Part shown: positions 1-37,626 of the stretch, piece by piece
Layout: every line of letters begins with the position of its first letter
Position numbering within the stretch: the stretch's first letter is position 1
Assembly: GCA_028713655.1 (NCBI GenBank)
Contig: JAQTNW010000035.1
Location: forward strand, 1-37,626
DNA: 37,626 nt
Direction of reading: 5' to 3'
Source of the DNA: Candidatus Methylacidiphilales bacterium
GTDB lineage: Bacteria; Verrucomicrobiota; Verrucomicrobiia; Methylacidiphilales; JAAUTS01
Notes under the pieces: generated by a model
Seen by the model: the letters and a program-made list of their open reading frames with translations, nothing else
Databases searched by the model: none
Told to the model about the DNA's origin: nothing
Program-made: the position numbers and the translations under genes

Positions 1-3000
1 GCTGAGAAAGGTGAGGGAGCCATCGCCCTGTTTGGCCAGCCCACCGCTGCCTTTCAGGTCTTTGTTGGTGTCAAACGTAAGCCCCGCCCCACTGCTGGTG
101 GTCAGGGTGATGTTGCTGCTGATGGTGACCGCCTGGGTGCCGGAAAGGGTCAGGTTTTGGGAACCTGTGACGGTAAAGGAATTGTTGATGGCCACGCTGT
201 TGGTGATCGTGCGATCCGCGCCATACGCTTGTACAGATCCGCCGCTGATCGTGAAGGTGCCGGCGCCAAGCGCTGCGTTGTTGCCAATCTGAAGGGCGCC
301 GTTATTCAGGGTGGTGCCGCCGGTGTAGGTATCGGCGCCGTTCAACAAAACAGAGCCCAGCCCGTTCAGGACGAGCGATCCCGTGCTGGTTATGATGTCG
401 TTGACAACCGTGCCGCTGTCACCCGAGAAAGTTAGGATCTTTCCATTGGTATTGAGCGTTGCACTCGTGCCTGCGACGCCAAGAGTCAGACCTGTCGCGG
501 CCGTTGAGTTATTGATGATGGCCAGGTTGTCATTCATCTGGATATTGACCAATTGCCCGCTGGTACTGCTGCTGCCGATGATGTTGGCATTGCTGCCCGC
601 GACTGTCAGGTAGGCGGAACTGGTGGTCCCCGTCTGGTCAAAGACGAGGGTCTGATTGCCACCGCTGGCGGCGAAAGTGTAGCTGTGGGTTCCTGTCCCA
701 TTCAGGATCATGGTGGCGACCGTTGTCGTGCCGCTGAGCGAAACGGTTTGCGCACCGGTGGTTGGGTCATCCCCAAAATAGGCAACTGCGCCGACCCCGT
801 TGGGCACAGCGCCCGTCCAGGCACCTGCGGTTGGCCAGGTATTGCTCGGGCCTTTCCAGCGCGAGAGTCCGCTGAGGTCGGGGACGAGTTCAAAACCGCC
901 TGTCACTGTTTTCCAACCGGAGGGAGACCCCCAGCCGGTGAATGTGGTATTTGCCGCCAGGGTGGACATGGTGGCCGTGATGCTGCCCTGGGTTACAAAG
1001 AAGCCGGTTGTGGTGGATGCCGACGAAGTCGTGAACGGTGTGCCGATCCAGTTGTTGACGGACATCGTGCCGGTCGATGCAAGTACGCTGCTGAAGGTCA
1101 GAATGCCTCCGCTGGTTCCCTGGTAATCGATCACGGAAGCGCCGCTCTTGCTGAAGCCGCCGATGGAATCGGAAAAGCCGTTGGTGCTCAAGGTGGCGGA
1201 ACCCAGGTTCAGGGTCATGGTGTTGGCAAAAATGTTGCCGGCCCCGATGGCTACGGCACCCTGGGTGATATTGAGGCTTCCCGTGAAGGTGTTGGATCCG
1301 GTGAATGTTTCGGTGCCCGTGCCGGTTTTGGTCAACGTGCCATTACCGCTAATTACGCCGTCGTAGTTTACGGACAGATTATTGCCGCCAAAAGTCAGGG
1401 TGCCTCCAACCATGCTGACGTTGCCGCCGGCCGCTCCGCCGCCGGAAAGTCCTGCAATGGTGTCAGTCATTCCATTGACATTAAAAATCGCCCCGGCGGT
1501 GTTGGCCAGAACGACGGCGCTTTGGCTGGCGATATGGTTGCTGCCGCCGAGCAGAAGAGTGCCGCCATTGAGGAAGGTGGTTCCGGTGTAGGTGTTGTTC
1601 CCGCCGAGAACCACCACGCCTCCGCTTTGCCCCTGGACGGTTAGATTTTGATTGGCCCCGGAAATGATGCCGCTGATCGTCAGGGTGCTGCCGCTGACGG
1701 CTCCCACAGAGCCGCCCCCGCCGGTGAGTGTGATGGCGCCCGAATACGTGTTGTTGCCGCTCTGGTTCCAAAGCGAGGCTTCATTCGTGACGCCCGCGCC
1801 TGTCATCGTGAGGGGCTCGGCAGCCAGGGTGATGTTGCCGGCAAGCTCCAAGGTGGCGCCGCTGTTGACAGTGGTGCCAGCGCCCGTTGCGCCGAGCGCC
1901 GTGGCGATGGTTGCGCGCAAAATACCCGCACTGACCGTTGTGGCGCCGGTGTAGGTGTTGGTGCCTGTGCCGCCTAAAATGGCGGTACCGTCGCCGGTTT
2001 TCAACAGACTCGTGGTTCCGCCATTGTCACGGATGCGCTTTGTATTGTTAATGACGGCTCCCGTATCCGGGTCGAGCGTGAGAACGTAGGCGCCGGTGCC
2101 ATCGGTCTGCAGTGTGGTGGCGCCATTGCCTGTGAGATTAAGGGTGGTGCCGGCGGCGGCGGCGATGGTTGAATCGGCTCCGATCAGTATGTTTCCGGTA
2201 TAGGTGTTGGTGCCTGAGAGGTTGTAGAGAGCGCCGAGGTCGTTATAGCCCGCCCCCTCCAGAGTTAGGGCTTCGTTTGCAACCGTGATATTATTTGCAA
2301 GGGCGAGAGTGCCCGACTGGGTGGCGCTGGAGTTGACAATGGTCCCATTGGCGGTCGATCCCAAGGCCAGGTTATTGGCGGCAATAAGCACGCCATTATT
2401 GACAGTGGTGAGGCCGGAGTAGGTGTTTGAGCCTGACAAAACGGAAGTCCCATTTCCATTTTTGGTGTAAGTCCCGGTTCCCCCGATATTGCCGCTGAAT
2501 GTCGTGGTTCCGGCATCCGTGAAATCGTTGATGTTGTTCGCGCCCATGCTGATGTTGCCGGAAAAGGTCAATCCGGTGCCGGTGAAATGGTCGATTTCCA
2601 GATTGTTGCCCAATTGCAGGCTGGCCGCGATGGTCTGGTCCGCCGCGCCAGTCGGAGTGTTCAACACCTCAATACGCGAGATCGCGACGGCCCCGGCATT
2701 TTGATTCGTGGTGACCGGAGCGGGCGCCTTCATCACGAGCAATTGCGCGCTGCCGGTGCCAACGGTGTACGAATCGATGCCGCCGAAAATCATGGATCCG
2801 ACGGTTTGGGTGCTGCTGACATTGATCGTCATGCTGGGCGAATTGGTCGCGAACAGATCCGTGAAGAAAACCGTGTCGCTTGTGCTTGGCCGTACATTAT
2901 TCGGGCTTGTTCCGTTATTGGTCCAGTTGCTGTAGGTGTTCAGCGCGCTCCACTGGTTGTTGCTGGCGGTGGAGGTTTCGTAATTGGTCCAGCAATCGCC

Positions 3001-4056
3001 CGCGCCGGTGACGCTCATGGAGAAGTTCCGGATTTCAGATACTTGGGTGGCGCCGCCTGTACCTGCGGTGAAGCCGGCGACAAAGTCGTTGGGCCGCGTC
3101 CCGCTTAACGTGCCCGTGGCCACTGTTATAAAACTGCCGCTGTAACCGAATTGGAGCTGTACCGTGACGCTGTTGTCGGCGCCGATGATGACCTGCGCGC
3201 TGCGATACTGGGCTGCGTCCTGGTCGGGGCGTGTGGTGGCCGACTGGAAATTCAGGTTGCTGTTGGTGGCTGTGATGCCAGGAACCAGGGAAATGCCGTT
3301 TGTCGTGGTGCCATTTGCCTGGGCAAGGGTAGCCGTGCCGCCAAGGTAGCTATAATTGCTGACTGTCGTGGTGCCGGGCAGGATGGTTCCCGACCCGCTG
3401 CCGGCTCCGCGGATGTCGGCGTTGTTGGCATAAAAGCCTGGTCCGTCAGACCGGCCTTCGGTTGGATTGGAGTAGTTTCCCCAAGTATCCAGGCCGACGC
3501 CCACATAACCAGCGGGTATGCCGTTGATGTTGGTGGGCGTGTTTTTTTGGGCGTAACCCATCGAACCGCCAAAGGCCCCGGGCGCGAACTGGACGTTTGC
3601 ATTGGCGAGAAATGCGGTCAGGCCGTCGGCGGCGGGATTGGTTCCCGACCAAAACGTGTAATCAAATTTGTAGGTGACCGTGGCGCCAGCTGCGGGGATG
3701 GCTGCCGCAGAAATGGCCGCATTGGCCTGGTTGTTGACGTCGGTGGTCAGGCGAAGCCAGCCCTGGCCGGGCGAATCGATCTGGGTTTTCCCAAATTCAG
3801 GATCGCCATTGGTTTGATAATCCGGGGCCGCGTTGTTTGTGGTAAAAGGAGTGGCGCCGGAGGTGAGGCGGGGGCCGGGCGAGGAGGTGGTGGCGGTTTG
3901 AGCGCCACCATAGAAGATCCAACCGGGTGCGGTGGAATTATTGAAATTTTCCTGGTAGATGAATTGGGCATTGGAGGGGGTGGGTACGGCCAGCAGCCAG
4001 AGTGTGACGGCAAACGCCGTCGCGAGCCCTTTGAATGGCTGGCTGTTAAATTTCAT
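1..4056 (-). CDS. giant surface protein: signal peptide, L-type lectin-like domain, autotransporter-associated beta-strand repeats (3' end outside window)
   Basis: The reading frame is open without a stop from the ATG at 4056 to base 1 (1352 codons), so the C-terminus lies off the left edge. Residues 1-30 (MKFNSQPFKGL...PSNAQ) form a signal peptide ending in an Ala-X-Ala-like site. Residues of about 32-330 look like an L-type lectin domain, with the typical DGLTAFLANA, GGSMGYAQ, GYVGVGLDTWGNYSNPTEGR and late GGATQVSEIRNFS segments. The rest is Gly/Thr/Asn/Ser-rich and carries many copies of the autotransporter-associated beta-strand repeat (for example NTYSGLTTVNNGVLIAANN, NTYTGATTVSAGILRAT, DTYTGGTTLNNGALQIG). 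Such proteins are exported passengers or stalk-like surface proteins. The missing end would show whether it ends in a PEP/VPDSG-type sorting signal or an autotransporter barrel. It lies 139 bases downstream of the exosortase, same strand. No strong ribosome-binding site is seen. Confidence 0.9.
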   Translation of the reverse strand, partial: MKFNSQPFKGLATAFAVTLWLLAVPTPSNAQFIYQENFNNSTAPGWIFYGGAQTATTSSPGPRLTSGATPFTTNNAAPDYQTNGDPEFGKTQIDSPGQGWLRLTTDVNNQANAAISAAAIPAAGATVTYKFDYTFWSGTNPAADGLTAFLANANVQFAPGAFGGSMGYAQKNTPTNINGIPAGYVGVGLDTWGNYSNPTEGRSDGPGFYANNADIRGAGSGSGTILPGTTTVSNYSYLGGTATLAQANGTTTNGISLVPGITATNSNLNFQSATTRPDQDAAQYRSAQVIIGADNSVTVQLQFGYSGSFITVATGTLSGTRPNDFVAGFTAGTGGATQVSEIRNFSMSVTGAGDCWTNYETSTASNNQWSALNTYSNWTNNGTSPNNVRPSTSDTVFFTDLFATNSPSMTINVSSTQTVGSMIFGGIDSYTVGTGSAQLLVMKAPAPVTTNQNAGAVAISRIEVLNTPTGAADQTIAASLQLGNNLEIDHFTGTGLTFSGNISMGANNINDFTDAGTTTFSGNIGGTGTYTKNGNGTSVLSGSNTYSGLTTVNNGVLIAANNLALGSTANGTIVNSSATQSGTLALANNITVANEALTLEGAGYNDLGALYNLSGTNTYTGNILIGADSTIAAAAGTTLNLTGNGATTLQTDGTGAYVLTLDPDTGAVINNTKRIRDNGGTTSLLKTGDGTAILGGTGTNTYTGATTVSAGILRATIATALGATGAGTTVNSGATLELAGNITLAAEPLTMTGAGVTNEASLWNQSGNNTYSGAITLTGGGGSVGAVSGSTLTISGIISGANQNLTVQGQSGGVVVLGGNNTYTGTTFLNGGTLLLGGSNHIASQSAVVLANTAGAIFNVNGMTDTIAGLSGGGAAGGNVSMVGGTLTFGGNNLSVNYDGVISGNGTLTKTGTGTETFTGSNTFTGSLNITQGAVAIGAGNIFANTMTLNLGSATLSTNGFSDSIGGFSKSGASVIDYQGTSGGILTFSSVLASTGTMSVNNWIGTPFTTSSASTTTGFFVTQGSITATMSTLAANTTFTGWGSPSGWKTVTGGFELVPDLSGLSRWKGPSNTWPTAGAWTGAVPNGVGAVAYFGDDPTTGAQTVSLSGTTTVATMILNGTGTHSYTFAASGGNQTLVFDQTGTTSSAYLTVAGSNANIIGSSSTSGQLVNIQMNDNLAIINNSTAATGLTLGVAGTSATLNTNGKILTFSGDSGTVVNDIITSTGSLVLNGLGSVLLNGADTYTGGTTLNNGALQIGNNAALGAGTFTISGGSVQAYGADRTITNSVAINNSFTVTGSQNLTLSGTQAVTISSNITLTTSSGAGLTFDTNKDLKGSGGLAKQGDGSLTFLS

Positions 4057-4195
4057 AAAATGAGCCACATTGTTTGAATGGCTCCCCGCGTAACGTCCCC
4101 GAGTGCGGGATATTTTTATCAGATGGAGACTCTTATAACAAACCCTAATCTAAAAATTGAGGATTTATAAGTTTTAATACATCGTCCGAAAATAA
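4057..4195 (-). other. AT-rich gap between exosortase and lectin/beta-repeat gene
   Basis: This 139-base stretch must hold the promoter of the large surface-protein gene unless it is read through from the exosortase gene. I searched the minus strand for a -24/-12 (GG-N10-GC) element, because a sigma-54 activator is encoded nearby, and found none with correct spacing. A small CCCG-CACT-CGGG hairpin lies in it but has no T-tract. No clear terminator or sigma-70 box can be called. Confidence 0.4.
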
Positions 4196-5734
4196 CTAAT
4201 GACGGGATTCCTTGATGGACTGGCGCAGGTATCGTTCCACTTCCAACCGGGCTTGCCCCAGATCCGGGTACCCCGTCACCACAATTTCCAAAACCTGTTG
4301 TCCGAGCTGCCGCTTCCCTTCGATTACAGCCTCAAACCTGCGAAAACGGCTTCCATCCACTGATGGCCATTCGCGAAGCCCTTTAACATCGCGTTGTTCC
4401 GAAAGCACATAAAAAACATGGAGAATCCGCCCATTCCAGCGAAATGTGTACATGCGAAGAGGCAGGCGTAATCCCGTCAAGTCCAACACTTCCTCCCCGG
4501 CTGATTCCAGCAGAGTGCCGCCCGCCGCAGGCAGGCAGATTTCAGGCGAATGGCTTCGTGCGAGAGTTTCGGCGCCTTTTCCGGGATTCCATCGAAAACT
4601 GAACACGTTCCAAGTACTTCCATCCGGGCGCTTCATGACTCCCTGCCAGCCTTCATCATAGCGAAGAATGCTTTTGATTTCGGACGGAATTTCGCGCTTT
4701 TCATAGCTCGCCCCCTTGGGCGGCCACTCCAGTTTCCACTCCGCCAAATGGGGCTGCGGGTGTTCGTGAAGCCGGTACCAGCCTTCCGTCAGCACTTCGA
4801 CCAGGAATATCCAGACCAACAAAACAACCGCTGCGCGGAATGGCGGAAGCGAAACAGACGGGATTTTGATTCTCGGCTGCGGGTCGCGTGGTTCCGGCGC
4901 TGTCCTGAGCCTGGCTGCGACGAGCAATAAAACCGCAAAGGACAAAGATAAAATGAGCAGCCCGGCAGGATCATGCCAGGAGGCGAGAGCGGCCTGTCCG
5001 CGTAGCACGCACAAACCGGTCAAAAAAAGAGCCCGCAGCAGGTTGAAAACGACGGCGCACACAAGCCCGAAGGCCAGCAATCCTCCGCGCCGCGCCGGTC
5101 TGAGTTGGTAAAACTCTCCGACAAACAGGGAGGCCATCAAAGTGGACTGAAGCGACCGTATTCCACTGCAGGCTTCATTGATGCCGATCACGCCCTGGGA
5201 GAGGTGGATCAGATTTCCCTGTTGCACCGCCCATACGCCGAGCCAGTTCATGACTTCCACCGTCACCCCCGCCACACCGCGCATGAGGTTTTGTTCCAGG
5301 GCCGTTTCGAGTCCCGTGGGCCAGGGAACAGACAGCAACATGAAAGCAAATGGAAAAATAAAATGCCGCACCCAGCTCCGGCCCCCTGACAAATAGATCA
5401 TCCATACCGTAATCGCGAGTACCACGAGGGCCAGAGCCCAACTGACCAGCCGCCAGTCGGGATTGGCTTCCTGCAACAGGCGGATTGGCAAAAGACAGAA
5501 AGCAACGATCCAGCCCGTCCAAGCCGGGAATTGAGCAGGCCTGTCCGGTGGCGGCCGTGACATCCAACGCAACCAGAGCAAATAGCCGGACAGGAAGGGC
5601 ATGAGCCAGCCGTAGCTGTATTGGGGATTCAGCGTCCAATCCGCGGATAACTGTTTGACCAACATCAGCCAGAGAAGCGCAAGCAGGACCGGAACAGACC
5701 GGTGCCGAAGCCGAGAATGAAAAAAACCGGACAT
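4196..5734 (-). CDS. exosortase with C-terminal EpsI domain
   Basis: Exosortases are multi-pass membrane transpeptidases that recognise a C-terminal sorting signal (PEP-CTERM or similar) and process the cargo for surface attachment or release. The 512-residue protein has about eight hydrophobic segments in residues 12-275. The family catalytic triad is visible: Cys189 in EACSGIRS, Arg234 in FNLLRA and His254 in SWHDPAG. Residues of about 300-512 form an EpsI-type periplasmic domain with the hallmark HSPEICLP at 395-402. The frame is open further upstream (to 6322), but that part is antisense to the TPR gene and lacks membrane-protein character, so I take the ATG at 5734, which begins MSGFFHSRLR just before the first membrane helix. 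It is divergent from the TPR gene (87 bases between starts). The subtype (XrtC or other) cannot be decided here. Confidence 0.9.
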   Translation of the reverse strand: MSGFFHSRLRHRSVPVLLALLWLMLVKQLSADWTLNPQYSYGWLMPFLSGYLLWLRWMSRPPPDRPAQFPAWTGWIVAFCLLPIRLLQEANPDWRLVSWALALVVLAITVWMIYLSGGRSWVRHFIFPFAFMLLSVPWPTGLETALEQNLMRGVAGVTVEVMNWLGVWAVQQGNLIHLSQGVIGINEACSGIRSLQSTLMASLFVGEFYQLRPARRGGLLAFGLVCAVVFNLLRALFLTGLCVLRGQAALASWHDPAGLLILSLSFAVLLLVAARLRTAPEPRDPQPRIKIPSVSLPPFRAAVVLLVWIFLVEVLTEGWYRLHEHPQPHLAEWKLEWPPKGASYEKREIPSEIKSILRYDEGWQGVMKRPDGSTWNVFSFRWNPGKGAETLARSHSPEICLPAAGGTLLESAGEEVLDLTGLRLPLRMYTFRWNGRILHVFYVLSEQRDVKGLREWPSVDGSRFRRFEAVIEGKRQLGQQVLEIVVTGYPDLGQARLEVERYLRQSIKESRH

Positions 5735-5786
5735 AAGAACAAATCCATTGAACCCCAAGTCCGGCCATTTGCGAGACAGAAAGCGA

Positions 5787-5815
5787 TTGGATGTGAGGCT
5801 GCGGACGGGTAGAAT
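5787..5815 (+). promoter_or_regulatory. candidate sigma-70 promoter giving a leaderless TPR mRNA
   Basis: TTGGAT (5787-5792), a 17-base spacer and TAGAAT (5810-5815) form a plausible promoter. Only six bases (GGCGGC) separate the -10 box from the GTG at 5822, so transcription would start on or next to the start codon. The PBP1A gene has the same GGGTA(T/G)AAT-N6-start arrangement. Prediction only. Confidence 0.45.
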
Positions 5816-5821
5816 GGCGGC

Positions 5822-7510
5822 GTGGCTGACAAATCGCAAATCCCCGCCCGGCGGCGGGCTTTCTTCCGTTCCCTGATGGTGATTGGATTGATAGCCGGGA
5901 TTGCGCTTGCTCCCCCCATTTACCGCAGGGCAAAAATAGTACGCGCCCATTGGATTGGCAGGCAAGTTGCCGGCCTGATCGAACAACAACAGTACGCCGA
6001 GGCCCTGAAAAAGGCGCAGACCGCCTGGCTGCTGGCGCCGAAGGATCCGGAAGTTTTGCGCCTGATGGCCCGGCTTTACAGCGGCATCAATTCCGAATAT
6101 GCGTTTGCCTTTTGGGACTCGCTCCTGGCCGACAGGAACTGCACGGACGAAGATCTGCGGCAGTATGCGCGTTTCGCCCTCATCTCGCGGCGCATTCCCG
6201 AAGCTAAAGTTGGGCTCAACCGACTGCTGGAACATTCGGGCAAGCAAACCGAAAATCTCTTTCTGGCCGGAGAATTTTATTTTGCCACCGGCGACACCGC
6301 GCGCGGCCTGGAGTTTTTCCACAAGGCTGTGGAAGGCGATCCCGGCAACCGCGAAGTCAAACTCGCCCTCTGCCGCGCCTTGTTGCAGGCCGGAGGCCCC
6401 GGCCCTGTGCGGGAGGCGACTCTTCTGCTCGGCCAGCTTGCGGACGGCAGGGACCCGGCGGCTCTTTCGGCCATCGCCATGTTGTCTCGCATTTTGCCTT
6501 CGGGTTCACCCGAGTTCACCCGGCTGACCGGGCTTCTGGATCAGTACCCGGCGTCCGGCGAGGACAAGGGGTTGCTGCTGCTGGAACTCAAAATTCGCGC
6601 CAACCCCGCCGGGACCGCCGACCTTTTGGAACAGTTCCGCAAGAATTACGACGCCCGGGCGCCCGGACAGCGTGTGCAAGCGGGCCGCTGGTTGAACCAA
6701 CAACACTATTATGCCGAAGCCACCCGGCTCATCAACCCCGGCGAGGCGTTGCAGCGCCAGGATTTGTTTTTGGTTTGGGCGGATGCCATGGCTTCACAAA
6801 ACAAGTGGGCGGAACTCGATCAAGCGCTGTCAAAAAATTCCGCCCCGCTCGATCCCTTTTTGGCAGTCATGTTCCGGGCCAGGGCCGCGCGGGAGCTGGG
6901 CCACCCTGAGCTGAAAAATTTATTGTGGTCCAGGGCGCTGAACGAAGCCGGCAGGCGCTCCGATGCCCTATGGTATATGGCCGGGTATGCCGAAAAACTT
7001 CATGAATACGACCTGGCAAAGGAAGCGTATGCGCGGTTGATCCGGATGCCGGATGCGGGGGACGCCGCATTCCTTGCAATGATCCATTTTCTGGAGCGGG
7101 CCGGAGACACACGGGGCTTGCGCGACCTGATGCTGGAACTTTCACAAAAACCCGCCCGGCAGGATGCTGCGGTTAACGACCTGGCCTATTTGAATTTGCT
7201 CCTGGGCGAAAAAATCGGGGAGTCCTGCCGCCAGGGGGAGGCGCTTCTCGCCAGGAACCCGCTCATGATGGCCTATCGTGTTACTTGCGCGTTGGGTTAT
7301 TTGCGGCAATATGAGCCAGGGACGGCCCGAAGGGTTTATGAGGCGGCCCGAATCCGTGACCTCACAGCGCTGCAACCGGGTTGGCAGGCGGTCTATGCCG
7401 CAATCCTCGGGGCTGATGGCGATGTTCCAAAGGCGCGGGCCCTTGCCCGGCTTATCCCTCAACAAGCCTTGAAACCTGAGGAAAAGGCGCTTATCCTGCC
7501 GTATCTTTAA
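5822..7510 (+). CDS. membrane-anchored TPR-repeat protein
   Basis: This 562-residue protein has a short basic N-terminus, one membrane segment (about residues 17-34, MVIGLIAGIALAPPIY) and a long helical repeat region. Many TPR-like A-x-x-x-x-x-A helix pairs are visible, for example QYAEALKKAQTAWLLAPKDP and FLAGEFYFATGDTARGLEFF. It is most likely a cell-envelope scaffold, as TPR proteins commonly are in exosortase and exopolysaccharide loci; no catalytic motif is seen. The GTG start at 5822 is chosen because it adds the basic N-terminus before the anchor and lies six bases after a TAGAAT box. The next gene (response regulator) follows after 38 bases on the same strand, so they may be co-expressed. 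The precise partner is unknown. Confidence 0.75.
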   Translation: MADKSQIPARRRAFFRSLMVIGLIAGIALAPPIYRRAKIVRAHWIGRQVAGLIEQQQYAEALKKAQTAWLLAPKDPEVLRLMARLYSGINSEYAFAFWDSLLADRNCTDEDLRQYARFALISRRIPEAKVGLNRLLEHSGKQTENLFLAGEFYFATGDTARGLEFFHKAVEGDPGNREVKLALCRALLQAGGPGPVREATLLLGQLADGRDPAALSAIAMLSRILPSGSPEFTRLTGLLDQYPASGEDKGLLLLELKIRANPAGTADLLEQFRKNYDARAPGQRVQAGRWLNQQHYYAEATRLINPGEALQRQDLFLVWADAMASQNKWAELDQALSKNSAPLDPFLAVMFRARAARELGHPELKNLLWSRALNEAGRRSDALWYMAGYAEKLHEYDLAKEAYARLIRMPDAGDAAFLAMIHFLERAGDTRGLRDLMLELSQKPARQDAAVNDLAYLNLLLGEKIGESCRQGEALLARNPLMMAYRVTCALGYLRQYEPGTARRVYEAARIRDLTALQPGWQAVYAAILGADGDVPKARALARLIPQQALKPEEKALILPYL

Positions 7511-7548
7511 GTGTGTTTAAGGTTAGTCGGGTAGAATTGTAATTGTTC

Positions 7549-9129
7549 ATGCAACAGAATTCCATGGAACGACTGGGGGCGTCGAACGGCGGTTCTTCCG
7601 AACTTCGACGCCTGCTTTTGATTGAAGACGATGAAAGCTTGTCGGATGTCATCCGGTTGAGCCTTAAAAGCGCGCAGTATGACGTGATCTGCTGCGTGGA
7701 CGGTCACAGCGGGTTGGAGACGGCAAAAAACAATAACATCGATCTGGTGTTATGCGATGTGCATCTGCCGGACATGAGCGGATTGGAAATCACCCAGGCG
7801 TTGCACAAGCAGAAGGCGCACCTCCCGATTATTGTCATGAGCGGGTTTGCCACGAGCAGCACCGCGATCGAAGCCACCCGGAACGGGGCCTATGATTTCC
7901 TGTTGAAACCGTTCCCGTTAGAGGATTTGCTCGCAATCCTCGACCAGGCCTGGAATGCCAGCAACCTGCGCTGCAAACAGGTCACGCTGGATGCCCCCGA
8001 CGCCGGCGAAGGAACCATGATCGGCAAGAGCAAGGTGATGCAGGATGTTTTCAAACAGGTTGGACGCCTCGCCGACCGGTCCATGAATGTGGTCATTCGC
8101 GGGGAAACCGGCACGGGCAAGGAAATGATTGCCCGCGCGCTCTTCCAGTACGGGGATCGTTCCGCCGAGCCCTTCATTCCGGTGAACTGCGCGGCCATTC
8201 CGGAAACCCTTCTTGAAAGCGAACTGTTCGGCCATGAACGGGGGGCTTTTACCGGAGCGCATTCCACGCGGATCGGACGTTTTGAGCAGGCTAAAAACGG
8301 GACCATTTTTCTGGATGAAATCGGCGAGATGTCGGTGGCCACGCAATCCAAGCTGCTCCGCGTATTGCAGGAAAAGCGATTCCAACGTTTGGGCAGCAAA
8401 TCGGATATTGCCACCAACGCGCGCGTGATTGCCGCCACCAGCCGGGATTTGCTGCAGGCCATCCAAAAGAACGAATTTCGCGAGGATCTTTTTTACCGTC
8501 TGAGCGAGGCGGAAATTTATCTCCCGCCGCTGCGCGAGCGCGGAGACGATCTCCGGCACCTGATCAACACCTTTTTGCTTTATTTTGGAAAGGAATTCGG
8601 CGTCGAACGCCCGTCCATCCAAAAGGACGCGATGGAGTTTCTCCTCCGGCAATCCTGGCCCGGAAATGTGCGGGAACTGCGCAATGCGGTGCGCAAAGCC
8701 CTGATTGCCTCAAAAGGTTATCCGGTTTCGCTCGAACATGTGCAAAGCGCCGCCTTCAATTTCATCAGCGCCGGGGACGTGAAGGAAACGGGGCTGGGTG
8801 AGTTCATACGCCGGCAAATGGAAGCGGCCGCGCGCGGCGAGGCTTCCAACATCATGCAAACGCTGATCAACACGCTGGAAAAGGAAGCCTACGAGATGGC
8901 GATCACACTGGCCCGCGGCAACCAGTCCCGGGCGGCGGGCTGGCTTGGGGTCTCCCTCCCCACCATGCGCGAGCGGTTGATGCACTTCGGGCTGCACCCG
9001 AAGCAACCGCTGTTTGCTAAAACCAATGGAGGGACGACCGCCGTGTCGTCTCCTGACACAAGTTCGCCTGCGAAACCGAAGCCGCCAAAGCGCAAAGGGA
9101 AACAAGCATCGCCGCGAAAGAGCGCATAG
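7549..9129 (+). CDS. NtrC-family sigma-54-dependent response regulator
   Basis: The protein has the full activator architecture. A receiver domain covers residues of about 17-135, with acidic pocket IEDDE and phospho-acceptor Asp70 in LVLCDVHLPDMSG. An AAA+ domain covers about 160-395, with Walker A GETGTGKE (185-192), the sigma-54-contacting GAFTGA loop (232-237) and Walker B-type IFLDEIGEM. A Fis-type helix-turn-helix follows at about 445-490 (NQSRAAGWLGVSLPTMRERL). The tail after 495 is Lys/Pro/Ser-rich and probably disordered. It activates sigma-54 promoters when phosphorylated by an unknown histidine kinase, not in this window. In PEP-CTERM systems a regulator of this kind (PrsR) controls cargo genes, so a role with the neighbouring exosortase is plausible but inferred. 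ATG 7549 is preferred; ATG 7564 or TTG 7543 are alternatives. Confidence 0.92.
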   Translation: MQQNSMERLGASNGGSSELRRLLLIEDDESLSDVIRLSLKSAQYDVICCVDGHSGLETAKNNNIDLVLCDVHLPDMSGLEITQALHKQKAHLPIIVMSGFATSSTAIEATRNGAYDFLLKPFPLEDLLAILDQAWNASNLRCKQVTLDAPDAGEGTMIGKSKVMQDVFKQVGRLADRSMNVVIRGETGTGKEMIARALFQYGDRSAEPFIPVNCAAIPETLLESELFGHERGAFTGAHSTRIGRFEQAKNGTIFLDEIGEMSVATQSKLLRVLQEKRFQRLGSKSDIATNARVIAATSRDLLQAIQKNEFREDLFYRLSEAEIYLPPLRERGDDLRHLINTFLLYFGKEFGVERPSIQKDAMEFLLRQSWPGNVRELRNAVRKALIASKGYPVSLEHVQSAAFNFISAGDVKETGLGEFIRRQMEAAARGEASNIMQTLINTLEKEAYEMAITLARGNQSRAAGWLGVSLPTMRERLMHFGLHPKQPLFAKTNGGTTAVSSPDTSSPAKPKPPKRKGKQASPRKSA

Positions 9130-9171
9130 AACACAAAGGATTCAAGTATCCCGTTTGAAATTCCTTATCTG

Positions 9172-9786
9172 CTAGAAAAAGGCTTTTATATAGGCGCTCG
9201 TCCTCAGTCCTGCCGTCCACTCCAGCCTTTTTCTCTCTTTCGCTTTGCTATAGGCTTCTTGCTGTTCCGGTGTCCCATCTGTGATTGGAATGGGAAGGTG
9301 GAGTGCTTTTAACTCATCACGCGCAGCCATATCCACATTTTTTTGCCTCATGGCTTGGACGATTGTGTTTTCCTTGATATCGATCCTGAACTCCTCATAA
9401 AGCACGCCTTGGGCTTTTAAAGCCTTTGTCAATTCATCCCAATTCCCCTTAAATTGATCTTGTACAATCCTGTTGATCCTCTCATTCACAACACTTTCCG
9501 GAACAGAGAAGCCATTCTTTTTGAACTCTTGAATTATGAGTCGCCGATCAATCAAATCATTTAATGCTTTGATTCTTGCCGCTTTGACGCCTTCGAGCAA
9601 TTTGCCCTTGTCAGCAGGATATTTTTCTCTCAGGCCACGCTCTGCGGAATCCGCATTTTTTCGCACATCCGAGAAGGTGATGACATCGTCATTCACAACA
9701 GCGGCGATGCCATCAACAACCTGCCCGCTCAACAAGCCGCTGTTCAATACAAACCAGCCCAGGATAAGTAAGAAATGTTTTCCCAT
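9172..9786 (-). CDS. small periplasmic SurA-N-domain protein (no PPIase domain)
   Basis: This 204-residue protein has a signal peptide (residues 1-22, MGKHFLLILGWFVLNSGLLSG) followed by the start typical of SurA chaperones: VVDGIAAVVNDDVITFSDV, then LNDLIDRRLIIQEFKKNGF and a helical SurA_N region to about residue 150. SurA carries unfolded outer-membrane proteins to the BAM complex. Full-length SurA (about 430 residues) has one or two parvulin domains; here the protein ends without any, leaving only the chaperone module and a short charged tail. It starts seven bases after the stop of the M56-POTRA gene and is clearly the third gene of the same operon, placing an OMP chaperone module beside a protein with BamA-type domains. 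The minus-strand end is convergent with the response regulator. Confidence 0.82.
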   Translation of the reverse strand: MGKHFLLILGWFVLNSGLLSGQVVDGIAAVVNDDVITFSDVRKNADSAERGLREKYPADKGKLLEGVKAARIKALNDLIDRRLIIQEFKKNGFSVPESVVNERINRIVQDQFKGNWDELTKALKAQGVLYEEFRIDIKENTIVQAMRQKNVDMAARDELKALHLPIPITDGTPEQQEAYSKAKERKRLEWTAGLRTSAYIKAFF

Positions 9787-9793
9787 GGAATTT

Positions 9794-11365
9794 CTAACGA
9801 TTGATTGTGAATGTCACATCCGCCAACGCCAATTGCTCGTTGTCCTTGATTTCGTGTGTTACGACTGGATTGGAAATACCCATGCGATGGAGAGTTGTCT
9901 CAATTCTTTTTGCGTCCCGATATGCCGCGAAGTCGCTGTAGAGACTTCCAATTTCGGCTTCCGCACCATCGAGAATGTCATTTTCGGCCAGAGAACCCGC
10001 GCCTTTAATTTGGATTGATTTTATGGACGGGTTTGGCTGGAGCACCACCACAACTTTCACGCCGCCCGCCATCGCTTCATCGTAAATGCGGAGGTTCTTG
10101 AACAGCCCGGTGGCATAGAGCTTCCGGATGTCCCGCGCTACCGCTGCAATTGAATAAGCTCCTCCTTTTTTCATGCTCATTATTTCCAGAATGAAATTCT
10201 TGTCGGGTTTTCTGGGGCCTGCATATTCCAGTTCTATCTCTCCGATATTCGGGCTCTTTGAGTCCGCCACGGGAGATGATTGTTTGTTTGCAGCCGCTTC
10301 TTTTTGCTGCTCATTGGCAGCCTCGACGGGCCGCAATATTCCCAGCATGACAACGAAGGCTGTGGCAACCATTCCGATTCCAGCCAGTCTGAGCAGGCCC
10401 AGTCGTGTTCTCACCACTCTCGAGACGTCAAACATCCGTTCGACTCTGCGGCCGAGGGCTGAGCGAAATGATGCCATGGGAATACCGGCCGTGAGCAGGC
10501 TCTTCTCGCAGAGTTGGCATTCGGCCAAATCCACCAACTGCATGGCATAGCGGCCCGGATTCTCAGTCTGGCTAACTACCCAATCATCACAAACTTCCTC
10601 CGCGCGCTCTTCCTGCCGCCATGCAGTCCACCAGGCCAATGGGTGAAAAAACAGGAGCGCCGCTGTTAGATGTCCGGCCAACTGCCACCAGGCGTCATGC
10701 CGTTTCAGATGGCCGAGTTCGTGAAGAAGAACTTCGGAAGTTGGGTTGGGATTGGAAGCGGGAAGAACGATGGCCGGGTTCCATAGGCCAATCAATGCCG
10801 GGCTTGAAACCACATCGCTGACACAGACCACCGGCGCTTTCAGGCTCACATTCTCCGCCAGGAGCGCGGCTTTCTGCTGAATTTGCTCCGATGCGGCCCA
10901 TGTTTGCTTGCGCCAGCCCGCCACCCGCGCATAGGCAATCCCCAGACGGGCAAGCATCACGATGATACCCGCGAACCATACCCCCATCAACACATGTACT
11001 AATGAAAAATGACGGCCAGTAACTGCAACATCTGTGTTCCTTTCCAAGTTTGATTGGGGTTTGGCTTTTACATCCAAAGCGAAATTTGAAATGGCTCCTT
11101 CCGTTGGGTAAAGATTTTTTGCAACTGCACCCCATGAACCATCCATCATATTTAACGGCGGCAGAACCGGCACGGTATATGTCCGTATTTGCAACACCCC
11201 CACCACTGTCAAAACCACCGGGCAAGCAAGCACGGCCAGAAATGACGCTCTTAAACAGGCATTTTGCATGAGGGCTCCCTGTCGGGACAGCAGACGGTCC
11301 GCCAGAATGCCTGACAGCAAAAGGAGTGTTGTTCCGGTAATAAATACAAAAATCAGCGTGCTCAT
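9794..11365 (-). CDS. BlaR1-like M56 metallopeptidase with tandem POTRA sensor domain
   Basis: The layout matches BlaR1/MecR1. Membrane helices lie at about 3-24, 36-60 and 121-143, a cytoplasmic M56 zinc-peptidase domain at 145-325 has HELGH at 215-219 and the downstream acidic ligand region EEVCDDW (256-262), and a fourth helix lies at 325-348. Residues 350-523 then face the periplasm. In BlaR1 this outer part is a penicillin-binding sensor. Here it has two POTRA-like repeats: 374-443 (YSIAAVARDIRKLYATGLFKN, a near-signature of BamA POTRA domains, then VKVVVVLQPNP) and 445-522 (IKSIQIKGAGSLAENDIL ... LADVTFTINR). BlaR1 proteins pass an outside signal through the membrane to the peptidase, which inactivates BlaI. 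The start overlaps the BlaI stop by four bases (ATGA), so translation is coupled. POTRA domains bind unfolded beta-barrel proteins and their chaperones, so the sensed signal is probably outer-membrane assembly stress (inference). Confidence 0.9.
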   Translation of the reverse strand: MSTLIFVFITGTTLLLLSGILADRLLSRQGALMQNACLRASFLAVLACPVVLTVVGVLQIRTYTVPVLPPLNMMDGSWGAVAKNLYPTEGAISNFALDVKAKPQSNLERNTDVAVTGRHFSLVHVLMGVWFAGIIVMLARLGIAYARVAGWRKQTWAASEQIQQKAALLAENVSLKAPVVCVSDVVSSPALIGLWNPAIVLPASNPNPTSEVLLHELGHLKRHDAWWQLAGHLTAALLFFHPLAWWTAWRQEERAEEVCDDWVVSQTENPGRYAMQLVDLAECQLCEKSLLTAGIPMASFRSALGRRVERMFDVSRVVRTRLGLLRLAGIGMVATAFVVMLGILRPVEAANEQQKEAAANKQSSPVADSKSPNIGEIELEYAGPRKPDKNFILEIMSMKKGGAYSIAAVARDIRKLYATGLFKNLRIYDEAMAGGVKVVVVLQPNPSIKSIQIKGAGSLAENDILDGAEAEIGSLYSDFAAYRDAKRIETTLHRMGISNPVVTHEIKDNEQLALADVTFTINR

Positions 11366-11766
11366 TTCACTTTCCCCTTTTCCTGAACCAATTTCCTAAT
11401 CTCTCTTAGTTCATCCGGCGACAGCTTTTCACTTTTCAGCAAATACGAAACGAGCCCGGGTACGGAGCCGTTGAAAATTCTCTGTACGAAATCCTGTGTC
11501 GCTTTCTGCATCGCGTTTTCTTCACGCACCAATGGGTAAAAGATGAAAGTTCTCTCCTTAACTTCATGGGAGATGGCTCCTTTTTCTTCCAACTTTCGCA
11601 ACAGTGTCTGCACGGTGCTGTGGGCGGTCTGCGCCTCGCTTCTTTCAGAGTTGAGTTCATCTGTAATGGCGCGCGCATTCATGCGTTGACGCCACAAGAG
11701 CCTCATGATGCGCAGTTGCAATTTGCCAAAACGATGGCTTCGATCCTTCTGCTGGCGATTGGGCAT
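11362..11766 (-). CDS. BlaI/MecI-family transcriptional repressor
   Basis: This 134-residue protein has the usual BlaI length and layout. A winged helix-turn-helix at about residues 12-80 contains LQLRIMRLLWRQRMNARAITDEL and the recognition-helix region AHSTVQTLLRKLEEKGAISHE, followed by wing residues and a helical dimerisation region (85-130). BlaI dimers bind TAC-N4-GTA type dyads and block transcription until the partner M56 peptidase is activated. The gene is first in the operon, and its stop overlaps the start of the M56-POTRA gene by four bases. A matching dyad lies just upstream over the -10 box, so it probably represses its own operon. Other targets are unknown. It is divergent from rpsB. 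Confidence 0.93.
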   Translation of the reverse strand: MPNRQQKDRSHRFGKLQLRIMRLLWRQRMNARAITDELNSERSEAQTAHSTVQTLLRKLEEKGAISHEVKERTFIFYPLVREENAMQKATQDFVQRIFNGSVPGLVSYLLKSEKLSPDELREIRKLVQEKGKVK

Positions 11767-11777
11767 GCGCGATCATT

Positions 11778-11787
11778 TACCATAGTA
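11778..11787 (-). promoter_or_regulatory. candidate BlaI operator (TAC-N4-GTA dyad)
   Basis: TACTATGGTA on the minus strand is a TAC/GTA dyad with the four-base spacing of known bla/mec operators (core TAC-ATAT-GTA). It lies 11 bases before the BlaI start and overlaps the predicted -10 hexamer, the expected place for a repressor site. The dyad is short, so chance occurrence is possible, but the position is telling. Confidence 0.5.
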
Positions 11788-11809
11788 GATTTAGCAGAGT
11801 CAATGCCAA
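11782..11809 (-). promoter_or_regulatory. candidate sigma-70 promoter of the BlaI-M56-SurA operon
   Basis: TTGGCA (11809-11804, five of six consensus bases), a 16-base spacer and TACTAT (11787-11782, four of six) form a good vegetative promoter on the minus strand. It would start transcription around 11775, leaving a leader of only about ten bases before the ATG at 11766, where no Shine-Dalgarno sequence is seen. Confidence 0.5.
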
Positions 11810-11910
11810 AATACACTTCCGATTTCAACAGAACCGGTTTTACCCGCCGTTGGGACAGGAACCCCCCGGCACTTAAAACCGCAGTACTTTCCGCTTGGCA
11901 AATGAATCTC

Positions 11911-12023
11911 AGAGGATAGCCTCTCACTTTCCCGTTTTATGGAAATGGGGATAAAAACGTCCGTTCAGCGGACACAACAACAAAAACACATTCGCTAGAA
12001 AGCGAAGTCCCGCCGCGGCGGGA
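11911..12023 (+). promoter_or_regulatory. rpsB 5' leader with four small hairpins
   Basis: Four stem-loops precede rpsB: AGAGG-ATAG-CCTCT (11911-11924), GTCCG-TTCAG-CGGAC (11959-11973), TTCGCT-AGAA-AGCGAA (11991-12006) and TCCCGCCGCGGCGGGA (12008-12023). The last ends 21 bases before the start codon. In many bacteria the S2 protein controls its own leader; whether this leader does so is unknown. No convincing promoter could be picked. Confidence 0.4.
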
Positions 12024-12044
12024 TCATAAGCCCGAGGAATTGGT

Positions 12045-12791
12045 ATGTCGAAAATAGACGCGAAAGCGTTGCTGGAAGCAGGCGTTCACTTTGGTCACCG
12101 GACCGACAAGTGGAGCCCGAAAATGAAGCCCTATATTTATGAAGCCCGCAACGGGATTCATGTCATCAACCTGAACAAAACGGCCGAGCAACTGGAAGCG
12201 GCCGGCAATTTCCTCCGGGGAATCGCCTCAAAAGGCGGGAAGATTTTGTTTGTCGGCTGCAAAAAGCCGGCGCAGGAATCGGTCAAACAGGCCGCAATCA
12301 AATCCGGCGCCTTCTATGTCACCGAACGCTGGCTCGGCGGCACCCTGACCAATTTGAACACCATCCGCAAAAGCGTGGCCCGCATGCGCGAAATCGACCA
12401 GATGGAAACTTCCGGAAAATTCAACGGCATGCCGAAACAGGAAGTTTCAGCCCTGCGCCGCGAAGCTTCCAAGATGCACCGCAACCTCGACGGCATCCAG
12501 GACATGGCGCGTTACCCCGATGCCATCGTGATTGTCGATATCGTCCGCGAAGACATCGCCGTGCTCGAAGCCGCCCGTTTGAACATCCCGATCGTCGCCC
12601 TGACCGACACCAACGCGGATCCGAGCAAGATTGCCTACCCGATCCCGGGCAACGACGACGCGATCCGCTCCATCCGCATCATCATGGACACCCTCGCCGC
12701 TTCCGTGGAAGAGGGTTACGCCGGCGGCGGCGGCAAAAAGGACCGTTCATCCGATTCCTCCAAACAAAACATGGAGGCGGTCTCGGCCTAA
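12045..12791 (+). CDS. rpsB: 30S ribosomal protein S2
   Basis: S2 binds the head/body junction of the 30S subunit near S1 and is needed for initiation. The 248-residue protein carries the family start LLEAGVHFGHRTDKWSPKMKPYIY, the central ITERWLGGTLTN-like segment (VTERWLGGTLTNLNTIRKS), PDAIVIVDI and the C-terminal ALTDTNADP/YPIPGNDDAIRSI region. A good ribosome-binding site (GAGGA) lies nine bases before the ATG. The tail after residue 230 is Gly/Lys/Ser-rich and variable. The elongation factor Ts gene follows after 21 bases, the order conserved in most bacteria. Confidence 0.98.
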   Translation: MSKIDAKALLEAGVHFGHRTDKWSPKMKPYIYEARNGIHVINLNKTAEQLEAAGNFLRGIASKGGKILFVGCKKPAQESVKQAAIKSGAFYVTERWLGGTLTNLNTIRKSVARMREIDQMETSGKFNGMPKQEVSALRREASKMHRNLDGIQDMARYPDAIVIVDIVREDIAVLEAARLNIPIVALTDTNADPSKIAYPIPGNDDAIRSIRIIMDTLAASVEEGYAGGGGKKDRSSDSSKQNMEAVSA

Positions 12792-12812
12792 CTTTTGAAT
12801 CGAGATATTTTT

Positions 12813-13418
12813 ATGAGCAATGCAGCCACAGTTGATCCCCAAATCGTCAAGCAACTCCGCGACATGACCAACGCGGGCATGATGGATTGCAAACGGGCCC
12901 TCGAGGAAGCCAAAGGCAACCTGGAAGAAGCCGAAAAGATCCTTCGCAAAAAACTCGGTCTCAGCGCCGCCAAAAAAGCCAGCCGCGAAGCCAAGGAAGG
13001 CCTTATTGCCAGCTATATTCATCTCGGCGGCAAGGTCGGCGTCCTGCTCGAAGTCAACTGCGAGACCGATTTCGTGGCCAAGAACGACAACTTCCGCGAG
13101 TTTGTGAAGGATATCACCCTCCAAATCGCCGCCGCGCATCCCTTGTACGTCACCCGTGAACAAGTGCCGGCAGCCGTTGTTCAAAACGAACGTGAAATCG
13201 CCGCAGGCCAGGTCAAAGGCAAGCCGGAAGCCGTGATTCAAAAGATCGCGGACGGCAAGGTGGATAAATATTTTTCCACGGTCTGCCTCATGGAACAGGC
13301 CTTCATCAAGGACCAGAACAAAACAATCCGCGACATGGTGAACGAAAAGATCGGCGAGATCGGCGAGAACATCATCATCAAGCGGTTTGCGCGCTTTGCC
13401 GTCGGCGAATCCTCCTGA
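12813..13418 (+). CDS. tsf: translation elongation factor Ts, short form
   Basis: EF-Ts is the guanine-nucleotide exchange factor of EF-Tu. The UBA-like N-terminal domain is clear (VKQLRDMTNAGMMDCKRAL ... GNLEEAEKILRKKL), followed by EGLIASYIHLGGKVGVLLEVNCETDFVA, the family core signature. The protein is 201 residues, against about 280 in Escherichia coli, so it has a single compact core like the short EF-Ts of Thermus. The ATG at 12813 is chosen over an in-frame TTG 18 bases upstream because it gives the usual short N-terminus. It is last in the rpsB-tsf operon; a hairpin follows the stop. Confidence 0.97.
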   Translation: MSNAATVDPQIVKQLRDMTNAGMMDCKRALEEAKGNLEEAEKILRKKLGLSAAKKASREAKEGLIASYIHLGGKVGVLLEVNCETDFVAKNDNFREFVKDITLQIAAAHPLYVTREQVPAAVVQNEREIAAGQVKGKPEAVIQKIADGKVDKYFSTVCLMEQAFIKDQNKTIRDMVNEKIGEIGENIIIKRFARFAVGESS

Positions 13419-13428
13419 GCGGACTAAT

Positions 13429-13449
13429 CTCCCGAAGTTTTATCGGGAG
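13429..13449. terminator. stem-loop between convergent tsf and epimerase genes
   Basis: CTCCCGA, a seven-base loop and TCGGGAG form a perfect 7-bp stem 10 bases after the tsf stop. No T-tract follows on either strand, so it is a weak or Rho-assisted terminator or an mRNA end-protecting hairpin. Confidence 0.4.
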
Positions 13450-13541
13450 CATTGAGTCTCATGTGCCTTATTTGATCCGCAACCGTTTCGGCTGATGCCC
13501 CCTTCAGTGCAGCAGCCGGGCACAGGGGCATTGTAAAATCC

Positions 13542-14549
13542 CTAACAGCCGTGATAACTGCGATACCAGCGGCAGAATTCGGCCATGCCGTCTTCTATCG
13601 TGACTTTGGGGGTGAATCCGCAGGCCTGTTGCAGGCTGTCGATGTTGGCGAATGTCTCCACCACATCCCCGTCCTGCAGGGGCAGGAATTCACACACTGC
13701 CTTTTTACCCAGCGCGGATTCAATCGAGGCAATGAAGCGCATGAGTTCGACGGGTTGGTTATGTCCTATGTTGTGAAGCCGGTAGGCGGCCGAACTGGTT
13801 GCGGGGTCCGGATTTTGGGAAGGCCAGGACGGATTGGGTTTCGGAATCAATTCCATGATCCGCAGCACGCCTTCGACAACGTCATGGACGCAGGTGAAGT
13901 CGCGCTTCATTTTCCCCTCATTGAAGACCTTGATGGGCTTGCCGTGTAAAATCGCATCTGTGAAAAGATAGGGCGCCATGTCCGGGCGGCCCCAGGGGCC
14001 GTACACCGTGAAAAAGCGCAGGCCGGTTACGGGCATTTTGTAGAGATGGCTGTAGGCATGGGCCATCATCTCATTGGATTTTTTCGTGGCCGCATAAAGG
14101 CTGATCGGATGGTCGGTCGGGTCCGAGATATGAAACGGCATCCGGGTATTGAGGCCATAAACCGAACTGGAACTGGCAAAGACCAGATGCTCAACGGCAT
14201 GGTGCCGGCAACCTTCAAGCACATGCAGAAAGCCGGTCACATTGCTTTGGACGTAGGTATGCGGGTTCGCCAGCGAATAGCGCACACCCGCCTGCGCGGC
14301 CAGGTGGATGACGCGGTTGAATTTTTCAGCCCGAAACAGCGATTCCATCGCCTCCCGGTCGCTGAGGTCCGCTTCGACAAAACGGAAATTTTTATGGGGC
14401 GCCAGTTGTTCCAGGCGCGCCCGTTTAAGGCGGACGTCATAGTAGGGGCTGAGATTATCCAGACCCAGCACTTCCGCGCCTTCCTTTATAAGGCGGGCAG
14501 CCGTATGATAACCGATGAACCCTGCAGCTCCTGTAACCAGAACTTTCAT
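13542..14549 (-). CDS. UDP-glucuronate 4-epimerase (NAD-dependent SDR)
   Basis: This extended SDR probably converts UDP-glucuronate to UDP-galacturonate for capsule or LPS sugars. The NAD site TGAAGFIGYH is at residues 7-16; then come LDNLSPYYDVRLKRARL, HLAAQAGVRYSLANPH, ASSSSVYG and the catalytic YAATKKSNE (Tyr-x3-Lys). FFTVYGPWGRPDMA and NIGHNQPVELM are typical of the CapI/UDP-glucuronate 4-epimerase branch, as is the length of 335 residues. I chose ATG 14549 (MKVLVTG) over an in-frame TTG at 14567 because GGGGA lies 11 bases before the ATG. The gene follows lpxK (51 bases downstream, same strand), suggesting joint expression of envelope sugar and lipid A genes. Confidence 0.9.
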   Translation of the reverse strand: MKVLVTGAAGFIGYHTAARLIKEGAEVLGLDNLSPYYDVRLKRARLEQLAPHKNFRFVEADLSDREAMESLFRAEKFNRVIHLAAQAGVRYSLANPHTYVQSNVTGFLHVLEGCRHHAVEHLVFASSSSVYGLNTRMPFHISDPTDHPISLYAATKKSNEMMAHAYSHLYKMPVTGLRFFTVYGPWGRPDMAPYLFTDAILHGKPIKVFNEGKMKRDFTCVHDVVEGVLRIMELIPKPNPSWPSQNPDPATSSAAYRLHNIGHNQPVELMRFIASIESALGKKAVCEFLPLQDGDVVETFANIDSLQQACGFTPKVTIEDGMAEFCRWYRSYHGC

Positions 14550-14599
14550 GATGAAATAAGTCCCCAAACATAGCGGGGGATGGAGGATGGAAAAGCTTT

Positions 14600-15808
14600 T
14601 TAACCGACCGGATAAAATAGTGGCGGATGAAGGACGGGTTTTTCCTTCAACTGGCAGATTCGCAGGATGCAGTCGTGAAAACTTTCCTTTGCGCTCAATA
14701 ACCGGATTTCCACCCGCAAAAAATACACCGGCAGATCATGGCGGTTCACGCGCGGAAGCCGCACGGCGTCTTTTTCCGTGGTGATCAACGCATGCCCGCC
14801 CCGCGTCCGGGTGCGGTTGATGGCGTTGAGCACTTCCTGGTCATTGAACCGGTGATGGTCCGCATAATGTCGGCTGTAAATAATCTTCGCCCCAAGCTGC
14901 TTCAGGCCGCCTTCAAAACTTTCCGGCACGGCAATGCCCGCCAACGCGCCCACCTCGCGGTCCATCAGGTAATCCAGGGGTTTTTGCTCCGCAGAGTAAA
15001 GGTCCTGCAAATAAAGCGGATGATGGGCGCATTCGAGCATTTCCGCATGTTTGTTGTATTTTCGGATTTTCGCCTTCAGTTCGGAAATATCCGACCCGTC
15101 GCATTTTGTGATAAAGACCACATCCGCCCGTTTCAAATGATCATGCGGTTCGCGCAAGGTCCCGCGCGGCAACAAATATTCGTTGCCAAACGGCGCCTGC
15201 CGGTCCACCAGCGCGATGTTCAAGCGCTCTTTCAACGGCAAATATTGATACCCGTCATCCAGCAACAGTGTGTCGGCGTTAAAATGCTCAATGGCGTACA
15301 GCGCGCTTTTCACGCGGTCTTTGTTCACCAGTACAACCACATCGCGCAGGTTGGACGCCAGCATGAACGGTTCATCACCGGCGTGGCCGGAGTCCAGCAA
15401 AAGCGAGCGGCCATCGGAAACCACACGCGGGGGATTGTGCGTGGAGGGGGAGGAAAGCCGCTCGCTCAGGCGTTGCAACAAGGGCTTGGGCAGGCTTTTG
15501 TAGCCGCGGCTGAGAATCGCCACTTTCCGCCCGGCCTGGGTCAGGCTCCGGGCAAATTGCTCCACGATGGGGGTTTTCCCGGTTCCACCGACGGTCAGGT
15601 TGCCCACGCTGATCGTCAGGCAACCGACGGAATGCCAGCGCATCAGCCGACGGTCATACAACCACCAGCGCAGGCGTACAATCCGGCAATAGACAAACGA
15701 GAGCAGATGCAAAAAAATCAGCAGGAGCCGGGCGCTCAAACCCTTGTGCCGTTCGAGAATGACCTCAATGGCAAACTGCTCCAGTTGTTCCAAGGGTTTA
15801 TTGGCCAT
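14600..15808 (-). CDS. lpxK: tetraacyldisaccharide 4'-kinase (lipid A biosynthesis)
   Basis: LpxK phosphorylates the 4'-position of the lipid A disaccharide precursor at the inner membrane. The P-loop region is clear ([14 protein letters not shown]), followed by [10 protein letters not shown], the AGDEPFMLA segment, [21 protein letters not shown] (the DDGxQ motif) and the C-terminal DHHRFNDQ and [10 protein letters not shown] motifs. Length is 402 residues, slightly longer than the usual 330-370 because of about 35 extra N-terminal residues ahead of the membrane-associating helix. It shows that the organism makes lipid A. Divergent from the acyltransferase fusion gene; the epimerase follows on the same strand. 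Confidence 0.96.
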
Positions 15809-15935
15809 AAAATCCGCATTGCGGCGGGTTGGAGGACATGATGAATTGTTTTGCCCGATAATTCAAAATTTATTAACGGTTCATATTCCATGCATCCTGT
15901 GATAATAATCCGGGCTGTTTGTGGCATTTAAAACT

Positions 15936-18900
15936 ATGAATTCATCCCAGTCTTCACTCTGGCGGCTTCTCATCGCCCAGACCCAGGTCGTTTTCAACGA
16001 CAACGCCGCCAAGCTGGTCCTCATCGGCGCGGCTCCTCTTATCCTTTCCAAAACCGAGGCCGACTGGGTGACGGACCTGCTCGCAGTCTTGCTCGTACTG
16101 CCCTTCGCCCTCTTTTCGCCGCTTTGCGGCTGGGTCGCCGACCGGTTTCCGAAAAAGACAGTCCTGCGCCGGGCCCTCTACCTGCAGGGCTTTCTGATCC
16201 TGATCCTCACCGGCGCGCTGTATTTTCACCAGTTGAAACCGGCCATCGCCGTGTTTTTCTTTCTCGCGTGCCAGGCTTGCCTGTTTTCGCCGGCCAAGCA
16301 GGGGGCTTTAAAGGAAATTGTCGGCTCCGCGGGACTGGGCCGCGCGGTCGGCTTGATGGAGTCGCTCACCATTTGCGCGATTCTGCTCGGCAGCCTTGGC
16401 GGCGGCTGGCTTTTTGACAGGCTCAACACACATTTCCGAAATCCATGGACAGGCGCCACCATCGCTTTTGCCTGCCTGTCAGCCGGCTGCGGGCTTTCCA
16501 TCCTGGTTTTTCGCGGCACGGAAACCGGCGGCTCAAAAACGCAGGACCCTTTTAATCCATCATTGTTTTGGAGCCATTTTCGCGATCTTTTCAACCTCTG
16601 GTCAAACCGCTCGTTGTTTCTTTGCGCAATCGGCGTCGCCTATTTTTATGCGCTCGGCGGGGCGCTCTATCTCGTGCTGATCCAGGTCGGGCGCGATCTG
16701 TACCCGGGCACCAGCCATGCCGCCCTGACCAGCGGCTGGTTTCTGGCCTTGTTGGGGATGGGAGTCATCGCGGGTTCGACAATCGTCATTTATTTCTCCA
16801 AACACCGGCAGGAACTGGGTCTTGTTCCGGTTGGCGGGATCGGCTTGACAATCGGCCTCGTATATCTCGCTTTTGCGCCCGCGCAAACTTCCGCGTTCGA
16901 AGTGGGGCTGCTCGGCCTTGGGGTTTGCTCCGGCCTGTTTATCGTCCCCCTCAACACTTTTCTGCAGGACCGCTCGCCCGAGGACCGGCGCGGCCGTGTG
17001 CTGGCCGCCGCCAATCTGCTGATCAATCTGGGAGGCATCGCTGCCGTCGGCTACCAGGCGCTTTTGGCAAACATCCTGCATTTTTCATCAAGGTCCCAAA
17101 TGCTGGCCCTCGTTCCTTCCACGCTGCTCGTGGCCCTTTGCATCATCTTTCTGCTTCCGGAAAGCATGCTTCGCTTTTTGCACGGCTTCTGGGGACGCGT
17201 GATCTACCGCGTGCGTGTTCTCGGTGCGGAAAATATCCCCTCCGGCGGCGCACTATTCGTCTGCAATCACGTCAGCTATGTCGATGCCATCGTGCTTCAA
17301 CTGGCCTGCCCGCGCCCCATCCGTTTCATGTCGTTTGACGAATTTTTTTCGGTGCCGTTGCTCGGATGGATCTTGAGGATTTCGGGAGCCATTCCGGTTT
17401 CCCCCTTGCGAGCCAAGGACGCCATTCAAAAAGCCGCCGCGAAGCTGCAACAAGGCGAGTTGGTTTGCATCTTTCCGGAAGGGGAACTGACGCATACCGG
17501 AAAGATCATGGGATTCAGGAAAGGCTTTGAACTCATCGCGCGGCGGGCGGGAGCCCCGGTTGTGCCGGTACATTTGGATTCGCTTTGGGGCTCCATCTTT
17601 TCATTCACCGGGGGGCGCTATTTTTTCAAGCTCCCAAAAAGGGTCCCGCACGCGGCCACGGTCTCGTTTGGCAAACCGGTCCCGCCGGATGCCGCCACGG
17701 CTTCCCTGCTGAAGCAACGAATCTTTGATCTGGGCGAAGCGGCTTTTCATTTCCGGCCCGAAGTCACCCAGTCTCTGGGACTGGCGATCATCCATGCCTT
17801 GCGCCAAAGGCCCTGGAAAACCTGCCTCATCGACTGCAGCACGCCCCGCAAAAGTTATTCGCGCGCCTCCGTTTTGGGCACGGCCCTGGCGCTCAGCCGT
17901 TCAATCGCACAAACACCCGGCAAGCGCGTTGGCATTGCCTTGCAACCCGGAGCGGGCGCTGTGTGGGCCAGCCTGGCCTGTATTTTTTCTGGAAAAATTC
18001 CGGTCCATCTCGATCCCAGCCTGGAACAAAACGCAACAGTGGCATTGCTGCAAAGCGCGGGCATTGAAACCCTCATTACGGATGAAGGCAACCGCGGCCG
18101 TTTCAAATCTTACCTCCGTTCGGTTTTGGATATTGCGGATTTGATTTCAAGCTGCGGCAAAACCCGGATTTTGCTCGATGCCGCAACCGCGCAATTGCTG
18201 CCTCCACGCCGCGTCCTCAACCTTCCAGGGATCGAAAACAAGCCTTGCGGGGATGAAGCCGCGCTGCTGTTCACTAACAATAACTCGCGCGCGCCCCTTG
18301 CCGTGCCCCTGACTCACGCGAATATACTTGGCAACATCAACCAGGTGGATTCCGTCAATATCCTGCGAAAAAATGATGTATTGTTAGGCTGCCTTCCCCT
18401 CTTTCACGGCGTGGGTTTGACCATGACCCTCTGGCTGCCTTTGCTGAAGGGCCTTCGGCTTGTTACCGTCCCTTCATCACTTGATATCTCAGTTCTTGGA
18501 AATGCTGTACACAGCGAAAAAGTCACGCTCCTGCCCGCGACGACTGATACCCTGGCAGATTGCGCCAATCAACTGGATCCGGCACAGTTAAGCAGCGTAC
18601 GGACCGCAATCGTGGAATCGGGAAAACCCGCGCGGGATTTGATGGAGAGCAACTGGCAAAAACTTTCCATCCCGGTCCTGGAAGGCTATGGGCTGCCGGA
18701 AGCCACGACGGTCGTGGCGTTCAATCTGCCCGATCCCCACCCGGACGCAGACAGCCACCAACAAGGGGGCCGGGCGGGTTCGGCGGGACCGTTGCTTCCG
18801 GGCATTGCAGTCCGACTCTTTGAACCCGGCAGCGGACGGGAATTGGCGTTGACTGAAACCGGCATGCTCGCCATCAAAGGCATCAATGTTTTCCATGGCT

Positions 18901-19067
18901 ATTTGAATGATTCCGGCAAGACCGCCGAAATACTCCACGATGGCTGGCTGCTGACCGGCGACCTTGCCCGTTTTGACGATGACGGTTTTCTTTATATTGA
19001 AGGACCGATTCCGCGTGCTTCCATTCCACCCCGTTTGATTCATAACACGGAAACACCCGCGAATTAA
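15936..19067 (+). CDS. LplT-PlsC-Aas-type fusion: MFS transporter, acyltransferase, decayed AMP-binding domain
   Basis: Three modules are fused in 1043 residues. Residues 1-410 form a 12-helix MFS transporter of the LplT (lysophospholipid flippase) type. Residues of about 415-610 are a PlsC acyltransferase with NHVSYVD (443-449, the H-x4-D motif) and FPEGE (513-517). Residues of about 640-1043 resemble the acyl-ACP synthetase part of Aas, which together re-acylates lysophospholipids. The adenylation domain looks damaged: the P-loop normally reading T-S/G-S-T-G-x-P-K is LFTNNNSRAPL (778-788), and the protein stops shortly after TGDLARFDDDGFLYIEG, so the roughly 100-residue C-terminal lid with its catalytic lysine is missing. 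The acyltransferase may work while the synthetase does not. ATG 15936 is chosen; GTG 15921 is an alternative. Confidence 0.85.
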   Translation: MNSSQSSLWRLLIAQTQVVFNDNAAKLVLIGAAPLILSKTEADWVTDLLAVLLVLPFALFSPLCGWVADRFPKKTVLRRALYLQGFLILILTGALYFHQLKPAIAVFFFLACQACLFSPAKQGALKEIVGSAGLGRAVGLMESLTICAILLGSLGGGWLFDRLNTHFRNPWTGATIAFACLSAGCGLSILVFRGTETGGSKTQDPFNPSLFWSHFRDLFNLWSNRSLFLCAIGVAYFYALGGALYLVLIQVGRDLYPGTSHAALTSGWFLALLGMGVIAGSTIVIYFSKHRQELGLVPVGGIGLTIGLVYLAFAPAQTSAFEVGLLGLGVCSGLFIVPLNTFLQDRSPEDRRGRVLAAANLLINLGGIAAVGYQALLANILHFSSRSQMLALVPSTLLVALCIIFLLPESMLRFLHGFWGRVIYRVRVLGAENIPSGGALFVCNHVSYVDAIVLQLACPRPIRFMSFDEFFSVPLLGWILRISGAIPVSPLRAKDAIQKAAAKLQQGELVCIFPEGELTHTGKIMGFRKGFELIARRAGAPVVPVHLDSLWGSIFSFTGGRYFFKLPKRVPHAATVSFGKPVPPDAATASLLKQRIFDLGEAAFHFRPEVTQSLGLAIIHALRQRPWKTCLIDCSTPRKSYSRASVLGTALALSRSIAQTPGKRVGIALQPGAGAVWASLACIFSGKIPVHLDPSLEQNATVALLQSAGIETLITDEGNRGRFKSYLRSVLDIADLISSCGKTRILLDAATAQLLPPRRVLNLPGIENKPCGDEAALLFTNNNSRAPLAVPLTHANILGNINQVDSVNILRKNDVLLGCLPLFHGVGLTMTLWLPLLKGLRLVTVPSSLDISVLGNAVHSEKVTLLPATTDTLADCANQLDPAQLSSVRTAIVESGKPARDLMESNWQKLSIPVLEGYGLPEATTVVAFNLPDPHPDADSHQQGGRAGSAGPLLPGIAVRLFEPGSGRELALTETGMLAIKGINVFHGYLNDSGKTAEILHDGWLLTGDLARFDDDGFLYIEGPIPRASIPPRLIHNTETPAN

Positions 19068-19374
19068 TGCGGATTTACTTTCATAAAAGGGGATTCCGTT
19101 GAACCACGAAAATCTCAAACAAAGAATTGGCCGCAAAAAGTCGCAAAACACGCAAGAATGGAAGCAAGCAACAAGCAGATTGTTTTCTCGGAGTCCTTTT
19201 CTTTACGCCCTCGCGCTAATCCTGTTTTCGAATCAGCGCCTACCTACGGTAAAAACTTTTTGTTTTCTTTTGTGCAATTTGCGCCTTTTCGCGGCCAATG
19301 TCGTTTACCTCATCCGCTAAAAATAATTCAACTGTCTGCTTGCCGATTACACGATTTTACGGCATGGGTTTGTG
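19068..19374. other. intergenic stretch with decayed dispersed-repeat text
   Basis: This 307-base gap contains an imperfect inverted repeat (ATTGGCCGCAAAAAG-type at about 19126-19150 against its complement at 19278-19299). The small reading frames here have no recognisable product. The C-terminal lid missing from the preceding fusion gene is not found in any frame. Confidence 0.4.
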
Positions 19375-20133
19375 ATGCAAGGCTTTGAAGATATCAAGAA
19401 TGGTTTCACCCGTATCCTGGGTGACAAGAATTGGCCGTGGAAAATACTGCTGGCCGGCTTTCTGCTCATCAACCCCTTCCTGCTTGCGCTAGCCCCCAGT
19501 TACTTCGCAGGCGTGGGCCCCGACTGGGTCAGACCGGCTTTTTTGGGCGCTCTGGCCTTTAATATCCTGAGTTTCTGGTTCCCACTCGGATTTACCTATG
19601 AAGTCTTGCGCCGCGCGCGCACGGGCAAGGGGAAACAACTGCCGGATTGGAATATCCACCGGCTTCCACGCTACGCCAAAGAAGGATCAATCAAGCTCAT
19701 ACTCGCCATCACCACCCTGATCCTTCCGGCCGCCCTTTGGATGGGGCTGTGCTACCTTGTTTTTATCTGGCTCTTGGACATGCCCCAGGCGCTGCTGCCC
19801 CTTTTCCTTCCACCCATCATGCTGTTTGTCATACCCTTTTGCGCGGTGGCTTGCTGCCGGTGGTTGGACGGCGCTTCCGTTTTGAATTGCGCCTTGAACT
19901 ACAAGGAAAATTGGCGGATGCTCAATGCAGGATTGCCTGACTATCTTATCACCTCGGCTTTCCTCGTCGGCGTCAATGCCGTCACCACTTCGCTCTTTTT
20001 TACCATACCCTTTGCCGCCGTTTTCGGCCTCTGCCTGGTGGACACCTGGTTCGGCCCCATCTTCGCCCGTACCGCTAAAAGGCCGGTTCAAAAGCCCAAA
20101 ACCCGCATCCCGCCCCGCAAGCGCGCCCGCTAG
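19375..20133 (+). CDS. DUF4013-like integral membrane protein
   Basis: The 252-residue protein begins with a short soluble part (MQGFEDIKNGFTRILGDKNWPWKI), then about five to six membrane segments (roughly 24-46, 55-75, 105-135, 142-165, 185-215). A central loop (RARTGKGKQLPDWNIHRLPRYAKEG) is the hallmark of DUF4013 proteins, where a Pro-(D/E)-W segment links two membrane blocks. The tail is strongly basic (KRPVQKPKTRIPPRKRAR). Function of the family is unknown. ATG 19375 is used; a GTG lies directly before it. It stands alone between two repeat-bearing gaps. Confidence 0.7.
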   Translation: MQGFEDIKNGFTRILGDKNWPWKILLAGFLLINPFLLALAPSYFAGVGPDWVRPAFLGALAFNILSFWFPLGFTYEVLRRARTGKGKQLPDWNIHRLPRYAKEGSIKLILAITTLILPAALWMGLCYLVFIWLLDMPQALLPLFLPPIMLFVIPFCAVACCRWLDGASVLNCALNYKENWRMLNAGLPDYLITSAFLVGVNAVTTSLFFTIPFAAVFGLCLVDTWFGPIFARTAKRPVQKPKTRIPPRKRAR

Positions 20134-20176
20134 ATCTGCTCGCGATTTCCCGTGAAATGACGCAAAAGGAATCTTT

Positions 20177-20201
20177 GTTCGCACACGGGACGAATCCGTC
20201 C
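20177..20201 (-). repeat. dispersed palindromic repeat A, copy 1
   Basis: A 25-base match to the repeat described at 24292-24360; identical in these bases to that copy. The core GGACG-AATC-CGTCC can fold as a short hairpin. It lies in the gap between the DUF4013 and PBP1A genes. Confidence 0.7.
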
Positions 20202-20257
20202 CTTGCCGTACCTTTTTCTTTCGCAATTTTCGCGTGTTTAGCGGGCGGCAAGCAGGG

Positions 20258-20263
20258 TATAAT
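20258..20263 (+). promoter_or_regulatory. perfect -10 box (TATAAT) six bases before the PBP1A start
   Basis: TATAAT followed by TTCGCC and then the ATG at 20270. Transcription would begin at or next to the A of ATG, giving a leaderless mRNA. No good -35 hexamer is present at 16-18 bases upstream (TGTTTA is the nearest). Confidence 0.45.
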
Positions 20264-20269
20264 TTCGCC

Positions 20270-22462
20270 ATGAGTGCATTCAGGCGGCGGGTGGGCAAAT
20301 CCTTGTTTTTTTTGGATTGGATTAAACGCCATCCGTTTGCCAAATGGGTTTTGGTTTTGCTCCTTGCCGTTCCAGCCGCATTTTTTCTTTATTATTCGAT
20401 TTGGGCTTTGTCGTTTGATATGGAAAAGATCTCGCACATGCCCGAGACCACGATTCTGTATGACCGCCACGGCTACGTCATCCAACGGCTCTACGATGAA
20501 AACCGCATCCTGATCAGGAGTTCCCAGATTCCCGATGTGCTTCGCAAAGCGGTCATTGCCAAGGAGGATGAACGTTTCCTGTATCATCCGGGCTTTGACC
20601 CCATTGCCATCACCCGCGCGCTGTTTATCAATCTGTTCAAAGGACGGATATCCTCCGGCGCCAGCACAATCACCCAGCAACTGGCCCGCAACTCCGCCGG
20701 CATGTTCGCCCGCACATTCGACCGTAAGTTGAGGGAAGCCTTCCTCGCCCTGCGCATCGAATTTGTTTTTTCCAAGGACCAGATCCTCACATTTTATCTC
20801 AACCGCATTTACTTCGGCGGCAACCTCTACGGGATCGGCGCGGCTGCCGACGCCTATTTCGGCAAAACGCCGGATGAGTTGAACCTTTCCGAAAGCGCCA
20901 TGCTCGCCGGGATCATCGCCGGCCCGAACAGTTTTTCACCCTGGAAAAATCCGGCCAAGGCCCGCGAGGCGAGGGCCAAGGTCTTGGAGCGCATGGTAAA
21001 CTCCGGCTATATCAACCAAAAGACGGCCGATGCCTGCAACCGCCAGCCTCTCACCCTCCGGCCGCTTATGGACAAACCGGGATCCTATGTGACAGCCGCC
21101 GCCCTCGCTGAACTGCCCTCTTTCCTAACACAGGACTATATCTACCGTGGCGGGCTGCGCATTTTTACCACGATCGATCTCGCTTTCCAAAAGGCGGCCG
21201 AGCAAAACATTGAAAGCTCCCTGTCAAACATCGAGCGCATGTCCGGGTACGCCCATACTACGCGCGCCCAATACCTTGCAGGCCGCCAAAGCGAATCTGA
21301 AACGCCCGACTATCTCCAGGCGGCCTTCGTTGCCATTTCAAACGCGGATGGCGGGATCCTCGCCATTGTCGGCGGACGCAACTTCGATGAAAGCCCCTAC
21401 AACCGGGCCATGCTCGCCCGCCGCCAGATCGGATCGACGGTAAAACCGTTTGTCTATTCTAATGCCTTCAACACGCTGGATTTCACGGCATTTACGGAAA
21501 TCGACCACAGCACGTTTGATCTTCGGAAACCGGATGACACCGTCGTCCCCGTGGGACCCGACCCGGAGTTCATCACTGTCAGGCAGGCGCTGGAACGAAG
21601 CGACAATTATGCCGCCATGCGCACCGGATTGAGCTCGGGCCTGGACAATTTTTGTTATTTGTTTGAACAGGCTACGGGAGTCCGTCCGCAGGCATTTCCC
21701 TCAAGTCTGTTAGGCTCCTGCGAGGTTTCGCCGTTCGAGCTCGCAACCGCTTACACCATTTTCCCAAATCTCGGCGTCCGGATCAAACCGCACTTGATTG
21801 ATAAAATCGAAACGCACGATGGCGTCCTGGTATTCCAGCACACGGACGAACGGAAGCGCGTTCTGTCACCCCAGATCGCCTTTCAGATCAGCCATTTGCT
21901 GCAGGGCATTGTCGATAACGGCACCGCCCAGCTCCTGCGCAGCGAGTTTGGATTGACGGGAGACATCGGGGGCAAGACCGGAACGACGAACGAGTACCGC
22001 GACAGTTGGTTTGCCGGATACACCAGCGAGATCACGGCGGCCATCTGGATAGGTCTGGACCATCCGAAGACCGTCATCCCCGGCGGCTATGCCGCTCGGC
22101 TGGCTGTGCCGACCTGGGCCTCCATCATGAAACTGGCCAATGATAATTATAAACCCCGGCCCCTCGCTCCACCACCCGGCGTCTCCCTCCAACAACAAAA
22201 GAAGGAGGAAAAAGTTTTCTTCTTCTTCTCAAAGTCCTCGGTCAGCGGGCAGTCGGAATACGTCCGCGACGACCAGCGCAACAACGCCCTCGCCCGGTTG
22301 GATCAAAATACAAGCCAGGCCCTGGCGGAAATGCAGAATCCCGCCAAGCCCTGGTGGCAACGCGCTGTCGATGTGCTCTGGAAACCCGATCCTGACGAGC
22401 CACAGCCTGCCAATACGGATAATCCCGATAACCCTCCGCCCAAAGCCCAGCCGGTGGATTGA
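20270..22462 (+). CDS. class A penicillin-binding protein (PBP1A type)
   Basis: A bifunctional peptidoglycan synthase of 730 residues anchored by one helix (about 28-47). The glycosyltransferase-51 domain shows EDERF (Glu99), GASTITQQLARN and the later RKLREAFLALRIE and YLNRIYFGGNLYGI motifs. The transpeptidase domain has the active-site S-T-V-K (Ser389 in IGSTVKPF), the S-D-N motif (RSDNYAA) and K-T-G (569-571 in GGKTGTTNEYRDSWFAGYT). The C-terminal tail is Gln/Asn/Pro/Asp-rich and probably disordered. ATG 20270 is chosen because it immediately follows a TATAAT box with six-base spacing. Gene symbol withheld because mrcA/ponA/pbpC naming cannot be decided by sequence alone. Confidence 0.95.
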   Translation: MSAFRRRVGKSLFFLDWIKRHPFAKWVLVLLLAVPAAFFLYYSIWALSFDMEKISHMPETTILYDRHGYVIQRLYDENRILIRSSQIPDVLRKAVIAKEDERFLYHPGFDPIAITRALFINLFKGRISSGASTITQQLARNSAGMFARTFDRKLREAFLALRIEFVFSKDQILTFYLNRIYFGGNLYGIGAAADAYFGKTPDELNLSESAMLAGIIAGPNSFSPWKNPAKAREARAKVLERMVNSGYINQKTADACNRQPLTLRPLMDKPGSYVTAAALAELPSFLTQDYIYRGGLRIFTTIDLAFQKAAEQNIESSLSNIERMSGYAHTTRAQYLAGRQSESETPDYLQAAFVAISNADGGILAIVGGRNFDESPYNRAMLARRQIGSTVKPFVYSNAFNTLDFTAFTEIDHSTFDLRKPDDTVVPVGPDPEFITVRQALERSDNYAAMRTGLSSGLDNFCYLFEQATGVRPQAFPSSLLGSCEVSPFELATAYTIFPNLGVRIKPHLIDKIETHDGVLVFQHTDERKRVLSPQIAFQISHLLQGIVDNGTAQLLRSEFGLTGDIGGKTGTTNEYRDSWFAGYTSEITAAIWIGLDHPKTVIPGGYAARLAVPTWASIMKLANDNYKPRPLAPPPGVSLQQQKKEEKVFFFFSKSSVSGQSEYVRDDQRNNALARLDQNTSQALAEMQNPAKPWWQRAVDVLWKPDPDEPQPANTDNPDNPPPKAQPVD

Positions 22463-22563
22463 AGGATTTCTGGATTGTCGCTCGCTACGCTCCTCCTAAT
22501 GAACAGAGGTGACAATATGTTGAAAGATAGGATGTTAGCTAAAACGCCAACGGCGTTTCGCCT

Positions 22564-22745
22564 TTCAGCCCAGGGTTGCGAGGAACGAGCTACCCTGGGT
22601 AAAATAAAAAAATCATCCCGAACCCTGAAAGCGGTTCCGGCCAGTCTTCACGCAAGCCATGATACCACAACTCCTTCAGAGTTGGGGATATTTTTACAGA
22701 TACCCAGGGTAGGCCCTCGCAGACTCGTGCCAACCCTGGGCTGAA
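22564..22745. repeat. 182-bp MITE-like element with nested inverted repeats
   Basis: The ends are perfect 15-bp inverted repeats: TTCAGCCCAGGGTTG (22564-22578) and its complement CAACCCTGGGCTGAA (22731-22745). Inside lies a second pair, TACCCTGGGTA (22591-22601) and TACCCAGGGTA (22701-22711). It encodes nothing recognisable. The structure suggests a non-autonomous mobile element or a structured RNA-forming repeat. Confidence 0.75.
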
Positions 22746-22775
22746 CGACGCTACTGCGTTGCGGTAGGCCTCCAG

Positions 22776-22815
22776 TTCATTCCCGCTCAAAACAGCTTTT
22801 TTGAGCGGGAATGAA
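22776..22815. repeat. perfect 17-bp stem-loop
   Basis: TTCATTCCCGCTCAAAA (22776-22792), a six-base loop CAGCTT and the exact complement (22799-22815). A long perfect stem in a non-coding gap; the A/T ends of the stem give U-runs on both strands, so it could act as a terminator or as a mobile palindrome. Confidence 0.7.
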
Positions 22816-22831
22816 CGGGAAATTTTGGAGT

Positions 22832-22856
22832 GCGTCCGCCACGGCGGACGCTTTTT
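22832..22856 (+). terminator. GC-rich hairpin followed by T-run
   Basis: GCGTCCGCC-AC-GGCGGACGC followed by TTTTT has the form of a Rho-independent terminator on the plus strand. It is 370 bases after PBP1A within repeat DNA; related GCGTCCGCC text also occurs near 31238, so it may be part of a dispersed repeat rather than a dedicated terminator. Confidence 0.5.
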
Positions 22857-22892
22857 ACTCGCGACCCCATGTCGGAGTTGCACTTTTGCGGA

Positions 22893-22936
22893 AAATCCAA
22901 AGCGGTGTCGCGCCTCCGGCTTGCCACCGCACTCCA
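22893..22936 (+). repeat. dispersed repeat B, copy 1
   Basis: Shares a 22-base run (beginning AAATCCAAAGCGGTGTCGCG) and then TTGCCACCGCAC-TCCA with the copy at 24195-24247. GCGGTG and CACCGC at its two arms are complementary, so it can fold as a hairpin. Confidence 0.7.
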
Positions 22937-23109
22937 TGTCGCCTGATGGTCAAAATGATTTTCGTTATAAGATTCTGCATTTTAACATGTTGCCACAAGT
23001 GTTCATTAGGAGGCCCATCCTGGGCCGTGGCGATCCACTATTTTGATTCCACATCAACAAAATCGATGACTTGTGTATAATCGAAAACTGACAAGTGTGT
23101 TTCCATTTG

Positions 23110-23502
23110 TTAGGCTTTTGGCTTTTTGAACTTTTTTCCGCAGCTCTTGCAAATGTAATTGTCCCGCCCGAAGGGCAGGGGTAATGAGAAAATTATGATG
23201 GAGAATAAAGCCATTCTTTTCGAGAGGTCATTCGGCGTGACTGAGGTGGAATCACAATAGGGGCAATGTACGGGCGAAACAGCATCGCTCGCAGATGCGT
23301 TGGCGGAAGCGATAAGTTCGCGGACAGCTTCCTCATGCTCGGGAGGGACCTGAATGCGAATGCCCCCAATCGCAGTGATCGTAGTCCATGCATTTTGCGC
23401 CATGAACTCGTCGGGTATAAAAGCCGGAATCCCGCTGCCCTCCAGATATGACCTGAGAACAAGCGCCTCATCAAGACTGTATCGCGTGGCGATGGTGATC
23501 AT
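23110..23502 (-). CDS. DUF2007-like protein with zinc-ribbon tail
   Basis: The 130-residue protein opens with a DUF2007-type segment (ITIATRYSLDEALVLRSYLEG ... GGIRIQVPPEHEEAVRELI), a small fold found in proteins annotated as putative signal transducers. The C-terminal part has two Cys pairs (CPYC and CKSC) separated by a hydrophobic stretch FSIIIFSLPLPF, giving a zinc-ribbon interrupted by a short hydrophobic insert. I prefer ATG 23502 over GTG 23523 because the family starts close to the first strand. It lies 42 bases downstream of a small secreted-protein gene, same strand. Base composition is more AT-rich than the core genes, fitting an acquired or fast-evolving island. Confidence 0.7.
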   Translation of the reverse strand: MITIATRYSLDEALVLRSYLEGSGIPAFIPDEFMAQNAWTTITAIGGIRIQVPPEHEEAVRELIASANASASDAVSPVHCPYCDSTSVTPNDLSKRMALFSIIIFSLPLPFGRDNYICKSCGKKFKKPKA

Positions 23503-23544
23503 ATTCAGCCAGCCACTACCCACATCGTGTTGGGAGTTTAGGTC

Positions 23545-24021
23545 TCAGTTTGATTTTCCTTTGGATAATGAGATCAGATCGTCAATCGTTTTTGTAGGGA
23601 AAGATGACCCATAAGACCCCGCCATTCCGATAAATTTTTTATCCGGGAGATTCACAACAATCTCGAAATTTCGTTTTTCCTTGTTGTGCCATGTGCTCCA
23701 ATCTTTCTGAGTCGCGTGCAAGGGGTCAGGGCCGTAAAATCGAAGTACAATTCCAGAGTCGCCTGGAATATACTCAGTCTCAAATCTGGTTCCCATGCTT
23801 GGAAGCATTCCATTGGGATGTTCGACACGTCCCAACTTTGCATTGGCCCAAATCGTAGGGACATCAAGATATTGTCCTGCGACCACATTGTCTTTTGATA
23901 ACGCCAGAAACACATTTCCAACAAGATCCGAAAGCTCGGAATTTTGTTCATTGAAGCTTTCAGCACTGGCATTGAGAGCCAATAGTCCGAGCATGTACAG
24001 GGACAAAACTGCAGTTTTCAT
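23545..24021 (-). CDS. small secreted protein of unknown function
   Basis: This 158-residue protein has a clear signal peptide (MKTAVLSLYMLGLLALNASA-ES, cleavage after about residue 20). The mature part has no motif I recognise; it contains YIPGDSGIVLRFYGPDP and WSTWHNKEKRNFEIVVNLPDKKFIGMAG, suggesting a small beta-rich periplasmic protein. A good ribosome-binding site (AGGGGA) lies just before the ATG. It is AT-rich compared with the core genes and lies in the repeat island together with the DUF2007-like gene, 42 bases apart, so the two probably form an operon. Confidence 0.7.
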   Translation of the reverse strand: MKTAVLSLYMLGLLALNASAESFNEQNSELSDLVGNVFLALSKDNVVAGQYLDVPTIWANAKLGRVEHPNGMLPSMGTRFETEYIPGDSGIVLRFYGPDPLHATQKDWSTWHNKEKRNFEIVVNLPDKKFIGMAGSYGSSFPTKTIDDLISLSKGKSN

Positions 24022-24135
24022 AATTCCCCTAACGTGAGCTTAGCCTTAAGCTTGCTTATGCATATCAAACCGCGGCTCCGAAGCAAAGTCGAATCGTTCG
24101 GCGCAACAGCCTCAAATAAATATAAATGTGACGCC

Positions 24136-24153
24136 ACGGAGGTTGTCCTCCGT
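24136..24153. repeat. 7-bp hairpin upstream of secreted-protein gene
   Basis: ACGGAGG-TTGT-CCTCCGT, a perfect stem in the 332-base gap between the small secreted protein and the glycosyltransferase. The rest of this gap holds repeats B and A; no promoter could be picked. Confidence 0.5.
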
Positions 24154-24194
24154 TTGCTTTGATCTGCTTCTTTCCGCAGCCATACCTTTGACGG

Positions 24195-24247
24195 AAATCC
24201 AAAGCGGTGTCGCGCCCCGCAGTCGCGGGGTTTGCCACCGCACCCCA
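24195..24247 (+). repeat. dispersed repeat B, copy 2
   Basis: Second copy of the repeat at 22893. The arms are the same, but the middle is replaced by another hairpin (CCCCGC-AGTC-GCGGGG), showing that the loop varies while the arms are kept. Confidence 0.7.
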
Positions 24248-24291
24248 CATAAACCTGTGTTCGTTCTAACTAAAAGCGCATTTTGGTTTTC

Positions 24292-24360
24292 CTGCGCCTT
24301 GGCGTCTTATGTTCGCACACGGGACGAATCCGTCCTCTGGCGGACCCTTTGCGTTAAATC
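24292..24360 (-). repeat. dispersed repeat A, 69-bp copy overlapping a gene end
   Basis: This 69-base unit matches 31085-31153 with about four differences. It contains GTCCGCC-AGAG-GACGG and the palindrome GGACGGATTCGTCC. Its first bases (GATTTAA) are the last sense codon and stop codon of the glycosyltransferase gene, so that gene ends inside the repeat. Confidence 0.75.
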
Positions 24361-25460
24361 TTTTCGAGGATAAACCTCGCGGCCGTCAGTGCGGATTCCG
24401 GCCGGTTGATCCGGTGCAGATTCTCACGCCACTGGCGCCAGATCGCCCCGTTGTTTTCCAGCGCCTTCTTCACCCATTCCGCTGTCTCCGCAGGCTGCTC
24501 CGCCAGCGCACCGCCATCGGCCCGACGCACCAGCTCCCAATTCCCCTCTTCCTGCCCCGGCACAACCTGGTTGAAAATGGGCGGGCATTCGGCGGCAATC
24601 GCCTCCTGGGTCGTTGCACCACCCGCTTTGGTGATGACCAGATGATGGCTCATCAGGAGTTGTGGCATCCGGCTGGTCCAGCCGATCAGCTCCACCCTGT
24701 GTTCCTGCCCCCTGCAAATCTCACGGATATCCGCGGTTAATTTTTCGTCCCGCCCCACTGCGATGCTCAGATCGATCTCTTCATGCGCGAGCAGGCGCCG
24801 CACCAGCTCGGGCGCTTTGGCCTTTCCGGAGTTGATGATATAAAGCACTTTCGGCCGCCCTGCCGCCGGGTCCAACGGAATGCAGCGCCGTTCCGGGAGC
24901 GCAAAATCCAGTTGCACCGGAAAACCAAAGACCTTCATTTTTTCCGAGGGCACGCCCGCCTTTTCCATCAGCGCAAAGGTTTCCGTATTGGGCACGACAA
25001 AGTATTCGCTGGGGGCCCGGTACCAGAGCGAATTGATCGAAATCGAATCCGTGACCACGGTCAGATGCAAATAATCCCTGCGCACGCCGCGCCTGGCCAG
25101 CCGTTCGATCAAAAAATTATAGGCCGGATAGGTACAGCAAACCGCCGCAGGCTTTTTTTCAGCCAGGGTTTTTTCCAGCACCTTTTCCAGCGGCGCAAAC
25201 GTAAACAGCGTGGACTCGAACAGGCGCGGCCTGTCCAGGAGCTTGTAAAACCATTGCCAGAGGCGTGGGGTCTTGTTGATGGCGCTGATATACAAGCGGC
25301 GCGTGAAACCATTCGTATGCGGGTAGGCGGTCTCGAACAAATCCAGCACTTCAACCCGGACTTTTTCGCCCCCCAGATGGACCAGAGCCTCACCCAAATT
25401 CCGCGCGGCCGAGTTGTGCCCTTCTCCAAAACCGGCGGTTAAAATCAGAATGGTTTTCAA
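24354..25460 (-). CDS. MGDG-synthase/UgtP-like glycosyltransferase
   Basis: This 368-residue GT28-type enzyme resembles monogalactosyl- or monoglucosyl-diacylglycerol synthases, which transfer a sugar from a UDP donor to diacylglycerol at the inner membrane. Seen: the N-terminal loop TAGFGEGHNSAARNL (G-x-G-H-x-x-A-A), the membrane-binding ETAYPHTNGFTRRLYISAIN segment, PAYNFLIERL, VVTDSISINSLWYRAPSEYFVVPN (acceptor site) and the donor-site ITKAGGATTQEAIAAECPPIF. Glycolipids would complement the phospholipid and lipid A genes here. The last codon and stop lie inside a 69-bp dispersed repeat. The next upstream gene on the strand (25521-25904) is 60 bases away. Confidence 0.88.
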   Translation of the reverse strand: MKTILILTAGFGEGHNSAARNLGEALVHLGGEKVRVEVLDLFETAYPHTNGFTRRLYISAINKTPRLWQWFYKLLDRPRLFESTLFTFAPLEKVLEKTLAEKKPAAVCCTYPAYNFLIERLARRGVRRDYLHLTVVTDSISINSLWYRAPSEYFVVPNTETFALMEKAGVPSEKMKVFGFPVQLDFALPERRCIPLDPAAGRPKVLYIINSGKAKAPELVRRLLAHEEIDLSIAVGRDEKLTADIREICRGQEHRVELIGWTSRMPQLLMSHHLVITKAGGATTQEAIAAECPPIFNQVVPGQEEGNWELVRRADGGALAEQPAETAEWVKKALENNGAIWRQWRENLHRINRPESALTAARFILEKI

Positions 25461-25520
25461 GAATGTGTGGATTGTGTTAAAGCGTCGTCGCGGATTAAAC
25501 CAGAGATCGCCAGCCTGCGG

Positions 25521-25904
25521 CTACAACAATCCTTCCGCTTCCAGTTGCTCCAGCCGCTTTTCGTTTAGATGATCGATCACTTCCTCAAGACCGGGCAGTT
25601 CGACCAGTACATTGAGCGGGAGCAGATTATCGGCATAGGGCAGACCGCTCGTTTCCACCACGCGGCGCCCTTTGGTGATATAGACCCAGGCAAAATCGTC
25701 CCCGGACACGACCCGGAATTGCAAATGATCGTCCCATAAAATATCATCGGTGGAGTGGACGGTAAAGGTGGAGGTCCCGGCCTGCGGCCCCGGATAGACC
25801 TGTTCCAGCCGGTCAAAGGTCTCCAGCCACCAAGCCGCAAATTCCTTCAGCTCCGCCTCAGTCAGGGGGCCTCCGAAAAGGCCGACATAGCTCTTGGAAA
25901 TCAT
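25521..25904 (-). CDS. hypothetical protein, 127 residues
   Basis: I do not recognise this family. The protein is acidic and soluble (MISKSYVGLFGGPLTEAEL ... EKRLEQLEAEGLL), without signal peptide or membrane segment; the middle looks beta-rich (STFTVHSTDDILWDDHLQFRVVSGDDFAWVYITKG) and the end is a charged helix. A convincing ribosome-binding site (TAGGA, ten bases before ATG) and codon use like its neighbours support a real gene. It lies 60 bases upstream of the glycosyltransferase on the same strand and is divergent from the SDR gene, so it may be co-transcribed with the glycosyltransferase. Confidence 0.7.
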   Translation of the reverse strand: MISKSYVGLFGGPLTEAELKEFAAWWLETFDRLEQVYPGPQAGTSTFTVHSTDDILWDDHLQFRVVSGDDFAWVYITKGRRVVETSGLPYADNLLPLNVLVELPGLEEVIDHLNEKRLEQLEAEGLL

Positions 25905-26014
25905 GGAAACATCCTACTTTGAAATCCAGAGTCGAAAACCTTAAATTCACGCGATTCTAGACAGCTTGCCAAACTTCGTTTAACGTTCTCCGTTTTCCGA
26001 ACAAAGGATAAGCT

Positions 26015-26992
26015 ATGATTTTAGTCACAGGTGGAACAGGTTTTGTGGGGCGGGAAGTGATCCGGCAATTGGCCGAGGCGGGACATTCAGTGCGGCTTCT
26101 GGTCCGCAACCCGGATCGTGCCCGGGAACTGTTTTCATCCACCTCTTGTGAATTGGCCCCGGGGGATATTCTTGACAAGCCATCCCTCGAAGCCGCCATG
26201 CGCGGCGTTCAGGCCGTCATTCATCTGGTGGGCATCATCTCCGAAGGCTGTGGCTCCACGTATCAACAGATTCATGTCGAGGGCACACGCAATGTGATCG
26301 AAGCTGCTAAAAACGCAGGCGTTAAACGCTACCTCCACATGAGCGCCATCGGCACCCGGCCCCATGCCCCGGCGCCTTACCACCAAACCAAATGGCAGGC
26401 GGAGGAAATCGTCCGCTCCAGCGGCCTGGCCTGGACCATCATCCGCCCCTCGATCATTTACGGTCCAAAGGACCATTTCACGACCCTCATTTCCCTCCTG
26501 CTTCAATTCCCTTTCAATCTATTGACGCTATTCGCGCTGCCTTGCCCGAATGACGGTGAAACCCTGCTCCAGCCCGTCCCGGTCGGCGATGTCGCCCGCT
26601 GCTTCATTCGCGCCTTGTCCAATCAAACCGCAGTCGGCAAGACATACGAACTGGGCGGTGAAACCATCACGTACGCCGACATGATGATCGCCATCGCGCG
26701 GACTGCGGGTCAAAATCCAAAGCTTGTGGACGCCGCCCTGCCCGCGAGCCTTTTCCTGGCGCCACTCCTCTTGCTGCGCGGTTACCGGCCGTTGTTGCTG
26801 CCTCTGCCTTCGGCTCTGGTCAAGGCTGCAGCCTGGCTGTTTGAAATCGTTTCCCCCATCCCGTTGCTCAATTACGGCCATGCCCTGATGATCGAGGAAG
26901 ATCACCATGCGGACACCGCCCAGGCGCGGGAAGACCTGGCGTTTGTGCCGGCAAATTTTAAGGATAATCTCGGGTACTTGAACTCGAAATAG
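26015..26992 (+). CDS. NDUFA9-type atypical SDR / NAD(P)-binding protein
   Basis: The 325-residue protein has the Rossmann start ILVTGGTGFVGREVI, then RLLVRNPDRA, AVIHLVGIISE, HMSAIG and the Tyr-x3-Lys motif YHQTKWQAE, followed by IIRPSIIYGPKDHF. This is the pattern of the complex I NDUFA9-like atypical SDR group, proteins that bind NAD(P) and often act in quinone, sterol or lipid metabolism or as assembly factors. The C-terminal half has two hydrophobic stretches (LFLAPLLLLRGYRPLLLPLP) that may touch the membrane. AAAGGA lies six bases before the ATG. Substrate unknown. Confidence 0.88.
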   Translation: MILVTGGTGFVGREVIRQLAEAGHSVRLLVRNPDRARELFSSTSCELAPGDILDKPSLEAAMRGVQAVIHLVGIISEGCGSTYQQIHVEGTRNVIEAAKNAGVKRYLHMSAIGTRPHAPAPYHQTKWQAEEIVRSSGLAWTIIRPSIIYGPKDHFTTLISLLLQFPFNLLTLFALPCPNDGETLLQPVPVGDVARCFIRALSNQTAVGKTYELGGETITYADMMIAIARTAGQNPKLVDAALPASLFLAPLLLLRGYRPLLLPLPSALVKAAAWLFEIVSPIPLLNYGHALMIEEDHHADTAQAREDLAFVPANFKDNLGYLNSK

Positions 26993-27218
26993 AACGGGGC
27001 GTTTTTCTCGCGCTAACCCGCAAAGCGCGCCAGGACAAATCCGCCAGATTACGGATTCGTCCGGTGTGCGAACATTCTCATCCGCAGATTTACGCAGACG
27101 AGCGCGGATTTTTAAAATCCAAACAAAAGTTTAGCCACATTCGGTGATCCCGACAGGGACTGCCGGGGTAAAACACAAGAATCACAAAGAACCATGAACA
27201 TAAAACCAAGAACGATCT
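26993..27218. other. intergenic repeats, including repeat A copy
   Basis: The gap holds degenerate palindromic text and one diverged copy of repeat A (27049-27073, three mismatches over 25 bases). Further short direct repeats (TCCGCAGATTTACGCAGAC type) follow. No gene is seen. Confidence 0.5.
27049..27073 (+). repeat. dispersed repeat A, diverged copy
   Basis: ACGGATTCGTCC and GTGTGCGAAC are kept, together with the preceding TCCGCCAGA. Three mismatches against the copy at 24311-24335. Confidence 0.6.
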
Positions 27219-27662
27219 TCAATCTGTGGATAGAATCTCGGCCTTTTGATTTGCGCTTTTTGCGTCATGGCCTGGAGCGGTTAACGCATTTTGTTCCTCG
27301 TCGTCCAGCAGCGTTTCGATCCGCGCGGCCAGCATCATGATCTCATCTTCCAACGTTTGCATGCGATTGCGGATACGCAGCTCCTCCAATTGATCGGCAA
27401 TCCAAAGTTTGTAGCCGGCCACGTTCATGACAAGATAGACCGCCTGCTGGGCCACGAGCGACCAGTGTTCACGGTATCCGGCCACGACAAGCCAGATGAA
27501 GTCGGCCACCATGAAAATCAGGAAACTGCTGGGTTTTTTAAGAAGGCACCAGTAAAAACCAAACAAGGAAAGAACTGTGGCCACCCATTCAGCGGGTGTG
27601 CTGAGGGTCAAAGTCCACTGGCCTGTGGCCAGCGATTGCCAAAGTGACACAAACAGGTTCAT
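27219..27662 (-). CDS. three-helix PnuC/SemiSWEET-like membrane protein
   Basis: This 147-residue protein has three membrane segments (about 23-42, 45-66, 70-90; PAEWVATVLSLFGFYW, SSFLIFMVADFIWLVVAGY, WSLVAQQAVYLVMNVAGYKLW). The arrangement is like one half of the PnuC nicotinamide-riboside carrier or a SemiSWEET sugar transporter, which work as dimers of three-helix bundles. After these comes a predicted coiled coil (DQLEELRIRNRMQTLEDEIMMLAARIETLLDD in two stretches) and a short polar tail. I chose ATG 27662 over GTG 27668. It stands alone; ligand unknown. A half-size transporter with a cytoplasmic coiled coil is unusual. Confidence 0.7.
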   Translation of the reverse strand: MNLFVSLWQSLATGQWTLTLSTPAEWVATVLSLFGFYWCLLKKPSSFLIFMVADFIWLVVAGYREHWSLVAQQAVYLVMNVAGYKLWIADQLEELRIRNRMQTLEDEIMMLAARIETLLDDEEQNALTAPGHDAKSANQKAEILSTD

Positions 27663-28103
27663 AACCACACACTTTCATTTCTCTTTCCTACCTGAAGCTT
27701 ACTCTTCGGTTTGAATTTGAGCAAGGCACCCAAAAAATATAAGCAGGGCTTACAGCGCTTAAGACAGTAAAGACCAAACCCTCTCTGTCGGCATTTATTA
27801 ACTTTAATGATATAGTTGAACGAATATCGTAATTTTAGATAAATTTAGACCTGTTTAGTCCTATAAGTCATTAATTTCACTCAAAAGCACTGTTACGTCC
27901 TATTCAATCATTCAGCCGTAGCATCCTTCCACTAAATCCACGCGTTTTTTACAAAAATACGGCCTGCGCCCCTCCATGTCCCTTCCTTCCACCACCGTTT
28001 TAACAAGTTAATAGCGGTAAATATCAGCCGCCGCTTTCGCCCCGGTCCAAATACCATCTTTGTGGTTGTCGGACGCAAGCCTTTCCCGCCATACTCGCAC
28101 CTT
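27663..28103. other. AT-rich promoter gap before the gmd operon
   Basis: Apart from the gmd promoter at its end, this 441-base gap has a possible second promoter, TTGAAC (27816-27821), 16 bases, GATAAA (27838-27843). The short reading frames in it are not convincing. No repeats of the A-C families were seen here. Confidence 0.4.
28066..28095 (+). promoter_or_regulatory. candidate promoter of the gmd-rmlB-rmlA operon
   Basis: TTGTCG (28066-28071), 18 bases, CATACT (28090-28095); then only eight bases to the gmd ATG, so the leader would be absent or one to two bases long. A weak but well-placed match. Confidence 0.35.
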
Positions 28104-29111
28104 ATGCCAACCGCGCTTATTACCGGTATCACAGGCCAGGACGGTTCTTATCTGGCGGAATTTCTCCTGGAAAAAGGTTATCAAGTTCACGGCATCATCC
28201 GCCGCTCTTCCTCCTTCAACACCGAACGGCTTGAACGGATTTACCAGGACCCGCATGACAGCCACGCCAGGATGTTTCTTCATCACGGCGACCTGAGTGA
28301 TTCGGTTTCGATCCTTCGGCTTGTACAAGACATCAAACCCGATGAAATTTATCATCTCGGCGCCCAAAGCCATGTCCGCGTCAGTTTTGATATTCCCGAG
28401 TTCACCGGCGACGTGACGGGGATCGGCACCCTGCGATTGTTGGAAGCAATCCGGCATTCCGGAATTCAAGCGCGGTTCTACCAGGCCTCGAGCAGTGAAA
28501 TGTTCGGGCTGGTGCAGGAAGTGCCGCAAAAGGAAACCACCCCGTTTTATCCCAGAAGCCCCTACGCAGCCGCGAAGGTTTATGCCTATTGGGTCACGGT
28601 CAATTACCGCGAAAGTTACGGTATTCACGCCAGTAACGGAATTCTGTTCAACCATGAATCCCCGCGTCGTGGCGAAACATTTGTCACACGAAAGATCACC
28701 CGCGCCGTGGCCCGCATCAAGGCCGGCATCCAGAAAAAACTGTTCCTCGGCAACCTGGACGCCAAGCGCGACTGGGGTTATGCGCCCGAATACGTCGAGG
28801 CCATGTGGCTCATGCTTCAGCAGGACAAGCCGGACGATTATGTCATCGCCACGGGTGAAACTCATTCCGTTCGCGAATTTTTGGAGGAGTCCTTCCAGCA
28901 CGCGGGTCTGGATTGGAAAAAGTATGTTGAAACGGACCCCAGATTTTTGAGACCCACCGAGGTCGATTTGCTCATCGGAGACGCAAGCAAGGCCAGGAAA
29001 GCGCTAAAGTGGCAGCCGAAAGTCACCTTCAAGGAACTTGTAAAAATCATGGTAAATGCGGACATCGAGGCCTTGCGCCAGGAAATGAGCGGAGAAAAAG
29101 TCCGCATGTAG
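28104..29111 (+). CDS. gmd: GDP-mannose 4,6-dehydratase
   Basis: Converts GDP-mannose to GDP-4-keto-6-deoxymannose, the precursor of GDP-fucose, GDP-rhamnose or GDP-perosamine. The 335-residue SDR shows the NADP site [17 protein letters not shown], the family-specific [38 protein letters not shown], catalytic Tyr-x3-Lys in [12 protein letters not shown], then [19 protein letters not shown] and [23 protein letters not shown] 28104 is chosen by family alignment. rmlB follows after three bases. No fucose synthase or GDP-4-keto-6-deoxymannose reductase is seen here, so the next step must be encoded elsewhere or the product is used by an aminotransferase. Confidence 0.97.
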
Positions 29112-29114
29112 TCC

Positions 29115-30185
29115 ATGAACCTTTTGATCACCGGAGGCTGCGGTTTTATCGGATCCAATTTCATCCGTCTCAGCCTGAACGACCCCGCAAACAACGGGCT
29201 TCATATCTTCAACCTGGATGCCCTGACCTATGCCGGGAACCCTGAAAACCTGAAGGATCTGCCTGCCGGACGCCATGAGTTGATCGAGGGCAATATCTGC
29301 GACAGCGCACTGGTCCTGTACCTGCTGCGCCGCCACCAGGTGGATGCAATCGTGCATTTTGCCGCCGAATCCCATGTGGACCGCTCCATTGATGCCCCAG
29401 CCGCCTTCGTTCAAACCAATGTGGCGGGCACCCTCTCCCTGCTGGAAGCCGCGCTGGCTTATTGGAATGAGGTGAAAGCCGGCCCCAAAAGCAATTTTCG
29501 GTTTCTTCATGTCTCCACGGACGAGGTTTACGGATCGTTGGAACCAACGGGCCCGCCTTTCACCGAAAGCTCGCGGTATTGTCCCTCAAGCCCGTATGCG
29601 GCGTCCAAGGCGGCTTCGGACCATCTTGCGCGGAGCTTTCACCACACCTACGGTCTGCCGGTGCTGGTCTCCAATTGCTCAAACAATTACGGACCCTATC
29701 AATTCCCGGAAAAACTCATGCCGCTGATGATTCTTAATGCCCTGGAACGCAAGCCGCTGCCGATATACGGGCGGGGCGACAACATCCGCGACTGGCTCTA
29801 TGTCGAGGACCATTGCCGCGCGCTCACGCTCATCTTGAAACAGGGGCGGCCCGGGGAAACCTACCTTATCGGTGGAGAGTGTGAACGCAACAATATCGAG
29901 ATCGTGGACGCCCTCTGCGGGGTTTTGAATCAATTGGCGCCGGGAGAGGACGCTTTCGATTACAAGCAGTTGAAAACATTCGTCACAGACCGGCAGGGCC
30001 ACGACAAGCGCTACGCGATGAACATTTCAAAAATTCGCCGGGAACTGGGCTGGCAGCCCCTTGAACAGCTTCAAACCGGCCTGCGCCTCACCGTGGAGTG
30101 GTATCTCAAACACCGGGACTGGTGTGAAAACATCGCCCAAAACCGTTACCAACGCCAGCGGCTAGGATTGGGACAACAAACCTGA
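29115..30185 (+). CDS. rmlB: dTDP-glucose 4,6-dehydratase
   Basis: Second step of dTDP-rhamnose and related deoxysugar pathways. The 356-residue SDR has LLITGGCGFIGSNFI, NLDALTYAGNPENL, HFAAESHVDRSI, HVSTDEVYGSL, the Tyr-x3-Lys in YAASKAASDHLARSF and NCSNNYGPYQFPEKL, followed by GRGDNIRDWLYVEDHC, all typical of RmlB. Gaps of three bases to gmd and rmlA show one operon. rmlC and rmlD are missing from the window. Confidence 0.97.
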   Translation: MNLLITGGCGFIGSNFIRLSLNDPANNGLHIFNLDALTYAGNPENLKDLPAGRHELIEGNICDSALVLYLLRRHQVDAIVHFAAESHVDRSIDAPAAFVQTNVAGTLSLLEAALAYWNEVKAGPKSNFRFLHVSTDEVYGSLEPTGPPFTESSRYCPSSPYAASKAASDHLARSFHHTYGLPVLVSNCSNNYGPYQFPEKLMPLMILNALERKPLPIYGRGDNIRDWLYVEDHCRALTLILKQGRPGETYLIGGECERNNIEIVDALCGVLNQLAPGEDAFDYKQLKTFVTDRQGHDKRYAMNISKIRRELGWQPLEQLQTGLRLTVEWYLKHRDWCENIAQNRYQRQRLGLGQQT

Positions 30186-30188
30186 CAT

Positions 30189-31091
30189 ATGAATAAGACC
30201 AACTCGCAATTAAAGAGAAAGGGGATCATCCTTGCAGGCGGCTCGGGCACGAGGCTCTACCCCATCACACGGCCCACAAGCAAGCAGCTCCTGCCTGTCT
30301 ATGACAAGCCCATGGTGTATTATCCGCTTTCCCTGCTGATGCTCGCCGGCATCCGCGATATCCTGCTCATCTCCGATCCTCAAAGTCTCCCTAACTACGA
30401 ACGTCTTCTGGAAGACGGCAGCCGTCTCGGCTTGAATATCTCATACGCGCCGCAACAAAAACCGGCCGGTTTGGCGGAGGCATTTCTGATCGGGGAATCC
30501 TTCCTGGACGGCCACCCTTCTGCCCTGGTCTTGGGCGACAATCTGATTTACGGACAAAATCTCACCGAATTGTTGCAGGGCGTTTCTGAACGAACCCAGG
30601 GCGCCACCATCTTTGGTTATCGTGTGATCAATCCCGCCAACTATGGCGTGGTTGAGTTTGATGCGGATGGCCGGATCCTGTCCCTGGAAGAAAAACCGTC
30701 GAAACCCAAATCCTCCTATGCCGTACCCGGCTTGTATTTCTACGATGGCAGCGCCGTTGCGCGGGCCAGAAAGTTAAAGCCTTCTGCGCGCGGCGAGTTG
30801 GAGATCACCGATCTCAACCGCGATTACCTGAAGGACGGCCAGCTTCATCTTGAGCTCTTTGGCCGTGGCAGCGCATGGCTGGATATGGGAACCTTCGACG
30901 ACCTGCTCGAGGCCGGAAACGTGGTCAAGGTGATTCAAAATCGCCAGGGCCTCAAGATCGCATGCTTGGAGGAAATCGCACTTTTTCAAAAATGGATCAC
31001 CCCGGCGGAATTGGATCGGTCGATTCAAAAAATGGGGTCCAATAGTTACAGCGAATATTTGAAATCGCTCGTTGCCGAAAACAGGATTTAA
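30189..31091 (+). CDS. rmlA: glucose-1-phosphate thymidylyltransferase
   Basis: Makes dTDP-glucose from glucose-1-phosphate and dTTP, the substrate of RmlB. The 300-residue nucleotidyltransferase has the signature GIILAGGSGTRLYPIT, then SKQLLPVYDKPMVYYPLS, LGDNLIYG, FGYRVINPANYGVVEFD, EEKPSKPKSSYAVPGLYFYD and WLDMGTFDDLLEA. It is the last gene of the gmd-rmlB-rmlA operon. The gene end (AGGATTTAA) lies inside a copy of the 69-bp repeat A. Confidence 0.97.
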   Translation: MNKTNSQLKRKGIILAGGSGTRLYPITRPTSKQLLPVYDKPMVYYPLSLLMLAGIRDILLISDPQSLPNYERLLEDGSRLGLNISYAPQQKPAGLAEAFLIGESFLDGHPSALVLGDNLIYGQNLTELLQGVSERTQGATIFGYRVINPANYGVVEFDADGRILSLEEKPSKPKSSYAVPGLYFYDGSAVARARKLKPSARGELEITDLNRDYLKDGQLHLELFGRGSAWLDMGTFDDLLEAGNVVKVIQNRQGLKIACLEEIALFQKWITPAELDRSIQKMGSNSYSEYLKSLVAENRI

Positions 31092-31153
31092 CGCGAAGGG
31101 TCCGCCAGAGGACGGATTTGTCCCGTGTGCGAACATAAGACGCAAAGACGCAG
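31085..31153 (+). repeat. dispersed repeat A, 69-bp copy overlapping rmlA end
   Basis: Near-identical to 24292-24360. As there, the repeat begins with the final codons and stop of the upstream gene. It may act as a transcription or mRNA-end structure. Confidence 0.75.
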
Positions 31154-31483
31154 AAGAAGACATTTTTTGGAGTTGGGGTATGCTGCATTTATCCCCCTGA
31201 CAAGGGGGAAGAAAAGGGGGTTTGCGTTGGTTGCGAAAAAGCGTCCGCCAAAGTCCGCCGCGGCCGACGGAGTGCGAACAAAAGGCGCAAGATGGAAGAA
31301 ATTTTTACCACGAAATACACGAAAGGAAGACATCTGTATTTTTTGCTTAAAAACTTACAAAGTTTAAATTAGAATTGAAGTGCCATTTGCATTGCTTTTT
31401 AACAATCAGTGTTTATCGGTGTCCACCTGCTCGCGACGAATGTCGGAGTCCGTGGTTCAAAATGTCTTTTGCTATGCATTAAA
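31154..31483. other. intergenic mosaic of repeats before the WaaG-like gene
   Basis: Contains one arm of a 24-bp inverted repeat (31181-31204), a GCGTCCGCC-type palindrome near 31236-31262, short ACCACGAAATACACGAAAGG text, and a segment (CTCGCGAC ... ATGTCGGAGT, about 31430-31450) also found at 22858-22879, apparently inserted in older sequence. TATGCA eleven bases before the ATG at 31484 is a weak -10 candidate. Confidence 0.45.
31181..31204 (+). repeat. left arm of 24-bp inverted repeat flanking the WaaG-like gene
   Basis: A 24-base run starting TGCTGCATTTATCCCCCTGA recurs exactly, in opposite orientation, at 32789-32812, 1.6 kb away on the other side of the glycosyltransferase gene. Similarity continues imperfectly on both sides of the core. 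Confidence 0.8.
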
Positions 31484-32563
31484 ATGGAACCTCATCTGAA
31501 AATCGCCTTTATACGCAGAAACTGGTCGCCTACGGGCGGCGCGGAAAATTATCTCGTCCGGCTTGTGAATCAAATTAAAGCGGCCGACTACCATGCCACT
31601 CTGCTCTGCGAATCCTGGAACCGCAATTCCGAACCTTTTGATGAAATTGCAGCCCTGTCGGTAGTCAGTCCCAATTTTTACAAACCCGCACGTTTCGCCA
31701 CACTGGCCAATCAGTATCTTGAAAGCCATTCTTTTGACGTCGTCTTCAGCCTCGAACGCGGCATTCGCTCGGACATCTACCGCGCAGGCGACGGAGTCCA
31801 TCTCAGTTGGTTGCAACATCGTTTGGTGGAAAGCCCGTTGCTCGGACGATTGCGGAACTTTTTCAATCCAAAAAACCAAGTCCTGAAACATCTGGAAATG
31901 GCCACATTCCATCCCTCCAACACACGGATCGTCATTGCCAATTCGGAGCTGGTGCGGGATGAAATCCTGCGATTTTTTGATTTTCCGGAAAATCAAATCC
32001 GGGTGGTGCCCAATGGTGTCGATGTCTCTTATTTTTCTTCCGGGAACCGCGCTGCCGGGCGCAGAGCCCTGGGCTGGGGAAACGCTGTATTTGTGGCGCT
32101 GCTGGTCGGCGCAGGCGCGGAACGCAAGGGCCATGCTGCGGCGCGGCGGGTGGAGGCACGTTTGAACGGAAAACTGCGATTGCACATCGTGGACAAACCC
32201 GCGCCCTGTCCTCTGCCGGATTTGTATGCGGCGGCGGATATTTTTTTATTCCCGACGCTCTATGATCCCTTTGCCAACGTGACCCTGGAAGCCATGGCGG
32301 CTGGACTTCCCGTGATCACCACGGCCTGCAACGGGGCTTCGCAGGTCATCGTGTCGGGACAAAACGGCTATGTCGTGCGCGACAGTCGCGAGACCGATAC
32401 AATGGCGGCCTACGCACTGGCCTTACTGGACCCCGAACTGCGCAAACGGATCGGCCACGCCGCCCGCAAAACAGCAGAGGAATATACCCTCGAGCGAAAT
32501 GTTAAAGAAACTTTGGCGGTACTGTGTCAAAAGTGTCAAAAGGGGTCTGTCAACTATTCCTGA
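31484..32563 (+). CDS. GT4 glycosyltransferase, WaaG-like
   Basis: This 359-residue GT-B enzyme resembles LPS-core glucosyltransferase WaaG. Seen: IAFIRRNWSPTGGAENYLVRLVNQI (donor/acceptor loop Gly-Gly), DVVFSLERGIRSDIYRAGDG, IVIANSELVRDEI, RVVPNGVDVSYF and the E-x7-E region FPTLYDPFANVTLEAMAAGLPVITT. The linker between VGAGAERKGH and PDLYAAADIF is about 25 residues shorter than usual. ATG 31484 gives the family start; the frame is open further up. The last residues (KGSVNYS) and the stop codon lie in the left terminal repeat of a transposase-derived element, so the original C-terminus was altered by that insertion. Role: addition of a sugar to LPS core or another envelope glycan. Confidence 0.87.
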   Translation: MEPHLKIAFIRRNWSPTGGAENYLVRLVNQIKAADYHATLLCESWNRNSEPFDEIAALSVVSPNFYKPARFATLANQYLESHSFDVVFSLERGIRSDIYRAGDGVHLSWLQHRLVESPLLGRLRNFFNPKNQVLKHLEMATFHPSNTRIVIANSELVRDEILRFFDFPENQIRVVPNGVDVSYFSSGNRAAGRRALGWGNAVFVALLVGAGAERKGHAAARRVEARLNGKLRLHIVDKPAPCPLPDLYAAADIFLFPTLYDPFANVTLEAMAAGLPVITTACNGASQVIVSGQNGYVVRDSRETDTMAAYALALLDPELRKRIGHAARKTAEEYTLERNVKETLAVLCQKCQKGSVNYS

Positions 32564-32780
32564 CAAGCTTTATCCATTGTTGGTGTATTTTGTGTGTGTA
32601 GATTTTCCTGAATATCAGCCTTCGCACCTGATTACAGACGTTTCCCAGATATCCTCCCGGCGGTCTGCCCGGGTCATGACATGGTAGAAAGCCCAACCAT
32701 ATTCAATCCGCAGTTGTCGCGCCATCGGCTTACCCTGCCATTCGCTTGGTTTCTGTCAAGAATAGTTGACAGACCCCTTT
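32539..32780. mobile_element. 242-bp REP/RAYT-derived element with terminal inverted repeats
   Basis: The 26-base ends (32539-32564, AAAGGGGTCTGTCAACTATT...; 32755-32780) are complementary at 25 of 26 positions. Between them lies the start of a REP-associated tyrosine transposase gene. This is an internally deleted, non-autonomous element inserted at the 3' end of the WaaG-like gene. Confidence 0.8.
32615..32725 (-). pseudogene. REP-associated tyrosine (Y1) transposase, N-terminal remnant
   Basis: From an ATG at 32725 the minus strand reads MARQLRIEYGWAFYHVMTRA then DRREDIW, closely matching the start of RAYT/TnpA-REP transposases (M-x-R-x-L-R-I-E ... YHV-x-x-R-x-x-R-R-E-x-I). The match ends after about 27 residues, and a stop follows at codon 37; the HUH and tyrosine motifs are missing. 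Normal proteins are 150-250 residues, so this is a remnant. Confidence 0.8.
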
Positions 32781-32828
32781 CCCTTACGCTTGTCAGGGGG
32801 ATAAATGCAGCACCAACGCAATCCAAAA
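32781..32828. repeat. right arm of 24-bp inverted repeat (32789-32812) and short gap
   Basis: Holds the inverted copy of the 31181-31204 repeat, directly before the end of typA. Confidence 0.75.
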
Positions 32829-34655
32829 TCAAACCTTGCTGCCGGCGCGGCGTCGCGCCGTTGAGCCCAGGAATTTCTTGCGCATCCTCAGGGTCTGCGG
32901 CGTGATCTCCAGATATTCGTCAGGCCCGATGTATTCCAGTGCCCGTTCCAAACTCATTTTGAGCGGCGTGCTGAGCTGGATTCCCTTGCCATCGCCCTGC
33001 GAGCGCATGTTGGTCAGATGCTTGGCTTTGCAGGGATTGGCCAGCATGTCGTCCGGCCGCGAATTTTCCCCGAAAACCATCCCCTCGTAAATCTGTTCGC
33101 CCGGCCCCACAAACAACTTCAACCGTTCCTGCAGCAGATTCAGCGCATAGGCGGTGGTTTCACCCGCCTCCATGGCAATCGCCACGCCGTTGGCACGGCT
33201 GCGGATATCGCCCTTGAACGGCCCGTATTCCTTGAACAAATGGCTCATGATGCCCATGCCCTTTGTCAAATTCAGCAGGTCGGTTTCAAACCCGATCAAT
33301 CCGCGCGTCGGGATCACGGCCTCCAGCAAAACCGACTTCGCCTGGTGCTTCATATCGACGGTTTCGCCCTTGCGCTCCGCCAGGTTTTGCAGGACATCGC
33401 CCAGGTTTTCCGAGGGCACATCCACATAAAGCATTTCGTAAGGCTCCAGCACGTTGCCATTGATGTCCTTTTGCAGGATCACTTCCGGCCGCGAAACCAT
33501 GACTTCAAATCCTTCGCGGCGCATCTGCTCCACCAGGACGGCGATTTGCATTTCGCCGCGGGCGCTGACGATAAAGCAGCCCGCCACATCGGTTTCCTTG
33601 AAACTCAGGCTGACGTTGGTGCGCGTTTCCTTGACGAGCCGTTCCATGACATGGCGCGCGGTCAGGTATTTGCCTTCCTTGCCGGCCAGCGGGGAATCAT
33701 TGACCACAAACTGCATCTGGATCGTGGGCGGATCGATGGCCATGAAAGGAAGCGGTTCGCGGTCTTCGCGGTCCGTGACGGTTTCGCCGATGAAAACGTT
33801 TTCCAGCCCGGACAACCCGATGATGGTCCCGGCCGTGGCTTCCTCGACCTCGATCTGCTGGAGTCCGTTGTAGGAAAAAATCTTGGTGACTTTGCCCTTT
33901 TCCTTGTCGCCATTTCCATGCAGGCAAACCACCGGATCGCCAACTCGTACTTTGCCGCCGAGGATTTTCCCATAGGCGATACGCCCGACGTAATCGCTGT
34001 AATCCAGGTTCGCCACAAGCATTTGGAAATGGGCGTCCAGATCAGCCGCCGGCGGAGGCACGTGCGATACGATGGTTTCATACAGCGCCTGCATTCCCTG
34101 GGCGCGCATTTCATCCGTCACCGAGCCTTTCCACTCTTTCGTGGCAAAGCCTTCCTTGGCGGACCCATATAGAACGGGGAAGTCGAGCTGTTCATCCGTG
34201 GCGTTGAGTTCCAAAAACAGCTCGAATATCATGTCAAGGACCGCATGGGGGCGGGAATTTTCACGGTCCACCTTGTTGATAAACACCATCGGGCGCAATT
34301 TGGCTTCCAACGCTTTTCTCAACACAAATTTGGTCTGCGCCTGCGGCCCGTCAAAGGCGTCCACGACAAGCATCACGCAATCGATCATCCGCATGATGCG
34401 CTCAACCTCGCCTCCGAAGTCGGCGTGGCCCGGGGTATCGACAATGTTGATGTGATACTCGTGCCATTTGAAGCTGGCGTTTTTCGCCCGGATGGTAATG
34501 CCTTTTTCTTTTTCAAGGTCCATGGAATCCATCACGCGTTCAACCACGGCCTGATTGCTCCGGAACGTGCCGGATTGGCGCAGTAATTGGTCCACCAAGG
34601 TTGTTTTACCGTGGTCGATGTGGGCGATAATGGCGATATTCCGGATGTGTTGCAT
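32829..34655 (-). CDS. typA: ribosome-associated GTPase BipA/TypA
   Basis: A translational GTPase that helps 50S assembly and growth under cold or stress. The 608-residue protein has the G1 motif [16 protein letters not shown]3 [16 protein letters not shown]4 [10 protein letters not shown], the EF-G-like domains III and V, and the BipA C-terminal domain with [26 protein letters not shown] and the tail [17 protein letters not shown]. Length is normal. A GTTCCC-CTACC-GGGAAC hairpin ends six bases before the ATG, and its 3' arm is the only Shine-Dalgarno-like sequence, so ribosome access could depend on its melting (inference). Confidence 0.97.
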
Positions 34656-34661
34656 AGCGTT

Positions 34662-34678
34662 GTTCCCGGTAGGGGAAC
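34662..34678 (-). promoter_or_regulatory. hairpin in the typA leader covering the ribosome-binding site
   Basis: A 6-bp stem (GTTCCC/GGGAAC) with a five-base loop on the minus strand directly before the typA start. The GGGAA of the 3' arm would be the ribosome-binding site. Candidate temperature-sensitive or translational control element; short stem, so modest confidence. Confidence 0.35.
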
Positions 34679-34735
34679 ATACGGTCTAGCAGGGTCTGGA
34701 GTTTCGGCAACCCCGAAAGCGCGGCGCGGGCATCT

Positions 34736-35626
34736 TTAATAAACGATCGAAACGGGGGCGCCGGCGCGCACTTTGAGAATTTCCGCGGCTGGCTTTTCCC
34801 TGAAGCTCAGCTCAAAATTATCTTCACTGTTGAAAATGGCAAACAGCCGGTCCTCAGGGCCGTTGGCATAGGTTTTGACCACCGGCAATGACGAAACCTT
34901 TCCATCCATGCTGACTTTGACCAATTTCCCGGTCGGGTCTTGTTCAAAGAGCTTTCGCGGAACGTTTGTGATTACATTGCCATAATGGTCGATATGCACA
35001 ACATGCGCGGTAATCTTCGTACCCAGCCGTGTGGCGGAGTCCAGTTTCAGGCGTGTAACCGTTTTCAGCGGCGGGCCAAAGTTCGACAACGTTTCTCCCG
35101 CCGCCACATGGGCCGCCACCGGGCCGTAAATGTCACGGCCATGAAAGGTTTCAGACACCATGCCGGGGCGGAAGTATTCGGGTTTCGTCAGCTCATAGAC
35201 CGACTCAATTCCCTCCCGCTCCATCACACTGGTAAAGATGCCATTATCGGGGCCGATAAATATCCGCCCTTCCGTAGTCTTTAAAATGATGGCTTTTTGC
35301 TCCGTCCCAACTCCTGGATCCACCACGACCACAAAAATGCTTCCGGGCGCGAAATACCGGGCCGTTTGATCCACCAGATAACTCGCTTCGGGCAGATTAA
35401 AAACAGATATCTCATGGTTGAGATCCTCAATCCGGGCTTGCGGGTAAATCGAATAAATCATCCCCTTCATTTGGGCGACGTACGCGTCCCGGGTTCCGTA
35501 ATCGGTCATAAGTCCGATCAAAGGGTGTTTTCCACTCATGGATGAATCTCCGCAGGCCGTCAAAATGAGCAGCGCCAAGACACCAGTTCCCCGCCTGACC
35601 CAACCGACGTTCTTTGGTTTCGGCAT
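34736..35626 (-). CDS. SAM hydrolase / hydroxide adenosyltransferase family (DUF62), putative lipoprotein
   Basis: The family splits S-adenosylmethionine into adenosine and methionine; halogenase relatives are fluorinase and chlorinase. Typical segments are GLMTDYGTRDAYVAQMKGMI, FVVVVDPGVGTEQKAI, FIGPDNGIFTSV, TFHGRDIYGPVAAHVA and HIDHYGNVITNVP. The first 29 residues (RRGTGVLALLILTAC) make a textbook lipoprotein signal with lipobox L-T-A-C (Cys25), odd for a cytoplasmic SAM enzyme. A second in-frame ATG at 35539 has GGAG eight bases upstream and would give a cytoplasmic form, while the upstream ATG has no such site. Either a periplasmic lipoprotein or two forms are possible. Confidence 0.87.
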   Translation of the reverse strand: MPKPKNVGWVRRGTGVLALLILTACGDSSMSGKHPLIGLMTDYGTRDAYVAQMKGMIYSIYPQARIEDLNHEISVFNLPEASYLVDQTARYFAPGSIFVVVVDPGVGTEQKAIILKTTEGRIFIGPDNGIFTSVMEREGIESVYELTKPEYFRPGMVSETFHGRDIYGPVAAHVAAGETLSNFGPPLKTVTRLKLDSATRLGTKITAHVVHIDHYGNVITNVPRKLFEQDPTGKLVKVSMDGKVSSLPVVKTYANGPEDRLFAIFNSEDNFELSFREKPAAEILKVRAGAPVSIVY

Positions 35627-35858
35627 AAAGATATGTTGGAATATGGTGTGCAGGTCTGAAAATCAGGCCCATGCACCCGGCAAACCCTGGCCACACGGCC
35701 CGGCCCGCCTTCCATTAGAATTTATACACCGGGAAAAAAAATTTGAAAGTTATTCACGGAAAAATGTTACAAATGATTTTTACGCTTTGCTCGACTTCAC
35801 CGTTTCCGTAGCATATCCTACCTATTCTTAAAAGGAATTGAGGCAGAGTTTAGGATTC
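35627..35858. other. divergent promoter gap
   Basis: Separates the SAM-hydrolase-like gene and the FHA gene. TATTCT (about 35824) before the FHA gene is a possible -10, but no good -35 matches. No repeats seen. Confidence 0.35.
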
Positions 35859-36758
35859 ATGACGACAACGCAGTTACCGGAATATTTGCAATTTCACGGC
35901 CAGTCCCGCGACACGGGCCGCTTGGTCGTACAAAGCTCATCCAAAGCGGGTTACATTTATCTTTTGGACGGGGATGTGGTGTATGCCGAGGCAAATCCCC
36001 AAAACGGCATGTTGGCGTTATTTTCATGCATGACCTGGCCTGACACCACCATCCGCTGGGAACCCCGCCAGGTCGCGCCCAAGGTCCAGTTCCACCTCTC
36101 GATTGACGAATTATTGTTCCAATTTGCCCAGCTCGAAGATTCCGGCCAAACCGACCAGGCCGCGCTGATCGGGCTCTTTGCCGAGAATGACAAGAACGGC
36201 GGCGTCCGGCTGATGGATCTGAGCCATTACGCGGTTTCCTTCGAGGTGTTGAACACCACCTTCAAGGGGTTTGAGTTTGTCCTGGAAAAGGAAAATACCC
36301 TGATTGGACGGCTTGATGACTGCGATGTCATCCTTCCCGAAGGCTCGGTCACCGGCCATCATTGCCGCATTGTACTTGATAAGCATTGCGTGCGGATCAT
36401 CGACCTTGGCTCCACCAATGGGACATTCATCAACGGGGAGCTTATCAGCGAACACCTGCTCCAGGTCGGCGACGACTTTCAAATCGGGGCCATTTCACTA
36501 GCATTGCACCTGAGAATGCGCAGAAAAATCGAGGAAGAGGCCGGCTCTCAGCAGGTTTCTTCCCAACCCGCGGCGGTTCCCCAGCAACGGAACCTTCCGC
36601 CCCTCCCCGATTTCAACACCCAAAAGCTCGATCCCAAGCTGCTGCGGAAGCGCACCTCGAAAATAGCAGGCCCCATCACCTGGAAAAACCTGGTCGAGGA
36701 TGAAAAGCGAAAGACTGGAAACACCAGCCTCTTCAGCAAGATGTTCGGAAAGAAATAA
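35859..36758 (+). CDS. DUF4388 (PATAN)-FHA domain protein
   Basis: A 299-residue signalling protein. Residues of about 1-105 are a DUF4388 domain (LPEYLQFHGQSRDTGRLVV, GYIYLLDGDVVYAEA, GMLALFSCMTWPDTTIRW), found in bacterial response-regulator and motility-linked proteins. Residues 130-235 are an FHA domain that binds phospho-threonine (NTLIGRLDDCDVILPEGSVTGHHCRI and DLGSTNGTFING). The tail is Gln/Pro-rich with a basic end. No kinase is seen nearby. ATG 35859 is chosen over TTG 35838. Confidence 0.9.
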   Translation: MTTTQLPEYLQFHGQSRDTGRLVVQSSSKAGYIYLLDGDVVYAEANPQNGMLALFSCMTWPDTTIRWEPRQVAPKVQFHLSIDELLFQFAQLEDSGQTDQAALIGLFAENDKNGGVRLMDLSHYAVSFEVLNTTFKGFEFVLEKENTLIGRLDDCDVILPEGSVTGHHCRIVLDKHCVRIIDLGSTNGTFINGELISEHLLQVGDDFQIGAISLALHLRMRRKIEEEAGSQQVSSQPAAVPQQRNLPPLPDFNTQKLDPKLLRKRTSKIAGPITWKNLVEDEKRKTGNTSLFSKMFGKK

Positions 36759-36760
36759 TG

Positions 36761-36775
36761 CCCGCGACGAACGGG
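36761..36775. terminator. small hairpin between convergent genes
   Basis: CCCG-N7-CGGG followed by TATTTATTCC, between the FHA and PIN gene ends. Weak. Confidence 0.3.
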
Positions 36776-36778
36776 TAT

Positions 36779-37177
36779 TTATTCCTTCAGCAAGCGGAGC
36801 AATTCCGAGGGTGACGCCGCTCGAAGCGGCGAGTGTCGATAGTCTTTAGGGTTCCGGGTGGCGATGGCTTGCGCCCTGAATTCCAAAGCAATAACAACCT
36901 GCATGGCGCCTTCCAGATCATTCATGGGCAAATCAAGCGCCTGGCGCATGTGGTGGGTTCCCACAGGGGGGATTTCAACAAAGGAAACCAAGTCCTTGAT
37001 AAACAACCGGGCGCCTGGATCGCAAAGATAATGGAGATTGGAAAGGGAATGCCAGGCTGCAGCAGCACGACCGGGATGCCTCTCGGCCCAATCCAACAAT
37101 GCAGCCGAAGCTTCGAAGTGAGGTTCGCGACGCAAGGCAACATCAAGAAGAATGTCGCAATCAATGAGAATACGCAT
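36779..37177 (-). CDS. PIN-domain toxin (VapC-like)
   Basis: This 132-residue PIN nuclease has the acidic residues of the family: Asp6, Asp8 and Asp12 region in RILIDCDILLD, the acidic helix NDLEGAMQ and the late Asp in TRNPKDYRHS. VapC toxins cleave tRNA or rRNA when freed from their antitoxin. It follows a ribbon-helix-helix antitoxin gene by 19 bases on the same strand, the usual antitoxin-first order, and is convergent with the FHA gene. Confidence 0.87.
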   Translation of the reverse strand: MRILIDCDILLDVALRREPHFEASAALLDWAERHPGRAAAAWHSLSNLHYLCDPGARLFIKDLVSFVEIPPVGTHHMRQALDLPMNDLEGAMQVVIALEFRAQAIATRNPKDYRHSPLRAASPSELLRLLKE

Positions 37178-37196
37178 GTCGGATGCCGGGCATGGT

Positions 37197-37439
37197 TCAA
37201 ACCATTCCGTATTTGGCGCGCAATTTCACGGATCGGGGGTCTTTCGATGTAGTCGGCTCAAGCTTCCCGCCCCACCTTTTGGAAAAAGGCTGGCCGACTC
37301 TCCGACTCATGACTTCCCCGGCACTTTGGCGCAGCAATTGTTCCACAAGGCCGGACACACTGGTGCCATGCCTGCGGGCAGTTTGTTTGGCCCGGTGCGA
37401 AACCTCCGGATCCAAAGTCAGTGTCACGCGGATTTTCAT
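37197..37439 (-). CDS. ribbon-helix-helix antitoxin
   Basis: The 80-residue protein begins with a ribbon-helix-helix motif (MKIRVTLTLDPEVSHRAKQ then ARRHGTSVSGLVEQLLRQ), like DUF6364-type antitoxins, and has a basic C-terminal part that would wrap the PIN toxin. It is the first gene of the pair. Two ATATGCGT direct repeats lie just upstream and fit an autoregulatory operator. Confidence 0.85.
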   Translation of the reverse strand: MKIRVTLTLDPEVSHRAKQTARRHGTSVSGLVEQLLRQSAGEVMSRRVGQPFSKRWGGKLEPTTSKDPRSVKLRAKYGMV

Positions 37440-37450
37440 ATACTTACTCT

Positions 37451-37470
37451 ATATGCGTATGCATATGCGT
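37451..37470. promoter_or_regulatory. candidate operator of the toxin-antitoxin operon
   Basis: Two ATATGCGT copies at 37451-37458 and 37463-37470, 12 bases apart, with GCATATGC palindromy between. The site ends 12 bases before the antitoxin start and has the size expected for two ribbon-helix-helix dimers. Confidence 0.5.
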
Positions 37471-37569
37471 CAAGCGAATAGACTCTGCGGACGTCACGCT
37501 AGAGCGTATTCATATTAATCAGCCGCTAAAAGGCTGTACAATGCTTGAGGGATTCCGTACAAGATTGGG

Positions 37570-37626
37570 ATGAAATCCTACAGTGCTGATTTACGGGCCA
37601 AGATAGTCAAACGCCGGGAAAAGGGG
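37570..37626 (+). CDS. IS630-family transposase, 5' end only
   Basis: The 19 codons to the window edge read MKSYSADLRAKIVKRREKG, the typical start of IS630-type transposases (M-x-x-Y-S-x-D-L-R-x-K-I-V). The rest lies outside. An upstream terminal repeat could not be identified; AGCC-GCTAAA-AGGCT near 37522-37536 is one palindrome in the gap. Confidence 0.65.
   Translation, partial: MKSYSADLRAKIVKRREKG

Follow-up and report, generated by a model that had tools for sequence, protein, structure and literature searches.

A BlaR1-type protease with BamA-like POTRA domains, encoded between BlaI and a SurA core: a candidate reporter of outer-membrane protein delivery

Cleavage of the repressor BlaI by M56 proteases is known from other systems. 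In the BlaR1/BlaI and MecR1/MecI systems of staphylococci and bacilli, the repressor is co-encoded with an M56 zinc protease that possesses four transmembrane helices, an HEXXH...ExxxD signature and a C-terminal sensor of the class-D β-lactamase-like type exposed to the outside, a dyad operator covers the promoter of the system itself, and the accompanying gene encodes a β-lactamase or PBP2a. The sensing of outer-membrane protein (OMP) assembly is known mainly from σE/DegS and its kin, and the edge strands of the BamA POTRA domains bind extended peptides. In the case of S. aureus BlaR1, the catalytic motifs are H201EXXH and E242XXXD, together with the conserved Asp210 (PMC9834060). In the case of E. 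coli, residues 23-28 of SurA (QVVDKV) bind to BamA POTRA-1 by pairing with its edge strand (75-80), and the SurA core makes contact with both POTRA-1 and POTRA-2, as a single unit (PMC11366764); the isolated SurA core has chaperone activity (PMC11401910).

The window analysed here, a stretch of 37,626 nucleotides, carries between positions 11766 and 9172 of the minus strand three genes in series that encode a BlaI repressor, an M56 membrane protease of the BlaR1 type and a SurA-like protein (Table 1). The BlaI and M56 genes share 4 bp (ATGA) and a gap of 7 bp precedes the third gene, so that the three overlapping or touching genes described in the initial annotation are borne out, at the same coordinates, by the gene calls and by Pfam. 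Beyond them, the gene of an NtrC-type regulator (7543-9129) points the other way, and the operon therefore consists of three genes. A search of the window's genome (3.29 Mb, 95% complete) found neither a second M56 protein nor a second BlaI.

Table 1. Features of the BlaI/M56-POTRA/SurA core operon (window coordinates)
Feature	Position	Strand	Evidence
BlaI/MecI-type repressor, 134 aa	11362..11766	-	Pfam Penicillinase_R 5.5e-28; PDB MecI 2e-13
M56 (BlaR1-type) protease with POTRA1-POTRA2 outside domain, 523 aa	9794..11365	-	Pfam, sequence
M56 catalytic region, residues 80-309	10439..11128	-	Pfam Peptidase_M56 7.1e-24; BlaR1 8exs 8.4e-8 by profile
Zinc motif H215ELGH219; third ligand E256 (E256xxxD260); D224 conserved too	10709..10723 (H215ELGH219)	-	sequence
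POTRA1, residues 374-443	10037..10246	-	55% identical to own BamA POTRA1; Pfam, model, fold match
POTRA1 strand 2, residues 422-432, counterpart of E. coli BamA SurA-docking edge strand (75-80)	10070..10102	-	alignment, model
POTRA2, residues 445-522	9800..10033	-	24% identical to own BamA POTRA2; Pfam, model, fold match
SurA core protein, 204 aa: signal peptide, N domain, C-terminal helix	9172..9786	-	Pfam SurA_N_3 1.2e-14
QVVDGI, predicted mature N-terminus, counterpart of E. coli SurA docking strand QVVDKV (23-28)	9706..9723	-	alignment
SurA-type C-terminal helix (..LEWTAGLRTSAYIKAFF)	9175..9240	-	sequence comparison
Promoter-like TTGGCA-N16-TACTAT	11782..11809	-	consensus match only, 9/12
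Putative BlaI operator AAATCTACTATGGTAAAT, core TAC-N4-GTA, over the -10 box	11775..11792	-	recurrence upstream of BlaI

The M56 protein presents four hydrophobic helices in its hydropathy profile (residues 4-22, 42-60, 120-138 and 327-345), and its H215ELGH, E256xxxD and D224 correspond to H201EXXH, E242XXXD and Asp210 of S. aureus BlaR1. By analogy with the BlaR1 topology, the C-terminal POTRA domain would sit outside. The profile built from the three M56-POTRA loci found in this work (those of the window and of the genomes G001 and G035, described below) matches both BlaR1 (8exs, 8.4e-8) and many BamA structures, and the zinc motif is intact in all three, as is ExxxD.

The sensor position is occupied by POTRA1-2, unlike in BlaR1 and MecR1, and the penicillin-binding class-D β-lactamase-like domain is absent. 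Because of this absence the M56-POTRA protein is not a β-lactam receptor, and β-lactam sensing was ruled out as its function. Pfam finds POTRA in two stretches of the protein (4.2e-10) and the NCBIfam BamA model TIGR03303 matches the sensor (8.5e-15). Residues 369-521 and the POTRA1-POTRA2 stretch of this organism's BamA align without gaps (63/153 identical, 41%), an alignment that shows the domain boundaries proposed initially to be correct. AlphaFold modelling of the whole protein gave a poor result (pLDDT 44, two sequences), which was set aside; the fold search was carried out with the segment 355-523 modelled alone (pLDDT 84), which matches residues 22-171 of E. coli BamA with a Z of 15.5 and an rmsd of 2.7 over 147 residues, BAM-SurA complexes being among the high-ranking structural matches. 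The expectation that residues 370-523 fold as a BamA-type POTRA pair is thus upheld: the sensor has the β-α-α-β-β fold as well as sequence kinship with BamA POTRA1-2. The protein terminates at the end of POTRA2, without the C-terminal 16-strand barrel of BamA/Omp85. In the POTRA1 edge strand, R426 aligns with BamA R76. The sensor of G035 has diverged further from the BamA of its own genome (28% identity for POTRA1 and 24% for POTRA2, so that POTRA1 is barely better kept) and carries E at the R76 position.

The third protein had been described as SurA-N. The N domain is indeed present, but the description is incomplete: the C-terminal helix of SurA is kept too, and nothing between the two matches a PPIase domain. 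It is from this composition that we conclude that the operon encodes a SurA core. The resident SurA of the same genome is normal, with one PPIase domain, and the N domains of the two proteins are identical at 67 of 141 positions (48%); by this alignment the operon protein is a paralogue of the organism's own SurA. Since the resident SurA has a QVVDG docking strand as well, this strand is a retained feature and is not peculiar to the operon. The operon and the BamA/SurA docking complex (PDB 8PZ1 and related) both contain the POTRA1-POTRA2 pair and a SurA core with a QVVD strand, whereas the operon lacks the barrel, POTRA3-5 and the PPIase domain, and its POTRA pair is fused to an inner-membrane protease. 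As judged by sequence, the operon carries the two halves of the SurA-BamA docking unit known from E. coli, with hardly anything more of either protein. The pairing of these two halves in one operon is the main new point of this study, and it makes the link with OMP assembly stronger than was apparent in the initial annotation.

The model we propose is a proteolytic relay of the BlaR1/BlaI type in which a decoy of the SurA-docking site of BamA has taken the place of the β-lactam sensor, a proposal whose chances of being right or wrong we consider equal. The M56 protease would be an inner-membrane protein whose POTRA1-POTRA2 pair faces the periplasm, and the SurA core of the operon would dock on this pair as SurA does on BamA. 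The amount of docked SurA core and its load of unfolded OMPs would then report whether OMP delivery keeps pace. A build-up of OMPs would change the docked state and activate the cytoplasmic zinc protease, leading to the removal of BlaI and the derepression of the operon, which would provide more SurA-core chaperone for relief, more sensor, and more BlaI for the reset. Two signs of the signal may be envisaged. By titration, the client-bound SurA core would depart and the protease would wake, which would form a natural homeostatic loop; about equally likely, the arrival of a client-loaded SurA core would activate the protease. In its most specific form, the model states that what the cell senses through the POTRA decoy is the occupancy, or the loading state, of the SurA-BAM handover itself, with the SurA core as ligand and a BlaR1-type protease acting on BlaI, in an outer-membrane stress pathway independent of σE. 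This specific form we regard as possible rather than probable.

A more direct mechanism, along the lines of the initial annotation, is that segments of unfolded OMPs bind the POTRA domains by β-augmentation and thereby activate the protease; in this case the SurA core would be an induced output chaperone only, outside the sensor. The peptide-binding ability of the POTRA edge strands is in agreement with it, as are the usual layout of an output chaperone placed behind its regulator and the existence of a genome, G032, in which a SurA core is present but the sensor is not. It does not account for the fact that the sensor retains only POTRA1-2, the docking pair, while its partner retains exactly the docking strand and the core, and we hold it to be rather unlikely.

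What does BlaI control? Promoter-like sites such as the one predicted at 11782-11809 are only in slight excess in the region (5 against 2.9 by chance), but this one is overlapped by a conserved operator. The 18-mer AAATCTACTATGGTAAAT recurs upstream of BlaI in G001 (16/18), G035 (15/18) and G003:C252 (15/18); in the G035 version, TAC-N4-GTA becomes TAT-N4-ATA, a change on both sides. In the window's genome, a single match with fewer than three mismatches is found, at the operon's own promoter. Allowing up to three mismatches gave 6 matches there against 9 for a reversed-pattern control, hence no sign of a further BlaI regulon, and no operator site pointing to the control of BAM genes by BlaI was found in this genome; a looser pattern with two mismatches, applied to the whole order, gave matches mostly near the control level. 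As no second operator target appears in the genome, the visible circuit is autogenous and comprises three genes rather than a regulon. In the same family, the BlaI/M56 loci L013, L014, L022, L023, L026, L027, L030 and L031 encode BlaR1-like receptors with many differing outside domains and are preceded by classical TTACA-NN-TGTAA-like dyads, often two. Given these classical dyads at the other BlaI genes of the family, AAATCTACTATGGTAAAT looks like the BlaI operator of a subgroup. The odd operator of the window type also precedes BlaI-like genes in G004:C86 and G005:C173, and at L149 (G003:C252, 1902-4495) it accompanies BlaI and an M56 protein whose outside domain is unrelated and bears repeats. 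In the window BlaI, unlike in BlaI/MecI, the residues aligned with the cleavage pair N101-F102 differ; as this pair is not kept, the cut may lie elsewhere.

An operator restricted to the operon's own promoter would also be expected if the POTRA pair were a docking handle, tethering the protease to BAM or to another envelope complex while the signal is a different one, such as cell wall damage or membrane state, and BlaI controls its own operon only. The many unrelated outside domains carried by the other M56 proteins of the genomes compared point in the same direction. This explanation offers no reason for the recurrent association of the protease with a SurA devoid of PPIase, and we consider it improbable. 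That association emerges from the survey of related genomes.

The survey covered 62 genomes of the order, 384 of the class and a phylum-wide sample of 388. Among the matches listed per genome, the M56-POTRA fusion occurs in three of the 384 class genomes (those of the window, G035 and G001), and no further one was found at E 1e-30 in the phylum sample; a profile scan of contigs with a two-row locus alignment returned the G001 contig only. The operon recurs in two other genomes of the 62 searched in the order. In G035, which belongs to another family, BlaI, M56-POTRA and the SurA core are arranged as in the window; the ATGA overlap is present too, and the gap measures 16 bp. In G001, of the same family as the window, M56-POTRA and the SurA core lie at the start of one contig, and BlaI with the M56 N-terminus at the end of another. 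Since the pieces lie at two contig ends, G001 very likely has the operon, split over two contigs. The conservation of the BlaI/M56-POTRA/SurA neighbourhood, on which the initial annotation depended, is therefore seen in G035 and very likely in G001, besides the window.

The G035 M56-POTRA frame is broken near residue 300 (L070, G035:C31, about 5620-5640). In G001, the M56 N-terminal piece (L176, G001:C9, 121-510) runs for 129 aa up to a stop close to the end of the contig; the contig JAAUTS010000084.1, which holds the other half of the operon, has a coverage of 2.3. The frame break and the early stop may reflect assembly error or decay.

A SurA without PPIase is present in 4 of the 384 class genomes, and in three of these four its gene lies directly behind that of M56-POTRA. 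The co-occurrence gives a Fisher value of 4e-7 over the 384 class genomes, which are related, so that the figure is indicative only; with this reserve, the association of the SurA core with M56-POTRA goes beyond chance. The fourth gene (L148, G032:C109, 8603-9217) is an orphan with neither BlaI nor M56 nearby, flanked by genes which, from their translations, we take to be ispH-like and leucyl aminopeptidase-like. The presence of this core without M56-POTRA means that the two are not strictly tied.

In the BamA tree, the three M56-POTRA sensors stand on one side of a branch against 39 BamAs (98/94), with long branches. To see whether the window POTRA was captured recently from the organism's own BamA, the window copy was placed with the BamAs of the same family; this placement is disfavoured (p 0.066) but not rejected, and the long branches weaken this result. 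A single origin of the SurA cores of the window, G001 and G035 is rejected (p-AU 0.011), and the G035 core groups with the resident SurA of G035 (97/93). As for the M56 catalytic domains, those of G035 and G001 group with that of G003:C252 (100/98), whose M56 protein has other outside repeats; a clade of these three and the window is not rejected (p 0.34), and the three M56-POTRA fusions alone are rejected as a clade (p 0.021). Exchange or renewed copying of sensors and chaperone parts has probably taken place on more than one occasion. Cores that track the resident SurA would fit a sensor that needs to mimic the docking pair of its host; a gene conversion devoid of any function would leave the same picture.

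Could the operon be a rare chimera, born of chance fusion and gene copying and drifting without a role? Its detection in three genomes only, the long branches, the broken frame of G035 and the early stop of G001, close to the end of a contig, are what such a history would leave. Drift fits poorly with the intact frames of the window, with a zinc motif present in all three carriers, with the conservation, in two families, of the operator and of the order and spacing of the genes, and with a window POTRA1 that is still 55% identical to that of BamA, and we regard this explanation as very improbable.

The proposed relay with a decoy of the SurA-docking site is favoured by the kinship and fold of the POTRA pair, the PPIase-less SurA core, the QVVDGI strand and the docking data from E. 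coli, to which are added the recurrence of the operon, the co-occurrence of the SurA core with M56-POTRA, the intact catalytic motifs and the conserved operator. We also count in its favour that the G035 core groups with the G035 SurA while a single origin is rejected, as if the core tracked the resident chaperone. Counted against it are a POTRA1 barely better kept than POTRA2 in G035 and the E at its R76 position, the frame break of G035 and the early stop of G001, the lone core of G032, the QVVDG of the resident SurA, the lack of a BAM-gene operator and the non-conservation of N101-F102 in BlaI.

The system belongs to the BlaR1/BlaI kind; it is neither a β-lactam receptor nor a σE system. 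The operon probably reports backed-up delivery of outer-membrane proteins, as far as its composition allows us to judge. The initial reading as an envelope stress response is kept for its link with OMP assembly, in view of the POTRA fold and the SurA core neighbourhood, but the likeness to σE/DegS is an analogy of purpose only. E. coli σE/DegS/RseA resembles the system in its proposed purpose, the reporting of unfolded OMPs by regulated proteolysis; the operon has no sigma factor, no anti-sigma factor and no PDZ sensor, its protease is of another family, and no regulon was found.

In the literature searched, whose coverage was incomplete, no description of an M56-POTRA protein or of such a POTRA-based stress sensor was found. 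If the model is true, docking, as a step of OMP delivery, can act as a signal in its own right, and BlaR1-type receptors accept exchanged sensors. Furthermore, structural studies could draw on the operon for a SurA-core/POTRA pair that is both natural and minimal. Does SurA bind BAM in vivo with or without a client? This question is left open by a recent review (PMC13067283), and the SurA-core/POTRA pair bears on it.

Elsewhere in the window, two other genes were noticed: 15921-19067 encodes a 1048-aa protein that combines an MFS transporter, an acyltransferase and an AMP-binding (acyl-ACP synthetase-like) domain, and 34736-35626 a protein of the SAM hydroxide adenosyltransferase family.
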